This document shows, one piece after another, positions 1-64,000 of a stretch of 64,000 nucleotides of DNA. The notes beneath the pieces are model-generated. The model was not told where the DNA came from, did no database searches, and was given only the letters and a program-made list of their open reading frames with translations. The stretch is from contig VXLV01000066.1 of the NCBI GenBank assembly GCA_009841405.1, forward strand, positions 1 through 64,000. Direction: 5' to 3'. The stretch is from Chloroflexota bacterium. GTDB lineage: Bacteria > Chloroflexota > Anaerolineae > Aggregatilineales > Phototrophicaceae. The position numbers and the translations under genes are program-made. How positions within the stretch are numbered: position 1 is the stretch's first letter; each line of letters starts with the position of its first letter.

Positions 1-62
1 AACCCCCCCTCCCCCCTCGCCCCCGGGGCCCCCCCCCCCCACCCCCCGCCCCGGGGCCGGGG
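1..62. other. C/G homopolymer-rich low-complexity contig edge, probable assembly or sequencing artefact
   Basis: Runs of C and G at the extreme 5' end with no coding structure. Confidence 0.7.
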
Positions 63-103
63 GATGGGGGCATTTAGACGTTTCAAAGCTAGTGCGAGCG
101 AAT

Positions 104-132
104 TTGACAGCACCCCCGCCTCGTGTTATGCT
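104..132 (+). promoter_or_regulatory. sigma70-like promoter (TTGACA-17-TATGCT) upstream of cobalamin riboswitch
   Basis: TTGACA at 104-109, TATGCT at 127-132, spacer 17 nt. Confidence 0.6.
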
Positions 133-151
133 CCTTTCATCTACATATTCT

Positions 152-275
152 AAGACTCAGGCGTGCCTGAACCCGGATGTTCGGCACGTAAAGGGAAAGT
201 CGGTGCAAGTCCGACACTGTCGCGCAGCGGTAACTGGCGCATAGCCAGAAGTCCGAATGCCTGCCTGAGACTTAG
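152..275 (+). ncRNA. Cobalamin (B12) riboswitch aptamer
   Basis: Core motifs aaagggaaagtcggtgcaagtccgacactgtcgcgcagcggtaa and gccagaagtccgaatgcctgcct; P1 pairing CTCAGGC 156-162 / GCCTGAG 263-269; followed by B12 transport genes. Confidence 0.9.
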
Positions 276-331
276 CTCGTACATCTTTCGCGTCAAAAGG
301 GAGACGAGCATGGCATCAGCGACCAGCAACC

Positions 332-360
332 AATGCCCGCCCGCCTCGGCGGGCATTTGT
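332..360 (+). terminator. Rho-independent-type hairpin in the riboswitch expression platform
   Basis: TGCCCGCC (334-341) / GGCGGGCA (348-355) stem, then TTTGTGTT. Confidence 0.65.
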
Positions 361-406
361 GTTGACAGCCGGCGCCAGCCCCGTTTCCTCCGTCCATAGG
401 AGGGAC

Positions 407-1612
407 ATGATGAAATCCGCATTTCTGTTGATCGCAATTCTGCTCTTTGGGCTGCTGCCCGCCAGCGCGCTGGACGCCAACATCACCGACGGCTGCGCCA
501 GCGACTACGACCGCGCCGTCGACTATTTCCCGGACAAAGTCGTCGTCGAAGACGCAACGCGCTATGCCGTCGAGTACTTCAATCACTACAAGGTCGTGAG
601 CGTCAGCGATGCCTTTGACGGCGCGCCCGGCTTTGTCTACGTGCTGACGCAATGCGGAACGCCCGGTCCCGACCCCGCTGACTTTCCCGCCGGCGCGCAA
701 TTCATCGATGTGCCCGGTGGCAATCTGATTACGCTGTCGACCACGCAGCTGCCCGCCTTGTCGCTGCTCGGCTTGCTGGACCAGCTGGTCGCCGTCGACA
801 GCGGCTTTTACATCAGCACGCCTGAAGTGACGGACATGATCGCCGCCGGCCAGATCAGCGAGGTCGGTTTCGGCGCCGAGATCAATATCGAGCGCGTGCT
901 GGAGCTGGCGCCCGACCTGGTCATGAGCTACGGCTACAACCCCGCGACCGATGCCCATCCCGTGCTGCTTGAGGCGGGCATCTTCACGGCGCTCGACGCC
1001 AGCTGGCGCGAGCAGTCGCCGCTGGGGCGGGCCGAATGGCTGAAGTTCAGCGCGCTCTTCTACAATCACGAGGCTGAGGCCGAGGCGATCTACGCCGAGA
1101 TCGCCGCCGACTACGCAGCCGTCCAAGCGGCAGCGGCGGCGGTCATGACGGACGAACGGCCCGCTGTGCTGCTCAACACCTTCTCGGGGTATTCCGATGC
1201 CTGGTACATCCCGGGCGGGGGGACATACGTCGGGCAGCTGATGCGGGATGCTGGCGGCGATGTGCTGCTGGCCGAAGCCGACTCCGCCGGCAGCCAGCCC
1301 TTGAGTTTTGAAGTGGTCTACGATGGCGGCTTGGCGGCCGATATCTGGTTGATCGACACCTTCGGCGTCAATACCAGCGCGGAATTGCTGGCGCAGGACA
1401 GCCGCTTTGGCGATTTCGCTGCCTTCCAGTCCGGCGCTGTCTGGAACAACAATCGCGATGAAAACGCCAATGGCGGCAACAATTTCTACGAATGGGGCGT
1501 CGTACAGCCGCATCTGGTGCTGGCCGACTTGCTCGCCATCTTCCATCCCGAATTGCTGCCGAGTCACGAATTCGCCTTCTACCAGCAACTTGACACGGTG
1601 GAGGCGGATTAA
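407..1612 (+). CDS. btuF: B12/iron-type ABC transporter substrate-binding protein (BtuF-like)
   Basis: Signal peptide MMKSAFLLIAILLFGLLPASA; periplasmic-binding protein pattern (IDVPGGNLITLSTTQLPALSLLGLLDQLVAVDS); downstream of B12 riboswitch, in operon with permease and ATPase. Confidence 0.8.
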   Translation: MMKSAFLLIAILLFGLLPASALDANITDGCASDYDRAVDYFPDKVVVEDATRYAVEYFNHYKVVSVSDAFDGAPGFVYVLTQCGTPGPDPADFPAGAQFIDVPGGNLITLSTTQLPALSLLGLLDQLVAVDSGFYISTPEVTDMIAAGQISEVGFGAEINIERVLELAPDLVMSYGYNPATDAHPVLLEAGIFTALDASWREQSPLGRAEWLKFSALFYNHEAEAEAIYAEIAADYAAVQAAAAAVMTDERPAVLLNTFSGYSDAWYIPGGGTYVGQLMRDAGGDVLLAEADSAGSQPLSFEVVYDGGLAADIWLIDTFGVNTSAELLAQDSRFGDFAAFQSGAVWNNNRDENANGGNNFYEWGVVQPHLVLADLLAIFHPELLPSHEFAFYQQLDTVEAD

Positions 1613-1613
1613 G

Positions 1614-2711
1614 ATGTCGCAGTTGGCGGGCAAAGCTCAAGCGTCCGACTTCAGGCGCGCGCGGCCAATCGGGCTCGAATACAGCGGCGCGAAGCCGGCC
1701 ATGCTGCCGCTGCTGCTGGCGCTGATGGGCCTGCTGCTGCTGCTCAGCCTGGCGCTGGGTTCGGCCGCAATCCCGCTGGAGCAGATCGTCACTGTATTGC
1801 TGGGCGGCGAGGCGGACCACGCGTCCTGGACCAATATCGTTCTGAAGTTTCGCTTGCCCAAGACCGCGACCGCGGCGCTGGCTGGCATGTCGCTGGGCGT
1901 CAGCGGCTTGCTGATGCAAACCTACTTCCGCAATCCGCTGGCGGAGCCCTTCGTGCTGGGCGTGTCATCAGGCGCGAGCCTGGGCGTGGCGCTGGTTGTC
2001 CTGGGCTCCGGAGCGGTCGGCGGCGCGCTGCTGGCCGGCTTGGGCTTGGCCGGCGACCTGCTGCTGACTGTCGCCGCCGGCGCTGGCGCGGCGCTCTCGA
2101 TGATCCTCGTGCTGCTGGCGTCGCTGCGAATTCGCAGCGGCGTGACCTTGCTGCTGCTGGGCTTGATGTTCGGCTACCTGGTCGGCGCGCTTGTCAGCCT
2201 GCTGCTTTACTTCGCCTTGCCGGAACGGATCCAGGCCTACGTCAACTGGACATTCGGCTCATTCAGCGGCGTCACCGCGGCGCAACTGCCGATCCTGGCC
2301 GCCTTCACGCTCAGTGGTCTACTGCTCTCGGCGTCGCTGGTCAAGCCGCTTAACGCGCTGCTGCTGGGCGAGGAATACGCGCGCAGCCTCGGCATTGACT
2401 TACGGCGGACGCGCTGCGCCATCATCCTGGCGACGGCTCTGCTGGTCAGCGCGGTCACCGCCTTCTGCGGTCCAATCGCCTTTCTGGGCATCGCTGTGCC
2501 GCATCTCTGCCGCGGCTTGCTGGGCAGTTCCGATCATCGGCTGCTGCTGCCGGGCGCCTGCTTGACCGGCGCTTGCGTCGCGCTCTGCGCCGCGCTCATA
2601 GCCGAGCTACCGGGCAACAATCTGGTGCTGCCGCTCAATGTCGTAACCGCGCTTCTGGGCGCGCCCGTGGTGATGCTGGTCGCGTTGCGACATCTGCGAG
2701 GCGTGGAATGA
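1614..2711 (+). CDS. btuC: FecCD-family ABC permease (BtuC-like)
   Basis: LGVSSGASLGVALVVLGSGA and GPIAFLGIAVPHLCRGLLGSSDHRLLLPGA motifs; multi-TM. Confidence 0.88.
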   Translation: MSQLAGKAQASDFRRARPIGLEYSGAKPAMLPLLLALMGLLLLLSLALGSAAIPLEQIVTVLLGGEADHASWTNIVLKFRLPKTATAALAGMSLGVSGLLMQTYFRNPLAEPFVLGVSSGASLGVALVVLGSGAVGGALLAGLGLAGDLLLTVAAGAGAALSMILVLLASLRIRSGVTLLLLGLMFGYLVGALVSLLLYFALPERIQAYVNWTFGSFSGVTAAQLPILAAFTLSGLLLSASLVKPLNALLLGEEYARSLGIDLRRTRCAIILATALLVSAVTAFCGPIAFLGIAVPHLCRGLLGSSDHRLLLPGACLTGACVALCAALIAELPGNNLVLPLNVVTALLGAPVVMLVALRHLRGVE

Positions 2712-3709
2712 CCCTGTATACACGCGACCTGTCCGTCGGTTATCGGCGCCGCGGCCGGCCCGACAAAGTGCTGGCGCGGGCGCTCGACCTGCGCCTGCGG
2801 CCGGGCGAGCTGGTCGGTCTGCTGGGACCAAACGGCATCGGCAAGTCGACGCTGCTGCGGGCGCTGGGCGGCGCGCAACCGCCGCTGGCGGGCCAGGTGC
2901 TGCTGGGGCAACGCGATATCGCCCGCCTCAGGCCGCAGGAGCGAGCGCGCCGGCTCAGCCTGGTGACGACCGCCGCGCCCCGTCCGCGCTTGATGAGCGG
3001 CTACGCGCTGGTCGCCCTGGGACGTCACCCGCATACGGACTGGCTCGGGCGCCTGACGGACGCGGACCACGCGGCCATCGACTGGGCGCTGAATGCCGTC
3101 AAAGGCGACGAGCTGGCGCGGCAGCCGGTGGCCGAACTCAGCGATGGCCAGCGGCAGAAGCTGATGATTGCGCGCGCGCTGGCGCAGCAGAGCGACGTCA
3201 TGCTGCTGGACGAGCCGACCGCTTTCCTCGACTTGCCGCGCCGCATTGAAATCATGGCGCTGCTTAAGCAATTGACGCGGACGACGCGAATCGCCATCCT
3301 CGTTTCGACGCACGACCTCGACCTGGCGCTGCGCAATTGCGACCGGCTGTGGCTGATGAGCCGCGCCGGCATCAAGGCGGGCGCGCCCGAAGACCTGGCG
3401 CTGGACGGCAGCCTGGGCGCGACCTTTCGCGCCGAGGGCCTGCGCTTCGATCCGCGGCGCGGCAGCTTTACGACCGACGCGGCGTCGGGAGCGCGCGTCT
3501 ACGCGCCCGGCGAAAGCGAACAAGCTATCTGGCTGCGGCGGGCCTTGACCCGCGCCGGCTACGAACTGGCCAAAAAGCCGGGGCGGATAGAAATCTCTTA
3601 TCAGCAGAACGGGGTCGCGCCAAATTGGCAGCTGCGCGTCAACGCCCGCGAGAGCCGTCACGCCACTATCGAAGCGGCCCTGAAGACATTGGAGCGCGAG
3701 ACTAGATGA
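2708..3709 (+). CDS. btuD: ABC transporter ATP-binding protein (BtuD-like) with C-terminal extension
   Basis: Walker A GPNGIGKST, signature LSDGQRQK, Walker B MLLDEPTAFLD; ATGA overlap with btuC. Confidence 0.88.
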   Translation: MTLYTRDLSVGYRRRGRPDKVLARALDLRLRPGELVGLLGPNGIGKSTLLRALGGAQPPLAGQVLLGQRDIARLRPQERARRLSLVTTAAPRPRLMSGYALVALGRHPHTDWLGRLTDADHAAIDWALNAVKGDELARQPVAELSDGQRQKLMIARALAQQSDVMLLDEPTAFLDLPRRIEIMALLKQLTRTTRIAILVSTHDLDLALRNCDRLWLMSRAGIKAGAPEDLALDGSLGATFRAEGLRFDPRRGSFTTDAASGARVYAPGESEQAIWLRRALTRAGYELAKKPGRIEISYQQNGVAPNWQLRVNARESRHATIEAALKTLERETR

Positions 3710-4242
3710 GCCAACGACAATCGCAGCGTGGTCTGGTGCTGGTGAATACCGGCGATGGACGCGGCAAATCAACCTCCGCCTTTGGTATTATCCTGCGCAT
3801 GCTGGGGCGCAAGAAGAAAGTCGTGCTGATCCAGTTCCTCAAGCACGAGGGCGGCCAATGGGGCGAGGTGCGCGCGCTGAAACAGCTGGGGCTGGCGCCG
3901 ATCAAGACCGGCGACGGCTTCACCTGGACCAGCCGAGACCTGGACGAAACGCAAGCCCGCGCCCTGCACGGCTGGCGAAAGGCGCAGGTCATCATCAGTT
4001 CCGATGAATACGACCTGGTCGTGCTGGACGAGTTCACCTACTTGATGGACTTCGGCTGGTTGGACGCCGATACCGTCATCGACTGGCTGAAAGCGCATAA
4101 GCCACAGCGGCAGCACTTGCTGATCACCGGTCGCAATGCGCCGCCCGCCTTGATCGACTACGCCGATACCGTCAGCGAAATGGTGAAAATCAAGCATGCC
4201 TTCGACGCCGGCATCAAGGCGCGCGCCGGCATCGAATTCTGA
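3706..4242 (+). CDS. cobO: Cob(I)yrinic acid a,c-diamide adenosyltransferase
   Basis: GLVLVNTGDGRGKSTSAFG P-loop and VVLDEFTYLMDFGWL, typical CobO/BtuR; overlaps btuD. Confidence 0.92.
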   Translation: MSQRQSQRGLVLVNTGDGRGKSTSAFGIILRMLGRKKKVVLIQFLKHEGGQWGEVRALKQLGLAPIKTGDGFTWTSRDLDETQARALHGWRKAQVIISSDEYDLVVLDEFTYLMDFGWLDADTVIDWLKAHKPQRQHLLITGRNAPPALIDYADTVSEMVKIKHAFDAGIKARAGIEF

Positions 4243-4268
4243 TGGCGGCGTTTTCAGGTGCGGGTGGT

Positions 4269-4293
4269 GGGCGACTCACAGAGTCGCCCCTAC
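4269..4293. repeat. Dispersed short palindrome GGGCGAC-N-GTCGCCCCTAC (family A)
   Basis: gggcgactcacagagtcgcccctac; further copies at 4329, 5462, 28696 (inverted), 28746, 42841. Confidence 0.75.
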
Positions 4294-4328
4294 ATCTGTC
4301 TGGGCTAGCAGATTTGGAGATCACCGGC

Positions 4329-4352
4329 GGGCGACCCAAGGGTCGCCCCTAC
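4329..4352. repeat. Dispersed short palindrome (family A)
   Basis: gggcgacccaagggtcgcccctac. Confidence 0.75.
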
Positions 4353-4425
4353 GACAGACGCGGTTTGTGAGTGGGCCGGCGGCGGGTTACAATGGCTCAC
4401 CTGCATAGGCATTGGGGAGCCGCGC

Positions 4426-5103
4426 ATGGCGCTATGGAAAACTGACGACGAACTGTTTCAGCTGACGCGGCGAGAGTTGTTCCCGGCCGTGGTCGGCGAC
4501 GTGATGGACAAGCTGGGCTTGCTGCAGCAATTCCTGCCGCCGCAGATCAAGCCGCTGGACCCCAAGATGATCGTCATCGGCCGCGCGATGCCGGTGCTGG
4601 AAGCCGACATCGCGGACATCGGCGCGGATGGGCCCGGCAATGCCTTCGGGCTGCTATTCCAAGCCCTGGACAGCCTCAGGCGGAACGAGGTCTATATCTG
4701 CACGGGCGCTTCGCCGACGTACGCGCTCTGGGGCGGCTTGATGAGCACGCGCGCGCGCATGTTAGGGGCGGCCGGCGCGGTCATGGACGGATACTGCCGC
4801 GACACCAACGAGATTCTGGCGCTGAATTATCCGGTCTTCTCCTTCGGCGGTTACGCCCAGGACCAGGGCGCGCGCGGCAAAGTCGTCGATTACGGCGCGC
4901 CGATCGAGATGGCCGGCGTTCGCATCGCGCCGGGCGATATTGTCTATGGCGATATCGACGGCGTCTGCATCGTGCCGCGGGCCGCCGAAGTCGAAGTATT
5001 CACCGGCGCCCTGGAAAAAGCGCGCGGCGAGCAGAATGTGCGCCAAGCCCTGGAATCCGGCATGAGCACGGTCGAAGCCTTTGAAAAGTTCGGGATTATG
5101 TAA
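4426..5103 (+). CDS. RraA family protein
   Basis: FPAVVGDVMDKLG ... GGLMSTRARMLGAAGAVMDGYCRDTNEI ... VAPGD/DGVCIVPR-type RraA fold motifs. Confidence 0.8.
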   Translation: MALWKTDDELFQLTRRELFPAVVGDVMDKLGLLQQFLPPQIKPLDPKMIVIGRAMPVLEADIADIGADGPGNAFGLLFQALDSLRRNEVYICTGASPTYALWGGLMSTRARMLGAAGAVMDGYCRDTNEILALNYPVFSFGGYAQDQGARGKVVDYGAPIEMAGVRIAPGDIVYGDIDGVCIVPRAAEVEVFTGALEKARGEQNVRQALESGMSTVEAFEKFGIM

Positions 5104-5156
5104 GCGCTCGCCGCAAAGCCACCGCCCCCGCAATTTACTATGTATCACGCGGTGTT

Positions 5157-5200
5157 TTGCTCCCCTCCCTGACTCGTCGGGGAGGGGCCGGGGGTGGGGT
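5157..5200. repeat. Dispersed GGGGAGGGGCCGGGGGTGGGGTA-type repeat (family B)
   Basis: Related copies near 25500-25590, 25650-25722 and 42940-43014. Confidence 0.55.
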
Positions 5201-5212
5201 AAGCGCCCAGAA

Positions 5213-5242
5213 AGCAAAAGGACCGGCGCTTTTGCCGGTCCC
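5213..5242 (-). terminator. Hairpin terminator downstream of tRNA-Val (minus strand)
   Basis: GGACCGGC-AAAAGC-GCCGGTCC then TTTTGCTTT on the minus strand. Confidence 0.65.
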
Positions 5243-5265
5243 TCCGCGAGTGTCACTCGCTTGTG

Positions 5266-5338
5266 TGGGCTGTACAGGACTCGAACCTGTAACCTCCTCG
5301 ACGTCAACGAGGCGCTCTGCCAGTTGAGCTAACGGCCC
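5266..5338 (-). tRNA. tRNA-Val(GAC)
   Basis: Cloverleaf on the minus strand: GGGCCGT...GCTCAACTGGCAGAGC...CCTCG-TTGACGT-CGAGG...ACAGGTTCGAGTCCTGT; no encoded CCA; one acceptor mismatch. Confidence 0.85.
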
Positions 5339-5461
5339 GCGATTCTGCTTCGAGTATACCCTGTTTCGCGCCGTTTGCAAGGGATTGCATTTGCGGCAGG
5401 AAACGCGCGGATAAGCGTGACCCTGCCCTTACACAAGTACGAGCCAAAAACGATTCGCGGC

Positions 5462-5486
5462 GGGCGACCTGATAGGTCGCCCCTAC
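5462..5486. repeat. Dispersed short palindrome (family A)
   Basis: gggcgacctgataggtcgcccctac. Confidence 0.75.
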
Positions 5487-5520
5487 ACACAACCAGGCGG
5501 TGAGGGTACGTGATGCCCCT

Positions 5521-5548
5521 TTGACAATGTCCGCGCGCGCCGTATCAT
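5521..5548 (+). promoter_or_regulatory. sigma70-like promoter (TTGACA-16-TATCAT)
   Basis: TTGACA 5521-5526, TATCAT 5543-5548, directly upstream of the CDS at 5581. Confidence 0.5.
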
Positions 5549-5580
5549 GATGGCGTTGTCCGCCGAGCCGGGTAAGCCTC

Positions 5581-6384
5581 GTGTCAAGAGCACTCGCCGA
5601 AGCGCTTCGTCTGCGCCTTGCCGATATCCAGGATGTCAAATTCGCCAGCACGCGCCGGGACGCCTCGCTGACGTCGCGCAACCATGAGCCGGACCTCTTC
5701 ATTGAGACCTGGATGAACAGCCGCCTCTATGTATACCTATGCGGCAGCGCGCCCAGGTCCCGCGCCGTCAAAGCCATACTGAAGGAGAACAGCCGCGCCA
5801 GCATCGGCTCGCTCTTCCTGCTTGACCATGCGCTGCTGCCCGCTGACGGCTATTGCGGCAAGTTGCAAACCTGGCAAGACGACCTGCGCGCGCTCTATCA
5901 GGGCGCGATCCACGCCTACCTGTGGCGCGAGAGCGAACTGCGCCTGATCCAGGTCAATCTGGACGAGACGCCGGAGCGCAATATCTTCACCGTCTGGCAT
6001 ACGCTGGACGTCCCGCTCGACGCCGTAGCCGTGCGGCGGCGCGACTACCAGACCAATATCCGCGGCGTCTGGGCGGTCGCCGACATCAGCTCTCCGCAAT
6101 TCAAGCGCCGCATCAGCGACGAGCGCGCGCGGCAGCGCTTTCACTATCGCACGCGCGGCACACAAGTGCTGGAAGCGCCCGACGGCGAACCAATCAGCGC
6201 GGCTTATCTGGCGCTTGAGATCGAGGTGGGCGCGGGCCAGGCCGCTGTCAAAGAAGCCTTCCGCAAGCTGGCGCGCCAATACCACCCCGATGTCAGCCAG
6301 CATGACACCGCCGAAGCCGAGCGCCGCTTCAAAGAAGTAAAATCCGCCTACGACCGCATCAAGTCCCACCGCCGCTGGCGCTAA
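5581..6384 (+). CDS. Protein with C-terminal J-domain and uncharacterised N-terminal region
   Basis: AAVKEAFRKLARQYHPDVSQHDTAEAERRFKEVKSAYDRI includes the HPD motif; GTG start. Confidence 0.8.
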   Translation: MSRALAEALRLRLADIQDVKFASTRRDASLTSRNHEPDLFIETWMNSRLYVYLCGSAPRSRAVKAILKENSRASIGSLFLLDHALLPADGYCGKLQTWQDDLRALYQGAIHAYLWRESELRLIQVNLDETPERNIFTVWHTLDVPLDAVAVRRRDYQTNIRGVWAVADISSPQFKRRISDERARQRFHYRTRGTQVLEAPDGEPISAAYLALEIEVGAGQAAVKEAFRKLARQYHPDVSQHDTAEAERRFKEVKSAYDRIKSHRRWR

Positions 6385-6392
6385 CCCGCGCA

Positions 6393-6418
6393 AACACAAA
6401 ACCAGCCCGAAGGCTGGC
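6393..6418 (-). terminator. Hairpin terminator downstream of tRNA(CAT)
   Basis: Minus strand CCAGCC-TTCG-GGCTGG then TTTTGTGTTT. Confidence 0.6.
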
Positions 6419-6425
6419 TTGGTAA

Positions 6426-6498
<73 letters not shown>

Positions 6499-6541
6499 GC
6501 GCCGCCGCATTGCGAATTGGCAATCGCCGGGATTGTCCCAG

Positions 6542-6612
6542 AGCGGGTAACGGGATTCGAACCCGTACTGACACCTTGGAAGGGTGGAGTGCTACCGTTA
6601 CACCATACCCGC
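6542..6612 (-). tRNA. tRNA-Gly(TCC)
   Basis: GCGGGTATGGTGTAACGGTAGCACTCCACCCTTCCAAGGTGTCAGTACGGGTTCGAATCCCGTTACCCGCT. Confidence 0.92.
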
Positions 6613-6616
6613 GCAG

Positions 6617-6690
6617 TCGGGGCGCCCGGATTTGAACCGGGGGCCTCACGGACCCAAACCGTGCGCGCTACCGGGCTGCGCCACGCCCCG
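6617..6690 (-). tRNA. tRNA-Pro(TGG)
   Basis: CGGGGCGTGGCGCAGCCCGGTAGCGCGCACGGTTTGGGTCCGTGAGGCCCCCGGTTCAAATCCGGGCGCCCCGA. Confidence 0.93.
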
Positions 6691-6754
6691 AATACCCCTA
6701 CATACTACTCCTGCCAAGCGGCAAAGTAAAGGAATAATCGCCGCGGCGCCGGAC

Positions 6755-7234
6755 TTACTCGTCCGCTTCGTCAGCGCCGAAGAGGCGCATGAACTCGTCC
6801 ACGTCCGCTTGGGAGGGCGCGGGCTTTTCGTCCGCGTCCTTAGCATTTGGCGGCGCGGATGGGCGCTGCAATTCCCGCGCGAATTCTTGCGCAGTCAGCT
6901 GCCGCAGGCGTTGGCGGCGGGCGGCGTCTGCAATTTCTCGGTCAGACGACACCACCGTCCAGCCCTTGACATCGCGGATATTACGAATTCGCCGCTTGAG
7001 CAAGGCATCGGCATTGGTATGCCGCGCCGACGCGAAGATAACCGTCAGCGAGCGGCTGGACATTCGCGACGCGCCGCCGGGCAGCCCATGGTCGAAAATT
7101 ACCGTACACTTCGTCCGCTTGCGCGCGACGAAGCCTCGGAGCAAGATCAGCAATTTGGCTTCGTCATCCGGGTCGTCGATATCAATATCGGGCAGCGCCC
7201 CGATCAGGTTATGCCCGTCGATCAGGTAGGGCAT
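6755..7234 (-). CDS. NYN/YacP-like (PIN-fold) RNase-like protein
   Basis: MPYLIDGHNLIGALPDI ... CTVIFDHG ... ADALLKRRIRNIRDVKGWTVVSSDREIADAAR. Confidence 0.8.
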   Translation of the reverse strand: MPYLIDGHNLIGALPDIDIDDPDDEAKLLILLRGFVARKRTKCTVIFDHGLPGGASRMSSRSLTVIFASARHTNADALLKRRIRNIRDVKGWTVVSSDREIADAARRQRLRQLTAQEFARELQRPSAPPNAKDADEKPAPSQADVDEFMRLFGADEADE

Positions 7235-7256
7235 TGCCGCGCGCCTGCCTTTGCGT

Positions 7257-8537
7257 TCATCGCGCGCTCGCCTCTCCCGGGAAGACGGGCACGCCCATCG
7301 TAAAGAGGCTGCCGACGCCCTCGCGGCTCTGCGCTTGCAAGAAGCCCCCGTGCGCCATGCAAATGGCTTTGGCCACGTATAGCCCCTGCCCCAGCCGGCG
7401 CGCGTCGGTCAAATTTGCGCCGCGGTAAAAGCGCTCGAAGATATGCGGCAAGTCGGCCGGGCTGATGCCGCTGCCATTGTCGCTGACGTTGATGACGGCG
7501 AATCGCGCGCCATTGCGGCTTTCGCTGCGCGCGGCCAGCGCCACATAACCGCCCGCCCGGTTGTAATCGGCGCCATTACGGACCAGGTGGCCCAGCGCCC
7601 ACTGCAGGCGCGTGTCATCGCCGCGCACAGTAACGCCTGCAAGCTCGCGCGCCATCACCAGCAGGTCGATGCCGCGGCTTCTCACATCAGCGCCGATGCC
7701 GTTGACCACCGACCAGACAATCGCCTCCGCCGACAGAGCCTCGCGCCGCACCTCAAAGCTGCCAGCGCCGATTCGGCCGATATCGTGCAGCTCCAGCGCC
7801 AGTTGATCCAGGATATCGACATTATTCAGCAGCTTCTCCAGCAGCCGCTGATTGACGGCGCTGTCCTCCGGCTGCCCGCTGAGGAGCTCGGCCGCCAATT
7901 TGATGACACTTACGGGCTGGTCGATATCGTCGGCGATATGCCGCGCGAAGCCGTCTTTGAGCCGCTCGGCCAGCGCGTCATAAGTGACATCGCGCAAGAT
8001 GATGACCGTGCCGATTCGCCGTCGGCTTTCATCGCCGACCGCGATCAACTGCGCGCGCACGATACGGTTGTTGAGCGGCATTTCGTCCGACTCGCCCAGC
8101 GGCGTCAGCTCGGCGCGGGTCTCTTGCACATGGCGGTAGCGCTCGAAGAGCGTGCCCAATGCGCTGTCCCAGAAGACTTTCTTGCCGCCCAGCATGGCTT
8201 CCGCCGCCTGGTTCATCATGGTAACTTTGCCGTTGGGGTCCTGCGTGATGATGCCTTCATCAAGGCTGCCCAGCACCGCTTGCAGTCGCTCAAGCTCGCT
8301 GGCGCGCCGGCTGTGATCGCGCTGCAGCTGCTGATAGCGGCGCTGGAGACTGTCGTGTCGCTCGGCTTGCTGCCCGGCGAGGGCGCGCTGCCGCAACAAT
8401 TCTTCTTCCAGCCCTTGCCGCCGGTTCAAGCCGCGATAGAGCCGGCGAAACAGCGACTCGCTGGCGCTGCCGAAGCGGTGGACCTCGCCCAAACCCGTGT
8501 TGAGCTCTCCGTTTGCCTGGCTTGGCGTTTCGTTCAT
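7257..8537 (-). CDS. PAS-containing sensor histidine-kinase-like protein
   Basis: PAS-like segment (LGSLDEGIITQDPNGKVTMMNQAAEAMLG); HATPase G1 box VSDNGSGISPADLPHIFERFYRG and GQGLYVAKAICMAHGG. Confidence 0.82.
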   Translation of the reverse strand: MNETPSQANGELNTGLGEVHRFGSASESLFRRLYRGLNRRQGLEEELLRQRALAGQQAERHDSLQRRYQQLQRDHSRRASELERLQAVLGSLDEGIITQDPNGKVTMMNQAAEAMLGGKKVFWDSALGTLFERYRHVQETRAELTPLGESDEMPLNNRIVRAQLIAVGDESRRRIGTVIILRDVTYDALAERLKDGFARHIADDIDQPVSVIKLAAELLSGQPEDSAVNQRLLEKLLNNVDILDQLALELHDIGRIGAGSFEVRREALSAEAIVWSVVNGIGADVRSRGIDLLVMARELAGVTVRGDDTRLQWALGHLVRNGADYNRAGGYVALAARSESRNGARFAVINVSDNGSGISPADLPHIFERFYRGANLTDARRLGQGLYVAKAICMAHGGFLQAQSREGVGSLFTMGVPVFPGEASAR

Positions 8538-8731
8538 TCCGGCTTGACCGTATCTCGACAACAGTCGCGCGCCGACGACTCTACACGCATGAGCCGACCG
8601 GCACTCTACCGCTTGATTATAGTCAAGGTCACAGTCCCCCGCAGACTGCATGGGGCACAGATTGCATGCGCCGCTGGATGGGCTATTATCGTAGAAGAAC
8701 TGTGCTCAACACGAAACCTGAGCGGCGAAAG

Positions 8732-9472
8732 ATGCATAACCTGGCCCCAACCCGCAGCCTCACCCGTCGCTCCCGCGATCTTCTGGTCGGCGCGGCGCTG
8801 GTGTTTCTGATGGGCGCCGCCCTGGCTGTGGCCGGCATCGGCATGCACGTCTTCAACCTGGTCGTGCCCTTCAATCGCGGCTATGACATCTATGATATGA
8901 CGCGCAAGTCCCTGCTGCTGATCGGCGCGGCCTTCAGCCTGTCGTCGATGCTACTGGCGCTGCGGGCAGCCGCCTGGCGCACGGACAACGCCACCGCCTT
9001 CGAATTGGGCGAGCAGCTGGCAGTGCGCCTGGACCATCACTATATCTTTATCCGCAACATCAGCAAGCGCACGACCGGCTACGTCGACGCCGCGCTCATC
9101 AGCGCGCACGGCGTGCTGGCGCTGCGCATCACGCGGCGGAAAGGCGAGTACTTCAACGAAGGCGCGGGCTGGCTGCGCCGGCGCCGCAAAGGCAAATGGC
9201 GTCCCATGCGCTGGAACCCAACGCGGGAGGCAGTCACCGCCGCCGTCAAAATCAGGGCGCACCTGCATGACTATGGCTTGACGCAGATTCCGCTATTCGC
9301 CGCGGTCGTCTTCATGCACGACGCGCCCGACGTCCGCCTGAAGCTGCTGGGGCCGGATGTGCCCGTGGTCCACGCCAGCCAACTCATCGCCGCCCTGCAA
9401 GAGACGTATTTCGCCGAAGAACGACTGCCGGCGCAGACCGTGCAAGAAATCGCCAACCTGCTATATCACTAG
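8732..9472 (+). CDS. Membrane protein with NERD-like (nuclease-related) domain
   Basis: Two N-terminal TM segments, then VDAALISAHGVLALRITRRKGEYF and VTAAVKIRAHL, consistent with NERD. Confidence 0.6.
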   Translation: MHNLAPTRSLTRRSRDLLVGAALVFLMGAALAVAGIGMHVFNLVVPFNRGYDIYDMTRKSLLLIGAAFSLSSMLLALRAAAWRTDNATAFELGEQLAVRLDHHYIFIRNISKRTTGYVDAALISAHGVLALRITRRKGEYFNEGAGWLRRRRKGKWRPMRWNPTREAVTAAVKIRAHLHDYGLTQIPLFAAVVFMHDAPDVRLKLLGPDVPVVHASQLIAALQETYFAEERLPAQTVQEIANLLYH

Positions 9473-9481
9473 GAGCCGGCC

Positions 9482-12400
9482 ATGACGGCAACCCTGCGCC
9501 TGGCGCCAGTCGGGCGCGACAAGACCGAGCAAGCCATCGCGCTGCTGCGCCATGCGACCGACGCGCGCGCCGGCGAACTGCCCAAAATCTGGGTGCTGCT
9601 GGCGACGCGGCGGCAGGAACTGAGTTTTCGCCAGCGCCTGATCGACGCCGAGAATAGCCGGAGCGTCTACTTCAATATCGAGTTTTTCAATTTCTATTCG
9701 CTGAACGCGCGCCTGCTCATGCTGGCCGGAACGCCAGCGCGGCGGCTGGACCGGCTGACGCGGCATAATCTGCTGCGCCAGCTGCTGGCCGAAATGCTGG
9801 CGCGTGGGCAGCTGCGCTACTTTCATCGCATCGCGGAGACGCGCGGTTTTGTGTCTGTCGCGGCGGACTTGATCGACGAACTCAAGCAGAGCCGCGTCGA
9901 TGTCGATGATTTCGCCCAAGCCGCGCATAGTGAGAAAGACCACGAAATCGCCGCCATCTACCGCCGTTATCAAGACCGCCTGCGCCAGAGCGAACTGGCC
10001 GATGTCGAAGGCGAGGGCTGGCTGGCCTTGGCCAAACTGAAGGAGCGCAACGATATCGTGGCCGATGTCGATCTGCTGCTGGTTGACGGCTACGATCAAT
10101 TCACGCCGGTGCAAGCGCAACTATTGGCGGAGATCGCGCGCGCCGGCCGGCCGCTCCATATCACCCTGACAGCGCTCGACGGCGATGACAGCGGGCTCGC
10201 GCCCCGTCGCAGCAGCCTGGCGCGACAGCGTCTGGAACGCGCCTTCGCCGCCGCCGGCGTCGAACTGAATCAGCATTTGGTCGCGGCCGTCGGCGACACT
10301 CGCCACCCGGACCTGCAGCAGTTGAGCGCCGGGATATTCCGCCATCCGCCCGCCCTGCCAAGCGGCGGCGCCATCAAACTGATCGCCCTGCCCGACCCGG
10401 CCGCCGAGGTCAAAGCCGTCTTGCGCGCCATCAAGCGCCTGCTGCTCGATGGCGCCCGCGCCGATGACATACTCGTCGCGCTGCGCGATTGGGGGCGCTA
10501 CGCTACTTACTTCGAGTCCGGCCGCGACCAGTACCGCCTGCCGCTGCTGCTGCACGACGAAGGCGCCTTGCGGCGCGCCCCGGTCACCGCCGCTCTAATT
10601 GACCTGCTGGGGCTGGCCCCGCGCTTCCGCCGCCGCGATCTGCTGGATATCCTGCGCTCGCCCTATATTGATTCCGGCCTGTCGCCGGAGCAGATCGACC
10701 TGCTGGAACGCGTCAGCCTGGATCAGCAATTCCCCGGCGGCGGCCCAGCGGACTGGCTGGAGATCATTCGCCTGGCGCAGCGGCGCGGCGACGATGCCCG
10801 CGACGACGATGAATGGACCGCCTTAAGCGCCGAGCAAGCCGAGGACCTGGCTTATAGGCTGTCAACGTTCATGGACGCAGTCAGCGCGCCGCCAAAAGCC
10901 CCGCTGCCCGACTACGTTCATTGGCTGGCGGGCCTGCTGGGCGGCGACCCGCAAAGCGACACAGAGGCGGCGAGCGGCGCATACTCGCTGAATATCATCA
11001 TGCGCGCATGGGACCACGAACAGGAGTACCCCGCCATTGTCCAGCGCGACATCAACGCGCTCAACAGCTTGAATGCCATCCTGCGCGATCTGCTCGCCAG
11101 CGATGCCGTCTTGCGCGCGACGTTCCAGCAGGATGAGCCAGTCGAATGGGAGCGTTTCCGCGCTGACCTCATCCACGCGGTGGGGACGCAGACCGATCAG
11201 CGAGCCGGCCTCTCGCGCGCGGGCAAGGTGCTGGTGACTACCGCCAGCGAAGCGCGCGGCTTGCCCCATGACCACGTCTTCATTCCAGGCCTGGCCGAGG
11301 GCGTCTTCCCCGCCGAAGCCAGCGAAGACCCGCTCTACCTCGATTCCGAGCGCGAACAGCTGCAAGCGCGAGGCATCCCGCTGGAAACGCGCGCCGAGCG
11401 CATCGACGACCGCGGGCTATTCTACGAGCTGATAAGCCTGCCGCGCCAGAGCTTGACCTTGTCGCGGCCGACATTTCAAGCCGGGCGCGTCTGGATCGAG
11501 AGCCATCTATGGCGGGCGGTGAACGGCGTCTTTGTGGACCTGCCGCTGGAGACACGGGCGGTCGGCGCGGTGATCGACCCGGCGGAATCCGCCAACAGCG
11601 CCGAACTGATGCTGGCGCTGGCCGACCAGCTCAACAGCCAGGACGCCGGCGACAGCGAATCGGCGCTGCGCGCGCGGAATTGGCTGCTGGCGCAATCGAG
11701 TCAGGCCCAGTCCTGGCGGCGCCTCAAACGTCAGCGCTACATCGAGCGGCGCCGCCTGTCCAACGCCGCCTTTGATCGCTTCAGCGGCCTGCTGTCTCAC
11801 CCGGCACTCCTGGCGGAAACGTCGCGGCTGCTGGGCGAGGGGCGCGTTTGGAGCGCCTCGCGGCTGAAAGATTACGGTTTGTGCGGCTTCCGCTACTTCG
11901 CCAAGCGCCTGCTCCGGCTGGAGGAACTTGAAGAGCCGGAAGCCGGCGTAGACGCCTTGCAGCTTGGCTTGCTCAACCACAGCATCCTCGAGCGGACTTA
12001 CAAGCGCATCGCCGCGCGCGGGCTGGCGATCAGCGAAGAGAATCGGGCCGAAGCGTTGCGAATTTTCGACGAGGCGGCCGCCCGGACGCTGCGAAGCGCG
12101 CCCGCCGATTTCAATTTCCGCGCGACCGTTGCCTGGCCTCAGGAACAGCAGATCCTGTTAGCGCAGCTCAAGGCGCTCGTCGAAAAAGACTTCTCGGCGG
12201 AAAGCCCGCTCAATCGCTTTGGAGAAGCGCGCCGCGTATTCGAGCTGGAGCGCTACTTCAGCGAGGTCGCTATCGACCTGACCGAGGGCATGGCGCCGCT
12301 GCGCGTGAACGGCTTCATCGACCGCATTGACCTTGTTGACGAGCGGCTCGTCGTGGTCGACTACAAGAGCGGCTCTACCAAGATCAACCGCGACGAGATG

Positions 12401-12757
12401 GAAGCGGGCCGTGACTTTCAGATGCTGGTGTACACGGAAGCGCTGCCTAAAGCGCTCGCGGCCGCGGGCGGCAAGGCGCAGGTGGCTGGCGGGCTCTTCT
12501 GGCATCTGCGCGGTTTGAATGCGAGCGGCGTCTTGGAGGTCGACAACGCGGACGATATCGCCGCTCTTGAAGCGGCAAAAGCGCATATAGCGCTGAATCT
12601 GCGCCAAGGGCGCGCCGGGCAATTCCCGGCCCATGCCAGCAAGCTCGAAAACGGCAAATGCGCGCGCTACTGCGAGTTCTCGCGCTTATGCCGCCGACAG
12701 GTCAGCGGCCGCCACAAGCCCCTGCCACCGCCCCATACGCCGAGCGAGGACGCCTAG
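9482..12757 (+). CDS. addB: AddB-type helicase/nuclease subunit (PD-(D/E)XK, Fe-S Cys motif)
   Basis: SRAGKVLVTTASEARGLPHDHVFIPGLAEGVFP; RLVVVDYKSGSTKINRDEME nuclease motif; CGFRYFAKRLL ... CARYCEFSRLC. Confidence 0.85.
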   Translation: MTATLRLAPVGRDKTEQAIALLRHATDARAGELPKIWVLLATRRQELSFRQRLIDAENSRSVYFNIEFFNFYSLNARLLMLAGTPARRLDRLTRHNLLRQLLAEMLARGQLRYFHRIAETRGFVSVAADLIDELKQSRVDVDDFAQAAHSEKDHEIAAIYRRYQDRLRQSELADVEGEGWLALAKLKERNDIVADVDLLLVDGYDQFTPVQAQLLAEIARAGRPLHITLTALDGDDSGLAPRRSSLARQRLERAFAAAGVELNQHLVAAVGDTRHPDLQQLSAGIFRHPPALPSGGAIKLIALPDPAAEVKAVLRAIKRLLLDGARADDILVALRDWGRYATYFESGRDQYRLPLLLHDEGALRRAPVTAALIDLLGLAPRFRRRDLLDILRSPYIDSGLSPEQIDLLERVSLDQQFPGGGPADWLEIIRLAQRRGDDARDDDEWTALSAEQAEDLAYRLSTFMDAVSAPPKAPLPDYVHWLAGLLGGDPQSDTEAASGAYSLNIIMRAWDHEQEYPAIVQRDINALNSLNAILRDLLASDAVLRATFQQDEPVEWERFRADLIHAVGTQTDQRAGLSRAGKVLVTTASEARGLPHDHVFIPGLAEGVFPAEASEDPLYLDSEREQLQARGIPLETRAERIDDRGLFYELISLPRQSLTLSRPTFQAGRVWIESHLWRAVNGVFVDLPLETRAVGAVIDPAESANSAELMLALADQLNSQDAGDSESALRARNWLLAQSSQAQSWRRLKRQRYIERRRLSNAAFDRFSGLLSHPALLAETSRLLGEGRVWSASRLKDYGLCGFRYFAKRLLRLEELEEPEAGVDALQLGLLNHSILERTYKRIAARGLAISEENRAEALRIFDEAAARTLRSAPADFNFRATVAWPQEQQILLAQLKALVEKDFSAESPLNRFGEARRVFELERYFSEVAIDLTEGMAPLRVNGFIDRIDLVDERLVVVDYKSGSTKINRDEMEAGRDFQMLVYTEALPKALAAAGGKAQVAGGLFWHLRGLNASGVLEVDNADDIAALEAAKAHIALNLRQGRAGQFPAHASKLENGKCARYCEFSRLCRRQVSGRHKPLPPPHTPSEDA

Positions 12758-15700
12758 ATGCAGCCGACGCGCGAACAAAGCGACGCCATTCACATCCAGG
12801 ACAAGAATCTGCTGGTTGTCGCCGGGGCCGGCTCCGGCAAGACGCGCGTGCTGGTGGCGCGCTATATTCAGCTGCTGGCCGACAACCCGACCTGGCCCAT
12901 CGGCGCGCTTGTAGCCATCACATTTACGCGCGCGGCCGCCTTCGAAATGCGGCAGCGGCTACGCGAAGAATTAGAGCAGCAGGCGGGCTCGGCCGACGGG
13001 GAGCAATGGGCGCGGCATCTGGCGGCGCTGGACAGCGCGCGCATCGACACGATTCACGGGCTCTGCGCAGACATCTTGCGCGCCAACGCGGCGCAAGCCG
13101 GCGTCGACCCCAAGTTCGTGGTGCTGGATGAAATCGAAGCCGCCATCTTGCTGGACGAGGTCGTAGCCGATGAGCTGGCGACGCTCGATCTCCCGCTCGT
13201 CCAACTCTACGCCATTTACGACGCCTGGCGCATTGAGGACGAATCAAAGCGGATGAGCCTCGTTAGCGGCGCCAATCTGGCTGAAGAGCTGGATAGCGAC
13301 GCGCTCTTCTGGCGCTGGCAAGCGCAATGGGCGGCGCTGGTCGATGACGAACGCCGGCGATTGCTCGCGTCAAGGGAGGCGGCGGCAGTCGAGATCATCG
13401 ACTACCCGACCGTCAATGATGCGCTGGCGGACTTGCTGCGCATGTATCGCGACCAGCAGTGGCGCCTCCGCAAAGAAGAACCGCAAGCCGAGGACATCGT
13501 TGCGATATTGCAGACCTGGCACAAAGAAGGCGTTGTCGGCAACAAAGGCACGGCGGCGGCCTGGGGCGGCAAAGAAGAAAAAAAAGAAGTCGCCCAGGCG
13601 ATGCGCGCGCTCCGCGACCGCGTTAAAGAAGCGCTGGACAGCATCGGCGAGCCGCCGGGCGAAATTGATCGGCGGACCGCGCAAGTGCTGCCGCTGTGGC
13701 GCAAGCTGCTCAGCCGCGTCCGTGACGCGTACCGCCAACGCAAAGCCGCCGACGCCCGGCTCGACTTTGACGATCTCGAGCGGCTCGCTGCCGAGCTGCT
13801 GGGCGATCCAGCCGTGCGCCGGCGCTATCGCAATGCCGAATTCAAGCACTTGCTGGTGGACGAATTCCAGGACACGAATGCCGCGCAGTGGCGAATCATT
13901 CGCTCCCTGGCCGACTTGAATTGTGGCGGGACGCTCTTCGCCGTTGGCGATCCCAAGCAGAGCATTTACCAATTTCGCGGCGCAGATATCAGCGTCTTCA
14001 ACCGTGTGCGCGCGCGAATCCTTCAGCTGGAGGCCTGCCGGGCGCTGCCGCTTTCGATGTCCTTCCGCAGCCACAGCGCGCTGGTGGCCCTGTTCAATGC
14101 CCTTTTCGCGCGCATCCTGGTCCCGGAACCAGACAACCCGGCCCATGCCTATGAAGTGGCATTCGACGCCGGGATGCGGGCTTTCCGCGACGAGCCGCCG
14201 GCCGCGCCCGCCCTGGAATTGCAACTGCTTGACGCCGGCATGCGCGATGAATCGGGCGCGTACATTCGCGGGAAACGCGGCATCCGCAAGTATCCCGCCG
14301 ACGACATGCGGCGTTGGGAAGCCTGGGAGATCGCCGACCGCGTCCAAAGCATGATCGCCGTGGCGCGTCCCGTTTACGACAAGGACAGCCGCCGCTGGCG
14401 CCCCATCGACTATCGCGATGTCACCCTGCTCTTCCAGTCCATGTCCAACGTAACGCTCTACGAAGAGGTCTTCAAGTCGCGCGGGATTCCCTACCTGACC
14501 GTCGCCGGGCGCGGCTACTACGACCGCCAGGAAGTCTGGGACGTGCTGGATTTGCTGCGCTGCCTGCACAACCCGGCCGATGATCTCTCGCTGGCGTCGG
14601 CTCTGCGCTCGCCGCTCTTCGCCTTCAGCGATGATCTGCTCTTCGCCCTGCGCCTGCTCCGCGACGACGCGGGCGAGACTCTGCCACTGTGGCGGGCGCT
14701 TCATATCGCCGCGGACGCGGGCGCCCCGGGCCTCGTCGATGACTGTCCCGCGCTTGAATTTGCGCTGGAGGTCCTGACCGATTTGCGCCGCCTCTCGGGC
14801 CGCATCACCATTTCCGAGCTGCTGCGGCTGGCGCTGGCCAAGACTAACTACCTGGCTGTCTTGACGGGCTTGCCCGATGGCGCGCGGCGGCGCGGCAATG
14901 TCGAAAAACTGGAGCAACTTGCCGAAGCGAGCGGCAAGATCACGCTGGGCAAATTCACACAATATCTCGATGATCTTACGTCCCGCGAAGCGCGCGAAGG
15001 CGAGGCGCTGCTGGAAGCGGGCAACGCCCTGCGGCTGATGACCGTGCACGCCAGCAAAGGCCTGGAATTCCCGCTGGTCATCCTGGCGGATACGTCCTGG
15101 GCGCGCGGCGCCGGCGGAGCCCCGCTGCTGCTCGCCGACCCCGAACATGGACTGAGCTGCCAGCTTTACGACGCCGCTACGAACAAAAACGAGTCGGGCT
15201 TCGCCCACAAGCGCAACGCCAATCTGCAGAAGCTCAAGGAGGCGGCCGAACGAAAGCGCCTGCTCTATGTCGCCGCAACCCGCGCACAAGACTACTTGCT
15301 CATCAGCGGGCAAGTCAAGCGCAACAGGGAGGGGCGCTGGACGAGCAGAGGCTGGCTGAGCGATTTGCTTGAGGCGCTGGAACTGCAGGACATCGAAGGT
15401 CATCCGCAGCAAACTTGCCAATACGCCAGTCAGCCCGTCGCGGTGTTGATGCCGCCGGCGCCGCCGCCGCCCGACCTGCTCTATCATTCGGCCAATATCG
15501 CCGACGACCTCTGGGACTTCGAGGCGGACCCGCGCGATTATCCGCCGCTTCAGCCGCTTCTGCTGGGGCCCTTGCCGCCCCCGCCCGCGCCCGCCGTAAC
15601 CCATATCACCGCCACGCAGATCGCGCAGTTGGGCGCTTTTCGCCATGGGCTGAGCGCGCGACAGCGACTGATAGCCGGGCGGCGCTTTCGCGCTAGCGTG

Positions 15701-16324
15701 ATGGGTGGCTTGCCGCCGGATGCGAGCGCAGCCCTAAGCGGCGGCAATCGCGCTTCGCCGGCGGTGATTGGCGCAATCGTGCACGAGCTGCTGCGCTACG
15801 GCAACTTCGCGCTGGACACGCCCGGCAGCGATGAAATGATCCGCTCGGTCGCCTGGGAAAAGGGCTTGACGAATCCTCAGCTGGAAGCGCCGGTCCAGCA
15901 GGAAGTCCGCCGTTTGCTTGAACGCTACGCCGACAGCGACGTCTGCCGCTGGATTCGCAGCGCTCGCCAGCAGGGGCGCGCGGTCCATACCGAGCTGGCC
16001 TTCTTGTTCCGCACGGATAAGCGCGTGATCCACGGCGTCATGGATGTGCTGCTGGAGGGACACGACGGCGAGTGGCTCATCATCGATTACAAGACCAGTC
16101 AGGTCATAGCCGACGCCTACGAAGCGCATGCCCGGCGATACCGGCTGCAGCTGGGCGTCTACGCGGCGGCCGCGCAGAAACAGCTGGGGCTGGAGCGTCC
16201 GCCGCAGACTTGCGTTCACTATATCCGCGGCAACCGCACGGTTATGCTGGCGAGCGAAGACTGCCGGGCCGAGCTTGACGCGCTGGAAACGGCCATCGGC
16301 GCATTGGCGGCGCTTGATGATTAG
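12758..16324 (+). CDS. addA: AddA-type UvrD/RecB helicase-nuclease
   Basis: MQPTREQSDAIHIQDKNLLVVAGAGSGKTRVLVARY; FKHLLVDEFQDTNAAQW; LMTVHASKGLEFPLVIL; C-terminal EWLIIDYKTSQ. Confidence 0.92.
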   Translation: MQPTREQSDAIHIQDKNLLVVAGAGSGKTRVLVARYIQLLADNPTWPIGALVAITFTRAAAFEMRQRLREELEQQAGSADGEQWARHLAALDSARIDTIHGLCADILRANAAQAGVDPKFVVLDEIEAAILLDEVVADELATLDLPLVQLYAIYDAWRIEDESKRMSLVSGANLAEELDSDALFWRWQAQWAALVDDERRRLLASREAAAVEIIDYPTVNDALADLLRMYRDQQWRLRKEEPQAEDIVAILQTWHKEGVVGNKGTAAAWGGKEEKKEVAQAMRALRDRVKEALDSIGEPPGEIDRRTAQVLPLWRKLLSRVRDAYRQRKAADARLDFDDLERLAAELLGDPAVRRRYRNAEFKHLLVDEFQDTNAAQWRIIRSLADLNCGGTLFAVGDPKQSIYQFRGADISVFNRVRARILQLEACRALPLSMSFRSHSALVALFNALFARILVPEPDNPAHAYEVAFDAGMRAFRDEPPAAPALELQLLDAGMRDESGAYIRGKRGIRKYPADDMRRWEAWEIADRVQSMIAVARPVYDKDSRRWRPIDYRDVTLLFQSMSNVTLYEEVFKSRGIPYLTVAGRGYYDRQEVWDVLDLLRCLHNPADDLSLASALRSPLFAFSDDLLFALRLLRDDAGETLPLWRALHIAADAGAPGLVDDCPALEFALEVLTDLRRLSGRITISELLRLALAKTNYLAVLTGLPDGARRRGNVEKLEQLAEASGKITLGKFTQYLDDLTSREAREGEALLEAGNALRLMTVHASKGLEFPLVILADTSWARGAGGAPLLLADPEHGLSCQLYDAATNKNESGFAHKRNANLQKLKEAAERKRLLYVAATRAQDYLLISGQVKRNREGRWTSRGWLSDLLEALELQDIEGHPQQTCQYASQPVAVLMPPAPPPPDLLYHSANIADDLWDFEADPRDYPPLQPLLLGPLPPPPAPAVTHITATQIAQLGAFRHGLSARQRLIAGRRFRASVMGGLPPDASAALSGGNRASPAVIGAIVHELLRYGNFALDTPGSDEMIRSVAWEKGLTNPQLEAPVQQEVRRLLERYADSDVCRWIRSARQQGRAVHTELAFLFRTDKRVIHGVMDVLLEGHDGEWLIIDYKTSQVIADAYEAHARRYRLQLGVYAAAAQKQLGLERPPQTCVHYIRGNRTVMLASEDCRAELDALETAIGALAALDD

Positions 16325-17285
16325 CCGCCTGCGAAAAAGGCTGCCGGCAGGCACGCGGGCGCCTTTACGCAATCCGCTGCTGCATTATGAGCTGGCCAAG
16401 GCACGGGGACGCCCTGCCGGTCCCGGCTTCGCGCTGCAGCTGACGGCGCTGATCGCCCTGCTGGGCCTTTCTGCCGCGCTCTATGCCGCCGCCCTTGGCG
16501 CCCCCGATGCCGGTAACTTTTCCGCCCGGCTCTGGCAGAGCTTGTACTTCCCGGCGCTGGCGCTGCAAGCGTGCGCCTTGATGCTCGCGCTGGCGCTGGG
16601 CGCGGCATCAGTCGACGCCGAACGCAATCGCAAGACCTGGGACAAGCTGCGCGTCACCGAGGCCGGCGCCGGCCTGGCCTTGCGCGCCCGCTGGCTGGGC
16701 ATCTTGTACCGGCTGCGCGCGCCAATCGCCGCCATCCTGCTCTTGCGTCTGCTGCTGGCGCTGGCGGCGCTGTTTGAGCTGTCCGCTTTCGGCGGGCACT
16801 ATGTTCAGATGCTGAGCGCCGGCGCCGCGCCAACGCTCGGTGACTGGCGTATCGGCCTGCTCTTGATCTCGCTAAGCGTCGCGCTCAGCCTGGCGCAGCC
16901 GCTGGCCATGATCGCCGCGGCCGCCGCGCTGGGCTTGATGCTGTCCGTGACTGTCGCGGAACGCCTGTATAGCGCGCTGCTGCAAATCGCGCTGGCCGTT
17001 ATTTATGTCGCCCTGCTGCTGGCAGCGTCCGCAGGCGCAGCCGGTATTCTGGAAGGCCGGCTGATCATGTCGGACGCGGCGCAGTTTGCGGTCATCCTGC
17101 TTCACAGCAGCTTCGGAGATTGGGGCTTGCTGCTGGCGCAACTGGGCAGCCTGGGCCAAGTGTGGGCGCGCGTGCCAGCGGGCCCGTACATCTGCGTGGG
17201 CATGGCGGCGCTTCTGCTGATTCAGGCGTTCATCGCCGACGGCTTGATGTCGTTGGTTGAGCGGATCTCGGAGCGGCGGGGGTAA
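16317..17285 (+). CDS. Multi-pass membrane protein (ABC-2-like permease?)
   Basis: Many hydrophobic segments; start overlaps the addA stop. Confidence 0.5.
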   Translation: MISRLRKRLPAGTRAPLRNPLLHYELAKARGRPAGPGFALQLTALIALLGLSAALYAAALGAPDAGNFSARLWQSLYFPALALQACALMLALALGAASVDAERNRKTWDKLRVTEAGAGLALRARWLGILYRLRAPIAAILLLRLLLALAALFELSAFGGHYVQMLSAGAAPTLGDWRIGLLLISLSVALSLAQPLAMIAAAAALGLMLSVTVAERLYSALLQIALAVIYVALLLAASAGAAGILEGRLIMSDAAQFAVILLHSSFGDWGLLLAQLGSLGQVWARVPAGPYICVGMAALLLIQAFIADGLMSLVERISERRG

Positions 17286-17752
17286 GCGGCAGTGAATAAA
17301 TTACGACTTGGACGTAGCCTCCAGGCTCATACCGAATTGAACTATTCGCGAATTGACGGGCCCGTTTCTGTTGCGCCTTTGCGCTCGTCTCCAGACAAAA
17401 GAAACTTACGGAAATTTCCGCTCCACAAATCGTACAGCAGATACACACTTAGTCCTACAGAAGCGACAAACAGAAAAATCAGGTAAGCAAACAAAATGAC
17501 AAGGATTGGGGAATTCATGAGTCTGATGCCTCAGTACTGCCGCCATATTATAATCGGGAGCAATTCACGCGCTCGCTTGCCATAGATGATACACGCAGAA
17601 CACTAAGAATAGTAATGAAGCAAATGTATGGCTCTAATCTGTTGGACGGCTAACCGAATTGCGGCAATATCGAAACAATCCAGAACTCTCTGTGCCCTCT
17701 GTGTATCCTCATTTTCCTCGGTGGTAAAGCAAACATGGTACTAAATTGAAAA

Positions 17753-18832
17753 ATGCCACCCGACAGCCGCGACTACAAAAACTTGACCGACTATTTGCAG
17801 CATCTGTATCAGCGCGAGCCCTTCACGCGCGCCGGCATCGAGCATCCCGTGACCGTGTATTACCCGGCCGACTGGCAGATACACGACCTGGACAGCCTGC
17901 TGGACCCCACGCCGCCAACCGCCGAATCGCGCGACTTCGCCGTCTACGATTACAGCTACCTGCACGATTTGCAGAACGGCAAACCCGGGCTGCACAACGG
18001 CAGGACCTTCACCCTGAAGTCCCTCCGTGAAAAGCCGCTGAAACTGCGCGGCGCGCTCGGACGCTACTACGATATGCTGGCGACCTGCGCCGCTTTCGAG
18101 CGGGAGTTGCGCGCGGCGGCGGCCCAAGGCTGGATGCGGGCGCCAGCGCGCGCCGCCTACCATCGTCAGGTTCAGCCGCCCGAGGCCTTGCGGCGCGGCA
18201 TCAAGCGCAGCGCGGCCATCGGAATCGGCACGCTGACGGTCTTCAACGACGCCGGCCAATACAAGGCGCTGCTGGCGCGGCGCTCGGACGCCACCGCCTT
18301 CGACAGCGGCATGTATCACGTGCTGCCTGCGATGATGTTTGGGCCCACAACTGCCGATTTCGCCGACGCCCGCGAGTGGAGCGTCAAACATCAAGTGCTG
18401 CGCGAAGTGCTGGAGGAATTGTTTAACATGCCCGAGCAGCGCAGCCCGGCCCGCTGGGATTTCTACTACGATCATCCCGCGCTGCGCTATCTATCCAGTT
18501 TGCTGGATTCCGGCGCGGCGCAGCTCTGCGCCAGCGGCATTATCCTCAACTTGCTCACCTTGCGGCCGGAAATCAGCACGCTGCTGCTGATCCACGACCC
18601 GGACTGGTACCGCCGCGTCACAGCGCCCGACAGCGATATGCCGCTAGCAACCGCCGACGAAACGCTGCGCGACAGTCTGGTCGCCGCGCCAATTGCGGAC
18701 GACGCCGTATTTCTGTCCCATTTCCCAGCCGATTTGCACCTGATGATGCCGGCGCAGGCGACCGCGACCCTGTGGCTGGGCATTGACCTCGCCCGCCGGC
18801 TAATCAGCAATGCGCCCGCAATCGACAATTAG
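17753..18832 (+). CDS. Hypothetical protein with a possible divergent Nudix-like motif
   Basis: GTLTVFNDAGQYKALLARRSDATAFDSGMYHVLPAMMFGP ... EWSVKHQVLREVLEELFNMPE resembles a Nudix box with altered spacing. Confidence 0.45.
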   Translation: MPPDSRDYKNLTDYLQHLYQREPFTRAGIEHPVTVYYPADWQIHDLDSLLDPTPPTAESRDFAVYDYSYLHDLQNGKPGLHNGRTFTLKSLREKPLKLRGALGRYYDMLATCAAFERELRAAAAQGWMRAPARAAYHRQVQPPEALRRGIKRSAAIGIGTLTVFNDAGQYKALLARRSDATAFDSGMYHVLPAMMFGPTTADFADAREWSVKHQVLREVLEELFNMPEQRSPARWDFYYDHPALRYLSSLLDSGAAQLCASGIILNLLTLRPEISTLLLIHDPDWYRRVTAPDSDMPLATADETLRDSLVAAPIADDAVFLSHFPADLHLMMPAQATATLWLGIDLARRLISNAPAIDN

Positions 18833-18912
18833 CACGTGCGTTATTCGGCCCGAATGCGCTAGAATGCGCCCAACCGACGATATCGCCGCCCAAACGTGGC
18901 CAGGAGACGACT

Positions 18913-19374
18913 ATGCCCCAAAAGGGAGAGATGGCGCCCGACTTTGAATTGCTCAATCAGAAGGGCGAGGCTATCAAGCTCAGCGATTTTCGTGGCAAGA
19001 AGGTGCTGCTCTTCGCCTACCCCAAAGCCGGCACCTCGGGCTGCACCGTGCAAGCCTGCGGCTTCCGCGATAACTTCGCAGAACTAGAAACAGCCGATGC
19101 TGTTGTCCTGGGATTAAGCCCGGACGAACCGACGGCCCTGGCCACCTGGATCGACAAGGAAGCGCTGCAATACGACCTGCTCTCCGACCCGAATCACCAG
19201 GTGCTGGAAGCATGGGAGGCCTGGGGCGAAAAATCCATGTACGGCAAGAAGTACATGGGCGTTATCCGCTCGCACTGGATCATCGGCGAAGACGGCCGGG
19301 TCCTCGACGCGCAACTCAAAGTCAGCCCCAAGAAGAGCATCGAGAAGGCGCTGAAATTCCTGGCGCGGTCTTAG
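18913..19374 (+). CDS. bcp: Peroxiredoxin (BCP/PrxQ family)
   Basis: APDFELLNQKGEAIKLSDFRGKKVLLFAYPKAGTSGCTVQACGFRD. Confidence 0.93.
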   Translation: MPQKGEMAPDFELLNQKGEAIKLSDFRGKKVLLFAYPKAGTSGCTVQACGFRDNFAELETADAVVLGLSPDEPTALATWIDKEALQYDLLSDPNHQVLEAWEAWGEKSMYGKKYMGVIRSHWIIGEDGRVLDAQLKVSPKKSIEKALKFLARS

Positions 19375-19498
19375 GGTCGCCGCCGGCTGACGATCAGCCG
19401 ACTATTGCCCCGCGCCTGGTCGCTTGCGCGCGCCCAACTCCCACCGCTTCTGGTATGATGACGGTGTCTGACACCGAAACTGAGCTGGGCGATCGCCT

Positions 19499-20980
19499 AT
19501 GATTGCGCGAATGCCGCTGACGCTGCTCTGGTGCCTGCTGCTCTCAGCCTGCCATCGGGGCGAAGCGGCGCAGAATATCACGGCCGCGGAACTGCAGCCG
19601 ACCTACGAGATCGTATACGTGACGCTGACGCCCGTGCCGACCCGTGTGCCAACCCTCGTGCGCTTCCCGCCAACGGCCACGCCCGATACCGCCCCCGCGC
19701 CGGAAGGCACGCCGATTACCGCCGAGACTTGCGTCGCGGCGCTGACGGACCGCTATACCGCCGCCAGCGATCAATGCCTGGAAGGCCCGACCGGCTTCTT
19801 CTGCAATGGCGGGCTGCCGCCTATAGTTGAGCCGGCGTCCGACGCGTTCAGCGAAACCGCCCTGGCCGAGGCGGACGCGATCGACCGCCTGCACAGCCGC
19901 CCGCTGTCGGCGGCCAAGGGCGGCGGCCTGCTCTGGCTGCGGCTGGAGAAAGATATCCTGATGGATGCCCTGATCGTGGGCAATCTCAACATCAGCAACC
20001 GCGTCGATACCGAGACCGGCCTGGCGCGCTGGCGGTCAATCACCATCGAGAGTGGCCCAGCCGTTGCCGACTGCGACGCGATGCCGCCACTCGGCGCGTT
20101 GGTCGTGCAAGGCTTGTATGGTCGGGGCGCTCGGGTCTTCATCAATGGCGTCGCCACTGAAATCAACGGTACGCTGATCGTGCTGACGCAAGCCGATCAC
20201 ACCAAATTCATCGCCATCGAGGGCCAGGTGGTGTTGGTCGCTTTTGGGCAGACGGTGCGGCTAAATGTCGGCGAGCAACTGAATCTGCTTTATTCACCGG
20301 GCGACTGGACCAAACCGGCGCAGTTGCCGGGCCGGCCGGTCTTGCTCGAATACGAACTGATCAGGCGCCTGCCGATTCTGCTCTTCGACCGTCCCGTGCC
20401 CATCCCGCAGCCGGGTTACGCGCAGACGCAAGGCGGCGTCAATATGCGCGTCGCGCCCGACATCAATTCGCGCCTGCTCTTCCAGGTGCCCGCTGGCGAG
20501 ACGATGGGCATCCTGGGCATCAGCAGCGACCGCGAGTGGCTGCATATCCGCTTCGGCAATGGCGAAACCGGCTGGATGAGCGCGGAGCTGCTGGCCGGCC
20601 GGCAAGGGCCGATCCACAAAGTCTACGATCTCACGCCGGAACCGCCGCAGCGTTACGGCGCCTACGGTTATCGCGCCGTGGTCAACGTGCCGCGCGGCGG
20701 CAACTTGCGCGAAGCGCCCGATACCGCCTTCCGCGTCAAGCGCACCCTGCCTTCCGGCATGGAAGTCAGGCTGTTGGCGCGCAGCCCCTACAGCCCATGG
20801 GTGCAGGTGGACGCCGACGGCGATATCGGCTGGATGGCGCTGTTTACCTTGCAGACAGAAGCCGTCATCAGCTCCCTGCCGATTGACTACAATGTGCCGC
20901 TGCCTCCGCGCGCCACGCCGACGCCCTCGTTCAGCTACGGCGGCGGACACGCCTATCCCGACCCCGCGGGCGGATATTGA
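19499..20980 (+). CDS. Putative lipoprotein with SH3b-type domains
   Basis: Lipobox-like LLLSAC; repeats GGVNMRVAPDINSRLLFQVPAGETMGILGISSDREWLHIRFGNGETGWM and GGNLREAPDTAFRVKRTLPSGMEVRLL. Confidence 0.8.
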   Translation: MIARMPLTLLWCLLLSACHRGEAAQNITAAELQPTYEIVYVTLTPVPTRVPTLVRFPPTATPDTAPAPEGTPITAETCVAALTDRYTAASDQCLEGPTGFFCNGGLPPIVEPASDAFSETALAEADAIDRLHSRPLSAAKGGGLLWLRLEKDILMDALIVGNLNISNRVDTETGLARWRSITIESGPAVADCDAMPPLGALVVQGLYGRGARVFINGVATEINGTLIVLTQADHTKFIAIEGQVVLVAFGQTVRLNVGEQLNLLYSPGDWTKPAQLPGRPVLLEYELIRRLPILLFDRPVPIPQPGYAQTQGGVNMRVAPDINSRLLFQVPAGETMGILGISSDREWLHIRFGNGETGWMSAELLAGRQGPIHKVYDLTPEPPQRYGAYGYRAVVNVPRGGNLREAPDTAFRVKRTLPSGMEVRLLARSPYSPWVQVDADGDIGWMALFTLQTEAVISSLPIDYNVPLPPRATPTPSFSYGGGHAYPDPAGGY

Positions 20981-22752
20981 GGCGCAACGACCCGTATCGT
21001 TGAGATGACGGCACTGCCGCCCAGCGCCGCGTCAGCTACGTCGCGCGCATTCAAGAGGTTGCCTGATGCGCAGTCATCCAGCGGCTTCCCGTCGCAGTGG
21101 TAAAGCGTGAGGCTCAACTCGTAGTCGCCGGCGGGCAGGTCGACGGGCATACGCAAATCATAGCGATCGACAATGTAGCCGCCGTGTCCCCGGGCCTCGC
21201 TCGCAGGCAGACCCGCCGGATGCTGCTTTCCGGCGAGCAAGCGCGGCGGCCCGCTGGCGTAAAGGCTCAAGAAACTGGCATAGTCGCGGGCCGGACGCTC
21301 ACGCGCGTACCAGTATGCCTTGAATACGAGCCGATCGCCCGGACTGAAAACATCCGCGTTCAGGTCGTAGCCCAGCAGCTGCACGTCGTCGCCTATTGCA
21401 TACAGGCGTTGCACTTGGGCCGGCAGCGCCTGGCCCGGCGGCGAATCAATCCAGGCGACGCCTTCGCGATAGCTGATGAGCAGACTCAAGAGCGCGATTG
21501 CGCCACCCAGCAGAACGCCGACAGCGCTCGTCCGCGACAATGCCGGCGTCGTCCAATAGGGACGCGGCGTGAGCGGCCAACTGCGGGTACGCCAGGCGAT
21601 GCCTATCGCAATCAGACAGGCCGCCGCAGCGGCAAGCGCGCCACTTCCACCCGTCGCGAAAGCCGCCGATTCGTTCAGCGCCGCCGCAGTGTCCAGCGCT
21701 GCCCGCCCTTGCGGCAGATAGAGCAGCGGAATGACCGTCACAATTGGCGCCGCGACGAAAATCGCGACCGTGGTGCTCCGATAACGGGCGCTTACGCGGC
21801 TCAGCCACAAGCCATTCGTGCTCGCTGCTATCGCCAGGCAAGCGGCGGTAAGCGCCAGCAGTTGCGAGGGCGCGCCAAGCCCCTGCAGTAGCGGCGAGCC
21901 GCTCCACAATCCAGCCGCGCCCGGCTGCATCAACGAGATCAGCAAAAGAGCCAGCCCGGTAAAATATGCCGTGCCGAGAAGGGCCTGTGGGTGGCGGGTC
22001 CGGTAGCCGCTGATATAAAGCAGCAGCGCCCCCAGTGCGCCAAGGCCCGCCAGCGCCCATTGCGCCGGGCCCAGCAGCGGCAGTTGGCGCAAGCCATTAA
22101 GGGCGCCAGCATCGTCGACCGGCGGCGCCGAGAGCAAATCTTCCAGATACAGAAAATTGCCGCTGAATGCCCGCAGACTCGCCGGCGCGTCCTGCGACCA
22201 CAACGCCACGCCAGCGAACACGCCCAGCGCCACAGCCAGCGCGGCCAATATGCCGGAGTGGGCGCGCAACTGGCTGGCTTCGCGGTTGAAGCGCTGAATC
22301 AGCGTCTCAAAGAGCAGCCAGGCCAGTGTGATGCCGGTCAAGGTCAACGCGGTCGTCTGGCGCGTGTGGAGCAAGACGGCCTGCAGCAACACAGCCAGCA
22401 GGAAGTTGACCGGCAGCGGCCGGTCGCGCAAGGCGTCCACGCGCCAAAGCAGCAGCGGAAACAGCGCCATTGCCAGAAGCTCGGAATAATCGCCGCGCGC
22501 GAAAGCCAGGTTGCGCATCAGCACCGGGCTGTACACATAGACGAGACCAGCGATTAGCGCGCCCAGCCGGCCGCTGCGCCGCTTGCAAAAGGCGTACATC
22601 CCCCCGCTGCAAAGCGCAAAGCAGAACAGCAGCAGGATTGCTTCGTCCACTGGCAGCCGAGGCGCTTGCGCCAGCGGCAGGACCAGAAATAGCGACGAGA
22701 GCAGGCAAAGGAGCAGCCCCGAGTCTACCGGGAGCGTGTAGTGTCGATTCAT
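20953..22752 (-). CDS. Multi-pass membrane protein (glycosyltransferase-C/YfhO-like) with soluble C-terminal domain
   Basis: Repeated hydrophobic segments; GLVYVYSPVLMRNLAFARGDYSELLAMALFPLLLW pattern. Confidence 0.55.
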   Translation of the reverse strand: MNRHYTLPVDSGLLLCLLSSLFLVLPLAQAPRLPVDEAILLLFCFALCSGGMYAFCKRRSGRLGALIAGLVYVYSPVLMRNLAFARGDYSELLAMALFPLLLWRVDALRDRPLPVNFLLAVLLQAVLLHTRQTTALTLTGITLAWLLFETLIQRFNREASQLRAHSGILAALAVALGVFAGVALWSQDAPASLRAFSGNFLYLEDLLSAPPVDDAGALNGLRQLPLLGPAQWALAGLGALGALLLYISGYRTRHPQALLGTAYFTGLALLLISLMQPGAAGLWSGSPLLQGLGAPSQLLALTAACLAIAASTNGLWLSRVSARYRSTTVAIFVAAPIVTVIPLLYLPQGRAALDTAAALNESAAFATGGSGALAAAAACLIAIGIAWRTRSWPLTPRPYWTTPALSRTSAVGVLLGGAIALLSLLISYREGVAWIDSPPGQALPAQVQRLYAIGDDVQLLGYDLNADVFSPGDRLVFKAYWYARERPARDYASFLSLYASGPPRLLAGKQHPAGLPASEARGHGGYIVDRYDLRMPVDLPAGDYELSLTLYHCDGKPLDDCASGNLLNARDVADAALGGSAVISTIRVVAPQYPPAGSG

Positions 22753-22906
22753 TGCGAGCCGGCGAAAGTGTGTCCTTAATCCAGCGAGTCAGTATACCCC
22801 GCGCCGCAGCGCCCTTCAATTTGCTCTCGCCGCGCCGCAAATCGTGCCAAGTCGTCGCTTTCGGGGTATCTTTGTAGCAGTCAGACGAGCGACGAAGGGG
22901 CGACCG

Positions 22907-24937
22907 ATGGCGGATGAACGCGCGCAAGACCAAGCGACATACAAGCGGCGGATCAACGCCTGGGCCATGTACGACTGGGCTAATTCCGCTTTCGCCACCA
23001 CCATTCTCGCCAGCCTGCTGCCCATCTACTACAGCACTGTCGCCGGCAGCGCGCTGCCCAGCGAAGCCACCGCCACCGCCTACTGGTCGCTGACCATCAG
23101 CTTCTCGCTCTTCGTGCTGGCCATCTTGTCCCCCATTCTGGGAACTATTTCCGATGTCATGCGCAACAAGAAGCGCTTTCTGTCGATCTTCATCGGCGCG
23201 GGGGTCATCGGCACTGGGCTGCTGGTGCTGGTGGGCACGGGAGACTGGCTGCTGGCGTCGCTGTTTTTTGTGCTGGGTCGAATCGGCTTCGGCGGCTCCA
23301 TCGTCTTTTACGACGCCCTGCTGCCCCATGTAGCGCGCGAAGAAGACCGTGACTGGGTGTCGTCGCGAGGTTATGCGCTCGGTTATCTCGGCGGCGGCAT
23401 CTTGCTGGCGATCAACGTGGCGATGTTCTTCTTCATCCCGGACAGCCTGTTCGAGAACGCCGGCATTCGCTTGTCCTTCCTGAGCGTAGCCATTTGGTGG
23501 CTGGTGTTTTCGCTGCCGATTCTGCGCCGCGTGCCAGAGCCGCCCTCGCTCTCCGTTACCTTGCAGCGCGGCGAAAATGTGCTCGGCGTCAGTTTGCGAC
23601 GGCTGCGGAGCACACTGCGCAACATCCGCCAATATCGCGAGCTCTTCAAGTACCTGGTCGCCTTCCTGGTTTACAACGACGCCATCGGCACCATCATCGC
23701 GGTGGCGGCGATTTACGGCGCCGAGCTTGGTTTCGGGCTGGAAGAATTGGTCCTGGCGATTTTGATGGTGCAATTCGCCGGCATCCCCTTCAGCATCATC
23801 TTCGGCCGCTTGCCGGCCCATAATGACAGCCGCGCGCCCTTCTACCTGGCCTTCATTCTCATCAACGCCGTCGGCCTGCCCATACTCGGCATCGGGCTGG
23901 TGAACGCCCTGCCCGCCACCGTCACCGGCGCAGCGCCCGCGCCCTTCGTCGCGCAAGGCGAGCACGTCGGCGAAGGCGTATACGCGCTCGACAGCGACGC
24001 TTTCTCGGCACGCGGCGATTGGCAGACCGAGATCGTCCCGGGCGACGCCCTGATTGGCGAAGGCATCATGGGCAGCTTGACCGCCCTGCTGACCGGCGTC
24101 CCAGACGACCTGCGCTACGCCGTAAGCAGCGACCGGAACGCTGCGCAGACCTTCAACTTCAACGGGGGGACGCTGGAGCTCACGTACCGCCTGTCGCCCG
24201 ACGGCGGCTTGATCGGCTTCAAACTGGACGGCGAAGCGCTTGGCGCCGACGACGAGGGCGCGCCGCTGCTCATAGACACGTTCGGCGAGACGCTGCGCTA
24301 TGGCGAGACGACGACAATCGAGATCGCGACAGCCGGTCCGCAAAGCCTGGAAGTTTTGAACGCGAGCGCACAAGCGGACGCCGTCATCGCGATTTCGCAG
24401 GTTGAAGTGCTGTCGCCGGCCCGCCAGAGCAGCCTGCCGACCATTGCGCTGATCATCCTCGCCTTTGAATTGGTGGCTCTGGCGCTGGCGCGATTGCTGC
24501 GAGCGCGCTTCGTCGGCCTGTCCAACTGGCTCGACACGCGGCGCAGCATCTTGCTCTCGCTAGTGGTTTATAGCATCGTGGCCTGCTGGGGCTTCCTGCT
24601 GGACGCCACGCTGGAATTCTGGATGCTGGCGCTGATGGTGGCGATGGTGCAAGGCGGCAGCCAGGCGCTCAGCCGCAGCCTCTACGCGAGCTTGTGCCCG
24701 ACCGCCAAAAGCGGCGAATTCTTTGGCTTCTACGCCATCATGGAGAAATTCGCCTCGATCATCGGCCCGCTAATCTTCGCCTTCGCCGGTATCGCCCTGG
24801 GCAGCAGCCGACCCGCTATCCTGAGCCTGATTCTGCTTTTCGTGCTGGGCGGCTACCTGCTCAGCCGCGTCGATATCGCCGCCGGGCAGCGCGTCGCCCG
24901 CGAAGAAGACGCCGCGCATGGAGTCGCCGGCGGCTGA
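22907..24937 (+). CDS. Atg22/UMF1-type MFS transporter with large internal extracytoplasmic-like insert
   Basis: INAWAMYDWANSAFATTILASLLPIYY; LSPILGTISDVMRNKKRFL; MVQGGSQALSRSLYASLCPTAKSGEFFGFYAIMEKFASIIGP. Confidence 0.85.
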   Translation: MADERAQDQATYKRRINAWAMYDWANSAFATTILASLLPIYYSTVAGSALPSEATATAYWSLTISFSLFVLAILSPILGTISDVMRNKKRFLSIFIGAGVIGTGLLVLVGTGDWLLASLFFVLGRIGFGGSIVFYDALLPHVAREEDRDWVSSRGYALGYLGGGILLAINVAMFFFIPDSLFENAGIRLSFLSVAIWWLVFSLPILRRVPEPPSLSVTLQRGENVLGVSLRRLRSTLRNIRQYRELFKYLVAFLVYNDAIGTIIAVAAIYGAELGFGLEELVLAILMVQFAGIPFSIIFGRLPAHNDSRAPFYLAFILINAVGLPILGIGLVNALPATVTGAAPAPFVAQGEHVGEGVYALDSDAFSARGDWQTEIVPGDALIGEGIMGSLTALLTGVPDDLRYAVSSDRNAAQTFNFNGGTLELTYRLSPDGGLIGFKLDGEALGADDEGAPLLIDTFGETLRYGETTTIEIATAGPQSLEVLNASAQADAVIAISQVEVLSPARQSSLPTIALIILAFELVALALARLLRARFVGLSNWLDTRRSILLSLVVYSIVACWGFLLDATLEFWMLALMVAMVQGGSQALSRSLYASLCPTAKSGEFFGFYAIMEKFASIIGPLIFAFAGIALGSSRPAILSLILLFVLGGYLLSRVDIAAGQRVAREEDAAHGVAGG

Positions 24938-25002
24938 CCGACTTAGGGCTGTTGGCTGTTACAATGGAAGCAGAAAGACTTTGCGAGTAGAGAGCGAAGA
25001 CG

Positions 25003-25476
25003 ATGCCCACGGTTGGACAGCCAGCGCCCGACTTTGAACTGCTGAACCAAGCCGGAGAGACGGTACGCCTCAGCGACTATCGCGGCCGGCGCGTGGTAAT
25101 CTTCGCCTTCCCCAAAGCCAATACCATGGGCTGCAACAATCAAGCCTGCTCCTTCCGCGATGTCTTCCCGCAGATCGAAGCGCGGAACGCCGTCGTGCTC
25201 GGCGTCAGCTCGGACAGCGTCGAGACCCTGGCCGCCTGGAAGCGGCGCCAAGCGCTGCAATACGACTTGCTCTCCGACCCCGACCACGCGATGCTGGACG
25301 CCTGGGATGCCTGGGGCTTCAAGCTCTTCTCTATCATCAAGCTGCCGATTTCCGCCACACGCTCTTACTGGGTCATTGACGAAAACGGCATCCTGGTCGA
25401 TCAACAAATCGGCGTGCGCCCACAAGAAAGCGTCGACAAAGCGCTTGCGGCTGTCGCGCGGCTCGCGCCTGGCTAA
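25003..25476 (+). CDS. Peroxiredoxin (BCP/PrxQ family), second paralogue
   Basis: APDFELLNQAGETVRLSDYRGRRVVIFAFPKANTMGCNNQACSFRD. Confidence 0.9.
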   Translation: MPTVGQPAPDFELLNQAGETVRLSDYRGRRVVIFAFPKANTMGCNNQACSFRDVFPQIEARNAVVLGVSSDSVETLAAWKRRQALQYDLLSDPDHAMLDAWDAWGFKLFSIIKLPISATRSYWVIDENGILVDQQIGVRPQESVDKALAAVARLAPG

Positions 25477-25499
25477 AGCTTGTCCGTTTCTACTGGGTC

Positions 25500-25730
25500 A
25501 ACTTGCTTTTGTCTACGCCGTTCCCGGCCCGTTCCCGCCATCTCTATAGCGGGCATCCCATATCATCAGTGAAGGGTGACTCGACGATGAGACAGGTTGT
25601 CATTGCGCCTGAGTTTACATGGTCGGACACATAGTTTCATGTTCGCTAAGCGCGCTCCCCCTCCCTGGCTTGCCGGATGCTCGCCATAGAGATGGCGAGA
25701 CGGGGCCGGGGGGTGGGGTAGACTTTGCGA
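25500..25730. repeat. Intergenic region with two family-B repeat copies
   Basis: cgttcccgccatctctatagcgggcatcccatatcatcagtgaaggg and ctccctggcttgccggatgctcgccatagagatggcgagacggggccggggggtggggta. Confidence 0.6.
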
Positions 25731-25784
25731 CCAACACGAGTATCATAACACCCTACGCGGGCACGAAAGCAAACGGAACGAACA

Positions 25785-26807
25785 ATGAAACTACTCCTCA
25801 TCGGCTTCGGCGTGGTGGGCCAGGGACTGGCCGAGATCTTGCGCGACAAAGGCGCGCAGCTGGAACAAGCGCACGGATTCTCGGCGACGATCGTCGGCGT
25901 CGTCACCGCCAGCAAGGGTTCGCTCTACCGCGCGGATGGACTGGACATCGCGGCGCTGCTCGCGGCAGCGCAGAGCGGCTGCTTCGACGCCTATCCCGAA
26001 CAAGCGGGACTGCGCCGCCGCCTCCCCGCGGGCGAGATGATCGCTGCCGGGTCCGCCGACGTCCTGGTCGAAATGAGCCCGACCAATCTGGAAAGCGCGC
26101 AGCCGGCGCTCGCCATCTGCCATCAGGCGCTGGACGCGGGCTTGCATCTGGCGCTGGCGAACAAGGGACCGGTCGCGCTGGACTACGCCAATCTGCGCGA
26201 CAAAGCGCGAGCCAAGGGCCTGCAATTGCGCTACGAAGCCACGGTCATGGCGGGCACGCCCACCATGCAGCTGGCGGAGGAGGCCCTGGCCGGCTGTGAG
26301 ATTCGCTCGGCGCGCGGCATCTTGAACGGCACGACCAATTACATGCTCACGCAGATGGAAGGCGGCCTGTCCTACGCCGAGGCGCTGGCGCAAGCGCAGG
26401 CCCTGGGTTATGCCGAGGCCGACCCCAGCGGCGATGTCGAAGGCTGGGACGCGGCGGGCAAGGTCCTGATCCTGGCCAACGCCCTCTTCGGCAGCAGCCT
26501 GGCTATGGCCGACCTGGACGTCAGCGGCATCACGCAGATCAGCGCCGCCGACATCGCCGCCGCGGCAGCCGCTGGCGAGCGCTACAAGCTCATCGCCCAG
26601 GCGACGCCCGCCGGCGGCGCGGTCAAAGCGCGGCGCTTGCCGCTCAGCGACCCGCTGGCGAGCGTCTCCGGTTCGACCAACGCCATTACCCTGGAGACGG
26701 ACTTGCTGGGCGATGTCACGCTGATCGGCGCCGGGGCGGGCAAACTGGAAACGGGCAGCGCCATCTTGTCCGACTTGCTGGCGATCCAGCGAAACGCGCG
26801 CGCATAG
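25785..26807 (+). CDS. hom: Homoserine dehydrogenase
   Basis: MKLLLIGFGVVGQGLAEIL; ALANKGPVALDYANLRDKA; RGILNGTTNYMLTQMEGGLSYAEALAQAQALGYAEADPSGDVEGWDAAGK. Confidence 0.93.
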   Translation: MKLLLIGFGVVGQGLAEILRDKGAQLEQAHGFSATIVGVVTASKGSLYRADGLDIAALLAAAQSGCFDAYPEQAGLRRRLPAGEMIAAGSADVLVEMSPTNLESAQPALAICHQALDAGLHLALANKGPVALDYANLRDKARAKGLQLRYEATVMAGTPTMQLAEEALAGCEIRSARGILNGTTNYMLTQMEGGLSYAEALAQAQALGYAEADPSGDVEGWDAAGKVLILANALFGSSLAMADLDVSGITQISAADIAAAAAAGERYKLIAQATPAGGAVKARRLPLSDPLASVSGSTNAITLETDLLGDVTLIGAGAGKLETGSAILSDLLAIQRNARA

Positions 26808-26861
26808 CCGAAACTGTCGCGTAATTTGTTCGTAAACTCTATAGGCGCGGCCAACACGCCT

Positions 26862-26891
26862 TTGATATTCGATTTATACCTATGCTATACT
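26862..26891 (+). promoter_or_regulatory. sigma70-like promoter (TTGATA-18-TATACT) upstream of pspA
   Basis: Direct motif match ahead of the CDS at 26944. Confidence 0.5.
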
Positions 26892-26943
26892 GGCTGCAAT
26901 CCGCAGCCGGCTATGCCAAGCTCAGTAAGGGGATAATCCAGAG

Positions 26944-27624
26944 ATGCCATCCATTTTACAGAAGGTTCAAACACTCTTCAGCGCCAATATGCACGGCATG
27001 ATCGACCGCGCGCTGGAAACCAACTCGCTGAAAGTTATGGACGAATATATTCGCCAGGTCGAGCGCAATCTTGACGCGCTGGACGACTCGGCGGCGACCG
27101 TCGGCGGCTCCGTGCGCACGCTCAAGCGCAAATACGAAGAATTCTCCAACCAGTCCGACAAGCTGGACCGCGATATTGATACCCTGATTCTGCGCGGCAA
27201 GAACGACCTCGCCGCCGCCGCCCAGGCTGAAATGAACACCAAGCAGGAACTCGCGCAAGAATACTACGAGCAGTGGCAAGCCCAGGAAGAGCAATACCAG
27301 AGCATGCTCAATATGCGCTTGAAGCTGGAGAGCCGCCTCACTACGGTTAAGCAAGAACGCGAAAAGATGCGCTCTTTGATGGAACTGGCCGAAACCAAAA
27401 AGGTCATGACCAAGACGCTGAAAGCCATGGACAAGCTCGATACCTCGGGCGACCAGGAAATCGACAACTTGCTGGACTCCATCTATTCCAAGATCGACGA
27501 AGAAGACGCGCGCGCCGAATTGGCCAGCCGCAAGCTCTCCGACCAGATCGAAGACACGGTCGGCATTGGCCAGGTCGAGTTGCAGTTGGAAGAGCGCCGT
27601 CAACGCCTGTTGGGCGACAACTAA
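26944..27624 (+). CDS. pspA: PspA/IM30 (Vipp1) family protein
   Basis: ILQKVQTLFSANMHGMIDRALETNSLKVMDEYIRQVERNLDAL; extended coiled coil. Confidence 0.85.
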   Translation: MPSILQKVQTLFSANMHGMIDRALETNSLKVMDEYIRQVERNLDALDDSAATVGGSVRTLKRKYEEFSNQSDKLDRDIDTLILRGKNDLAAAAQAEMNTKQELAQEYYEQWQAQEEQYQSMLNMRLKLESRLTTVKQEREKMRSLMELAETKKVMTKTLKAMDKLDTSGDQEIDNLLDSIYSKIDEEDARAELASRKLSDQIEDTVGIGQVELQLEERRQRLLGDN

Positions 27625-27671
27625 TCGCCGTCTTTCGCCCTTGATGGCTGCCGCAGGAGCTGAGACCCGCC

Positions 27672-28658
27672 ATGTCAGTCGACCGTGAGGCGCGCCAGAA
27701 AGTCATCGGCGCGCTCTTCGCCAATGCGCTGCTGCGCTGGGAGACCCTGGTCACGCTCATGGTCACCGCCATCCTGTTCATCTTCGTTCAGGATGTCAGC
27801 CTGCCCTTTATGGAGTGGCAGCCCTGGTACTGGCTGGTGCTCGGCGGCTTGGCCGAGACGGTGCTGGTCGCCTCGACCCTGACCGACCCGGAAGCGACCG
27901 AGCAGGCGCTGGCCGAGGACTTCGAGCGCGAATACGATTTGCGCAATATCCGCAACCGCGTCTCGCGCGAACGCCTGCGCGACGCCTTTGAGTATCGGCG
28001 CAATATGCTTAAGCTGGTGGATGCCGCGCGCGGCGCCATGCGAACCCGCCAGCGCAACCTCATCAGCGGCATCAACGACTGGATCGCCCACATGTACAGC
28101 CTGGCGAACCGCATCGACTACTTCGAAAACAACGACCTGGCCGCGCGCGACCTGCAGCAGGTGCCGCGCAAGATCGAGCAAGTCAAGTCGCGCATCGCCA
28201 CCGAGAAACACGAAGCCACGCGCCGCGACTTGACGCAGCAACTCAAACTACTGCAGCGGCAACTGGTCAGCCTCGAAGCCAGCGCCAGTATCATCAAGCG
28301 CGCCGAGATTCAGCTGGAAAGCACACTCTCGGCCCTGGGCACCGTTTACGCGCAGATGTCGCTGCTGGGCACCAAAGACACCAACAGCATCCGCGGGCAG
28401 CGCCTGGGCGTCGAGATCAAAGACGAGATCGACAAGCTGCAAGACACCATCGACGCCATGGACGAGGTGCATCTGCACGGCCAGAATCTGGGCTTCGACT
28501 TCATCGAATCGGACTACCTTGATAAAGCCGACGCCATCGACCAGGCCGAGCAAGAATCCCGCGAACGCCTCGGCGCGATCAGCGGCCGGGCGCCGGAAGA
28601 CAGCGAAATCCTGGCCGCGCTCGACGAAGCCGACGCGCGCGACCAAGTCCAGCGCTAG
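27672..28658 (+). CDS. Membrane-anchored coiled-coil protein next to pspA
   Basis: Two hydrophobic segments (LVTLMVTAILFIFVQDV, WYWLVLGGLAETVLVASTL), then long charged helices. Confidence 0.6.
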   Translation: MSVDREARQKVIGALFANALLRWETLVTLMVTAILFIFVQDVSLPFMEWQPWYWLVLGGLAETVLVASTLTDPEATEQALAEDFEREYDLRNIRNRVSRERLRDAFEYRRNMLKLVDAARGAMRTRQRNLISGINDWIAHMYSLANRIDYFENNDLAARDLQQVPRKIEQVKSRIATEKHEATRRDLTQQLKLLQRQLVSLEASASIIKRAEIQLESTLSALGTVYAQMSLLGTKDTNSIRGQRLGVEIKDEIDKLQDTIDAMDEVHLHGQNLGFDFIESDYLDKADAIDQAEQESRERLGAISGRAPEDSEILAALDEADARDQVQR

Positions 28659-28695
28659 CCGAAAGCGCGAAGATCTCCCAATATAGACGGCAACT

Positions 28696-28720
28696 GTAGG
28701 GTCGATTCTGTGAATCGCCC
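28696..28720. repeat. Dispersed short palindrome (family A, inverted and degenerate)
   Basis: gtagggtcgattctgtgaatcgccc. Confidence 0.6.
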
Positions 28721-28745
28721 ATCTTATTGAAGGCGTCTGTTATAT

Positions 28746-28770
28746 GGGCGACACGCGGTGTCGCCCCTAC
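28746..28770. repeat. Dispersed short palindrome (family A)
   Basis: gggcgacacgcggtgtcgcccctac. Confidence 0.75.
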
Positions 28771-28795
28771 TTGATTGCAGAGTTAGGAGCGAAGC

Positions 28796-29179
28796 ATGTC
28801 CGTAATCAATTGGTTTGAAGTGCCGGTCGCTGACTTCGAGCGCGCCAAGACTTTCTACGAAACCGTGCTGGACAAGCAGCTATTCGTCAACGACCAGCGC
28901 GAGACGATGGGCAGCATTTTGGGCGTCTTCCCGCATGATGGCCAGGTCGGCGGCTGCCTGGTTCACAATCCGCAGTACGGCTATACGCCCTCAGCCGAAG
29001 GCACGCTAGTCTACTTCACGATCACGGGCAACATGGACAGCGCGTTGACGCGCGTGCCCGCTGCCGGCGGCCAGGTGCTGCTGCCCAAAACGGAGCTGGG
29101 CGAAAACGCCGGCGGCGGCTACGTCAGCTGGGTGCGGGATACCGAGGGCAATAAAGTCGGCTTCTACTCGGAATCATAA
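28796..29179 (+). CDS. VOC (glyoxalase/bleomycin-resistance) family protein
   Basis: INWFEVPVADFERAKTFYETVLDKQL ... GGGYVSWVRDTEGNKVGFYSES. Confidence 0.9.
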   Translation: MSVINWFEVPVADFERAKTFYETVLDKQLFVNDQRETMGSILGVFPHDGQVGGCLVHNPQYGYTPSAEGTLVYFTITGNMDSALTRVPAAGGQVLLPKTELGENAGGGYVSWVRDTEGNKVGFYSES

Positions 29180-29195
29180 TTCGAGCGAAAAGCCG

Positions 29196-30263
29196 CTAAT
29201 CGAAAGACTCGACGACAGGCTCGCGCTTTTTCTTGCCCGGGACCAGCGAACTGAGCCGCCGTATCAGGCGCGGCGTTTCACGTTCGATGTTGACGGTATC
29301 CTCGATCAGATTGACCACGGTCGTCGCCATGATGACCAGGGTCAGATACATGTAGGCGACCACGGCATAGGTCTCGACATAGCGAAACGAGCGCCCTGAC
29401 GACGTCTTGGCGATTTGCGTGATATCGCGAATGCCAAGGAAAGCGAGCAGCGAAGAGTCTTTGATCATCGCCACGAAGTCGTTGCCGAGCGGCGGCAGCA
29501 CATTGCGAAAGGCTTGCGGCAGCACCACCGTTCGCATCGTCTGCCAGTAGGTCATGCCGACTGAGTAGGCCGCTTCGAACTGGCCCTTGGGTATCGACTG
29601 AATGCCGGCGCGCACCGTTTCCGACATATAGGCGCCGTAGGTAATCGCGAGCGCCACAACGGCCGTGCCGGCCGAGCTGCCGCGCCAAATGAGGTCGGGA
29701 ATCTCCGGATCATTCGCCAGGTCGCGCACACCCTCCACAAGCGTGCTGTTGATCAGGTCGCGCAACGCCGGCACAACAATGAAACCGGTAACCAGCAGAA
29801 CAACCAGAATCGGGATGCCGCGCATGACGCTAACGTATACTGTGCAGACGTTGTATAGACCGATACGGAGGATGCGCAAGATTCCTTTGCGCCGCGACTC
29901 GCGCGATTGCGGCGGCGCCGGCGGATTCGAGCGGACAATGCCGACGACGACCGCGATGGTCAGCGCGGTCACATATGACGCGATGCTGACAAAGAGCGTC
30001 ATACTGACGCCGTCTATCAGCTGATTGAAGATATTCGAATAGACCTTGTCCGTGAGGATGCTGATCGCAAGCAAGATCCCGAGAATCACCAGAAAGATGA
30101 TCCAGTAAGGCAGCGTATAAAGGCGCGCCAGGCGCATCGCCCGTCCGCGTGATTCAGCGATAACCTGCTCCAAATCGGGTTCGGGCGGCCGTGACGGCAT
30201 TCGGGATCCCCAGTCAAGTTTGCGCGTCAAATGCAAAGTGGGACAGTACCAAGCCTGTCCCAC
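29196..30263 (-). CDS. Polar amino-acid ABC transporter permease (HisM/GlnP type)
   Basis: GVSMTLFVSIASYVTALTIAVVVG; GAYMSETVRAGIQSIPKGQFEAAYSVGMTYWQTMRTVVLPQAFRNVLPPLGNDFVAMIKDSSLLAFLG; start may be MPSRPPEPD. Confidence 0.9.
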   Translation of the reverse strand: MGQAWYCPTLHLTRKLDWGSRMPSRPPEPDLEQVIAESRGRAMRLARLYTLPYWIIFLVILGILLAISILTDKVYSNIFNQLIDGVSMTLFVSIASYVTALTIAVVVGIVRSNPPAPPQSRESRRKGILRILRIGLYNVCTVYVSVMRGIPILVVLLVTGFIVVPALRDLINSTLVEGVRDLANDPEIPDLIWRGSSAGTAVVALAITYGAYMSETVRAGIQSIPKGQFEAAYSVGMTYWQTMRTVVLPQAFRNVLPPLGNDFVAMIKDSSLLAFLGIRDITQIAKTSSGRSFRYVETYAVVAYMYLTLVIMATTVVNLIEDTVNIERETPRLIRRLSSLVPGKKKREPVVESFD

Positions 30264-30288
30264 TCGTTATGGATTTGAAACGTCCGGC

Positions 30289-31854
30289 CTAGTCTTGGCC
30301 GCAGGGCCCGGTGGTCATTCCCCATGTGTCATTAATGACCTTCATTGCGCCGTCCGCCATCATGCTGTCCAGCGCCATGTTGAATAGCTCAACCAGGTCG
30401 GAGCCTTGCGGGAAAATCATGCCCAACTGCTGCTTGATCAGGTCATCCGACAGCAGCTTGATCCGGTCCGCGTTCAATCCCACATAGCCCTGGCCTGCCA
30501 CGTCATCAACCACCATCGCGTCGATATCGCCGGTCATCAGCGCCTGCACCGCCAGCCCGAAATCGCCATAGCTGACGATGCGACTCTCGTCGCCGCCCAA
30601 CATCTCCACGGCCGCGATATAGTTCGTCGTTGCCACTTGTGTGCCTACGACATAATCTCCGGCCACAAATTCTTCGGCGCCGCTGAAGCGGTCTTCGTCA
30701 AGGCGCACCATCATGCGCTGGACGACATCGTGATAGCATTGCGAGAAGTCGACAATCTCCGCGCGCTCCGCGAGAATCGTGATGCCATTCGCCGATACGT
30801 CGTACTCCCCGTTTGAGACAGCGACAATCAAGCCTTCCCAGCTCGTTTCGATGTATTCCGGCACACAATTCAGTCGGGCGCAGATTTCGCCCAAGGTATC
30901 GTAATCCCAGCCTTCGCCTTCACCGGTCTCTTCGTTCAAGACGTTAAAGGGCGGATAGGCGTTCTCGACGGCCACCGTAACCGCGCGGCCGCCCAGATCG
31001 GGCAAGGCCATGTCTTCTTGCACGCCGCATGGTCCGGTGGTCATTCCCCATCTGTCATTAATGACCTTCATTGCGCCGTCCGCCATCATGCTGTCCAGCG
31101 CCGTATTGAAGGGCTCAACCAGCTCGGAGCCCTGCGGGAAAATCATGCCCAACTGCTGCTTGATCAGGTCATCCGACAGCAGCTTGATCCGGTCCGCGTT
31201 CAATCCCACATAGCCCTGGCCTGCCACGTCATCAACCACCATCGCGTCGATATCGCCGGTCATCAGCGCCTGCACCGCCAGCCCGAAATCGCCATAGCTG
31301 ACGATGCGACTCTCGTCGCCGCCCAACATCTCCACGGCCGCGATATAGTTCGTCGTTGCCACTTGTGTGCCTACGACATAATCTCCGGCCACAAATTCTT
31401 CGGCGCCGCTGAAGCGGTCTTCGTCAAGGCGCACCATCATGCGCTGGACGACATCGTGATAGCATTGCGAGAAGTCGACAATCTCCGCGCGCTCCGCGAG
31501 AATCGTGATGCCATTCGCCGATACGTCGTACTCCCCGTTTGAGACAGCGACAATCAAGCCTTCCCAGCTCGTTTCGATGTATTCCGGCACACAATTCAGT
31601 CGGGCGCAGATTTCGCCCAAGGTATCGTAATCCCAGCCTTCGCCTTCGCCGGTCTCTTCGTTCAAAACGTTAAAGGGCGGATAGGCGTTCTCGACGGCCA
31701 CTGTGATTACCCGGCCTTCAAGGTCGGGCAATTCGCCATGCGCCAGAACCGAAGAAAACGGCAGCGCAAGCAGCAAAAGTAGAACAAACAAAATCACTCT
31801 CTTTCCGGTGCTCATTTTTGTCCTCCATGGATCGCGGGAACGGAAATGTGACAC
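30289..31854 (-). CDS. Amino-acid ABC transporter substrate-binding protein with two tandem, nearly identical SBP_bac_3 domains
   Basis: Signal peptide; two copies of VTVAVENAYPPFNVLNEETGEGEGWDYDTLGEICARLNC...WGMTTGPCG within one ORF. Confidence 0.9.
   Translation of the reverse strand: MSHFRSRDPWRTKMSTGKRVILFVLLLLLALPFSSVLAHGELPDLEGRVITVAVENAYPPFNVLNEETGEGEGWDYDTLGEICARLNCVPEYIETSWEGLIVAVSNGEYDVSANGITILAERAEIVDFSQCYHDVVQRMMVRLDEDRFSGAEEFVAGDYVVGTQVATTNYIAAVEMLGGDESRIVSYGDFGLAVQALMTGDIDAMVVDDVAGQGYVGLNADRIKLLSDDLIKQQLGMIFPQGSELVEPFNTALDSMMADGAMKVINDRWGMTTGPCGVQEDMALPDLGGRAVTVAVENAYPPFNVLNEETGEGEGWDYDTLGEICARLNCVPEYIETSWEGLIVAVSNGEYDVSANGITILAERAEIVDFSQCYHDVVQRMMVRLDEDRFSGAEEFVAGDYVVGTQVATTNYIAAVEMLGGDESRIVSYGDFGLAVQALMTGDIDAMVVDDVAGQGYVGLNADRIKLLSDDLIKQQLGMIFPQGSDLVELFNMALDSMMADGAMKVINDTWGMTTGPCGQD
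30310..31735. repeat. 726-bp direct tandem repeat within the SBP gene
   Basis: ggtggtcattccccat at 30310 and at 31036; the two units are nearly identical throughout. Confidence 0.9.
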
Positions 31855-31944
31855 TATTCAGGTGAAGTTATTGTAACACCCAATTCCCCCGACTCCTATA
31901 GCGCTGCGGGATTGGCGCTGTCCCCGCCCGCACCCAGCGCGGAT

Positions 31945-31972
31945 TTGACAATTGACGTCAGCCGTCTATTAT
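31945..31972 (+). promoter_or_regulatory. sigma70-like promoter (TTGACA-16-TATTAT)
   Basis: TTGACA 31945-31950, TATTAT 31967-31972, upstream of the CDS at 32043. Confidence 0.5.
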
Positions 31973-32042
31973 CATAGCGAGCCTGCTTCGGTTGCATTCA
32001 GCGCCTTGGCTTGCATAAAAGACCTGAGAGCGAGAAACTGAC

Positions 32043-33188
32043 GTGACTGTATCCCACTGGCAATACACAGAACAGACCGAGCGCGAGGTTGACTTTCTCG
32101 TCGTGGGCGCGGGCCTGGCCGGCTGCAGCGCCGCTTATTTCGCCCGGCAGTTGCACAATCGCGATGTGGTCATCACCGATGCGCGCGATGTCGCCCTGGG
32201 CGCCAGCGGACGCAACGCCGGCTTCATGATCAGCGGCCTCGACACCTATTACCACCGCGCCATCGAAGAATACGGCCACGATGCGGCGCGCGAAGTCTGG
32301 GCCATGTCGCAGCGCAGCTTCGGCCATTGGCGCGCCTTCATCGAAAGCAGCCCCTTTCCCGTCCCGCTGGACGACGGCGGTTCGCTGCTGTTAGCCGAGA
32401 CAAAAGAAGAAGCCAAGGAACTGGAACTGGCGGCGCGCGCGCTGGACGCCGACAAAATCGAGATCGCGTATTACAGCCGCGACCCGCTGGAACGCGGCTA
32501 CTACGCCGCGATCGAGCAGCCGCTGGACGCCGGCGTGCAGCCCTACCTGCTGGTGAAGTCGATCATGGCGCAGTGCGGCGCGGAGCTTATCGCCAACAAT
32601 GAATTGTATCGCCTGGAGCAAACGGGCGATTGCGTTCGCGTTTACACGCGCAAGTACATTTTCAAGGCGCAGTACGTCCTGCTCTGCACCAATGCCTGGT
32701 CGCCGCTAATCGACCCTTATTTCATCGGCAAGGTCACGCCGACGCGGGCGCAGTGCCTGGTCACGGAGCCGATCGATCATGTGCCCGTCCCCTTTTGCGG
32801 CTACAGCGACTACGGCATGATGTATTATCGCAGCACCTTTGACGGGCGCTTCCTGCTGGGCGGCGGCCGACAGCATTACCGTGCCGTCGAAGGCGACACG
32901 ACTGAAGATCGCGTCAATCCCGGCGTGCAGGCCTTTCTGGATGACTACATGAAGAAGTACTTCCCCGATGTGACGGCGCCGGTGGCCCATCGCTGGAGCG
33001 GCATCATGGGCTTCAGTTGCGACGGCTTGCCCCTGGTGGGGACCTTGCCCGGGCGCTCGCGCATTGGCTTCGCGGTCGGCTTCACCGGGCACGGACTGGC
33101 GCTGGCGGGCGCCACGGTGGAGCGGGCGGTCGACAAGTTAATCGCCGGCCGCCATGCCGGCGCTGTGGATGTCTCTCGATTTGACTGA
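32043..33188 (+). CDS. FAD-dependent oxidoreductase (DAO/DadA-like)
   Basis: VDFLVVGAGLAGCSAAYFARQ; GASGRNAGFMISG; HRWSGIMGFSCDGLPLVGTLPG; GTG start. Confidence 0.88.
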   Translation: MTVSHWQYTEQTEREVDFLVVGAGLAGCSAAYFARQLHNRDVVITDARDVALGASGRNAGFMISGLDTYYHRAIEEYGHDAAREVWAMSQRSFGHWRAFIESSPFPVPLDDGGSLLLAETKEEAKELELAARALDADKIEIAYYSRDPLERGYYAAIEQPLDAGVQPYLLVKSIMAQCGAELIANNELYRLEQTGDCVRVYTRKYIFKAQYVLLCTNAWSPLIDPYFIGKVTPTRAQCLVTEPIDHVPVPFCGYSDYGMMYYRSTFDGRFLLGGGRQHYRAVEGDTTEDRVNPGVQAFLDDYMKKYFPDVTAPVAHRWSGIMGFSCDGLPLVGTLPGRSRIGFAVGFTGHGLALAGATVERAVDKLIAGRHAGAVDVSRFD

Positions 33189-33209
33189 GACGCTTTTGCG
33201 CGCCGGCGC

Positions 33210-33890
33210 CTATTCCTCGCGCAAGACGTAACCGACGCCGCGCACCGTGTAGATTAGCCGACTGCCGCCCTCGATCTCCGTCTTTTGCCGCAGGTAGCGC
33301 ACATAGACCTCGATGATATTGCTCTCGCCGCCAAAGTCATAACCCCAGACGCGGTCGAAAATGATATCGCGCGTCAGCACCTGGCGCGGGTTGCGCATGA
33401 AAAGTTGCAACAATTCGTATTCCTTGGCCGTCAGGTCAATCGCCGTGTCACGCCGATGCGCGCGATGGGTGCCGGTATCCAGCGTGAGATCCGCGAAACG
33501 CAGCACCTCGGGTTGCGAAGACGGCGCCGAGCGCCGCAGCAGCGCGCGCACGCGAGCGATCAGCTCGTCGATGGCGAATGGTTTGACCAGGTAATCGTCC
33601 GCGCCCGCCTCCAATCCGCTGACGCGATCACGCACTTCATCCTTGGCCGTCAACATCAGAATCGCCACATCGCCGCCGGCTCTCAATCGGCGGCAAACTT
33701 CCAGGCCGTCCAGACCAGGCAGCATCCAATCGAGGATCACCAGATCGGGCGGATTGTCGCGCGCCATGACGAGACCGGACTGACCGTCAGCGGCGACGCT
33801 GACCAGGAAGCCTTCGTAGATCAAGCCGCGCTCCAGGAATTGTGAAATGCGCGCTTCGTCTTCAATAATAAGAATGCGTTCTCGCGTCAT
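33210..33890 (-). CDS. OmpR/PhoB-family response regulator
   Basis: [40 protein letters not shown]-terminal winged helix [31 protein letters not shown]. Confidence 0.95.
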
Positions 33891-34089
33891 GCTCTCCCCC
33901 CATGACAGTAAGCTACTCCATCATGATAGACGGCCTGTATGAGTATCTGATTAGAATAGATTAAACCTATGGTATTGAGAGCAGGTCCCGAGGGGTCATG
34001 GCCGTCGGCGGGCCAATGGTCCAGCAAGCTGGCTGCGTTGAAGGTCGAACGCTGCAAGCGCTTCCGGGCGGCGCGCGCGTTACATGCAG

Positions 34090-35238
34090 TTACCACTCCG
34101 CCACGGAGCCGTCTTCACGGCGCCAGCGCGGATTGCGCCAGCGGAATCCGTGGTCGGAGGCGGCGCGAACCTTGGCTTCGTCGATCTCAATGCCCAGGCC
34201 GGGCGCGGCCGGCACCGGCACATAGCCATCTTGATAATCAAAGACCGTGGGGTCCGCCAGGTAATCGAGCAAATCAGCCTGCGTATTGTAATGCAGGCCG
34301 AGGCTCTGCTCCTGAATCAGGGCGTTGTAGGCGACGGCGTCGACCTGCAAGCAAGAGGCCAGCGCAATCGGACCCAGCGGGCAATGCGGCGCCAGCGCCA
34401 CATCATAAGCCTCCGCCATCGCGGCGATGCGCAGCACTTCCGAGATGCCCCCGGCGTGTGATACATCGGGCTGAATGATATCGACGCTGCCCTCGGCCAG
34501 AATCGTCTTGAAATCCCAGCGCGAGTACATGCGCTCGCCAGTGGCGATCGGGATTGAAGTCGAGCGCTTAAGATCCAGCAGCGATTCGTTGTGCATCGGC
34601 AAGATTGGCTCTTCAACGAACATCAAATGATACGGCTCTAACTCGCGGATCAACATCTTGGCCATCGGTTTATGCACGCGGCCATGAAAATCGACCGCGA
34701 TGCTGAAATCATCCCCGACCTGCTGCCGCACCGACGCCACCCGCGCGACCGCCGCGTCAATATGCGCGAAGGTGTCCATATAATGCACTTCGTTGACCGC
34801 GCCCATTTTAACCGCGCGCAAGCCTTCGTCCTTCCGCTGCTGCGCCTGCCGCGCCACATCCGCCGGGCGATCGCCGCCGATGCCGGCGTAAATCTGCACC
34901 CGGTCGCGCACCTTGCCGCCCAGCAAATCATAAGCCGGCACGCCGTGAAACTTGCCCTTGATATCCCAAAGCGCCTGGTTGACGCCGGCGATGGCGCTCA
35001 TCATCACTGGTCCGCCGCGATAGAAGCGCGCCCGAAAAAGCGTCTGCCAGATGTCCTCGATCTGGCGCGGGTCCCGCCCCAGCAGGTAGTCGGCCATATC
35101 CTCGACCGCGCCGCGAACTGTGCCCGCTTGCCCCTCCACAATGGGCTCGCCCCAGCCGAAGTAGCCGTCATCGGTCGAAATCTTGAGAAAGAGCCAGCGC
35201 GGCGGTACGGTGAAGAGTTCCAGCTGCGTGATTTTCAT
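34090..35238 (-). CDS. dgoD: Mandelate racemase/enolase superfamily, galactonate dehydratase-like
   Basis: MKITQLELFTVPPRWLFLKISTDDGYFGWGEPIVEG; FVEEPILP; PIATGERMYSRWDFK; DIIQPDVSHAGGISE; LAPHCPLGPIA. Confidence 0.85.
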   Translation of the reverse strand: MKITQLELFTVPPRWLFLKISTDDGYFGWGEPIVEGQAGTVRGAVEDMADYLLGRDPRQIEDIWQTLFRARFYRGGPVMMSAIAGVNQALWDIKGKFHGVPAYDLLGGKVRDRVQIYAGIGGDRPADVARQAQQRKDEGLRAVKMGAVNEVHYMDTFAHIDAAVARVASVRQQVGDDFSIAVDFHGRVHKPMAKMLIRELEPYHLMFVEEPILPMHNESLLDLKRSTSIPIATGERMYSRWDFKTILAEGSVDIIQPDVSHAGGISEVLRIAAMAEAYDVALAPHCPLGPIALASCLQVDAVAYNALIQEQSLGLHYNTQADLLDYLADPTVFDYQDGYVPVPAAPGLGIEIDEAKVRAASDHGFRWRNPRWRREDGSVAEW

Positions 35239-35275
35239 GGACTCGTCCTTGTCTTCAACTCCCTGATTATCGCAA

Positions 35276-36736
35276 ATGGATTATAATGAGACGATAAAGC
35301 GTTTCCAAATTGAAGCGGAAAGGCAGCCCTCGTTGAAGCCTGCGGTTACTCCACTGCGCCGCCCAATTGGCCGGCGACTTGTTGTTCCGGCCTTTCTGCT
35401 TGGCTGGCTCCTTTTGCAGAGCGCGGGTCCGGTATCCGCCGCGACGACAGGGGAGGGCTCGGCCGCGGTCAATCCATTCATCCCGCTGATGCTGGCGCTG
35501 GGCATCATCCTGCTGGCGTCGCGGGCCGGCGGCGCAATCGCCCGGCTCTTGGGCCAGCCGCGCGTTCTGGGCCAGCTGATTGTGGGCGTCGTCCTGGGCC
35601 CGACCGTGCTCGACATGCTGCACTGGGGCATCCTGCAAGGCGTCGACCTGCAAAGCACCGTCAAGGAATTCGCCGAGCTGGGCGTGCTGCTGCTGATGTT
35701 CAACATCGGCCTGGAAGTACACCTCAGCGAACTGGCCAAGGTCGGCAAGGTGGCGGTCTTCGCCGGCGTGCTCGGCGTGGTCGTGCCGGTGGCCTTCACC
35801 GCCGTAGTCTTGCTGCCTTACGGCTATGACATGATCCCTGCCTTATTCGCCGGCGTGACCCTCGCGGCGACCTCGGTCAGCATCTCGGCGCAAGTGCTGC
35901 TCGAGCTCGGTTACCTGCATACCAAAGAAGGCAACGCCCTGCTGGCGACCGCGCTGATCGACGATGTGCTGGCCATCCTGGCCGTATCGCTGACCCTGGT
36001 GCTGGCGGGTGCTGGCGGCAGCCAAAGTCAGGCGGGCGCCGATTACAGTCAACTGCTGGTCATCATCCTGCAGATGGCCGGCTATATCATCGTCGCTTTC
36101 TTGCTGGCCTGGTACGGTTTGCCGCGTATCATGCGCTGGATCCAGCAGCATTCGCCGCTGTCGTCAGCTGACGGCATCCCCATCTTCGCGCTGATTAGCG
36201 CCTTGCTCTTCGGCTGGTCGGCGGAGTATATCGGCGGCGTGGCGGCCATCACCGGCGCCTTCATCGCCGGCGTCGGCCTCAGCCAACTTCCCGCCACCGG
36301 CATGAAACGCCAGATCGAACAGTCGATGAGCCAACTTGCTTATGTATTTCTGGTGCCGATCTTCTTCGTCGACGTGGGCCTGGAGACCGACCTCAGCGTC
36401 TTCCAACTCGATGCCCTGCCCTTCATGCTGCTGCTGCTGCTGATGGCCGTGCTCAGCAAGGTGCTCGGCGCCGGTTTCGGCGCGCGCATGGGCGGCTTTG
36501 ACCTGAGGGAGTCGCTGCGCGTCGGCGTCTGCATGGTTTCGCGCGGCGAAGTCGGGCTGATCATTATCTCCATCGGCTTGACCAGCGGCATCCTCGACAG
36601 CAGCAGCGAGCTCTACGCGTCGCTCTTTATGGTCATCCTCCTGACAACCGTATTCACGCCGCCGATGGTGCGCTGGGTGTTCCAGGGCAAACAGCATGAG
36701 GCGCGCAAGCACCCGGCCCTCGTCACCGGCCAGTGA
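35276..36736 (+). CDS. CPA2-type cation:proton antiporter (KefB-like)
   Basis: GQPRVLGQLIVGVVLGP; LLMFNIGLEVHLSEL; ATSVSISAQVLLELG; ALIDDVLAILAVSL; start site uncertain. Confidence 0.88.
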   Translation: MDYNETIKRFQIEAERQPSLKPAVTPLRRPIGRRLVVPAFLLGWLLLQSAGPVSAATTGEGSAAVNPFIPLMLALGIILLASRAGGAIARLLGQPRVLGQLIVGVVLGPTVLDMLHWGILQGVDLQSTVKEFAELGVLLLMFNIGLEVHLSELAKVGKVAVFAGVLGVVVPVAFTAVVLLPYGYDMIPALFAGVTLAATSVSISAQVLLELGYLHTKEGNALLATALIDDVLAILAVSLTLVLAGAGGSQSQAGADYSQLLVIILQMAGYIIVAFLLAWYGLPRIMRWIQQHSPLSSADGIPIFALISALLFGWSAEYIGGVAAITGAFIAGVGLSQLPATGMKRQIEQSMSQLAYVFLVPIFFVDVGLETDLSVFQLDALPFMLLLLLMAVLSKVLGAGFGARMGGFDLRESLRVGVCMVSRGEVGLIIISIGLTSGILDSSSELYASLFMVILLTTVFTPPMVRWVFQGKQHEARKHPALVTGQ

Positions 36737-36750
36737 GGGGAGACACAATC

Positions 36751-37134
36751 ATGAAATTGATTATCCTGATCACGTCCAATGTTGAGAATGGCCTGGATGT
36801 CGCCACGCGCTGGCAAGACGCGGGCGCGCCCGGCGTCACCATCCTCAAGAGCTTCGGTTTGCACAGCCTGCAGCGCGCCTCGCAGATCGAAGGCCTGGAG
36901 GTGCCCCTGCACATTGCCAGCTCAATGACGAGCCTGCTGGCTTACGTGCTGCGCGAAACGGAATTGAACAATCACGTCCTGCTGTCGGTCGTGCCCAAGG
37001 AGTTGATTCCATCGCTGCTGGACGAGGCGCGCGAGGTCATGGGCGACTTGATGGAGCCCAATCACGGCGTCGCTTTCGTCGTACCGCTGGACCAAGCCAT
37101 CGGCGTGCGAAACCCCGAGAGCGCGGTTGGCTAA
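36751..37134 (+). CDS. Small PII-like signalling protein
   Basis: MKLIILITSNVENGLDVATRWQDAGAPGVTILKSFGLHSL; LNNHVLLSVVPKELIPSLLDEAREV. Confidence 0.55.
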   Translation: MKLIILITSNVENGLDVATRWQDAGAPGVTILKSFGLHSLQRASQIEGLEVPLHIASSMTSLLAYVLRETELNNHVLLSVVPKELIPSLLDEAREVMGDLMEPNHGVAFVVPLDQAIGVRNPESAVG

Positions 37135-37137
37135 AGC

Positions 37138-38439
37138 TTACCACTGAGGCGCCCCAGGCGGGAAAACCGCGTGTGGCACGTTTCTCCATATACGTTCCAA
37201 CTGGTGAAGCGTCGGACAAAACAGATCTGATCGATACCCTTCCGCGCAGTACTGTCTGATCAAGCCCAATGCTCGATCTTTATTGAAATAGTTCGTCCCG
37301 CGCCGAGGGTTAAGACCAGTGGCAAGCGCGGTGTGAAGGAGTACGCTCGCGCCAGTGCCCATTTTCGCGCACAGTTCTTCCTCGTCTGCCTGTGACCCAA
37401 AATGCTTCCCCTCTTCATGCGTGTGTATGTGGCAAGCCTCATGGCCTAGCGCCCCGGCCGTTGCGACTTGATCGGCCTCGGCGGGACCATTCCCGTTTAT
37501 CGTCCACCTCATAAAGCAAGTTTGCACGCGGGCTTTTCTTTCGCGATCGTTGGCGAAGGCCCAGCATTGTGTCGACTGGCCATCACGAAACGCCGGAACA
37601 TGGACGCGCTCTTCTACGATTGAGTCCAGTCCGGTTATCACATAGTTGTACCAAGCCGGCGCTACGGCCTTCATAAATCCAAGCGTCGTCCTTATGTGTT
37701 GAATAAATCGACTCGAACCCTCGATCCTGGGTACAGGTCCCGTAAGCGCGATACCGGAAGTTTGCGGGAGGCCAGCGCACTGATTAATCTGATACACCCA
37801 CTGGCCCTGTTCCCTTTCTTCTTCGAATCGGCAATGCCATCCAAGAGAACAGCAACTGCCTCCGCTTGCCGGCGCGCTAGACGCGGGCCGCGCGGACGTG
37901 AAACATTGCCCGTTGTGAAACGCGTGGTAGCCGCGCACCCATTCCTCCTCGCTCTGGCACTGTCGATCAACTTGACAGCAATTGTTTACGCCTGCCGGCG
38001 CGCTGGCCACGGGTTGCGCCGGAGTCGTGTTCTGCGCCGGAACGGGCGCGGCGCATTGCCCGTTCTGATACGCCCAGTAGCCGGCAATCCATTCCGGATC
38101 ACTTTGGCATTGTCGATCAACGAAACAGCAGTTGTTTATTGGCGCGGACGGCTGCTGAGACCCGGTTGGCGCGCTGTCATCAATGCGGCTGAAATTGACC
38201 CAATCCGCCAGCCAAACTACGTTTCCGCCTCGGCTGATCTTCAGCCAACTGCCAGACGCGCCAACGACTCGCATTATCGTTCCCGCTGTAACTCTGTCCG
38301 CGATGTCGGCAGTCAGACTGGGCGCGGCCCTCAGGTTGAGCCCTCTGTTTGCCCGTATAGAGTATTCCTGCGCGGACGATACCGCGCAAAGCACAAGGCT
38401 CGCGAAAATCAGCGCAATACATTTTGCTCTCACACACAA
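37138..38439 (-). CDS. Secreted protein: signal peptide, SH3b, three Cys-Cys repeats and HExxH-containing C-terminal domain (copy A)
   Basis: MCVRAKCIALIFASLVLCAVSSAQ; RANRGLNLRAAPSLTADIADRVTAGTIMRVVG; NNCCFVDRQCQSDPEWIAGYWAYQNGQC; ALGHEACHIHTHEEG. Confidence 0.75.
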   Translation of the reverse strand: MCVRAKCIALIFASLVLCAVSSAQEYSIRANRGLNLRAAPSLTADIADRVTAGTIMRVVGASGSWLKISRGGNVVWLADWVNFSRIDDSAPTGSQQPSAPINNCCFVDRQCQSDPEWIAGYWAYQNGQCAAPVPAQNTTPAQPVASAPAGVNNCCQVDRQCQSEEEWVRGYHAFHNGQCFTSARPASSAPASGGSCCSLGWHCRFEEEREQGQWVYQINQCAGLPQTSGIALTGPVPRIEGSSRFIQHIRTTLGFMKAVAPAWYNYVITGLDSIVEERVHVPAFRDGQSTQCWAFANDRERKARVQTCFMRWTINGNGPAEADQVATAGALGHEACHIHTHEEGKHFGSQADEEELCAKMGTGASVLLHTALATGLNPRRGTNYFNKDRALGLIRQYCAEGYRSDLFCPTLHQLERIWRNVPHAVFPPGAPQW

Positions 38440-38601
38440 CTCCTCATAACGGATGCCAGATCGACTGCTAGCAGTCTAGCAAAACGGAGCGCTAGCCGCA
38501 AAAGTAACTCCGAAACCGAATGAATCAAGCGCTAGGGGCTGCGCCCCAGCGAAGGCCATCGCGCACTTGAGTTCGGCGCCCGCCATGGCGTTTGACAGCG
38601 T

Positions 38602-38676
38602 CCAATCACGGCGTCGCTTGTCGTGCCGCTGGACCACGCCATCGGCGTGCGAAATCCCGAGAGCGCAGACGGCTAA
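38602..38676 (+). pseudogene. 3'-terminal fragment of the PII-like gene carried by the segmental duplication
   Basis: tccaatcacggcgtcgcttgtcgtgccgctggaccacgccatcggcgtgcgaaatcccgagagcgcagacggctaa matches 37058-37134 with a 2-nt deletion. Confidence 0.85.
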
Positions 38677-38723
38677 AGCTCACCACACAGGCGCCCCGGG
38701 CGGGAAAACCGCGTGTGGCAGAT

Positions 38724-39803
38724 CTATCCGCCTAGTCTTTGAATCGTCGTACAATACAGCTCTGGCATAAACCCTTCCCTGCAGAAACGTCTCACGACGC
38801 TTAACGCAGGTTCTCCCGCAAGGGTTACCCGCCTATTTCTCGGGTAAGGATCGAGGGCAACAGTGATGCCCATCATGGGTTTGTGGCACTCGAATTCCTC
38901 GTCTTCATAGATAATCCCAGCTTCGCCGGTATGTACATGGCAAGCCTCATGGCCCAGCACCTCAGCCGTATTAAGTCGATCAAGCCTGGCGCTGAAGCCC
39001 GTCAACTGGAACGTGTTTATCCAACAAGACTCCAGGCTAACTGCTCTTGAGCTGGAACTAGCGAGCGCGGTGCAAGGTTGATACGCATCTTGCTCCGGCA
39101 CGGGGACTTCATAGATTAAGTCCATGCCGCTTATCACATAGTTGTACCACTCTGGCGCTGCGCTCTCCAACCAATCCAAGACCGTGCTGACATGACGAAC
39201 AAATCGACTCGAGCCTTCTATTATCGGGCGCGACGGCGCTATCGGGGAATTTGGCGCGGACGCGGACGCGCGGCATTGATTGTTTTGATATGCCCAGTAG
39301 CCGGCTTCCCATTCCGGATTGCTTTGGCATTGCCGATCAACGTAACAACAATTGTTTACCGTTGCCGGCGAGCTGGCCGCGGGCTGCGCAGGCGTCGCTG
39401 GCTGAGCCGGGGCGGGCGCGGCGCATTGCCCGTTCTGATAGGCCCAGTAGCCGGCAATCCATTCCGGATCACTTTGGCATTGTCGATCAACGAAGCAGCA
39501 GTTGTTTATTGGCGCGGACGGCTGCTGAGACCCGGTTGGCGCGCTGTCATCAATGCGGCTGAAATTGACCCAATCCGCCAGCCAAACTACGTTTCCGCCT
39601 CGGCTGATCTTCAGCCAACTGCCAGACGCGCCAACGACTCGCATTATCGTTCCCGCTGTAACTCTGTCCGCGATGTCGGCAGTCAGACTGGGCGCGGCCC
39701 TCAGGTTGAGCCCTCTGTTTGCCCGTATAGAGTATTCCTGCGCGGACGATACCGCGCAAAGCACAAAGCCCGCGATTATCAGCGCCAAAAGCTTTGCTCT
39801 CAT
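38724..39803 (-). CDS. Secreted protein: signal peptide, SH3b, two Cys-Cys repeats and HExxH-containing C-terminal domain (copy B, C-terminally truncated)
   Basis: N-terminal half almost identical to copy A; VLGHEACHVHTGEAG; ends LGG* upstream of residual 3' homology to copy A. Confidence 0.72.
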   Translation of the reverse strand: MRAKLLALIIAGFVLCAVSSAQEYSIRANRGLNLRAAPSLTADIADRVTAGTIMRVVGASGSWLKISRGGNVVWLADWVNFSRIDDSAPTGSQQPSAPINNCCFVDRQCQSDPEWIAGYWAYQNGQCAAPAPAQPATPAQPAASSPATVNNCCYVDRQCQSNPEWEAGYWAYQNNQCRASASAPNSPIAPSRPIIEGSSRFVRHVSTVLDWLESAAPEWYNYVISGMDLIYEVPVPEQDAYQPCTALASSSSRAVSLESCWINTFQLTGFSARLDRLNTAEVLGHEACHVHTGEAGIIYEDEEFECHKPMMGITVALDPYPRNRRVTLAGEPALSVVRRFCREGFMPELYCTTIQRLGG

Positions 39804-39978
39804 TCGCGGCTCCTAATAACAAACAATGGACCGATTGTTTCAAGTCTATATAAGCAGAACACCAAACGCAAAAGGCGGCTAAGAAACCGAATGAATCAAG
39901 CGCTGCGCGCCGCGTCTAAAGCAACGCCATCTCAACCTTGAGTTCGGCGCCCTCAATGGGGTATGATAGCGCCGCAGT

Positions 39979-40051
39979 AGGGAAGTAGCTCAATCGGCAG
40001 AGCAGGTGCCTTTGGAGCACAAGGTTAAAGGTTCGAGTCCTTTCTTCCCTG
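39979..40051 (+). tRNA. tRNA-Gln(TTG)
   Basis: AGGGAAGTAGCTCAATCGGCAGAGCAGGTGC-CTTTGGA-GCACAAGGTTAAAGGTTCGAGTCCTTTCTTCCCTG. Confidence 0.82.
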
Positions 40052-40073
40052 TAGAATCTGCTTTGACTGGAGG

Positions 40074-40098
40074 AACCCGCGCTTGCGGGTTTCTTTGA
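40074..40098 (+). terminator. Hairpin terminator downstream of tRNA-Gln
   Basis: AACCCGC-GCTT-GCGGGTT followed by TCTTTG. Confidence 0.65.
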
Positions 40099-40127
40099 TT
40101 CTCGCGCGACAGTCGAAGACCGCAGGG

Positions 40128-41291
40128 TCAAGCACTCATCTCCCTGATCAGCCGGCCCAGGATTTCGATGCCGGCGCGCAGGTCGTCTATCGGCACAAAG
40201 CTGAAGGAAAGCCGCAAATGGCGCGCGCCTTGTTCGGGATCAACATAGAAACCCGTGCCGGGCGCGAAGTAGACATTCTCCCAGCGCGCACGCTCGGCCA
40301 GATCAGCGATATCAACCGTCGGCGGCAAATGCAGCCAGATGAAATAACCGCCGTTCGGGCGCGAATAACTGACGCCGGGCGGCATGGCTGCGTCCAGCGC
40401 AGACTGGGCGATATCGCGGCGCTGTCGGTATTGCCCGCGCAGCCAGGCTAAGTGCGCCTCCCACTCCCCGCTGCGGCAGTACTCCGCCACGATAGCCGCC
40501 GTGAACGGATTGGCGCCGCCACCCATCTTCAACACGCCGCTGCTGACGAAATCGGCGATACGCGCGGCCGACGCAAGCAGCCAGCCAATCCGCAAACCCG
40601 GCGCCAAGGTCTTGGAATATGTGCCCATGCGCAAGACATTTTCGCCCGCGGCCAGCGCGTAAAAGCTCGGAGGCAGCGCATCGCAAAAGCGGATGTCGTT
40701 GTAGACGTCGTCTTCGACGATTGCGAAGCCGTACTGCCGGCTCAATTCGATGATGGCGCGCCGCCGCGCCTCGGGCATGGTGATGCCGCTGGGATTCTGA
40801 AAATTGGGCACGACATAGTAGAACTTCGGCGCGCGTCCGGCGTCGGCCAGCGCACGCAGCGACCGCGCCATGTCGCCGACGATGGCGCCGCCGTCGTCAA
40901 TGGCGACGTCGCGAACGTCCAAATGACGGTCGCGGAAGATATGCAGCGCGTCGCGGTACGAAGGCGCGTCAACCAGGACGACATCGCCAGCCTGCGTCAA
41001 TTGATCGCAAATCAAGTCGACGCCACCGGTGGCGCCGCCGATTATCATCAGGTTCTCGCGGCTGATGCCGAGGCGCTCGACGCGGTTCAGCCGCTCAACC
41101 AGAAACTCGATCAGCTGCGGATTGCCCTGCTCATCGCCGTAGTCGAACAAGCGCGTGACCTGCCCGCCGCCCCAAAGCGACGCGGCCGCCCGCCGAACTC
41201 CGGCGATGGGCAGCAGGTCATGGGACGGATGGCCGGCGAAGAGCGGGATACTGCCCGCGACCACACCTTGGGGCGTACTCTCCAGTTTCAT
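40128..41291 (-). CDS. PLP-dependent class I/II aminotransferase (2-aminoadipate aminotransferase-like)
   Basis: YYVVPNFQNPSGITMPEARRRAIIEL; IVEDDVYNDIRF; MGTYSKTLAPGLRIGWL. Confidence 0.9.
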   Translation of the reverse strand: MKLESTPQGVVAGSIPLFAGHPSHDLLPIAGVRRAAASLWGGGQVTRLFDYGDEQGNPQLIEFLVERLNRVERLGISRENLMIIGGATGGVDLICDQLTQAGDVVLVDAPSYRDALHIFRDRHLDVRDVAIDDGGAIVGDMARSLRALADAGRAPKFYYVVPNFQNPSGITMPEARRRAIIELSRQYGFAIVEDDVYNDIRFCDALPPSFYALAAGENVLRMGTYSKTLAPGLRIGWLLASAARIADFVSSGVLKMGGGANPFTAAIVAEYCRSGEWEAHLAWLRGQYRQRRDIAQSALDAAMPPGVSYSRPNGGYFIWLHLPPTVDIADLAERARWENVYFAPGTGFYVDPEQGARHLRLSFSFVPIDDLRAGIEILGRLIREMSA

Positions 41292-42710
41292 CTACTGTGG
41301 CGTCGCTTCCGGCGGCAAGGGCGACACGTAGCGCTGGGCGCCGCGCGCCTGCTTGAACTCAGCTTGCGCCGCCGCCAGCAGATCCGGCTGGCGCAGCAAT
41401 TCCAGACCGCCCAGCGCCATCGCTTTGGCGGCGAAGATCATGCCCTTGGCGCCGATGCTGGACCCGGACGAGGCCACGGTTTGCCAACTGTGCCCCGGCG
41501 TGCCCAAGGGCCAGCAGGTCGTCGTGATTTGTCCGGTGGGCGTGATCCAACTGACATCGGCAACTTCGGTCGAGCCGCCCATCAGCGGCGGCGTCGGCGA
41601 ATGCGGGTAGACGCCTTCCCAGAGCGGATCTTTGCGAGCGGCCGCTTCCAGCGCCTGGCTGGTGGACAGCTGCATCCACTCGAAGCCGCGCTCTACCGAG
41701 CCATCGGGAAAGGTCTCCTGCAGTTCGCGGCCGAATTGACGCTCCTGCTCGCTGAAACGCATATCGTCCACCGCCGCCATCTTTTCGTAAAGCAGATCGG
41801 ACATGACCGAGTTGGGCAGTATGTCATAGCAGCCGGTGATAAATTCGATCTCGTGCCGTGTGCCGCTCATCAGGGCCGCGCCCTTGGCGATATCTTGCAT
41901 CCAGGCATAGATATCTTCGACCTGGGCGCGTTTCGGCGCGCGCACAAAATACCAGACCTGGGCGAATGCGGGCACGACATTTGGCGCCAGCCCGCCGCTG
42001 GTGACCACGCTGTGAATCCGCGACTCCGGCGGCACATGCTCGCGCATATAGTTAACGCCGGCATCCATCAGCATCACGCCATCCAGGGCGCTGCGTCCCA
42101 GCCAGGGCGAACCGCCGGCGTGCGCCGCCACACCGTGAAAGTTCACTTTGAATGAGTTCATCGCCAGGGACGTGCCATTCCAGGCGATATTGCTGTCCCC
42201 AGGGTGCCAGCTAATCGCGGCGGCCAGGTCGTCGAAGACGCCATCGCGCGCCATAAAGGTCTTGCCGACCAGGGTCTCTTCCGCCGGGCAGCCGTAGAAG
42301 CGAATCGTGCCGCCGATGCCGGCGCTGATCATAGCCTGCTTGAGCGCCATCACTGAGCCCATGCAGGCCGTGCCGAAGAGGTTGTGGCCACAGCCATGCC
42401 CGGGCTCGCCCTCTTGCAGCGGCGAGCGCTGGCTGGACAGCGCTTGCGACAAACCGGGCAAGGCGTCGTATTCGCCCAGGAAGCCGATAACCGGCGACCC
42501 CTCGCCCCATTCGGCGATGAAGGCCGTGGGCATCCCGCCCGCGCCCCAGCTGATGCCGAAGCCGTCCGCTTCCAGCTTGCCAGCCAGCAGCCTAGCGGCG
42601 AACTCTTCCTGCAGCGCCACCTGCGGATGATCCCAGATTTCTTTGGCGATATAACTCAGTTCTTCGTCATTGCTTTTCAGATGGTCAAGGATGATCTCTT
42701 GCGCGTCCAT
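41292..42710 (-). CDS. M20 family amidohydrolase (AbgB-like)
   Basis: GFLGEYDALPGLSQ; EGEPGHGCGHNLFGTACMGSV; GVAAHAGGSPWLGRSALDGVMLMDAGVNYMREHV. Confidence 0.88.
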   Translation of the reverse strand: MDAQEIILDHLKSNDEELSYIAKEIWDHPQVALQEEFAARLLAGKLEADGFGISWGAGGMPTAFIAEWGEGSPVIGFLGEYDALPGLSQALSSQRSPLQEGEPGHGCGHNLFGTACMGSVMALKQAMISAGIGGTIRFYGCPAEETLVGKTFMARDGVFDDLAAAISWHPGDSNIAWNGTSLAMNSFKVNFHGVAAHAGGSPWLGRSALDGVMLMDAGVNYMREHVPPESRIHSVVTSGGLAPNVVPAFAQVWYFVRAPKRAQVEDIYAWMQDIAKGAALMSGTRHEIEFITGCYDILPNSVMSDLLYEKMAAVDDMRFSEQERQFGRELQETFPDGSVERGFEWMQLSTSQALEAAARKDPLWEGVYPHSPTPPLMGGSTEVADVSWITPTGQITTTCWPLGTPGHSWQTVASSGSSIGAKGMIFAAKAMALGGLELLRQPDLLAAAQAEFKQARGAQRYVSPLPPEATPQ

Positions 42711-42840
42711 TGCTTCTCCTCACGCCGCGGCCGGCTTCTGCAGCATCAGCATAGCGCATACGACTTCGATTTAGAAGTGAGCAAGAGCACCCTTGAAGTC
42801 GCCGCATGTGTCGACGACATCGCCGCCAAGTCCATTGCAG

Positions 42841-42861
42841 GGGCGACCAATCTGGTCGCCC
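42841..42861. repeat. Dispersed short palindrome (family A)
   Basis: gggcgaccaatctggtcgccc. Confidence 0.65.
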
Positions 42862-42939
42862 GTTGCCGCTGCGATCTGTGAATTTGGGCTGTCGCCTCTA
42901 CAAGGCTTGAACTGTATTGGCGACAAATGCGCGCCTATT

Positions 42940-43014
42940 CTACCCCATCCCCCGGTCCGCTCCCGCCATCTCTATGGCAGGCATTCCGGATCATCAGGGA
43001 AGGGGAGCGTCGCG
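42940..43014. repeat. Family-B dispersed repeat copy (inverted relative to 25650)
   Basis: taccccatcccccggtccgctcccgccatctctatggcaggcattccggatcatcagggaagggga. Confidence 0.6.
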
Positions 43015-43136
43015 AAGTGGGATCGAGCGCTTTGAAGACAGCTTCAGCTAGTTGATTCTGGGGACGCCTGTCATTGAGATTGCGGAAAACGAGGGGATAG
43101 ACTCAAGTGGTCAGAATCTCAAAGCAGCCCAAAGGA

Positions 43137-43161
43137 AACGCCCCGCAGGGCGCGGGGCGTT
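43137..43161 (-). terminator. Perfect 10-bp stem hairpin downstream of the fprA-like gene
   Basis: aacgccccgc-agggc-gcggggcgtt; minus strand continues TTTCCTTT. Confidence 0.65.
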
Positions 43162-43305
43162 GGGGGATGGAATAAATATGCTTCAAATAACTATAGTTAG
43201 CTATAAAAAGCCTAACATATCTCAGCAATTGCTGTCAAGCAATTTGGGCAAGATTCGTCAAAATTGGTCTGAAGATCAATGCTCGGCGCGCCTGAAATGC
43301 GCGTA

Positions 43306-44733
43306 TCACGTGCCGACGCCGGCAAATTCGGCCCTCTTGTCCAGCGCTTCCAGCATGTCTTCCACGGTCGTGAACTTGACGCGGCTGCGGCCAATTGCTT
43401 TGCCGCGCTGCAATTCAATCTCGTCCAGGACCTTCCAGTCGTCGAAGGTGATGTAGGTCGGCTTTCGCGCCTGCAGCAGCGCCAAAATCGCCGCTTCGCT
43501 GGTATCCGCGGGCCGCAGCGCGTTCCCGTCCGCGAAGTCCTCCAGGAAGCAGACGACAGTCTCGACAGCGTCGGGCTTGTTCGTGCCAATGATGCCGGTC
43601 GGCCCGCGCTTAATCCAGCCGGCGACATAATTGCCGGTCACTGCTTCGCGGCCTTCGTGCCGGGTCAGAACGCGCCCCTTGTCATGAGGTATCGTGCCCC
43701 AGCGATCGTAGAAGGGCACATCCGCCAGGGGCACGCCGCGATAACCCACCGAACGGAAGACCATGTCCACCGGCAAGATCTCGAACTCATCGGTGGCGCG
43801 CGGGCGCAAATTGCCGTTCTCGTCCAGGTAGAGCTCGTTCTTGACAATCTTCATCGCCACCACCCGGTCCTCGCCGATGATCTCCGCCGGGGACACCAGG
43901 AAGCGCATGATGATACGGCGGGACTTGCCGGTTAAGCCGCGATCCACATAAGATTGCAGGATCTTGACATTGCGGATGGCGCTGCGGTCGCGCGCTTTCT
44001 TCAGGCGCGTCGCGCTCAACTCGTCCAGCGAGGCGTCATCGCAGTCAACGATGATATCGGCGTCGGCCATCTCCCCCAGCTCCTTGATCTCGGGGTTGGA
44101 GAAGGCCGCCTGCGCCGGGCCGCGCCGCCCCAGCACATAAATCTCTTCCACTTCGCTATTCCGCAGCGCGTCCAGGGCGTAATCGGCGATATCGGTCTGA
44201 TACAACTCATCCGTTGTCCGCCCCAATATGCGCGCCACATCCATCGCCACGTTGCCGACGCCGATCACCGCCACGCGCTTGACGCCCGTCAAATCGAAGT
44301 CGTAGTCGCGAAAATCGGGATGGCCGTTGTACCAGCCGACGAATTCAGTCGCTGCGTAGCTGTTGCGCAGGTCCTCCCCGGGGATGCCGAGCTTGCGGTC
44401 GGTCTGGGCGCCGGTCGCGTAGATGATACCGTGGTAATGATTGCTCAAATCGGCGCGCGTTACGTCACTGCCAAATTCGATGTTGCCGTAGAAGCTGAAG
44501 CGCTCGTGCGCGGCGATGCGGGTGTACAGCTTGGTGACCGACTTGATCTTCTCGTGATCGGGCGCGACGCCGCCCCGCACCAAGCCGAATGGCGTCGGCA
44601 GGCGCTCGTACATATCGACATGTATCAGCGGGTCGCTCTGCTTTAGCAGATGGTCGGCCGCGTAAAAGCCCGAAGGCCCCGAGCCGATGATGGCCACCCG
44701 TATCGGTGATAAGCTGCCGCCGTTTCGCGTCAC
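43306..44733 (-). CDS. fprA: Ferredoxin/adrenodoxin-type NADP+ reductase (FprA-like)
   Basis: RVAIIGSGPSGFYAADHLL; YERLPTPFGLVRGGVAPDHEKIKSV; IGVGNVAMDVARIL; AGWIKRGPTGIIGTNKPDA. Confidence 0.93.
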   Translation of the reverse strand: MTRNGGSLSPIRVAIIGSGPSGFYAADHLLKQSDPLIHVDMYERLPTPFGLVRGGVAPDHEKIKSVTKLYTRIAAHERFSFYGNIEFGSDVTRADLSNHYHGIIYATGAQTDRKLGIPGEDLRNSYAATEFVGWYNGHPDFRDYDFDLTGVKRVAVIGVGNVAMDVARILGRTTDELYQTDIADYALDALRNSEVEEIYVLGRRGPAQAAFSNPEIKELGEMADADIIVDCDDASLDELSATRLKKARDRSAIRNVKILQSYVDRGLTGKSRRIIMRFLVSPAEIIGEDRVVAMKIVKNELYLDENGNLRPRATDEFEILPVDMVFRSVGYRGVPLADVPFYDRWGTIPHDKGRVLTRHEGREAVTGNYVAGWIKRGPTGIIGTNKPDAVETVVCFLEDFADGNALRPADTSEAAILALLQARKPTYITFDDWKVLDEIELQRGKAIGRSRVKFTTVEDMLEALDKRAEFAGVGT

Positions 44734-45977
44734 TGAAGTTGCCCGTCTGCCTGCCTTAGCGGAATGACCAGGTCCTTGTGGAATGGCGTCAACGAGACCA
44801 GTTCGCCCTTCTCGTCGATGATGAACAGGTCCTCAACCCTTACGCCAAAGCCGCGTTCAGGATAATACAAGCCGGGTTCGATGGTCAAGACATTTCCGAT
44901 CTGGAATATATCATCGCGCCGCAGGTGGCTGATGGACGGCCCTTCGTGGATCTCTATTCCGACGCCATGCCCCAGGCTATGGAGATAGCCTTCCATCGTG
45001 CCTTGATCGCTGCGAGTGGTGGCGTGCCCGGCCGCTTCGAAATGATCAAGCGCCGCTTCTTGCATCAGGTGCGTGGGCTTGTTCAGCCCATAAGCCTCCA
45101 CTGCGATGTCAAAGACTTCCATTACCGTATCGTAGGCCGCTTGCACTTCCGGCGGCGCGTAGCCGATGCACCATGTGCGCGTCATGTCGTGATGATAGCC
45201 GCCGCCCAGCTCGCGCGGGAACAGGTCGAAGACGATGGATTGCCCCAGCCGCAGCGGCATATCCGCTTCGCCGCGGCTATGTGGGAAGCCGGCGTCACGA
45301 CCCTGCGCGAAGATCATATTCGTGTCTTCCAGGCCGCGCGCCATGAGTTCGCGCCGCACCAGGTCCTTGATATCGCCGATGGTCATGCGCCGTCCGGCGT
45401 CGTCCAGCAGATATTCGCCGTCCACGCGCAAGTCGGCGATGGCGTCCCAGGCGACCGCCATAGCCTGGTTGGTCCGTTCCGCCACCGAGCGCAAGCGCGC
45501 GATTTCGTCGGCGTCCTTTGTAAGCATGGCCGCTTCGATTAGCGTCGACTTCTCTTCGACCACGAAGTCGTACTGCGGAAGTTGCTCTTGCAGAGCGCGA
45601 TAGAGCGCGATAGTCTTGTTGATCGCCCACGTGCCGTAGAGCCCGACGCGCCCTTCGCGCAATCCCAGGCCGCGCAGGACATCCGACCAATGCAGCGCAG
45701 CCGCGCGGTTGGCGTCGCGCTCGGTTTCTTCCAGCCGATCGTAATACCCCAGCTCGACATCGGTCTTGACGTCGAGGCCGCTCTTCCGCGCCTCTTCCAG
45801 TTCCATTCGGTTGCAGACCAGCAGCGCCGGCTTGTCGCGCCGCTTGAAAATCGAGCCATGCGTGATCTGCGCCCCGCTGCTCAAGTAATAGCGCGCGCTG
45901 TTGAACTCTTCGCCACCGGTGACGACGATCGCATCCAGCTTGCGCTCCCGCATTAGACGGTCAAGGTCCGATTTCAT
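44730..45977 (-). CDS. M24 family metallopeptidase (Xaa-Pro aminopeptidase-like)
   Basis: IVFDLFPRELGGGYHHDMTRTWCIG; LGHGVGIEIHEGPSI; LTIEPGLYYPERGFGVRVEDLFII. Confidence 0.9.
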   Translation of the reverse strand: MKSDLDRLMRERKLDAIVVTGGEEFNSARYYLSSGAQITHGSIFKRRDKPALLVCNRMELEEARKSGLDVKTDVELGYYDRLEETERDANRAAALHWSDVLRGLGLREGRVGLYGTWAINKTIALYRALQEQLPQYDFVVEEKSTLIEAAMLTKDADEIARLRSVAERTNQAMAVAWDAIADLRVDGEYLLDDAGRRMTIGDIKDLVRRELMARGLEDTNMIFAQGRDAGFPHSRGEADMPLRLGQSIVFDLFPRELGGGYHHDMTRTWCIGYAPPEVQAAYDTVMEVFDIAVEAYGLNKPTHLMQEAALDHFEAAGHATTRSDQGTMEGYLHSLGHGVGIEIHEGPSISHLRRDDIFQIGNVLTIEPGLYYPERGFGVRVEDLFIIDEKGELVSLTPFHKDLVIPLRQADGQLQ

Positions 45978-46046
45978 CCGCGCTTTCCTCTGCCAACTCC
46001 AAGAGACGCACAGACTCACGATGATACGCGGACTGCGGGGCAAGTG

Positions 46047-47405
46047 TCAAATGGCGTCTTGCAGCGCTTGGAGCAACGCCTCGTCTTGCGCGGGCAAGAC
46101 CGTGCGCGGATCAAGCAGAACGCGACCATCGGCGATGCGGGCGATCACCGGCGTCTCCGCCTGACGCAGACGCGCTGTGATCAAGTCAGGCGCGTCACAA
46201 TCGACGGCGAGCAGCGCCGTGGGCAGCGTGGCGCCGGGCAAGCTGCCGCCGCCGACGGTCGACTCGCCCTCGATAATCACGCCGCCGACAGCTTCCGCCC
46301 AAAACGAAGCGCGCGCGCGGATGTCGTCCAGCGGTCGGGAAATCATCTGCCATACTGGGATGCATTTGAGCGCTTCACCGCGCCGATAATGCTGCAAGGT
46401 CGCGATCAGCGCGGCATACGTAAGCTTGTCGACGCGCAGCGCCCGCGCCAGCGGATGACGCTTAAGCGCTTCGATTGCGCCCGAGCGCCCGACGATGATG
46501 CCGGCCTGCGGGCCGCCCAGCAGCTTGTCCCCGCTGAAACAAACCAGGTCGACGCCGGCGGCGACGCTCTCTTGAATCGTTGGCTCGCGCTCCAACCCAA
46601 AGGACGCTGTATCCAGCAGCGTGCCGCTACCCAGGTCATCGACGGCGAGCAGGCCCCGCTCCCGCGCCAGCGCCGCCAATTCGCTGAGTGGCGGCTGCTC
46701 AACGAAGCCGACCTGCTTGAAGTTCGAGGCGTGTACGCGCAGCAGCATCGCAGCGCGCTCGCTGAGGGCGGCGGCGAAATCGGCCGTACGGGTGCGATTG
46801 GTCGTGCCCACTTCGACCAGATGCGCGCCGCTCTCTCGCATGATGTCGGGAATGCGGAAGCCGCCGCCTATCTCGACCAACTGCCCGCGCGAAATCACGA
46901 CTTCGCGGTCTTGCGCCAGCGCGCTAAGAATCAGGACCAGCGCTGAGGCGTTATTGTTGACGACGACGGCGTCTTCGGCGCCGGTAAGCGCGCGCAGGAG
47001 TTGCCCGGCGTGCGACAAGCGGCTGCCGCGCTTGCCCGTGCCCAGGTCGAATTCGAGGTTGTTGTACGAACTCGCCGCCGCCAGCATCGCCTCCCGCGCC
47101 GCCACCGACAATACCGCACGTCCCAGATTGGTGTGGATGATGACGCCGGTTGCGTTGATCACGGGTCTTAGGCTGGGCCGCGTCGACTCGCGCAGATGCT
47201 GCTCTACCCGCGACAACAGTGCGCGCAGATCTGTCTCAACCGGCCGCGAATCCACAATGGCCTGGCGCGCCGAATCGATCGTCTGTCGTATCGAATCGAT
47301 CACCAACTCGCGGCTGTGGCTGTCTATCAATTCTTGAATCGGGGTTTGCCCGAGCAGCGAATCAACCGAGGGCAAGCGCCGCAGTCGCGCTTCCTTATCG
47401 TTCAT
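46047..47405 (-). CDS. selA: L-seryl-tRNA(Sec) selenium transferase
   Basis: RLRRLPSVDSLL; RPVINATGVIIHTNLGRAVLS; LVCFSGDKLLGGPQAGIIVG; ALRVDKLTYAALIATLQHYRRG. Confidence 0.93.
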   Translation of the reverse strand: MNDKEARLRRLPSVDSLLGQTPIQELIDSHSRELVIDSIRQTIDSARQAIVDSRPVETDLRALLSRVEQHLRESTRPSLRPVINATGVIIHTNLGRAVLSVAAREAMLAAASSYNNLEFDLGTGKRGSRLSHAGQLLRALTGAEDAVVVNNNASALVLILSALAQDREVVISRGQLVEIGGGFRIPDIMRESGAHLVEVGTTNRTRTADFAAALSERAAMLLRVHASNFKQVGFVEQPPLSELAALARERGLLAVDDLGSGTLLDTASFGLEREPTIQESVAAGVDLVCFSGDKLLGGPQAGIIVGRSGAIEALKRHPLARALRVDKLTYAALIATLQHYRRGEALKCIPVWQMISRPLDDIRARASFWAEAVGGVIIEGESTVGGGSLPGATLPTALLAVDCDAPDLITARLRQAETPVIARIADGRVLLDPRTVLPAQDEALLQALQDAI

Positions 47406-47835
47406 CCGCCAACTCGCGATTGCGCAAGAAGATCTCGATGACCAGAAACAGCAGGGCCAAAATCAGCAAGATTGGCAGCGTGAGATAGCGTGGGATCAGC
47501 AGCCAGGCGCAGGTTACCGCGATGATGCCGATCCAGACGCTGCGGCGGACGATGACGCCGGTTTGAGGCGCGCCAGCCTGCGCCCGCGCCAGGCGCAAGC
47601 TGGCCAGGCGCATAACCGGAATCGCGCTGCCAGTCACGGCGATCTGCAGAAAGATGAAGAACAACCAGATCTCGCCGCCAATCCGCGGCCGGGTATTGAA
47701 CACCAGATGCGCCAGGCCGCCCCAGCCCACGATGGCCATAACTATCGCCGCCAGCAATACGCCGCGCGATTCGCCGCCGGCGCCGTGACCGCGTTCTCCT
47801 TCGCCTCTGCCTGTGCTTAGTCTATTGGCGAGCAT
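47395..47835 (-). CDS. Small multi-pass membrane protein
   Basis: Four hydrophobic segments; overlaps the selA start. Confidence 0.5.
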   Translation of the reverse strand: MLANRLSTGRGEGERGHGAGGESRGVLLAAIVMAIVGWGGLAHLVFNTRPRIGGEIWLFFIFLQIAVTGSAIPVMRLASLRLARAQAGAPQTGVIVRRSVWIGIIAVTCAWLLIPRYLTLPILLILALLFLVIEIFLRNRELADER

Positions 47836-47931
47836 ACCGTTTGCCTGGCCTCCGCGCAGCGGCGTTATCCTTGAGGGGTCGCTTACGCAACGCTCCTTGA
47901 GTCTAGCAGCAAAGGTTGTGGCGCGCTGGCC

Positions 47932-49224
47932 TCATTCCAACCCGGCCAGCATCTCTCGCGTTTCGCGCGATGGCTTGACGCCAAGCGAGCGCTTGAGTTG
48001 CTTTTCGAGCACGGCGTAGTGCTGCCAGGCATCGGCGTTGCGTCCCAAATTGATGTACATCCGCATCGCGCCGCGATGAAAGTCCTCGCGCTGTGGCGAT
48101 TCCTTCAAGGCGCGGACATAGAAGCCCAGCGATTCTTCCCAAGCCTGCTCTTCCGCCTTCAGCCGCGCCATGCCATTGAGCGCTTCCGCATACATCCCTT
48201 GCAACTGTTTGCGGCGCGCTTCTACCCAGGGCAAGCTGAGCGGGAACAGGAAGGGCGCCTTGTACATATCGATCGCCTCTCGATACAAGGCCTGGCGCAC
48301 GGTCGCATCCGTCGCCAGCAGCGCGCCTTCAATCGCCTGCTCAAAATCAGCGACATCATAGTGCCGGACAACCTTGTCGCCGGGCACATAAAACCCGGTT
48401 GAGTAAGAGGTCAGCTCATAATTCTCGCCGTCGCCCACCATCAAGGATATGCGTTCGGTGATTTTCCGCTTGGTGACGTGGAATACGTTGGTCGCGTCGC
48501 GCACCGAAAGCTTGGGCCAGAAAATCTCAAATATCTGATCACGAGTGACCAAGGGATTGTCGATGAAATAGAAGAACAGGTTGCGCGGCAGGGCGCCGTC
48601 CCAGCTCTGAATCTCGCGCCCGTTGGAAACAGCGTGTCCCCGTCCGAACGCGTAGACTTCCAATTGAGGCTTCAATTCGCGCGCCTTGTTGAAGATCAAA
48701 TGATTGCGCTGGTTGGAGGTGCCTAGAACAACCGCCTCGTCCCGATTGACCCATTCGATCCAGGGATCGTAAGTCAGCAGGCGCGAATTGACCGCCAGTT
48801 GCGACCGGTCCGTCAAATTCTCTATCAAGCCCGCGATGAACTGTTGAAACGCGTCATCGTGCGGTACACGGTCCAGTTCATCCAGATACAAGATGACCCG
48901 ATCGTCGTTAAGTTGCGCCAAGTCCGCCGCCAGCGCCTGACCGATATCCGCCGGCGCGCCCTCCTCCAGCGCCGCCGAAAGCCGCCCGCCAAAGCCTCCT
49001 GCGCTCTGCTGAATACTCTCCATCAGTCCACGCACCCAGGTGGCGGTGGCGCCGCCGCCATCGGGCACGCGATAGTAGAACAAGCCATCCGACAGTCCGC
49101 TGAGAAAAAAACTCAGAAAAACATTTCGGTAATTGGACCACGGATACAAGAGGACAACTCTTTTGCCTTCGGTAATAGACATGAATGAGTCAAAAGACAC
49201 GTTGGTGACGTCATGTGAAAACAT
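47932..49224 (-). CDS. SARP/BTAD-type protein with NTPase-like N-terminal region
   Basis: DRVILYLDELDRV (Walker-B-like); wHTH-like PRNLFFYFIDNPLVTRDQIFEIFWPKLSVRDATNVFHVTKRKI; C-terminal BTAD-like TPR repeats. Confidence 0.65.
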   Translation of the reverse strand: MFSHDVTNVSFDSFMSITEGKRVVLLYPWSNYRNVFLSFFLSGLSDGLFYYRVPDGGGATATWVRGLMESIQQSAGGFGGRLSAALEEGAPADIGQALAADLAQLNDDRVILYLDELDRVPHDDAFQQFIAGLIENLTDRSQLAVNSRLLTYDPWIEWVNRDEAVVLGTSNQRNHLIFNKARELKPQLEVYAFGRGHAVSNGREIQSWDGALPRNLFFYFIDNPLVTRDQIFEIFWPKLSVRDATNVFHVTKRKITERISLMVGDGENYELTSYSTGFYVPGDKVVRHYDVADFEQAIEGALLATDATVRQALYREAIDMYKAPFLFPLSLPWVEARRKQLQGMYAEALNGMARLKAEEQAWEESLGFYVRALKESPQREDFHRGAMRMYINLGRNADAWQHYAVLEKQLKRSLGVKPSRETREMLAGLE

Positions 49225-49643
49225 CGCGGGACCCTTCGAAAATAATCGCGTATCTACGATGCAGATGCGGTCTAAGATAACATTCGTTACATCCGCGATA
49301 TTAGTTTATCATAAATACCGTGAAGCCGCATATAGGCGTCTCGGCGCTGGATGCGGGCAAGGCTCAGTCCTCTTCTTCAGCACACTTCGACCGCCGCGCC
49401 TGAAAAGAAATGGCCGATCATAAGCACGCTTTAATGTATACTATATCATTATTACTCACTATTATCAAAACCTTAAAATCGTTGCGAGACACATGACTCT
49501 GATACGCGGCAATTACCGCAACTGCAGCTGGCCGCCACGCGCCAAGCCCCGCAAGTAAAGGGACTTGGGCCGGCTATGCGAATTCAATTGGAGAACAGGG
49601 CGACGGCGAAGGCTTATTCCCCGGCATGGCGCCGACAACCGGG

Positions 49644-50168
49644 CTACTGCTCTTCAATCGAAAGCGAGACGATCTTGTCGGGCACGATCGAGCGAGCGGG
49701 ACGCTGCGGATCAATGCGCTGCAGCGCGCCTAAAACCCGCATGCTCTCGGCGTCGGCAACGCGCCCGAACACGGCGTGATTGCCATCGAGATGAGGCGTC
49801 GGCACAAAGGTAATGAAGAATTGCGACCCGTTGGTATTGGGCCCGGCGTTGGCCATGCTGAGCGTGCCCGGCGCGTCATGCCGGATGCGCAGCGCCGCGG
49901 GCTCGTCATCCCATCGATAGCCGGGCCCGCCGCGTCCGCTGCCGGTGGGGTCGCCGCCCTGGGCCATAAATCCCTCCAACACGCGGTGGAAAACCACGCC
50001 ATCGTAGAAGCCATCACGGGCGAGGAATACGAAGTTGTTCACGGTGACGGGCGCGCGGTCGGCGAAGAGGTCGATGTTGATCGCGCCTTTGCTGGTGTCC
50101 ATGACGGCGCGGTAGGTCTTCTCCGGGTCGATGGTCAGGGCTGGCGGGCTGCTGTATTGCTTGGGCAT
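49644..50168 (-). CDS. Cyclophilin-type peptidyl-prolyl cis-trans isomerase
   Basis: [75 protein letters not shown]. Confidence 0.95.
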
Positions 50169-50323
50169 GGGGGCGTTTCCTTATGGGTGAGATGAGCGTT
50201 GACTCGAGGGTAGCAGAGATTTAGCGGCGGGGGTAGTCGCCTTCGGTCACCAGTAGACTCGCACGCGTTGGCTTCTACGAGTGGTCAGAGTATAATCTGG
50301 GCAGAAATAGTGGACATGCACTG

Positions 50324-51514
50324 ATGGTAGAAGTAAATCCTGAGATTTTAAGATGGGCGCGCGAGACTGCCGCTCTCGATATTGAAGAAGCAGCGCGAAA
50401 ACTTGGCCTTCGAGATTCGAAACGTCGCACAGCGGTAGAGAAACTCGTAGACCTAGAGTGCGGAGTAACGCGTCCCTCCTCGTCGCAGCTTGCAAAGATG
50501 TCGCAAGCATATTACCAGCCGCCCATAGTCTTTTACTTGCAGCAGCCGCCCAAGACCGGAGAGCGAGGCGAGGACTTCCGACCAGCATCCCAGCAGCGCG
50601 CCAATCACAAGGGCAACGCACATCTCAACTTGCTTATGCGAGACGTGAAGGTGTCTCAGTCGATCATCCGAGATCTGCTAGAAGAAAGCCGCGGTGAGAG
50701 ATTGGAATTTGTCAACTCCGCCGCAGAGTCTATGGGCGTTGAGGCTGTGGCGCTAGATATCATCGAGACCTTAGACTTTGATATTTACGAATTTCGCTCT
50801 GCTAGCAACGCTCGGATTGCATTCGATTATCTTCGCCGCCTAATTGAAGAGGGAGGCATTTTCGTGCTCCTTCTCAGTGATCTGGGTAGCCATCACACAA
50901 CAATTCCCATTGATGTATTTCAAAGCTTCGCCTTTGCTGATGACCTTGCTCCGTACGTCGTAATCAATCGTCAATGCGCTATATCCGGCTGGAGTTTCAC
51001 AGCCTTGCACGAAGTTGTGCATCTCTGGCTGGGCAAAAGCGGAGTATCCGGATACTGGAACGAAGACAAGATTGAACAATTCTGCAACCAAGTCGCGGGC
51101 ACAATTCTGTTTCGCCCTGTTGACCGCTCTAATCTTGCTCGTCGACTAAACGGTGGATGCCAATGCATACGGAAAGAGATAGAAACAGCTGCCTGCCAAA
51201 TGAATATAAGTCGAGCTATGCTCGCTTACCTATTGATGCTCGACAAGAAAATCAGTCGAGAGTGCTGGGAAATCCTTCAAGGATACTTTGGAAGTGTCCG
51301 TGTTCAACACATGGGAACTGAACGCAAAAGACGAAGTTCTCAGAATGGAGGGGCTAACTACTATGCGGTACGGCGCTACCGCCTCGGCAATCGCCTCATA
51401 GACTTGACTCGGTATTACGTTAGCACGGGCCAGCTATCCGCAACAAAAGCGGGGGTCGTTCTAGGGGTTGCGCCTACGAGAGTGCATCCACTTTTGTTTC
51501 CTGAACGAATTTGA
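50324..51514 (+). CDS. XRE-HTH plus ImmA/IrrE-type metallopeptidase domain protein
   Basis: N-terminal HTH-like region (RWARETAALDIEEAARKLGL...PSSSQLAKMSQAY); SGWSFTALHEVVHLWLGKSGVSG (HExxH). Confidence 0.9.
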   Translation: MVEVNPEILRWARETAALDIEEAARKLGLRDSKRRTAVEKLVDLECGVTRPSSSQLAKMSQAYYQPPIVFYLQQPPKTGERGEDFRPASQQRANHKGNAHLNLLMRDVKVSQSIIRDLLEESRGERLEFVNSAAESMGVEAVALDIIETLDFDIYEFRSASNARIAFDYLRRLIEEGGIFVLLLSDLGSHHTTIPIDVFQSFAFADDLAPYVVINRQCAISGWSFTALHEVVHLWLGKSGVSGYWNEDKIEQFCNQVAGTILFRPVDRSNLARRLNGGCQCIRKEIETAACQMNISRAMLAYLLMLDKKISRECWEILQGYFGSVRVQHMGTERKRRSSQNGGANYYAVRRYRLGNRLIDLTRYYVSTGQLSATKAGVVLGVAPTRVHPLLFPERI

Positions 51515-52053
51515 GGCCAACACTCTTGCTATATTTTCTGGACACAAGTGTTTTGATCGACGCAAAAAACAGATACTATCCACTTGAACGCATACCACAG
51601 TTCTGGAATTGGCTTGTACGTCAATCACTGGCGGGCAGCATAAAGCTGCCGCCTCAAGTAATTAGCGAAATCCTGGGATCCGAAGGTGCAGACGAAGAGC
51701 CTGTAGACATTCTTGCAGAGTGGGTGTTATTCAACCGAACTACATTGGAGTGGAACGACGAACTGTCCGTAGATTTACTTACCCGCACGTATAACCAAGG
51801 CTATGATAGCGCGCCTGAACATCTCACGACTGTGGATCCATTGACCGAACCCGCAGATCCATTCCTTATCGCCTATGCCCTTGAAAACCCGGACAGCCGT
51901 CGCGTCGTGACTATGGAAAATGTACAATCTGTTGGCACGACATTGCCAAAGCCCGCAAACCGAAAGATTCCGCTTGTATGCAGATTGCTTGGCGTGAAAT
52001 GTATAAATACCTTTGACCTAATTCGCGAACTTGACTTTCGAATTCCAATGTGA
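51511..52053 (+). CDS. DUF4411 family PIN-like protein
   Basis: YFLDTSVLIDAKNRYYPLERIPQFWNWL; DPFLIAYAL; TTG start overlapping the upstream stop. Confidence 0.82.
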   Translation: MRPTLLLYFLDTSVLIDAKNRYYPLERIPQFWNWLVRQSLAGSIKLPPQVISEILGSEGADEEPVDILAEWVLFNRTTLEWNDELSVDLLTRTYNQGYDSAPEHLTTVDPLTEPADPFLIAYALENPDSRRVVTMENVQSVGTTLPKPANRKIPLVCRLLGVKCINTFDLIRELDFRIPM

Positions 52054-52075
52054 GATTAGCAAGACACCCCACCCC

Positions 52076-54511
52076 ATGCCCCAGCTAACCGAACTCTTCC
52101 AAACCCTGCCCTACGGACCCGCGCCGGAATCCGACGCCGCCGCGCACGCCTGGCTCGACGCCCACGACCGCCGCTTCGACCTCTTCGTCAACAACCAGTG
52201 GGCGCCCCCAGCGGACGGCCGCTACCTCACCGCCGCCAACCCCGCCCGCGGCGAGCCACTAGCTGAATTCGCCGACGCCAGCGCGCCCGATATCGACGCC
52301 GCCGTAGCCGCCGCCCGCGTCGCATACGGCGCCTGGTCCGCGCTCAGCCCACATCAGCGCGCCCGCCACCTCTACGCCATCGCCCGCAATGTCCAGAAAC
52401 ACGCCCGCCTGCTGGCCGTGCTCGAGAGCCTGGACAACGGCAAGCCCATTCGCGAAGCGCGCGATATTGACGTGCCGCTGGTCGCGCGCCACTTCTACCA
52501 TCACGCCGGCTGGGCGCAGCTGCTGGACACTGAAATGCGCGACTATCAGCCCCTGGGCGTCGTCGGCCAGGTGATCCCCTGGAATTTCCCACTGCTGATG
52601 CTGGCCTGGAAGATCGCGCCCGCGCTGGCGACCGGCAACACAGTCGTCATCAAGCCGGCGCCCTACACGCCGCTGACCGCCCTGCTCTTCGCCGAGATCA
52701 TCGCTGAAGCCGGGCTGCCGCCGGGCGTGGTCAACATCGTCACCGGCGGCGACGACGCCGGCGCCGCGCTCGCAGCGCATGACGACCTCGACAAAATCGC
52801 CTTCACCGGATCAACGGCTGTCGGGCGGATCATCCGGCGCGCCACCGCGGGCAAGGGCATCAAGCTGACGCTTGAACTTGGCGGCAAGTCGCCCTACATC
52901 GTCTTCGACGACGCCGACCTCGACGGCGCGATTGAAGGGCTGATCGACGCCATTTTCTTCAATCAGGGTGAGGTCTGCTGCGCCGGCTCGCGGCTACTCG
53001 TGCAGGAGAGCGTCGCCGACGATTTCCTGGCGCGTTTGAAGGCGCGCATGTCGCGCCTGCGCCTGGGCGACGCGCTGGACAAAGGCATCGACATCGGCGC
53101 GCTGATTGACCCGGCGCAGTACGAAATGATCGACCAATGGGTGCAGCGCGGCATCAGCGACGGCGCCGATGTATACCAGCCCGAGTGCGATTTCCCGCCG
53201 ATTTCACAAGGGGGCTGCTTCTACCCGCCGACGCTGCTGACAAACCTGGAGGCCTCAGCCGCCGTGGCACAACAGGAAATCTTCGGGCCGGTCCTGGTGG
53301 CGCTGAGCTTCCGTACGCCCGGCGAGGCGGTCGCGCTGGCCAACAATACGCGTTACGGGCTGGCGGCTTCGGTCTGGAGCGAGAATATCAGCCTGGCGCT
53401 GGAAACGGCGCGCCAAGTCAAGGCCGGCAGCGTCTGGATCAACAGCACGAATCTCTTCGACGCCGCGGCCGGTTTCGGCGGCTACCGCGAAAGCGGCTAT
53501 GGGCGCGAAGGCGGGCGCGAAGGCCTGTACGCGTACATGCGCCCGAAATGGCAAACGCGCGTCAAGCCGCAGCTGGGCGAGCCGCCGCCCGATTGGGGCG
53601 CGCATACGCCGCCCGCCCCGGCCGCCTTGCCTCCCCCTGGCTCTTCGGACGCGCCGAGGCGGGCTTCGCTGGACCGCACCGCAAAATTATACATCGGCGG
53701 CGGGCAGAAACGCCCCGACGGCAACTACACGCGCCCGGTGCTGTCGCCTTCCGGCGCGCTGGTCGGGCAGGGCGGCGATGGCAATCGCAAAGATATTCGC
53801 AACGCCGTCGAGGCAGCGCATAAAGCCAAGAACTGGGCCTACTACGCGCCGCACAATCGCGCGCAAATCCTGTATTACATCGCTGAAAACCTGGCGGCGC
53901 GGCGCGAGGAATTCGCCCGGCGCATCGCCGCCATGACTGAAGCCGCGCTTGAAGACGCCCGCAGCGAAGTCGACGCTTCAGTCGAGCGGCTCTTCCATTG
54001 GGCGGCCCTGGCCGACAAAGCCGGCGGCGCGGTGCAAGAAACGACACTGCGCGGCTTGGTTGTCGCAGTGCATGAGCCTGTCGGCGTCATCGGCATCGCC
54101 TGCCCGGACGCGCCGGCGCTGCTGGCATTCGTGTCGCTGGCGGCGGCCGCCATCTCGCGCGGCAACACTGTCGTCTGCATTCCGTCGCCGCTCTATCCCT
54201 TGAGCGCGACCGACCTGTATCAAGTCTTCGACACCTCGGACCTGCCGGCGGGCGTTGTCAACATCGTCACCGGCGACCGCGACCATCTGGTCAAGACCCT
54301 GGTTGAGCACGATGACGTGGACAGCGTCTGGTATTTCGGCGACGCCGAGGGGGCGCGACAGGTGGAAGCGCGCTCGATCTACAATCTCAAGCGGACGTGG
54401 GTCAGCTACGGCCTTGCGCGCGATTGGACCGACGCCCGGCAAGGCGCCGGCCCCGAGTTTCTGCACGAGTCGACTCAGGTGAAAAACATTTGGGCGCCGA
54501 CCGGCGCTTAG
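52076..54511 (+). CDS. Double-domain aldehyde dehydrogenase (ALDH16-like)
   Basis: N-terminal full ALDH (PWNFPLLMLAWKIAPALATGN; LELGGKSPYIVF; FFNQGEVCCAGSRLL) followed by a second ALDH-like domain without the Cys motif. Confidence 0.85.
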   Translation: MPQLTELFQTLPYGPAPESDAAAHAWLDAHDRRFDLFVNNQWAPPADGRYLTAANPARGEPLAEFADASAPDIDAAVAAARVAYGAWSALSPHQRARHLYAIARNVQKHARLLAVLESLDNGKPIREARDIDVPLVARHFYHHAGWAQLLDTEMRDYQPLGVVGQVIPWNFPLLMLAWKIAPALATGNTVVIKPAPYTPLTALLFAEIIAEAGLPPGVVNIVTGGDDAGAALAAHDDLDKIAFTGSTAVGRIIRRATAGKGIKLTLELGGKSPYIVFDDADLDGAIEGLIDAIFFNQGEVCCAGSRLLVQESVADDFLARLKARMSRLRLGDALDKGIDIGALIDPAQYEMIDQWVQRGISDGADVYQPECDFPPISQGGCFYPPTLLTNLEASAAVAQQEIFGPVLVALSFRTPGEAVALANNTRYGLAASVWSENISLALETARQVKAGSVWINSTNLFDAAAGFGGYRESGYGREGGREGLYAYMRPKWQTRVKPQLGEPPPDWGAHTPPAPAALPPPGSSDAPRRASLDRTAKLYIGGGQKRPDGNYTRPVLSPSGALVGQGGDGNRKDIRNAVEAAHKAKNWAYYAPHNRAQILYYIAENLAARREEFARRIAAMTEAALEDARSEVDASVERLFHWAALADKAGGAVQETTLRGLVVAVHEPVGVIGIACPDAPALLAFVSLAAAAISRGNTVVCIPSPLYPLSATDLYQVFDTSDLPAGVVNIVTGDRDHLVKTLVEHDDVDSVWYFGDAEGARQVEARSIYNLKRTWVSYGLARDWTDARQGAGPEFLHESTQVKNIWAPTGA

Positions 54512-55764
54512 GCGTATGCCTTTGTCAATTCCAGAAGCGTGTGCAACATCAAGTTGGCGCCATTGATGCAATCGGCGTCGCTGGTAAGTTCCTTCGGATT
54601 GTGGCTGATGCCCGCGACCGAGGGCACAAAATACATGGCGGCCGGCGCGATGGTCGCGACATTCTGCGTGTCGTGCCCGGCGAAGCTCAGCATGCGTTCG
54701 CGCGAGAGGCCCAGCTCGTCCGCCGCGCGCTCAATCGCGCCCATGACCGTCTCGCTCATGGTCGCCGGAATCACCGGCGGCGTCGCCTCATGCGAAACGC
54801 TCAAGTCGAACTCTGCGGCGCACTCTTTCAGCAGCTCAATCAAGTCAGCTTGCATCTCGTCCATCTCAGCCTCGGAACCGTGCCGGAATTCCAGCGCGCA
54901 GTAAACCTCGGCCGGCACAATATTGAAGGCGCCTGGCTTGGCGCGAATTACCCCGACATTGCAGACGCCCGGGCTGTACTTGCGCATCACGAGTTCCCGC
55001 GCGCGCAGGGCGAAGGTCGCCGCGCCCCAGAGCGCATCGCGCCGCAGCGCCATCGGCTTGGTCCCGGCGTGCGCCGCCTCGCCGCGGAATACCACATGGA
55101 TCGAGCGAATGCCAACGATAGCGTTCACGACCCCGATATCGACGCCGGCGTCCTCAAGCCGCGTGCCCTGCTCAATATGAAGCTCGACCCAGGCCAGCAC
55201 ATCATCGCGCGTCGCCGCCAGCATAGACTCGCGCGTGATGCCTATGGCGTCAAAGCGGCGAATCAACTCGTCGACTTCCACGCGGCTGCGCTCAAAATCG
55301 GCCATGGTCAGTTGACCGACAACCGCCTTGCTGCCCATCAGCCCCATGATGGCGCTCTCTTCATCGGTGAAGTTGACCGCCTCCAGCGTGACCGGCGGCG
55401 TGACGCCCGCGTCCTTCAGCGCGCGCAGCGCCTCAAATGCCGCCAGCACGCCCAACGCCCCATCGTAGCGCCCGCCATTGGGCACGCTGTCGAGGTGCGA
55501 GCCGGCCAGGATGCGTTTCTCGCTCGGAGGATCGCTCAGCAAAATGGCCGATTGGTTGCCGGCGCCATCCATCGCATAGCCCAGGCCGGCTTCCGCAATC
55601 TTGCGCCGATACCAATCACGCGCGGCGATGTCGCTTTCGGTCAGCGCCTGCCGATCGACGCCGCCATTGGCCGTCGCCCCGATCTCCGCCAGTTCGCGCA
55701 AATCAGCCAGCAGGCGGTCTTCGTTTACTCTGAGCATCACATTCTGTCCTGTTTCGATTGACAT
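54508..55764 (-). CDS. M20-family Zn hydrolase (N-carbamoyl-amino-acid hydrolase/allantoate amidohydrolase-like)
   Basis: GSHLDSVPNGGRYDGALGVLAAFEALRAL; FTDEESAIMGLMGSKAVVG; GRLSFAGHDTQN-type C-terminus (MLSFAGHDTQNVATIAPAAMYFVPSVAGISHNPKE). Confidence 0.9.
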   Translation of the reverse strand: MSIETGQNVMLRVNEDRLLADLRELAEIGATANGGVDRQALTESDIAARDWYRRKIAEAGLGYAMDGAGNQSAILLSDPPSEKRILAGSHLDSVPNGGRYDGALGVLAAFEALRALKDAGVTPPVTLEAVNFTDEESAIMGLMGSKAVVGQLTMADFERSRVEVDELIRRFDAIGITRESMLAATRDDVLAWVELHIEQGTRLEDAGVDIGVVNAIVGIRSIHVVFRGEAAHAGTKPMALRRDALWGAATFALRARELVMRKYSPGVCNVGVIRAKPGAFNIVPAEVYCALEFRHGSEAEMDEMQADLIELLKECAAEFDLSVSHEATPPVIPATMSETVMGAIERAADELGLSRERMLSFAGHDTQNVATIAPAAMYFVPSVAGISHNPKELTSDADCINGANLMLHTLLELTKAYA

Positions 55765-55885
55765 TCCGCAATCCTAGCCGAAAGCGCGGCGGGTCACATA
55801 GCCCAAATGCGTTCCACATTTGCGCCTTATGCCAGTGGTTTCGCCGCACTATAATGACCGTGTAGACGGCATAAGGGAGAAGCGC

Positions 55886-56653
55886 ATGAAACTCTATTCC
55901 TGGAATGTCAATGGCATCCGCGCCGCGCAAAGGAAGGGCTTCCTGGACTGGTTCCACGCCGAAGGGCCGGACGTGCTGACCGTGCAAGAGACCAAAGCCT
56001 GGCCCGAACAGCTTGACCCCGAATTGCGCCGGCCGGAGGGCTACCATACCTGGTGGGTGCACGCCGAGCGCAAGGGCTACAGCGGCGTCGGCCTCTTCAG
56101 CAAGACTGAGCCGCGTGATATCAAGCTGGGCCTCGGCATCGAGAAATTCGACAGCGAGGGCCGCACTATCATCGCCGACTACGGCGACTTCACGCTGATG
56201 ACAACCTACCTGCCCAACGGCGGGCGCGACCACAAGCGGGTCCCCTACAAAATGGAGTATAAAGAAGCCTTTCTCGATTACGCTAATGGCCTGCGCGCGG
56301 CGGGCAAATCAGTGGTGATGACCGGCGACATCAATACCGCGCACAACGAGATTGACTTGGCCCGCCCCAAGCAAAACCGCAAGACGACCGGCTTCCTGCG
56401 CGAAGAGCGGGATTGGATCGACAAGGTGGTCGAGCAGGGTTATATCGACTCTTACCGCCACCTGAACCCGGAGAAGGAAGGCGCCTACTCCTGGTGGTCA
56501 ATGCGCAGCGGCGCGCGCGACAAGAATATCGGCTGGCGCATCGACTACTTCTTCATCTCGCCCGACCTGCTGCCGAAGATGGCCGCGGCCGAGATCCACG
56601 CCGATGTGCTGGGCAGCGACCACTGCCCGATCAGCCTGACGTTGGATGTTTGA
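55886..56653 (+). CDS. xth: Exodeoxyribonuclease III
   Basis: MKLYSWNVNGIRAAQRKGFLDWF; VLTVQETKAWPEQLD; GDINTAHNEIDLARPK; IDYFFISPDLLP ... SDHCPISLTL. Confidence 0.95.
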   Translation: MKLYSWNVNGIRAAQRKGFLDWFHAEGPDVLTVQETKAWPEQLDPELRRPEGYHTWWVHAERKGYSGVGLFSKTEPRDIKLGLGIEKFDSEGRTIIADYGDFTLMTTYLPNGGRDHKRVPYKMEYKEAFLDYANGLRAAGKSVVMTGDINTAHNEIDLARPKQNRKTTGFLREERDWIDKVVEQGYIDSYRHLNPEKEGAYSWWSMRSGARDKNIGWRIDYFFISPDLLPKMAAAEIHADVLGSDHCPISLTLDV

Positions 56654-56703
56654 AATCTACCACTGAGGCACAGAGGCACAGAGTGTTTCGGCCATGTAGA
56701 CTG

Positions 56704-57837
56704 TCACTCAGCCGCCACCACCAGCTCGCTGTGAATGTAGGCGGGTCGACCGTCGTATTCAAAGGCGTACCAGAGCGCAGTGCCAAAGACCACCTCGCCC
56801 TCGGCGCTGAAGGCTAGTAGGATTTCAGCGCCCGGACGCAAAGTGACAAGGATGTCGCAGTTGGTTTGCGGGCAAGCCCTAGCGTTCGCCCCACGATTGC
56901 CACGCGTCTCCACAAACATAGTCCGGTAAGTCGCGGTCGCTTCCGGCGTTGCAATCAGCGTAGCTGTCGCCGTCGGCGGCACGTCGGTCGACGGGACTTT
57001 AGTTGGCCTCTCGGAAGGCTGCGCGCTACTGTTGGTTTCCACCGATATGCTTGCAATGGGCGACCGAGCATTCTCTGCTGCAGCACGAACCTCAAGTATG
57101 ACGCGGTCGCCCGCTGACAAGCCCCCAATTCTCTCTAGAAACCCATATGCGACCTGCCATCTTGTAGGGGGCGGGTTATTTACTTGATATCGATATTCAT
57201 AGCGGTCCGAGCCGCGAACCGCCGACCAACTGAAGGCAATGCTGTGGGCTGTTATAGATCGGACTGCCAAGTTGGGCCGGGCGAGCATTCGGGCGGCAGG
57301 CGACGACGCAGGTGTCGACGTCGGGGACCGATAGCTCCGCGACGTGGATGAGCTTTTTCTGCTCGCAGTATTACTTGTCAAAAGAGTGCTGAAGCACACG
57401 AGAAATACAATGCTAAACAGCAAGGCTCTTGCAAGGGAATAGGCAGCAGCCACAGCACTTTTGCCCGATCCCGATCGTCTATTTGCGATTCGCCGCTGCC
57501 CCATCCCGCGCAATGTCCGCAATTGAGCGTCATCCAAATCGAACCACTCGCCGCGCGCGCGATGATTGGCAAAGCGTTGATGAAGATAGTATTCAAGCCT
57601 CGTGGCATCATTTGTCCTGAAAATATGGACAACTTTGGTTTCAAAAGGCAAGGTTACTTCAAACTTGTTCAGCCGTCGATAAGGATGGTTTGTACGTCCG
57701 ATCTTGTAACGACGGCTAAAGTCGACGTCTTGAATGACGTATACATAACCGGCAGGCGGTTCAAGCCGCGGCAACCGTTCGTAATTCGCTATAGGGACAC
57801 TCAAGACTTCCCAATGTTGCCGCATTGAATTTGCCAT
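56704..57837 (-). CDS. GIY-YIG-like (T5orf172/MUG113) N-terminal domain, TM, FnIII-like and SH3b-like C-terminal regions
   Basis: GYVYVIQDVDFSRRYKIGRTNHPYRRLNKFEV...ATRLEYYLHQRFANHRARGEWFDLDDAQL; TM LLFSIVFLVCFSTLL; C-terminal RGNRGANARACPQTNCDILVTLRPGAEILL. Confidence 0.78.
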   Translation of the reverse strand: MANSMRQHWEVLSVPIANYERLPRLEPPAGYVYVIQDVDFSRRYKIGRTNHPYRRLNKFEVTLPFETKVVHIFRTNDATRLEYYLHQRFANHRARGEWFDLDDAQLRTLRGMGQRRIANRRSGSGKSAVAAAYSLARALLFSIVFLVCFSTLLTSNTASRKSSSTSRSYRSPTSTPASSPAARMLARPNLAVRSITAHSIAFSWSAVRGSDRYEYRYQVNNPPPTRWQVAYGFLERIGGLSAGDRVILEVRAAAENARSPIASISVETNSSAQPSERPTKVPSTDVPPTATATLIATPEATATYRTMFVETRGNRGANARACPQTNCDILVTLRPGAEILLAFSAEGEVVFGTALWYAFEYDGRPAYIHSELVVAAE

Positions 57838-57918
57838 TCTGAAACAGATTATGCGAGATTATAGCATGAAGCCGGCCGCATTCGCCCGGAGTGACGACAG
57901 CCGCGTCTGACCGCGACA

Positions 57919-58002
57919 GATGTGCTGGAAACTGGCAGTCTTGAGACGGTCGCCGAGATCGACATCCTCGAAAACGACAACAGCACCCGCCGACGCAGGC
58001 GC
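57919..58002 (-). pseudogene. Remnant of another GIY-YIG-like N-terminal domain
   Basis: Minus-strand reading APASAGAVVVFEDVDLGDRLKTASFQHI aligns with SPPAGYVIVIEDIDLGDRFKIVVMQEV of the 58772-60232 protein. Confidence 0.6.
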
Positions 58003-58008
58003 CTGCCA

Positions 58009-58716
58009 CTACCAGGTGGTGCGATATCCAGTAGCCGGGGTCGTAATCATCAACACGATAATGAGAATGATGACTAGAACCGTAACAATTCTGGGAAGCA
58101 CATTCGGATGCTTCTCCGTCCATTGCCAGAATCTGTATCCCAGGGTTCCCGGCTCGGGTGGCGGCGGCGGTTCCGGAGCGTCCTCATCCACCGGCAGGGA
58201 CACAGGACGGTAACGGTGACGCCGAAGCCCGGCCCGGCCGTACTCCTTGATTGTCGGGGGCTTTGGCCGCTCTTGCCGATCCGCGCCCTGCAAGTACGCT
58301 GCCATCAGGAGTTCATATCGCGTGCCTTCACTGACGGGCGCCTGCTGAGATTGCCGCGCCAGTTGCGGTGTCAGATAGTGACTGCTGTGGCTGTCGATCT
58401 GCAGAGCTGAGGACCGCAATTCACCCAGTTGATAGGCGTCCAGTGTCAGCCAGGCGCTGCCGAGACGCGCTTGGTGAGCTTCGTAGAGGCCGGATTCGCT
58501 CGCTGACAAATCCGCCGACTTCAGGATTGAAATCAACTCGATTCCCATTTTCCCTTCGGCCCCAGCTGACGCGGCATGAACCAAAGACGCGGGATCCTGC
58601 GTCCCCTGGATGCGATACGCGTCGCGTCCGATATCTCGAATGACACAGATGTAGCCGGCTGGCGCGTCTAGCGCCGGCAATGCCAGATAATCTTTGGGCG
58701 GCAGACTCTTCAACAT
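58009..58716 (-). CDS. Degenerate GIY-YIG-like domain with C-terminal TM anchor
   Basis: APAGYICVIRDIGRDAYRIQGTQDPASLV...SESGLYEAHQARLGSAWLTLDAYQLGELR; TM VLPRIVTVLVIILIIVLMITT; start taken at MLKSLPPKDYLALP. Confidence 0.7.
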   Translation of the reverse strand: MLKSLPPKDYLALPALDAPAGYICVIRDIGRDAYRIQGTQDPASLVHAASAGAEGKMGIELISILKSADLSASESGLYEAHQARLGSAWLTLDAYQLGELRSSALQIDSHSSHYLTPQLARQSQQAPVSEGTRYELLMAAYLQGADRQERPKPPTIKEYGRAGLRRHRYRPVSLPVDEDAPEPPPPPEPGTLGYRFWQWTEKHPNVLPRIVTVLVIILIIVLMITTPATGYRTTW

Positions 58717-58771
58717 AACATAATCTCGCGCGACTCTAACGCTGCATGCGACAGACGCAGCCGCGTACGCC

Positions 58772-60232
58772 TCACAGGCTTTCGGCGACCAACTCGCCGT
58801 GAACGTAGGCAAGGCGGCCATCATACTCGAAGGCGACCCAGCGCGCGATGCCGTTGACGACCTCGCCCTCGGCCTCGCCGTCCGGATTGATTGCGGCGCC
58901 CGGGCGCAGCCGGCCCAGAATCTCGCAGTCCGTGCTGGGGCATGCCCGCACAAGCGCGTTGAGGTTATTCGCAGTTTCGATGTAGAGCACGGCGGGCAAG
59001 TCAGTCGCCGCCACAGTCGGTTCCACGGTCGCAGTCGCTGTCGGTTCCAAGTCGGCCGTCGCCGTCGGCTCATCGGTGCCGGTCGCTTCCGGAGCGGCGG
59101 TCGCCGTTGATCGCAAAGTCGCCGTGTGACGCGGCGGCGCCGTTTCACTCGGCTCGGCGGTGGCGATCGGTTTGTCGGTGGAAGTAGGCGCGCGCGTGTT
59201 GGTGGAGCTTGCTGCGGCGGGCGCAATCGTATTGGTCGGCGCTAGCGTATCGGTCGGCATGGCAGTCTTGGTAGATGTCGCCGACGGCATGGCGGTATGG
59301 CTCGCGGTCGCTGACGGCCGTACCGTCACAGCAACTGCAGGTCGACTCCGCGACAGCACCGAACTATGCACATATAGCGTCCTGCCTCGGCGCAAGAATG
59401 CGATCCAGGCGCTATTGCCGTCTATAGCCTGTCCGCTCTCGTGCCGTTGCGCCGCTATCCTTGCGCCGACTTCCAGAATCTCAGCCGCGCGGCAGGCTCG
59501 GCTGGCGCAGACACGCGCGTTCGCCCGCACCATCACATAGAACACATCGCCAGCGCGCGCGAAAGGCGTGGGCGATACCCTGGCCGTCGGCGACGGGCGC
59601 GCAGTCGCTGAGGCAAAGACTCGCGGCTGGCTTTGCTCCGTGAGCGGATTCGCCAGTTCGCTGAGGATCCGGCGCAACTGTGGCGCGTTGCCCAAAACAG
59701 CCGCGCCCAGCGCAACGATCGCCAGCAGCAGCAGCCAGGTCCCCAAGCGGCGCTGCGGACGCGGACGCGCGGCCTGAGTTTGTCGCGGCGACGCGTGCGG
59801 CGGCGCGGCGACGACGCGCGACTTGTCGACAAGCGATCGCCCCTCCGCCTCGCTCAGCGCCAGGTCGCGCAGAGACGGCTGGCCGGACTCCCGCCGAGGC
59901 CGCCGCCCGAAGTTTCGCAGCTGGCCGACTTCTGCCGGGTCGAGGTCAAACCAGTCGTCGATGTCGCCGCCGGGCGCGAAACGATCATGCAGTTCCAGCG
60001 CCAGCGCCTCAGCGTCCGCAGCCGATAGCGCCAGGAACAATTTCGTTTCAAAGACCAGATCCATCTGACCCGCGAGCGCGCGCCGGTTGACCTCCTGCAT
60101 GACCACGATCTTGAAGCGGTCGCCGAGATCGATGTCTTCAATGACGATGACATAACCCGCCGGCGGACTCAGCCGCGGCAGATTCCTCGCCCGCGCTAAT
60201 GGTATGTGTTTGATGCCCCGCGCATCCGGCAC
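58772..60232 (-). CDS. Degenerate GIY-YIG-like N-terminal domain, TM, Thr/Ser/Pro-rich linker and SH3b-like domains
   Basis: PPAGYVIVIEDIDLGDRFKIVVMQEVNRRALAG...LELHDRFAPGGDIDDWFDLDPAEV; TM LGTWLLLLAIVALGAAVLG; C-terminal TANNLNALVRACPSTDCEILGRLRPGAAI. Confidence 0.75.
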   Translation of the reverse strand: MPDARGIKHIPLARARNLPRLSPPAGYVIVIEDIDLGDRFKIVVMQEVNRRALAGQMDLVFETKLFLALSAADAEALALELHDRFAPGGDIDDWFDLDPAEVGQLRNFGRRPRRESGQPSLRDLALSEAEGRSLVDKSRVVAAPPHASPRQTQAARPRPQRRLGTWLLLLAIVALGAAVLGNAPQLRRILSELANPLTEQSQPRVFASATARPSPTARVSPTPFARAGDVFYVMVRANARVCASRACRAAEILEVGARIAAQRHESGQAIDGNSAWIAFLRRGRTLYVHSSVLSRSRPAVAVTVRPSATASHTAMPSATSTKTAMPTDTLAPTNTIAPAAASSTNTRAPTSTDKPIATAEPSETAPPRHTATLRSTATAAPEATGTDEPTATADLEPTATATVEPTVAATDLPAVLYIETANNLNALVRACPSTDCEILGRLRPGAAINPDGEAEGEVVNGIARWVAFEYDGRLAYVHGELVAESL

Positions 60233-60358
60233 GGTTCGCTCCGCAGATGAATACAGTCGCGAGTCAGACTATAACATAAGCTAGGACTGTCGGGCTTCAA
60301 TTGGCCGGGGCCGCTCCCCAAGGCTTTCAAGCGCGCCAAGGCCTTGCCGACGCTTCAT

Positions 60359-60550
60359 TCACGGCTGGAGAATGACGAATGGAAATCCCTCGTACGCCAA
60401 CAGAAAGACAAACAAGATAGCGACGATGGCTGCAAAGACAACGATGCGCTTAATCAGCCACTCGCCGATGAATTCTTTGAACCTGGCTTCGGTCGAAAGG
60501 CGGTAACGGCGTTCGGGCAATTGGCGCCTCAAGCGCGGGCAGCGCCGCAA
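60359..60550 (-). CDS. Small single-TM ORF inside the GIY-YIG-like array (possible TM-tail remnant)
   Basis: ARFKEFIGEWLIKRIVVFAAIVAILFVFLLAYEGF resembles the C-terminal TM tails of neighbouring proteins. Confidence 0.35.
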   Translation of the reverse strand: MRRCPRLRRQLPERRYRLSTEARFKEFIGEWLIKRIVVFAAIVAILFVFLLAYEGFPFVILQP

Positions 60551-60636
60551 AGTCTCGGGGGGCGTGGCTTCTCACGCCGTCACTCTCTTCGTGCTTGCGC
60601 TTGATTGCCCGTTTACGCGGACCATCTTGTAGTGCG

Positions 60637-61365
60637 CTAACTGCATCCGTCCATAACGCAAAGAATCGCAGACAATATTAGACACAATACCACTTGCAGC
60701 GCCTTGCCGGCATCGCTTTCGCGGAAGTTTTCAAGACGCTCCGATATGCTCAGCGCCAGGCGCTGCGGACTGTCCAGGCCCTCTCGCCAGTCGGGAGCTT
60801 CCTGCTCCTTATAGGACTTCAGCGACTTGGCGCCATACGCTCGAAACAGCGGTTGCCTCGCGGAACCGCTCGGCCGCAGCCCCGCGCGGTCCCACCGCAG
60901 CCCCGCGCGGTCCCGCCGCAACCCCCAGCGGTCCCGGCGCCGACGCCGCCCGGCTTGGCCGGCTGGCGGCGTCTTCGGCGCATCCGCGGGCGCGCTTTGC
61001 GTCAAGTAGCGGCTCGGGTGCGCGTCAATCTGCAGCACCGAGCGGCGCAGCGCCTCCAGTTGGTATTCGTCCAGCTCCAGCCAGGCGTCGCTCAGCTGCG
61101 CCTGATGTTGCTCGTAGAGCATCGCTTCGCTGGCGGCCAGGTCTTCCGTGTCCAGTATGGAAACGACCTCGATGCCAAAGCGCGACCCGCTCTCGGCAAG
61201 CGCATCCTCAATCAAATCACGCGGATGGCGCGCGCCCTCAATTCGCCACAGGTCGCTTTCGATATCTCGCAACACGCAGACATAGCCCGCCGGCGGCTCA
61301 TGCCGTGGCTGCGATTCGTAATCTCTCGGGTCAATGCTCTGCATGTCGCTTTGTCCCGCTTCCAA
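60637..61365 (-). CDS. Degenerate GIY-YIG-like domain with C-terminal TM anchor
   Basis: PPAGYVCVLRDIESDLWRIEGARHPRDLI...SEAMLYEQHQAQLSDAWLELDEYQLEALRRSVLQIDAHPSRYLT, paralogous to 58009-58716; C-terminal hydrophobic segment. Confidence 0.72.
   Translation of the reverse strand: MEAGQSDMQSIDPRDYESQPRHEPPAGYVCVLRDIESDLWRIEGARHPRDLIEDALAESGSRFGIEVVSILDTEDLAASEAMLYEQHQAQLSDAWLELDEYQLEALRRSVLQIDAHPSRYLTQSAPADAPKTPPAGQAGRRRRRDRWGLRRDRAGLRWDRAGLRPSGSARQPLFRAYGAKSLKSYKEQEAPDWREGLDSPQRLALSISERLENFRESDAGKALQVVLCLILSAILCVMDGCS
60874..60936. repeat. 21-bp minisatellite, three units, in frame within the CDS at 60637-61365
   Basis: ccgcagccccgcgcggtccca / ccgcagccccgcgcggtcccg / ccgcaacccccagcggtcccg. 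Confidence 0.8.
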
Positions 61366-61499
61366 TACTTCGGCCTCGTCCGCTCAACTCTCCTTATTCT
61401 AACATCCACTACCGCGCTGCGGCAGCGCCTGCGATCTCCCGCTCAATCATAGCGATAGATCCGCCGAATCAGCGCAGCCGCATAAAGTATAATGCAGCT

Positions 61500-62072
61500 A
61501 TGAACATCAGTCGCGTCGTCGACGAGAGCTACGCCATCGCCGCCAAAGCCTTGGTCATGGGCACATCGCCGCAAGCGCTGGCGCGGGCGCGCGAACGCGC
61601 CTTTGTCAAAGCGCTGGCGGCTCGCCTCCGCAATGAATACGCCGGCGACGACATTCGCGTGTTTTCTCGATTCGGGCGCGGCAACTGGCGCGAATTTGGC
61701 GCGGAACAGCTGCTCAGTGATATATGCGTCTGCCGCGTCGACAGCGGTCGAACGGGCGGACGTCAAAGCCGGGACTTTCTCTTTGTGACGGAGGCGCTCG
61801 CGCAAGCGGAAGTCGAATTGTCGCGCGATTGGCGGCGCGAGGTCCAGGCGCTGAACCGGCTGATTGCCGGGTCGGCTGCCGCCAAGCTGATGGTGACGGC
61901 CTTGCCCGCGCGCGGCAGCGCAGAAAGCCTTGAGACACTACAGGCGCCCTTCGCCGCGCTGCCCGGCGCCGCCAGCCTGGCCCTGATCCCGCACCCCGCA
62001 GATTGGGAGACAACCGAGGCGGCGCCAGAAGCTTGGCGCCTTGATGAAGGCGAGTGGATCCAGTCGTCCTGA
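61500..62072 (+). CDS. Hypothetical soluble protein
   Basis: ORF with ATG at 61500; RDFLFVTEALAQAEVELSRDWRREVQALNRLIAGSAAAKLMV; no family recognised with confidence. Confidence 0.6.
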   Translation: MNISRVVDESYAIAAKALVMGTSPQALARARERAFVKALAARLRNEYAGDDIRVFSRFGRGNWREFGAEQLLSDICVCRVDSGRTGGRQSRDFLFVTEALAQAEVELSRDWRREVQALNRLIAGSAAAKLMVTALPARGSAESLETLQAPFAALPGAASLALIPHPADWETTEAAPEAWRLDEGEWIQSS

Positions 62073-62108
62073 GCCACAGGGAACGATAATTCGTGAGCGG
62101 GAGGGAAA

Positions 62109-63095
62109 ATGACCGTATCAGCCATCATACTGATCTTGACCTTGTTCATCGCCAGCCTGGCCGGCCACAATCAGCGCGAGGACCCGTCAACCCAGCGCGC
62201 GCTGCCGTGGATTGACACCTTGGCGCTAATCCGAGCGGACGATGGCCAGCGCCTGCGAGTCAACGGGCGCCACGCTGAAAATTGCGGCGCGCCCTGGCAA
62301 ACCCGCGTCCACGCCTTCCCGCACAATCTGGATGTCCAGCTTTACCGCGAGGTCGCCACTGCCGCCGACTGCAGCCCCCAAGACGCTCCCTTTGAAATTG
62401 AGCTGGACCTCGACAGCGCTTTGGACGAGCGCGCCGTCATCATCAACGATCAGGTGTGGGGGGCTTCGCGCGCCGACTTTGTCAAACTTAGTCTTTTCCC
62501 GGCGTGGATCGAGCAGGCGACGCTGCTGCCGGACGCGAACGGCGGCCCGCGACTGCGCCTGCAAGGCAGCCAGGCCGTGGGCTGTACCCTGCCGCTGCTC
62601 TTCACCTGGCGCGAGACTGGCGGCGGGCTGTCTTTGGGCGTGTATAACGCCATGGATGCCGCCGGTGTATGCCCGGCCGTGCTGGTCGATATCGACGAAA
62701 CTATCGTCTTGCCCGCAACCGAATTGCCCGCCGATACGTTATTGGAGGTGAACGGCATACTCGTCAATGAACTGGAGACGCAGAACGTGAGCGACACTGA
62801 CAAAGTCCTGACCAATATCTTTCAAGTTGATGCAACCGTTGCGGGCGATCGCGTCAGCCTGGCCGTCGCAGGCGAGCATCCCGACGGCTGCGATTACCCT
62901 GTGCGGGTCGCGCAAAGCCGCGACGGCAACCGGGTACAAGTAGAGGTCTACCGGGAGATTCCAGCCGATGTCTTCTGCCCGATGATTCTGCAACCCTACA
63001 ATGGCGTTATCGAGATCGAAGGCGCGTTTGCCGCCGGTGACTATGCCATCCAGGTCAATTCTCATTCGCAGACGGTAAATATCCCGGGAGCCTGA
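62109..63095 (+). CDS. Predicted exported protein with three ~100-aa Cys-containing repeats
   Basis: N-terminal hydrophobic segment; repeats GRHAENCGAPWQTRV...VQLYREV..AADC / GSQAVGCTLPLLFTW...LGVYNAM..AGVC / GEHPDGCDYPVRVAQ...VEVYREI.PADVFC. Confidence 0.7.
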   Translation: MTVSAIILILTLFIASLAGHNQREDPSTQRALPWIDTLALIRADDGQRLRVNGRHAENCGAPWQTRVHAFPHNLDVQLYREVATAADCSPQDAPFEIELDLDSALDERAVIINDQVWGASRADFVKLSLFPAWIEQATLLPDANGGPRLRLQGSQAVGCTLPLLFTWRETGGGLSLGVYNAMDAAGVCPAVLVDIDETIVLPATELPADTLLEVNGILVNELETQNVSDTDKVLTNIFQVDATVAGDRVSLAVAGEHPDGCDYPVRVAQSRDGNRVQVEVYREIPADVFCPMILQPYNGVIEIEGAFAAGDYAIQVNSHSQTVNIPGA

Positions 63096-63097
63096 TC

Positions 63098-64000
63098 ATG
63101 CGCCTGCGCCTTCTGCTTGTACTGCTGCTCTCGGCCGCGGGCGGCCTGCTGCCGCTTAGCGCGCAAGAGAGCGGCAGCATCGCCCTCACCGTTTACAACG
63201 AAGGCACGGCGCTGATTCGCGATCAGCGCGCGCTGAAGCTCGAAGCCGGCGTCAATACCGTTGACTTCCAGGACGTGGCCGCCACCATCGACCCCACCTC
63301 CGTTACCTTCCGCTCCTTAAGCGACCCGGCAGGCACGGTCGCGCTCGAGCAGAATTACATCTACGACCTGGTTGACGCCGAGGCGCTGCTCTCGCGCTAC
63401 CTGGACGAGACCATCAACGTGACGACGGCGGATGGCACAGTCTACAGCGGCGAGCTTTTGAGCGGACGCCGCGGCGACGCCATCTTGCGTACTACCGATG
63501 GCGAAATCGTCGTCCTGAGGCTGTACGACGCGCGCGACATCCGCTTTCCAGCGCTGCCCGAGGGCTTGATCACCCGCCCCACCCTGCAGTGGCTGCTGCA
63601 AAGCGCGGCTGCCGGCGATCAGCAGGTGGAGATCACTTACCTGGCCGGCGGCATGAACTGGACTGCTGACTACAACTTACTGCTGAACGACGCCGAAACC
63701 GCGCTGGACCTTCGCGGCTGGGTCACGCTCAACAATCAGAGCGGGCGCGCCTTCCAGGATGCCCGGCTGAAACTCGTGGCCGGCGAACTCAGCCGCATCG
63801 AGCCGCAGCCAGCGATGATGGAGTCGCGCGTCATGGCAATGGACATGATGGAAGAGCAAGCATCGCAAGTGGAGCAACGTGAACTCTTTGAGTATCAGCT
63901 GTATCAAGTCGCGCGCCCGGTCACGATCAAAGACAACGAGACCAAACAGATCGAATTTGTCAGCGGCGACGAGATTGCGGCGACGACTTTCTTCGTCTTC
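63098..64000 (+). CDS. DUF4139-type exported protein, truncated by window end
   Basis: Signal peptide MRLRLLLVLLLSAAGGLLPLSA; SIALTVYNEGTALIRDQRALKLEAGVNTVDFQDVAATIDPTSV; ITYLAGGMNWTADYNLLL. Confidence 0.8.
   Translation, partial: MRLRLLLVLLLSAAGGLLPLSAQESGSIALTVYNEGTALIRDQRALKLEAGVNTVDFQDVAATIDPTSVTFRSLSDPAGTVALEQNYIYDLVDAEALLSRYLDETINVTTADGTVYSGELLSGRRGDAILRTTDGEIVVLRLYDARDIRFPALPEGLITRPTLQWLLQSAAAGDQQVEITYLAGGMNWTADYNLLLNDAETALDLRGWVTLNNQSGRAFQDARLKLVAGELSRIEPQPAMMESRVMAMDMMEEQASQVEQRELFEYQLYQVARPVTIKDNETKQIEFVSGDEIAATTFFVF

Follow-up and report, generated by a model that had tools for sequence, protein, structure and literature searches.

The nearest experimentally understood system to the locus described here is SNIPE (PD-lambda-1; Saxton et al. 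2026), in which a GIY-YIG nuclease tethered to the membrane cuts phage DNA as it is injected (PMC13190303). DUF4041 is required for SNIPE defense, SNIPE without its transmembrane (TM) segment is toxic (PMC13190303), and the cutting of viral DNA during membrane crossing has been put forward as a new form of self/non-self discrimination (PMC13190303). Other described proteins share single domains with those studied here. RhuM proteins with a C-terminal MUG113 carry the same nuclease-like domain and occur in the same bacterial family (G131), but they have a RhuM N terminus and lack SH3b, and a TM segment was not found in them. The SH3_3/SH3b wall-binding domains of lysostaphin and GBAA_2967 have the SH3b fold also seen in one of our proteins, P0003; here, in contrast, SH3b domains number up to nine repeats, are tethered to a pseudo-nuclease domain, and have a putative ligand-binding role.

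The window, meaning the whole 64,000-nucleotide stretch of Chloroflexota DNA that was analyzed, contains at positions 56704-61365 an array of four mutually homologous minus-strand genes, whose open reading frames translate to P0001 to P0004 (Table 1). P0001 resembles SNIPE in having a GIY-YIG domain of the T5orf172 type, predicted to be membrane-anchored and cytoplasmic, which is matched by the PD-Lambda-1 profile and conserves a catalytic-type glutamate. It differs from SNIPE in that DUF4041 upstream of the nuclease was not found by Pfam in P0001 to P0004, that the domain order of P0001 is reversed (an N-terminal nuclease, then the TM segment, then an ectodomain), and that P0001 has an SH3b ectodomain and clusters with catalytically dead paralogues. 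Because it lacks DUF4041 and has the opposite domain order, P0001 is not a member of SNIPE; by analogy, it may nevertheless work like SNIPE. DUF4041 itself was detected at two loci of the same bacterial family (L163 and L164).

Results

All four genes announced by the original prediction for this DNA are present in the translations as it described them. They have in common an N-terminal domain, roughly 100 residues long, which was said to begin with PPAGY throughout. The module is indeed shared, and in order of window position it begins PPAGYVYVIQD (P0001), APAGYICVIRD (P0002), PPAGYVIVIED (P0003), and PPAGYVCVLRD (P0004), so that P0002 departs from the motif in having APAGY. A profile built from the TM-only proteins of type C (see below) recovered P0001 at an E value of 8.4e-17 and P0003 at 3.1e-7, and comparison by hhalign with five canonical T5orf172 domains from other genera gave probabilities of 95.7% for type C and 97.7% for type B, the degenerate type of P0003. 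Judged from these profile matches, N-terminal homology across the array is well above chance and secure, and the proposed kinship with T5orf172/MUG113 (GIY-YIG) holds for all four domains. Membership by score in T5orf172 (PF10544) and MUG113 (PF13455) is confined to P0001, the only one of the four above the cut-offs of Pfam GIY-YIG-clan models (MUG113, 2.4e-17; T5orf172, 3.6e-13; T5orf172/MUG113 scores of 63.7 bits against a cut-off of 22.3 and 50.3 bits against a cut-off of 20). P0002, P0003, and P0004 fell under every cut-off of the Pfam nuclease models, although they are homologous by profile-profile comparison.

Domains from 40 retrieved loci sort into type A, which is canonical, and types B and C, which are degenerate. 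On sequence grounds, the array is made up of these three types, with P0001 as A, P0003 as B, and P0002 and P0004 as C, and is not a pair copied twice. The alternation of SH3b-bearing and TM-only genes had been taken to imply duplication of a two-gene unit. This was rejected, because the two SH3b proteins differ in type and lie in separate parts of the domain tree, the TM-only copies are not sisters in it, and A, B, and C are mixed in many combinations from site to site.

Among the residues of GIY-YIG nucleases, the full set (GIY tyrosine, YIG glycine, arginine, and glutamate) is present in P0001 only and in neither B nor C. The GIY tyrosine is kept in 0/19 type B and 0/39 type C domains and the YIG glycine in 2/19 and 0/39, respectively; the arginine is usually lost in both. 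Median domain pI is 9.3 for type A (mostly basic), 5.3 for type B, and 4.7 for type C, the A set in these statistics including P0002, which a length filter placed there although it has type C losses, as well as second, degenerate domains from two-domain proteins. Since catalytic residues are lost in the other three proteins and the B and C domains are acidic, P0001 is the sole credible nuclease of the four, and B and C are unlikely to act on DNA. The nucleic acid targeting suggested for the whole array is therefore plausible for P0001 and does not carry over to its neighbors. Despite the catalytic losses, dN/dS of the B and C domains is 0.12 to 0.24 in four orthologous pairs, compared with 0.17 for the A domain and 0.25 to 0.54 for whole genes, loose linkers included. 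On these values, decayed pseudogenes were rejected; they indicate that B and C are functional pseudo-nucleases kept by selection.

P0001 retains 13/13 columns that are invariant in six T5orf172 domains, a set that draws on DUF4041 (SNIPE-like) proteins for two, on a RhuM protein for one, and also on two-TM proteins. In the alignment, its E82 falls on the glutamate that is conserved in the DUF4041 proteins, which come from the same bacterial family and are not E. coli SNIPE itself. P0001 is also the only one of the four matched by PADLOC models, namely PD-Lambda-1 (5.9e-5, nuclease part) and the candidate defense family PDC-S57 (3.8e-8 at the domain level, GIY-YIG part only). Going by its sequence, P0001 resembles an active enzyme that cuts DNA while tethered to the membrane. 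PDB sequences searched with P0001 and with the type C profile gave no meaningful match. Between its TM segment and its SH3b domain lies an FN3-like stretch; in a type B relative, fn3 was matched at 1.3e-4, under the cut-off. The SH3b domain of P0001 is homologous to SH3b in P0003 (48% identity), and the corresponding domain of a relative of P0001 (L080) exceeds the Pfam cut-off.

A TM segment is predicted in each of the four proteins by hydropathy and, in P0002 and P0003, which the AlphaFold2 models cover, by structure. TM, linker, and SH3b were correctly anticipated for the genes starting at 57837 and 60232, except that P0003 has two SH3b domains and had been given one. Its SH3 assignment is backed by a Pfam score of 32.0 bits (cut-off 27) and by Foldseek matches of the AlphaFold model to SH3b structures; across type B proteins, the family SH3b HMM finds 1 to 9 such domains beyond the TM segment. 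The modeled N-terminal domains of P0002 (pLDDT mostly above 90) and P0003 (about 90) have the order beta-beta-alpha-beta-alpha. With the type C model, Foldseek matches to GIY-YIG structures were weak; two of these, 1zg2 (the best, E 0.45) and Slx1 (E 1.2), head the list by probability, with poor E values. Hydropathy predicts a C-terminal TM in P0002 and P0004, the two proteins described as TM-only, and in type C as a whole a median of 7 residues separates the TM segment from the protein end, as in a tail anchor. P0004 most likely starts at ATG 61344 rather than at TTG 61365, the start given earlier, since M-x-S-(L/I)-x-P begins its relatives at that point.

Hydropathy and charge predict a cytoplasmic N-terminal domain and an SH3b in the envelope, in line with the single-pass anchor proposed originally. 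The proteins have no signal peptide, and in type B the mean net charge is +5.2 before the TM segment versus +0.5 after it, which supports a cytoplasmic N terminus. Type C proteins are more positive before the TM segment in 6/39 only, a distribution that does not discriminate orientation; for these, orientation is assigned from the lack of a signal peptide and from homology. A promoter scan found no sigma-70-type sites.

The array occupies the same position in about 26 genomes, within one conserved order of ordinary genes, and the site holds 0 to 4 members per genome. The content A-C-B-C is found in the window and in genomes G029 and G025; other sites hold CBC, CBCC, BCC, CCB, BC, C, B, or A, and those of G015 and G031 are empty. 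When G001 is aligned to the window, the C-B-C segment proves cleanly missing from G001, whose site has A without B or C. Type A stands at the site in 4/31 genomes in which the site could be read. Type C also occurs at 15/19 type B sites, as a neighbor, so that the predicted SH3b/TM-only pairs do recur elsewhere; B-C pairing is common and not obligatory. The suggestion of a defense island was abandoned, because the neighbors are a fixed, syntenic stretch of housekeeping genes. A dS of 0.34 for type A between G000 and G001, versus about 0.65 in neighboring genes, had suggested possible recombination; the idea was dropped, there being no clear identity block.

The type C profile matched 30/34 genomes of the window's genus (E 0.001). 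Of the 34, 25 have a genuine type C gene (E below 1e-40), and five others match through A or B domains only. Among about 120 other genomes of the order (61 genera in all) there were 0 matches; the genomes compared are metagenome-assembled genomes (MAGs) and other assemblies, in which absences are soft. In a 400-genome sample of the phylum, with only four candidates scored per genome, one more genome had GIY-YIG domains like that of P0001. Of the canonical MUG113 domains examined beyond the genus, some stand alone and others accompany DUF4041, RhuM, or two TMs, and none accompanies SH3b; among the genomes examined, fusion of T5orf172/MUG113 to TM and SH3b is seen in this genus only. Eight genomes have type C but no detectable canonical MUG113 match. 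Because of these eight, and because type A is at few sites, dependence of B and C on the nuclease is excluded, and the two have a role of their own. Named relatives are Anaerolineae/Chloroflexi MAGs, and the genus probably lives in sponges, as names containing COS and RHO resemble those of sponge datasets from Coscinoderma and Rhopaloeides (PMC8163846). In the literature searched, nothing was found on the combination of GIY-YIG and SH3b or on SH3 in sponge Chloroflexota.

TABLE 1 Features of the array and its flanks, in window coordinates
Feature	Position	Strand	Description or basis
Left flank, xthA-like exonuclease III	55886..56653	+	By eye; conserved neighbor in about 26 genomes; outside system
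Type A gene, P0001, 377 aa	56704..57837	-	GIY-YIG, TM, FN3-like stretch, Thr-rich linker, SH3b
SH3b domain, P0001	56719..56919	-	Family SH3b HMM; Pfam SH3_3 0.054, under cut-off
FN3-like stretch, P0001 (about residues 185-272)	57022..57285	-	By eye; no Pfam match in P0001
Predicted TM segment, P0001 (about residues 135-153)	57379..57435	-	Hydropathy
GIY-YIG domain, P0001	57508..57756	-	Y33, K45-I46-G47, R55, E82, H86, E97-W-F99
Type C gene 1, P0002, 235 aa	58009..58716	-	Degenerate acidic GIY-YIG-like domain, low-complexity linker, C-terminal TM
Predicted C-terminal TM (tail anchor), P0002	58045..58101	-	Hydropathy; model helix 206-225
Pseudo-GIY-YIG domain, P0002	58402..58716	-	hhalign 95.7% to canonical T5orf172 domains
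Type B gene, P0003, 486 aa	58772..60232	-	Degenerate acidic GIY-YIG-like domain, TM, SH3b, Thr-rich linker, SH3b
SH3b-2, P0003	58790..58987	-	Pfam SH3_3 1.4e-7; family SH3b HMM
SH3b-1, P0003	59363..59545	-	AlphaFold pLDDT about 93; family SH3b HMM
Predicted TM helix, P0003 (residues 161-181)	59690..59752	-	Hydropathy and AlphaFold2
Pseudo-GIY-YIG domain, P0003	59912..60175	-	hhalign 97.7%, E 2e-12
Type C gene 2, P0004, 235 aa	60637..61344	-	Degenerate GIY-YIG-like domain, linker, C-terminal TM
Predicted C-terminal TM (tail anchor), P0004	60643..60699	-	Hydropathy
Pseudo-GIY-YIG domain, P0004	61021..61344	-	Type C alignment
Right flank, 190-aa protein	61500..62072	+	Conserved neighbor; no Pfam match; outside system

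Discussion

We tentatively favor the reading that P0001 is a SNIPE-like tethered nuclease, with reversed topology and without DUF4041, and that types B and C act as non-catalytic receptor and adaptor. The computed parts of this reading are the domains, the loss of catalytic residues, the predicted TMs, selection, synteny, and genus restriction; to these we add, as parts that we infer, nuclease activity, its substrate, topology in vivo, hetero-oligomerization, and a role in defense. All of the single-pass membrane proteins would have one cytoplasmic GIY-YIG (T5orf172/MUG113) module as their common basis. P0001 would hold its nuclease at the inner membrane face and its SH3b outside, in the envelope, and might, like SNIPE, cut foreign DNA on entry, with tethering keeping the nuclease off the chromosome. 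Type B would be a receptor whose SH3b ectodomain binds the envelope or incoming material, and type C a tail-anchored cytoplasmic adaptor that pairs via the common fold. Several observations speak against this reading: P0001 lacks DUF4041 and reverses the SNIPE order, the site lies among ordinary conserved genes, type A is rare there, eight genomes have type C but no canonical MUG113 match, Foldseek matches of the type C model to GIY-YIG structures are weak, and charge does not discriminate the orientation of type C. The precedent of SNIPE lends support to the originally proposed envelope-associated nuclease in the case of P0001, and of P0001 only. That a second T5orf172 nuclease is tethered to the membrane, with its domains in the reverse order and an SH3b sensor outside, would, if borne out, point to more than one origin of this strategy. 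A family of dead GIY-YIG receptors under purifying selection would, if real, show a nuclease fold turned, unusually, to membrane signaling.

It is possible, if doubtful, that the system is instead a signaling apparatus or scaffold of the envelope with no part in defense, in which the GIY-YIG domain is a protein interaction module, P0001 is an optional member, and SH3b binds cell wall, surface layer, or sponge-host material. The widespread members are the dead and acidic B and C, SH3b arrays range from 1 to 9, the system is restricted to one genus, and it sits at a fixed housekeeping site with mostly vertical inheritance, all of which is consistent with such a function. This reading is harder to reconcile with type A, whose basic domain has full catalytic conservation and is under strong constraint.

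The tethered nuclease with its receptor and adaptor could also form part of a more elaborate assembly, a genus-specific envelope surveillance system that joins nuclease and dead GIY-YIG paralogues in one receptor-effector complex; we regard this as unlikely. The dead SH3b receptors would sense incoming phage or wall damage and pass the signal to the tail-anchored adaptor and, where present, to the inverted SNIPE-like nuclease. Were this so, pseudo-nucleases would be serving as transmembrane signaling subunits.

That the dead paralogues restrain P0001, by dimerizing with it or by acidic mimicry of DNA, would fit their common fold, their acidic domains, and the adjacency of B and C to A in the window, G029, and G025. 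Yet many genomes have B or C without type A at the site, the eight mentioned above even without canonical MUG113, and G001 has A without either, which makes such inhibition improbable and disfavors an obligate toxin-inhibitor pair. A membrane nuclease that serves DNA uptake (competence) or the nutritional cutting of external DNA would account for the membrane attachment of the nuclease-like domain, but that domain is predicted to be cytoplasmic and uptake genes were not recognized among the conserved neighbors, so we consider this role very improbable. Least credible of all is that B and C are functionless paralogues decaying after duplication, since, for all their lost catalytic residues and variable copy number, their domains have low dN/dS and their reading frames stay open across the genus. 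A phage origin of the degenerate type was rejected, since a search of viral contigs gave no type C relative; relatives of the type A domain do occur in viral contigs, at 29-37% identity, as expected of T5orf172.

SH3b proteins and neighboring genes at the array site

In two genomes, G029 and G025, the type A gene (canonical MUG113/T5orf172 domain, TM segment and SH3b) was adjoined by a gene for a short SH3b protein that has an N-terminal hydrophobic anchor and is without a GIY-YIG domain. The type B protein of locus L074 (degenerate GIY-YIG-like domain, TM segment and SH3b repeats) spans 1061 residues with nine SH3b repeats, and its orthologue in a close relative (L078) has eight, indicating that the length of the type B ectodomain shifts between close species.

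Inspection of the window by eye suggested a gene pair for an XRE/ImmA-IrrE-type regulator carrying HExxH and a PIN-like protein, an arrangement that by the same reading appears toxin-antitoxin-like; across the window's genus, many genomes have relatives of this pair near the array site. A Pfam search gave no match for the two conserved neighbors of 190 and 328 aa, whose genes are followed by that of a DUF4139/DUF4140 protein.

Related proteins at other sites

A second fixed site, near an aldehyde dehydrogenase gene, encodes a protein with two MUG113-like domains, the first degenerate and the second canonical, and a C-terminal TM segment; the G019 copy is broken into two frames. At a third site, in the window's genome and its relatives, N-terminal TM segments precede canonical MUG113 domains, and these genes adjoin a second MUG113 gene. 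Proteins with two GIY-YIG domains or three T5orf172-like domains in a single chain were also observed (Table). The bacterial family of the window includes a different genus with two SNIPE-like proteins, of which one has a predicted N-terminal TM segment.

Table. Coordinates of the genes described
Feature	Coordinates	Strand
Short SH3b protein	L080:6810-7256	
Short SH3b protein	L076:7368-7799	
Type B protein	L074:8034-11219	
Putative regulator/PIN-like pair	window 50324-52053	+
190- and 328-aa proteins	window 61500-63095	+
Two-MUG113-like-domain protein, second site	L081:16535-17521	
Same	L082:14199-15173	
Same	L092:4134-5177	
Same	L085:13954-14939	
Third site, TM-MUG113 with second MUG113 gene	L094:7190-9512	
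Same	L108:4696-6798	
Same	L111:6530-9567	
Three consecutive divergent T5orf172-like domains, window's genome	L095:8557-10011	
Canonical-degenerate GIY-YIG fusion with TM and SH3b, different site	L105:8189-9748	
Same	L107:8193-9674	
SNIPE-like, DUF4041 and T5orf172	L163:6503-7954	
Same	L164:5817-7484
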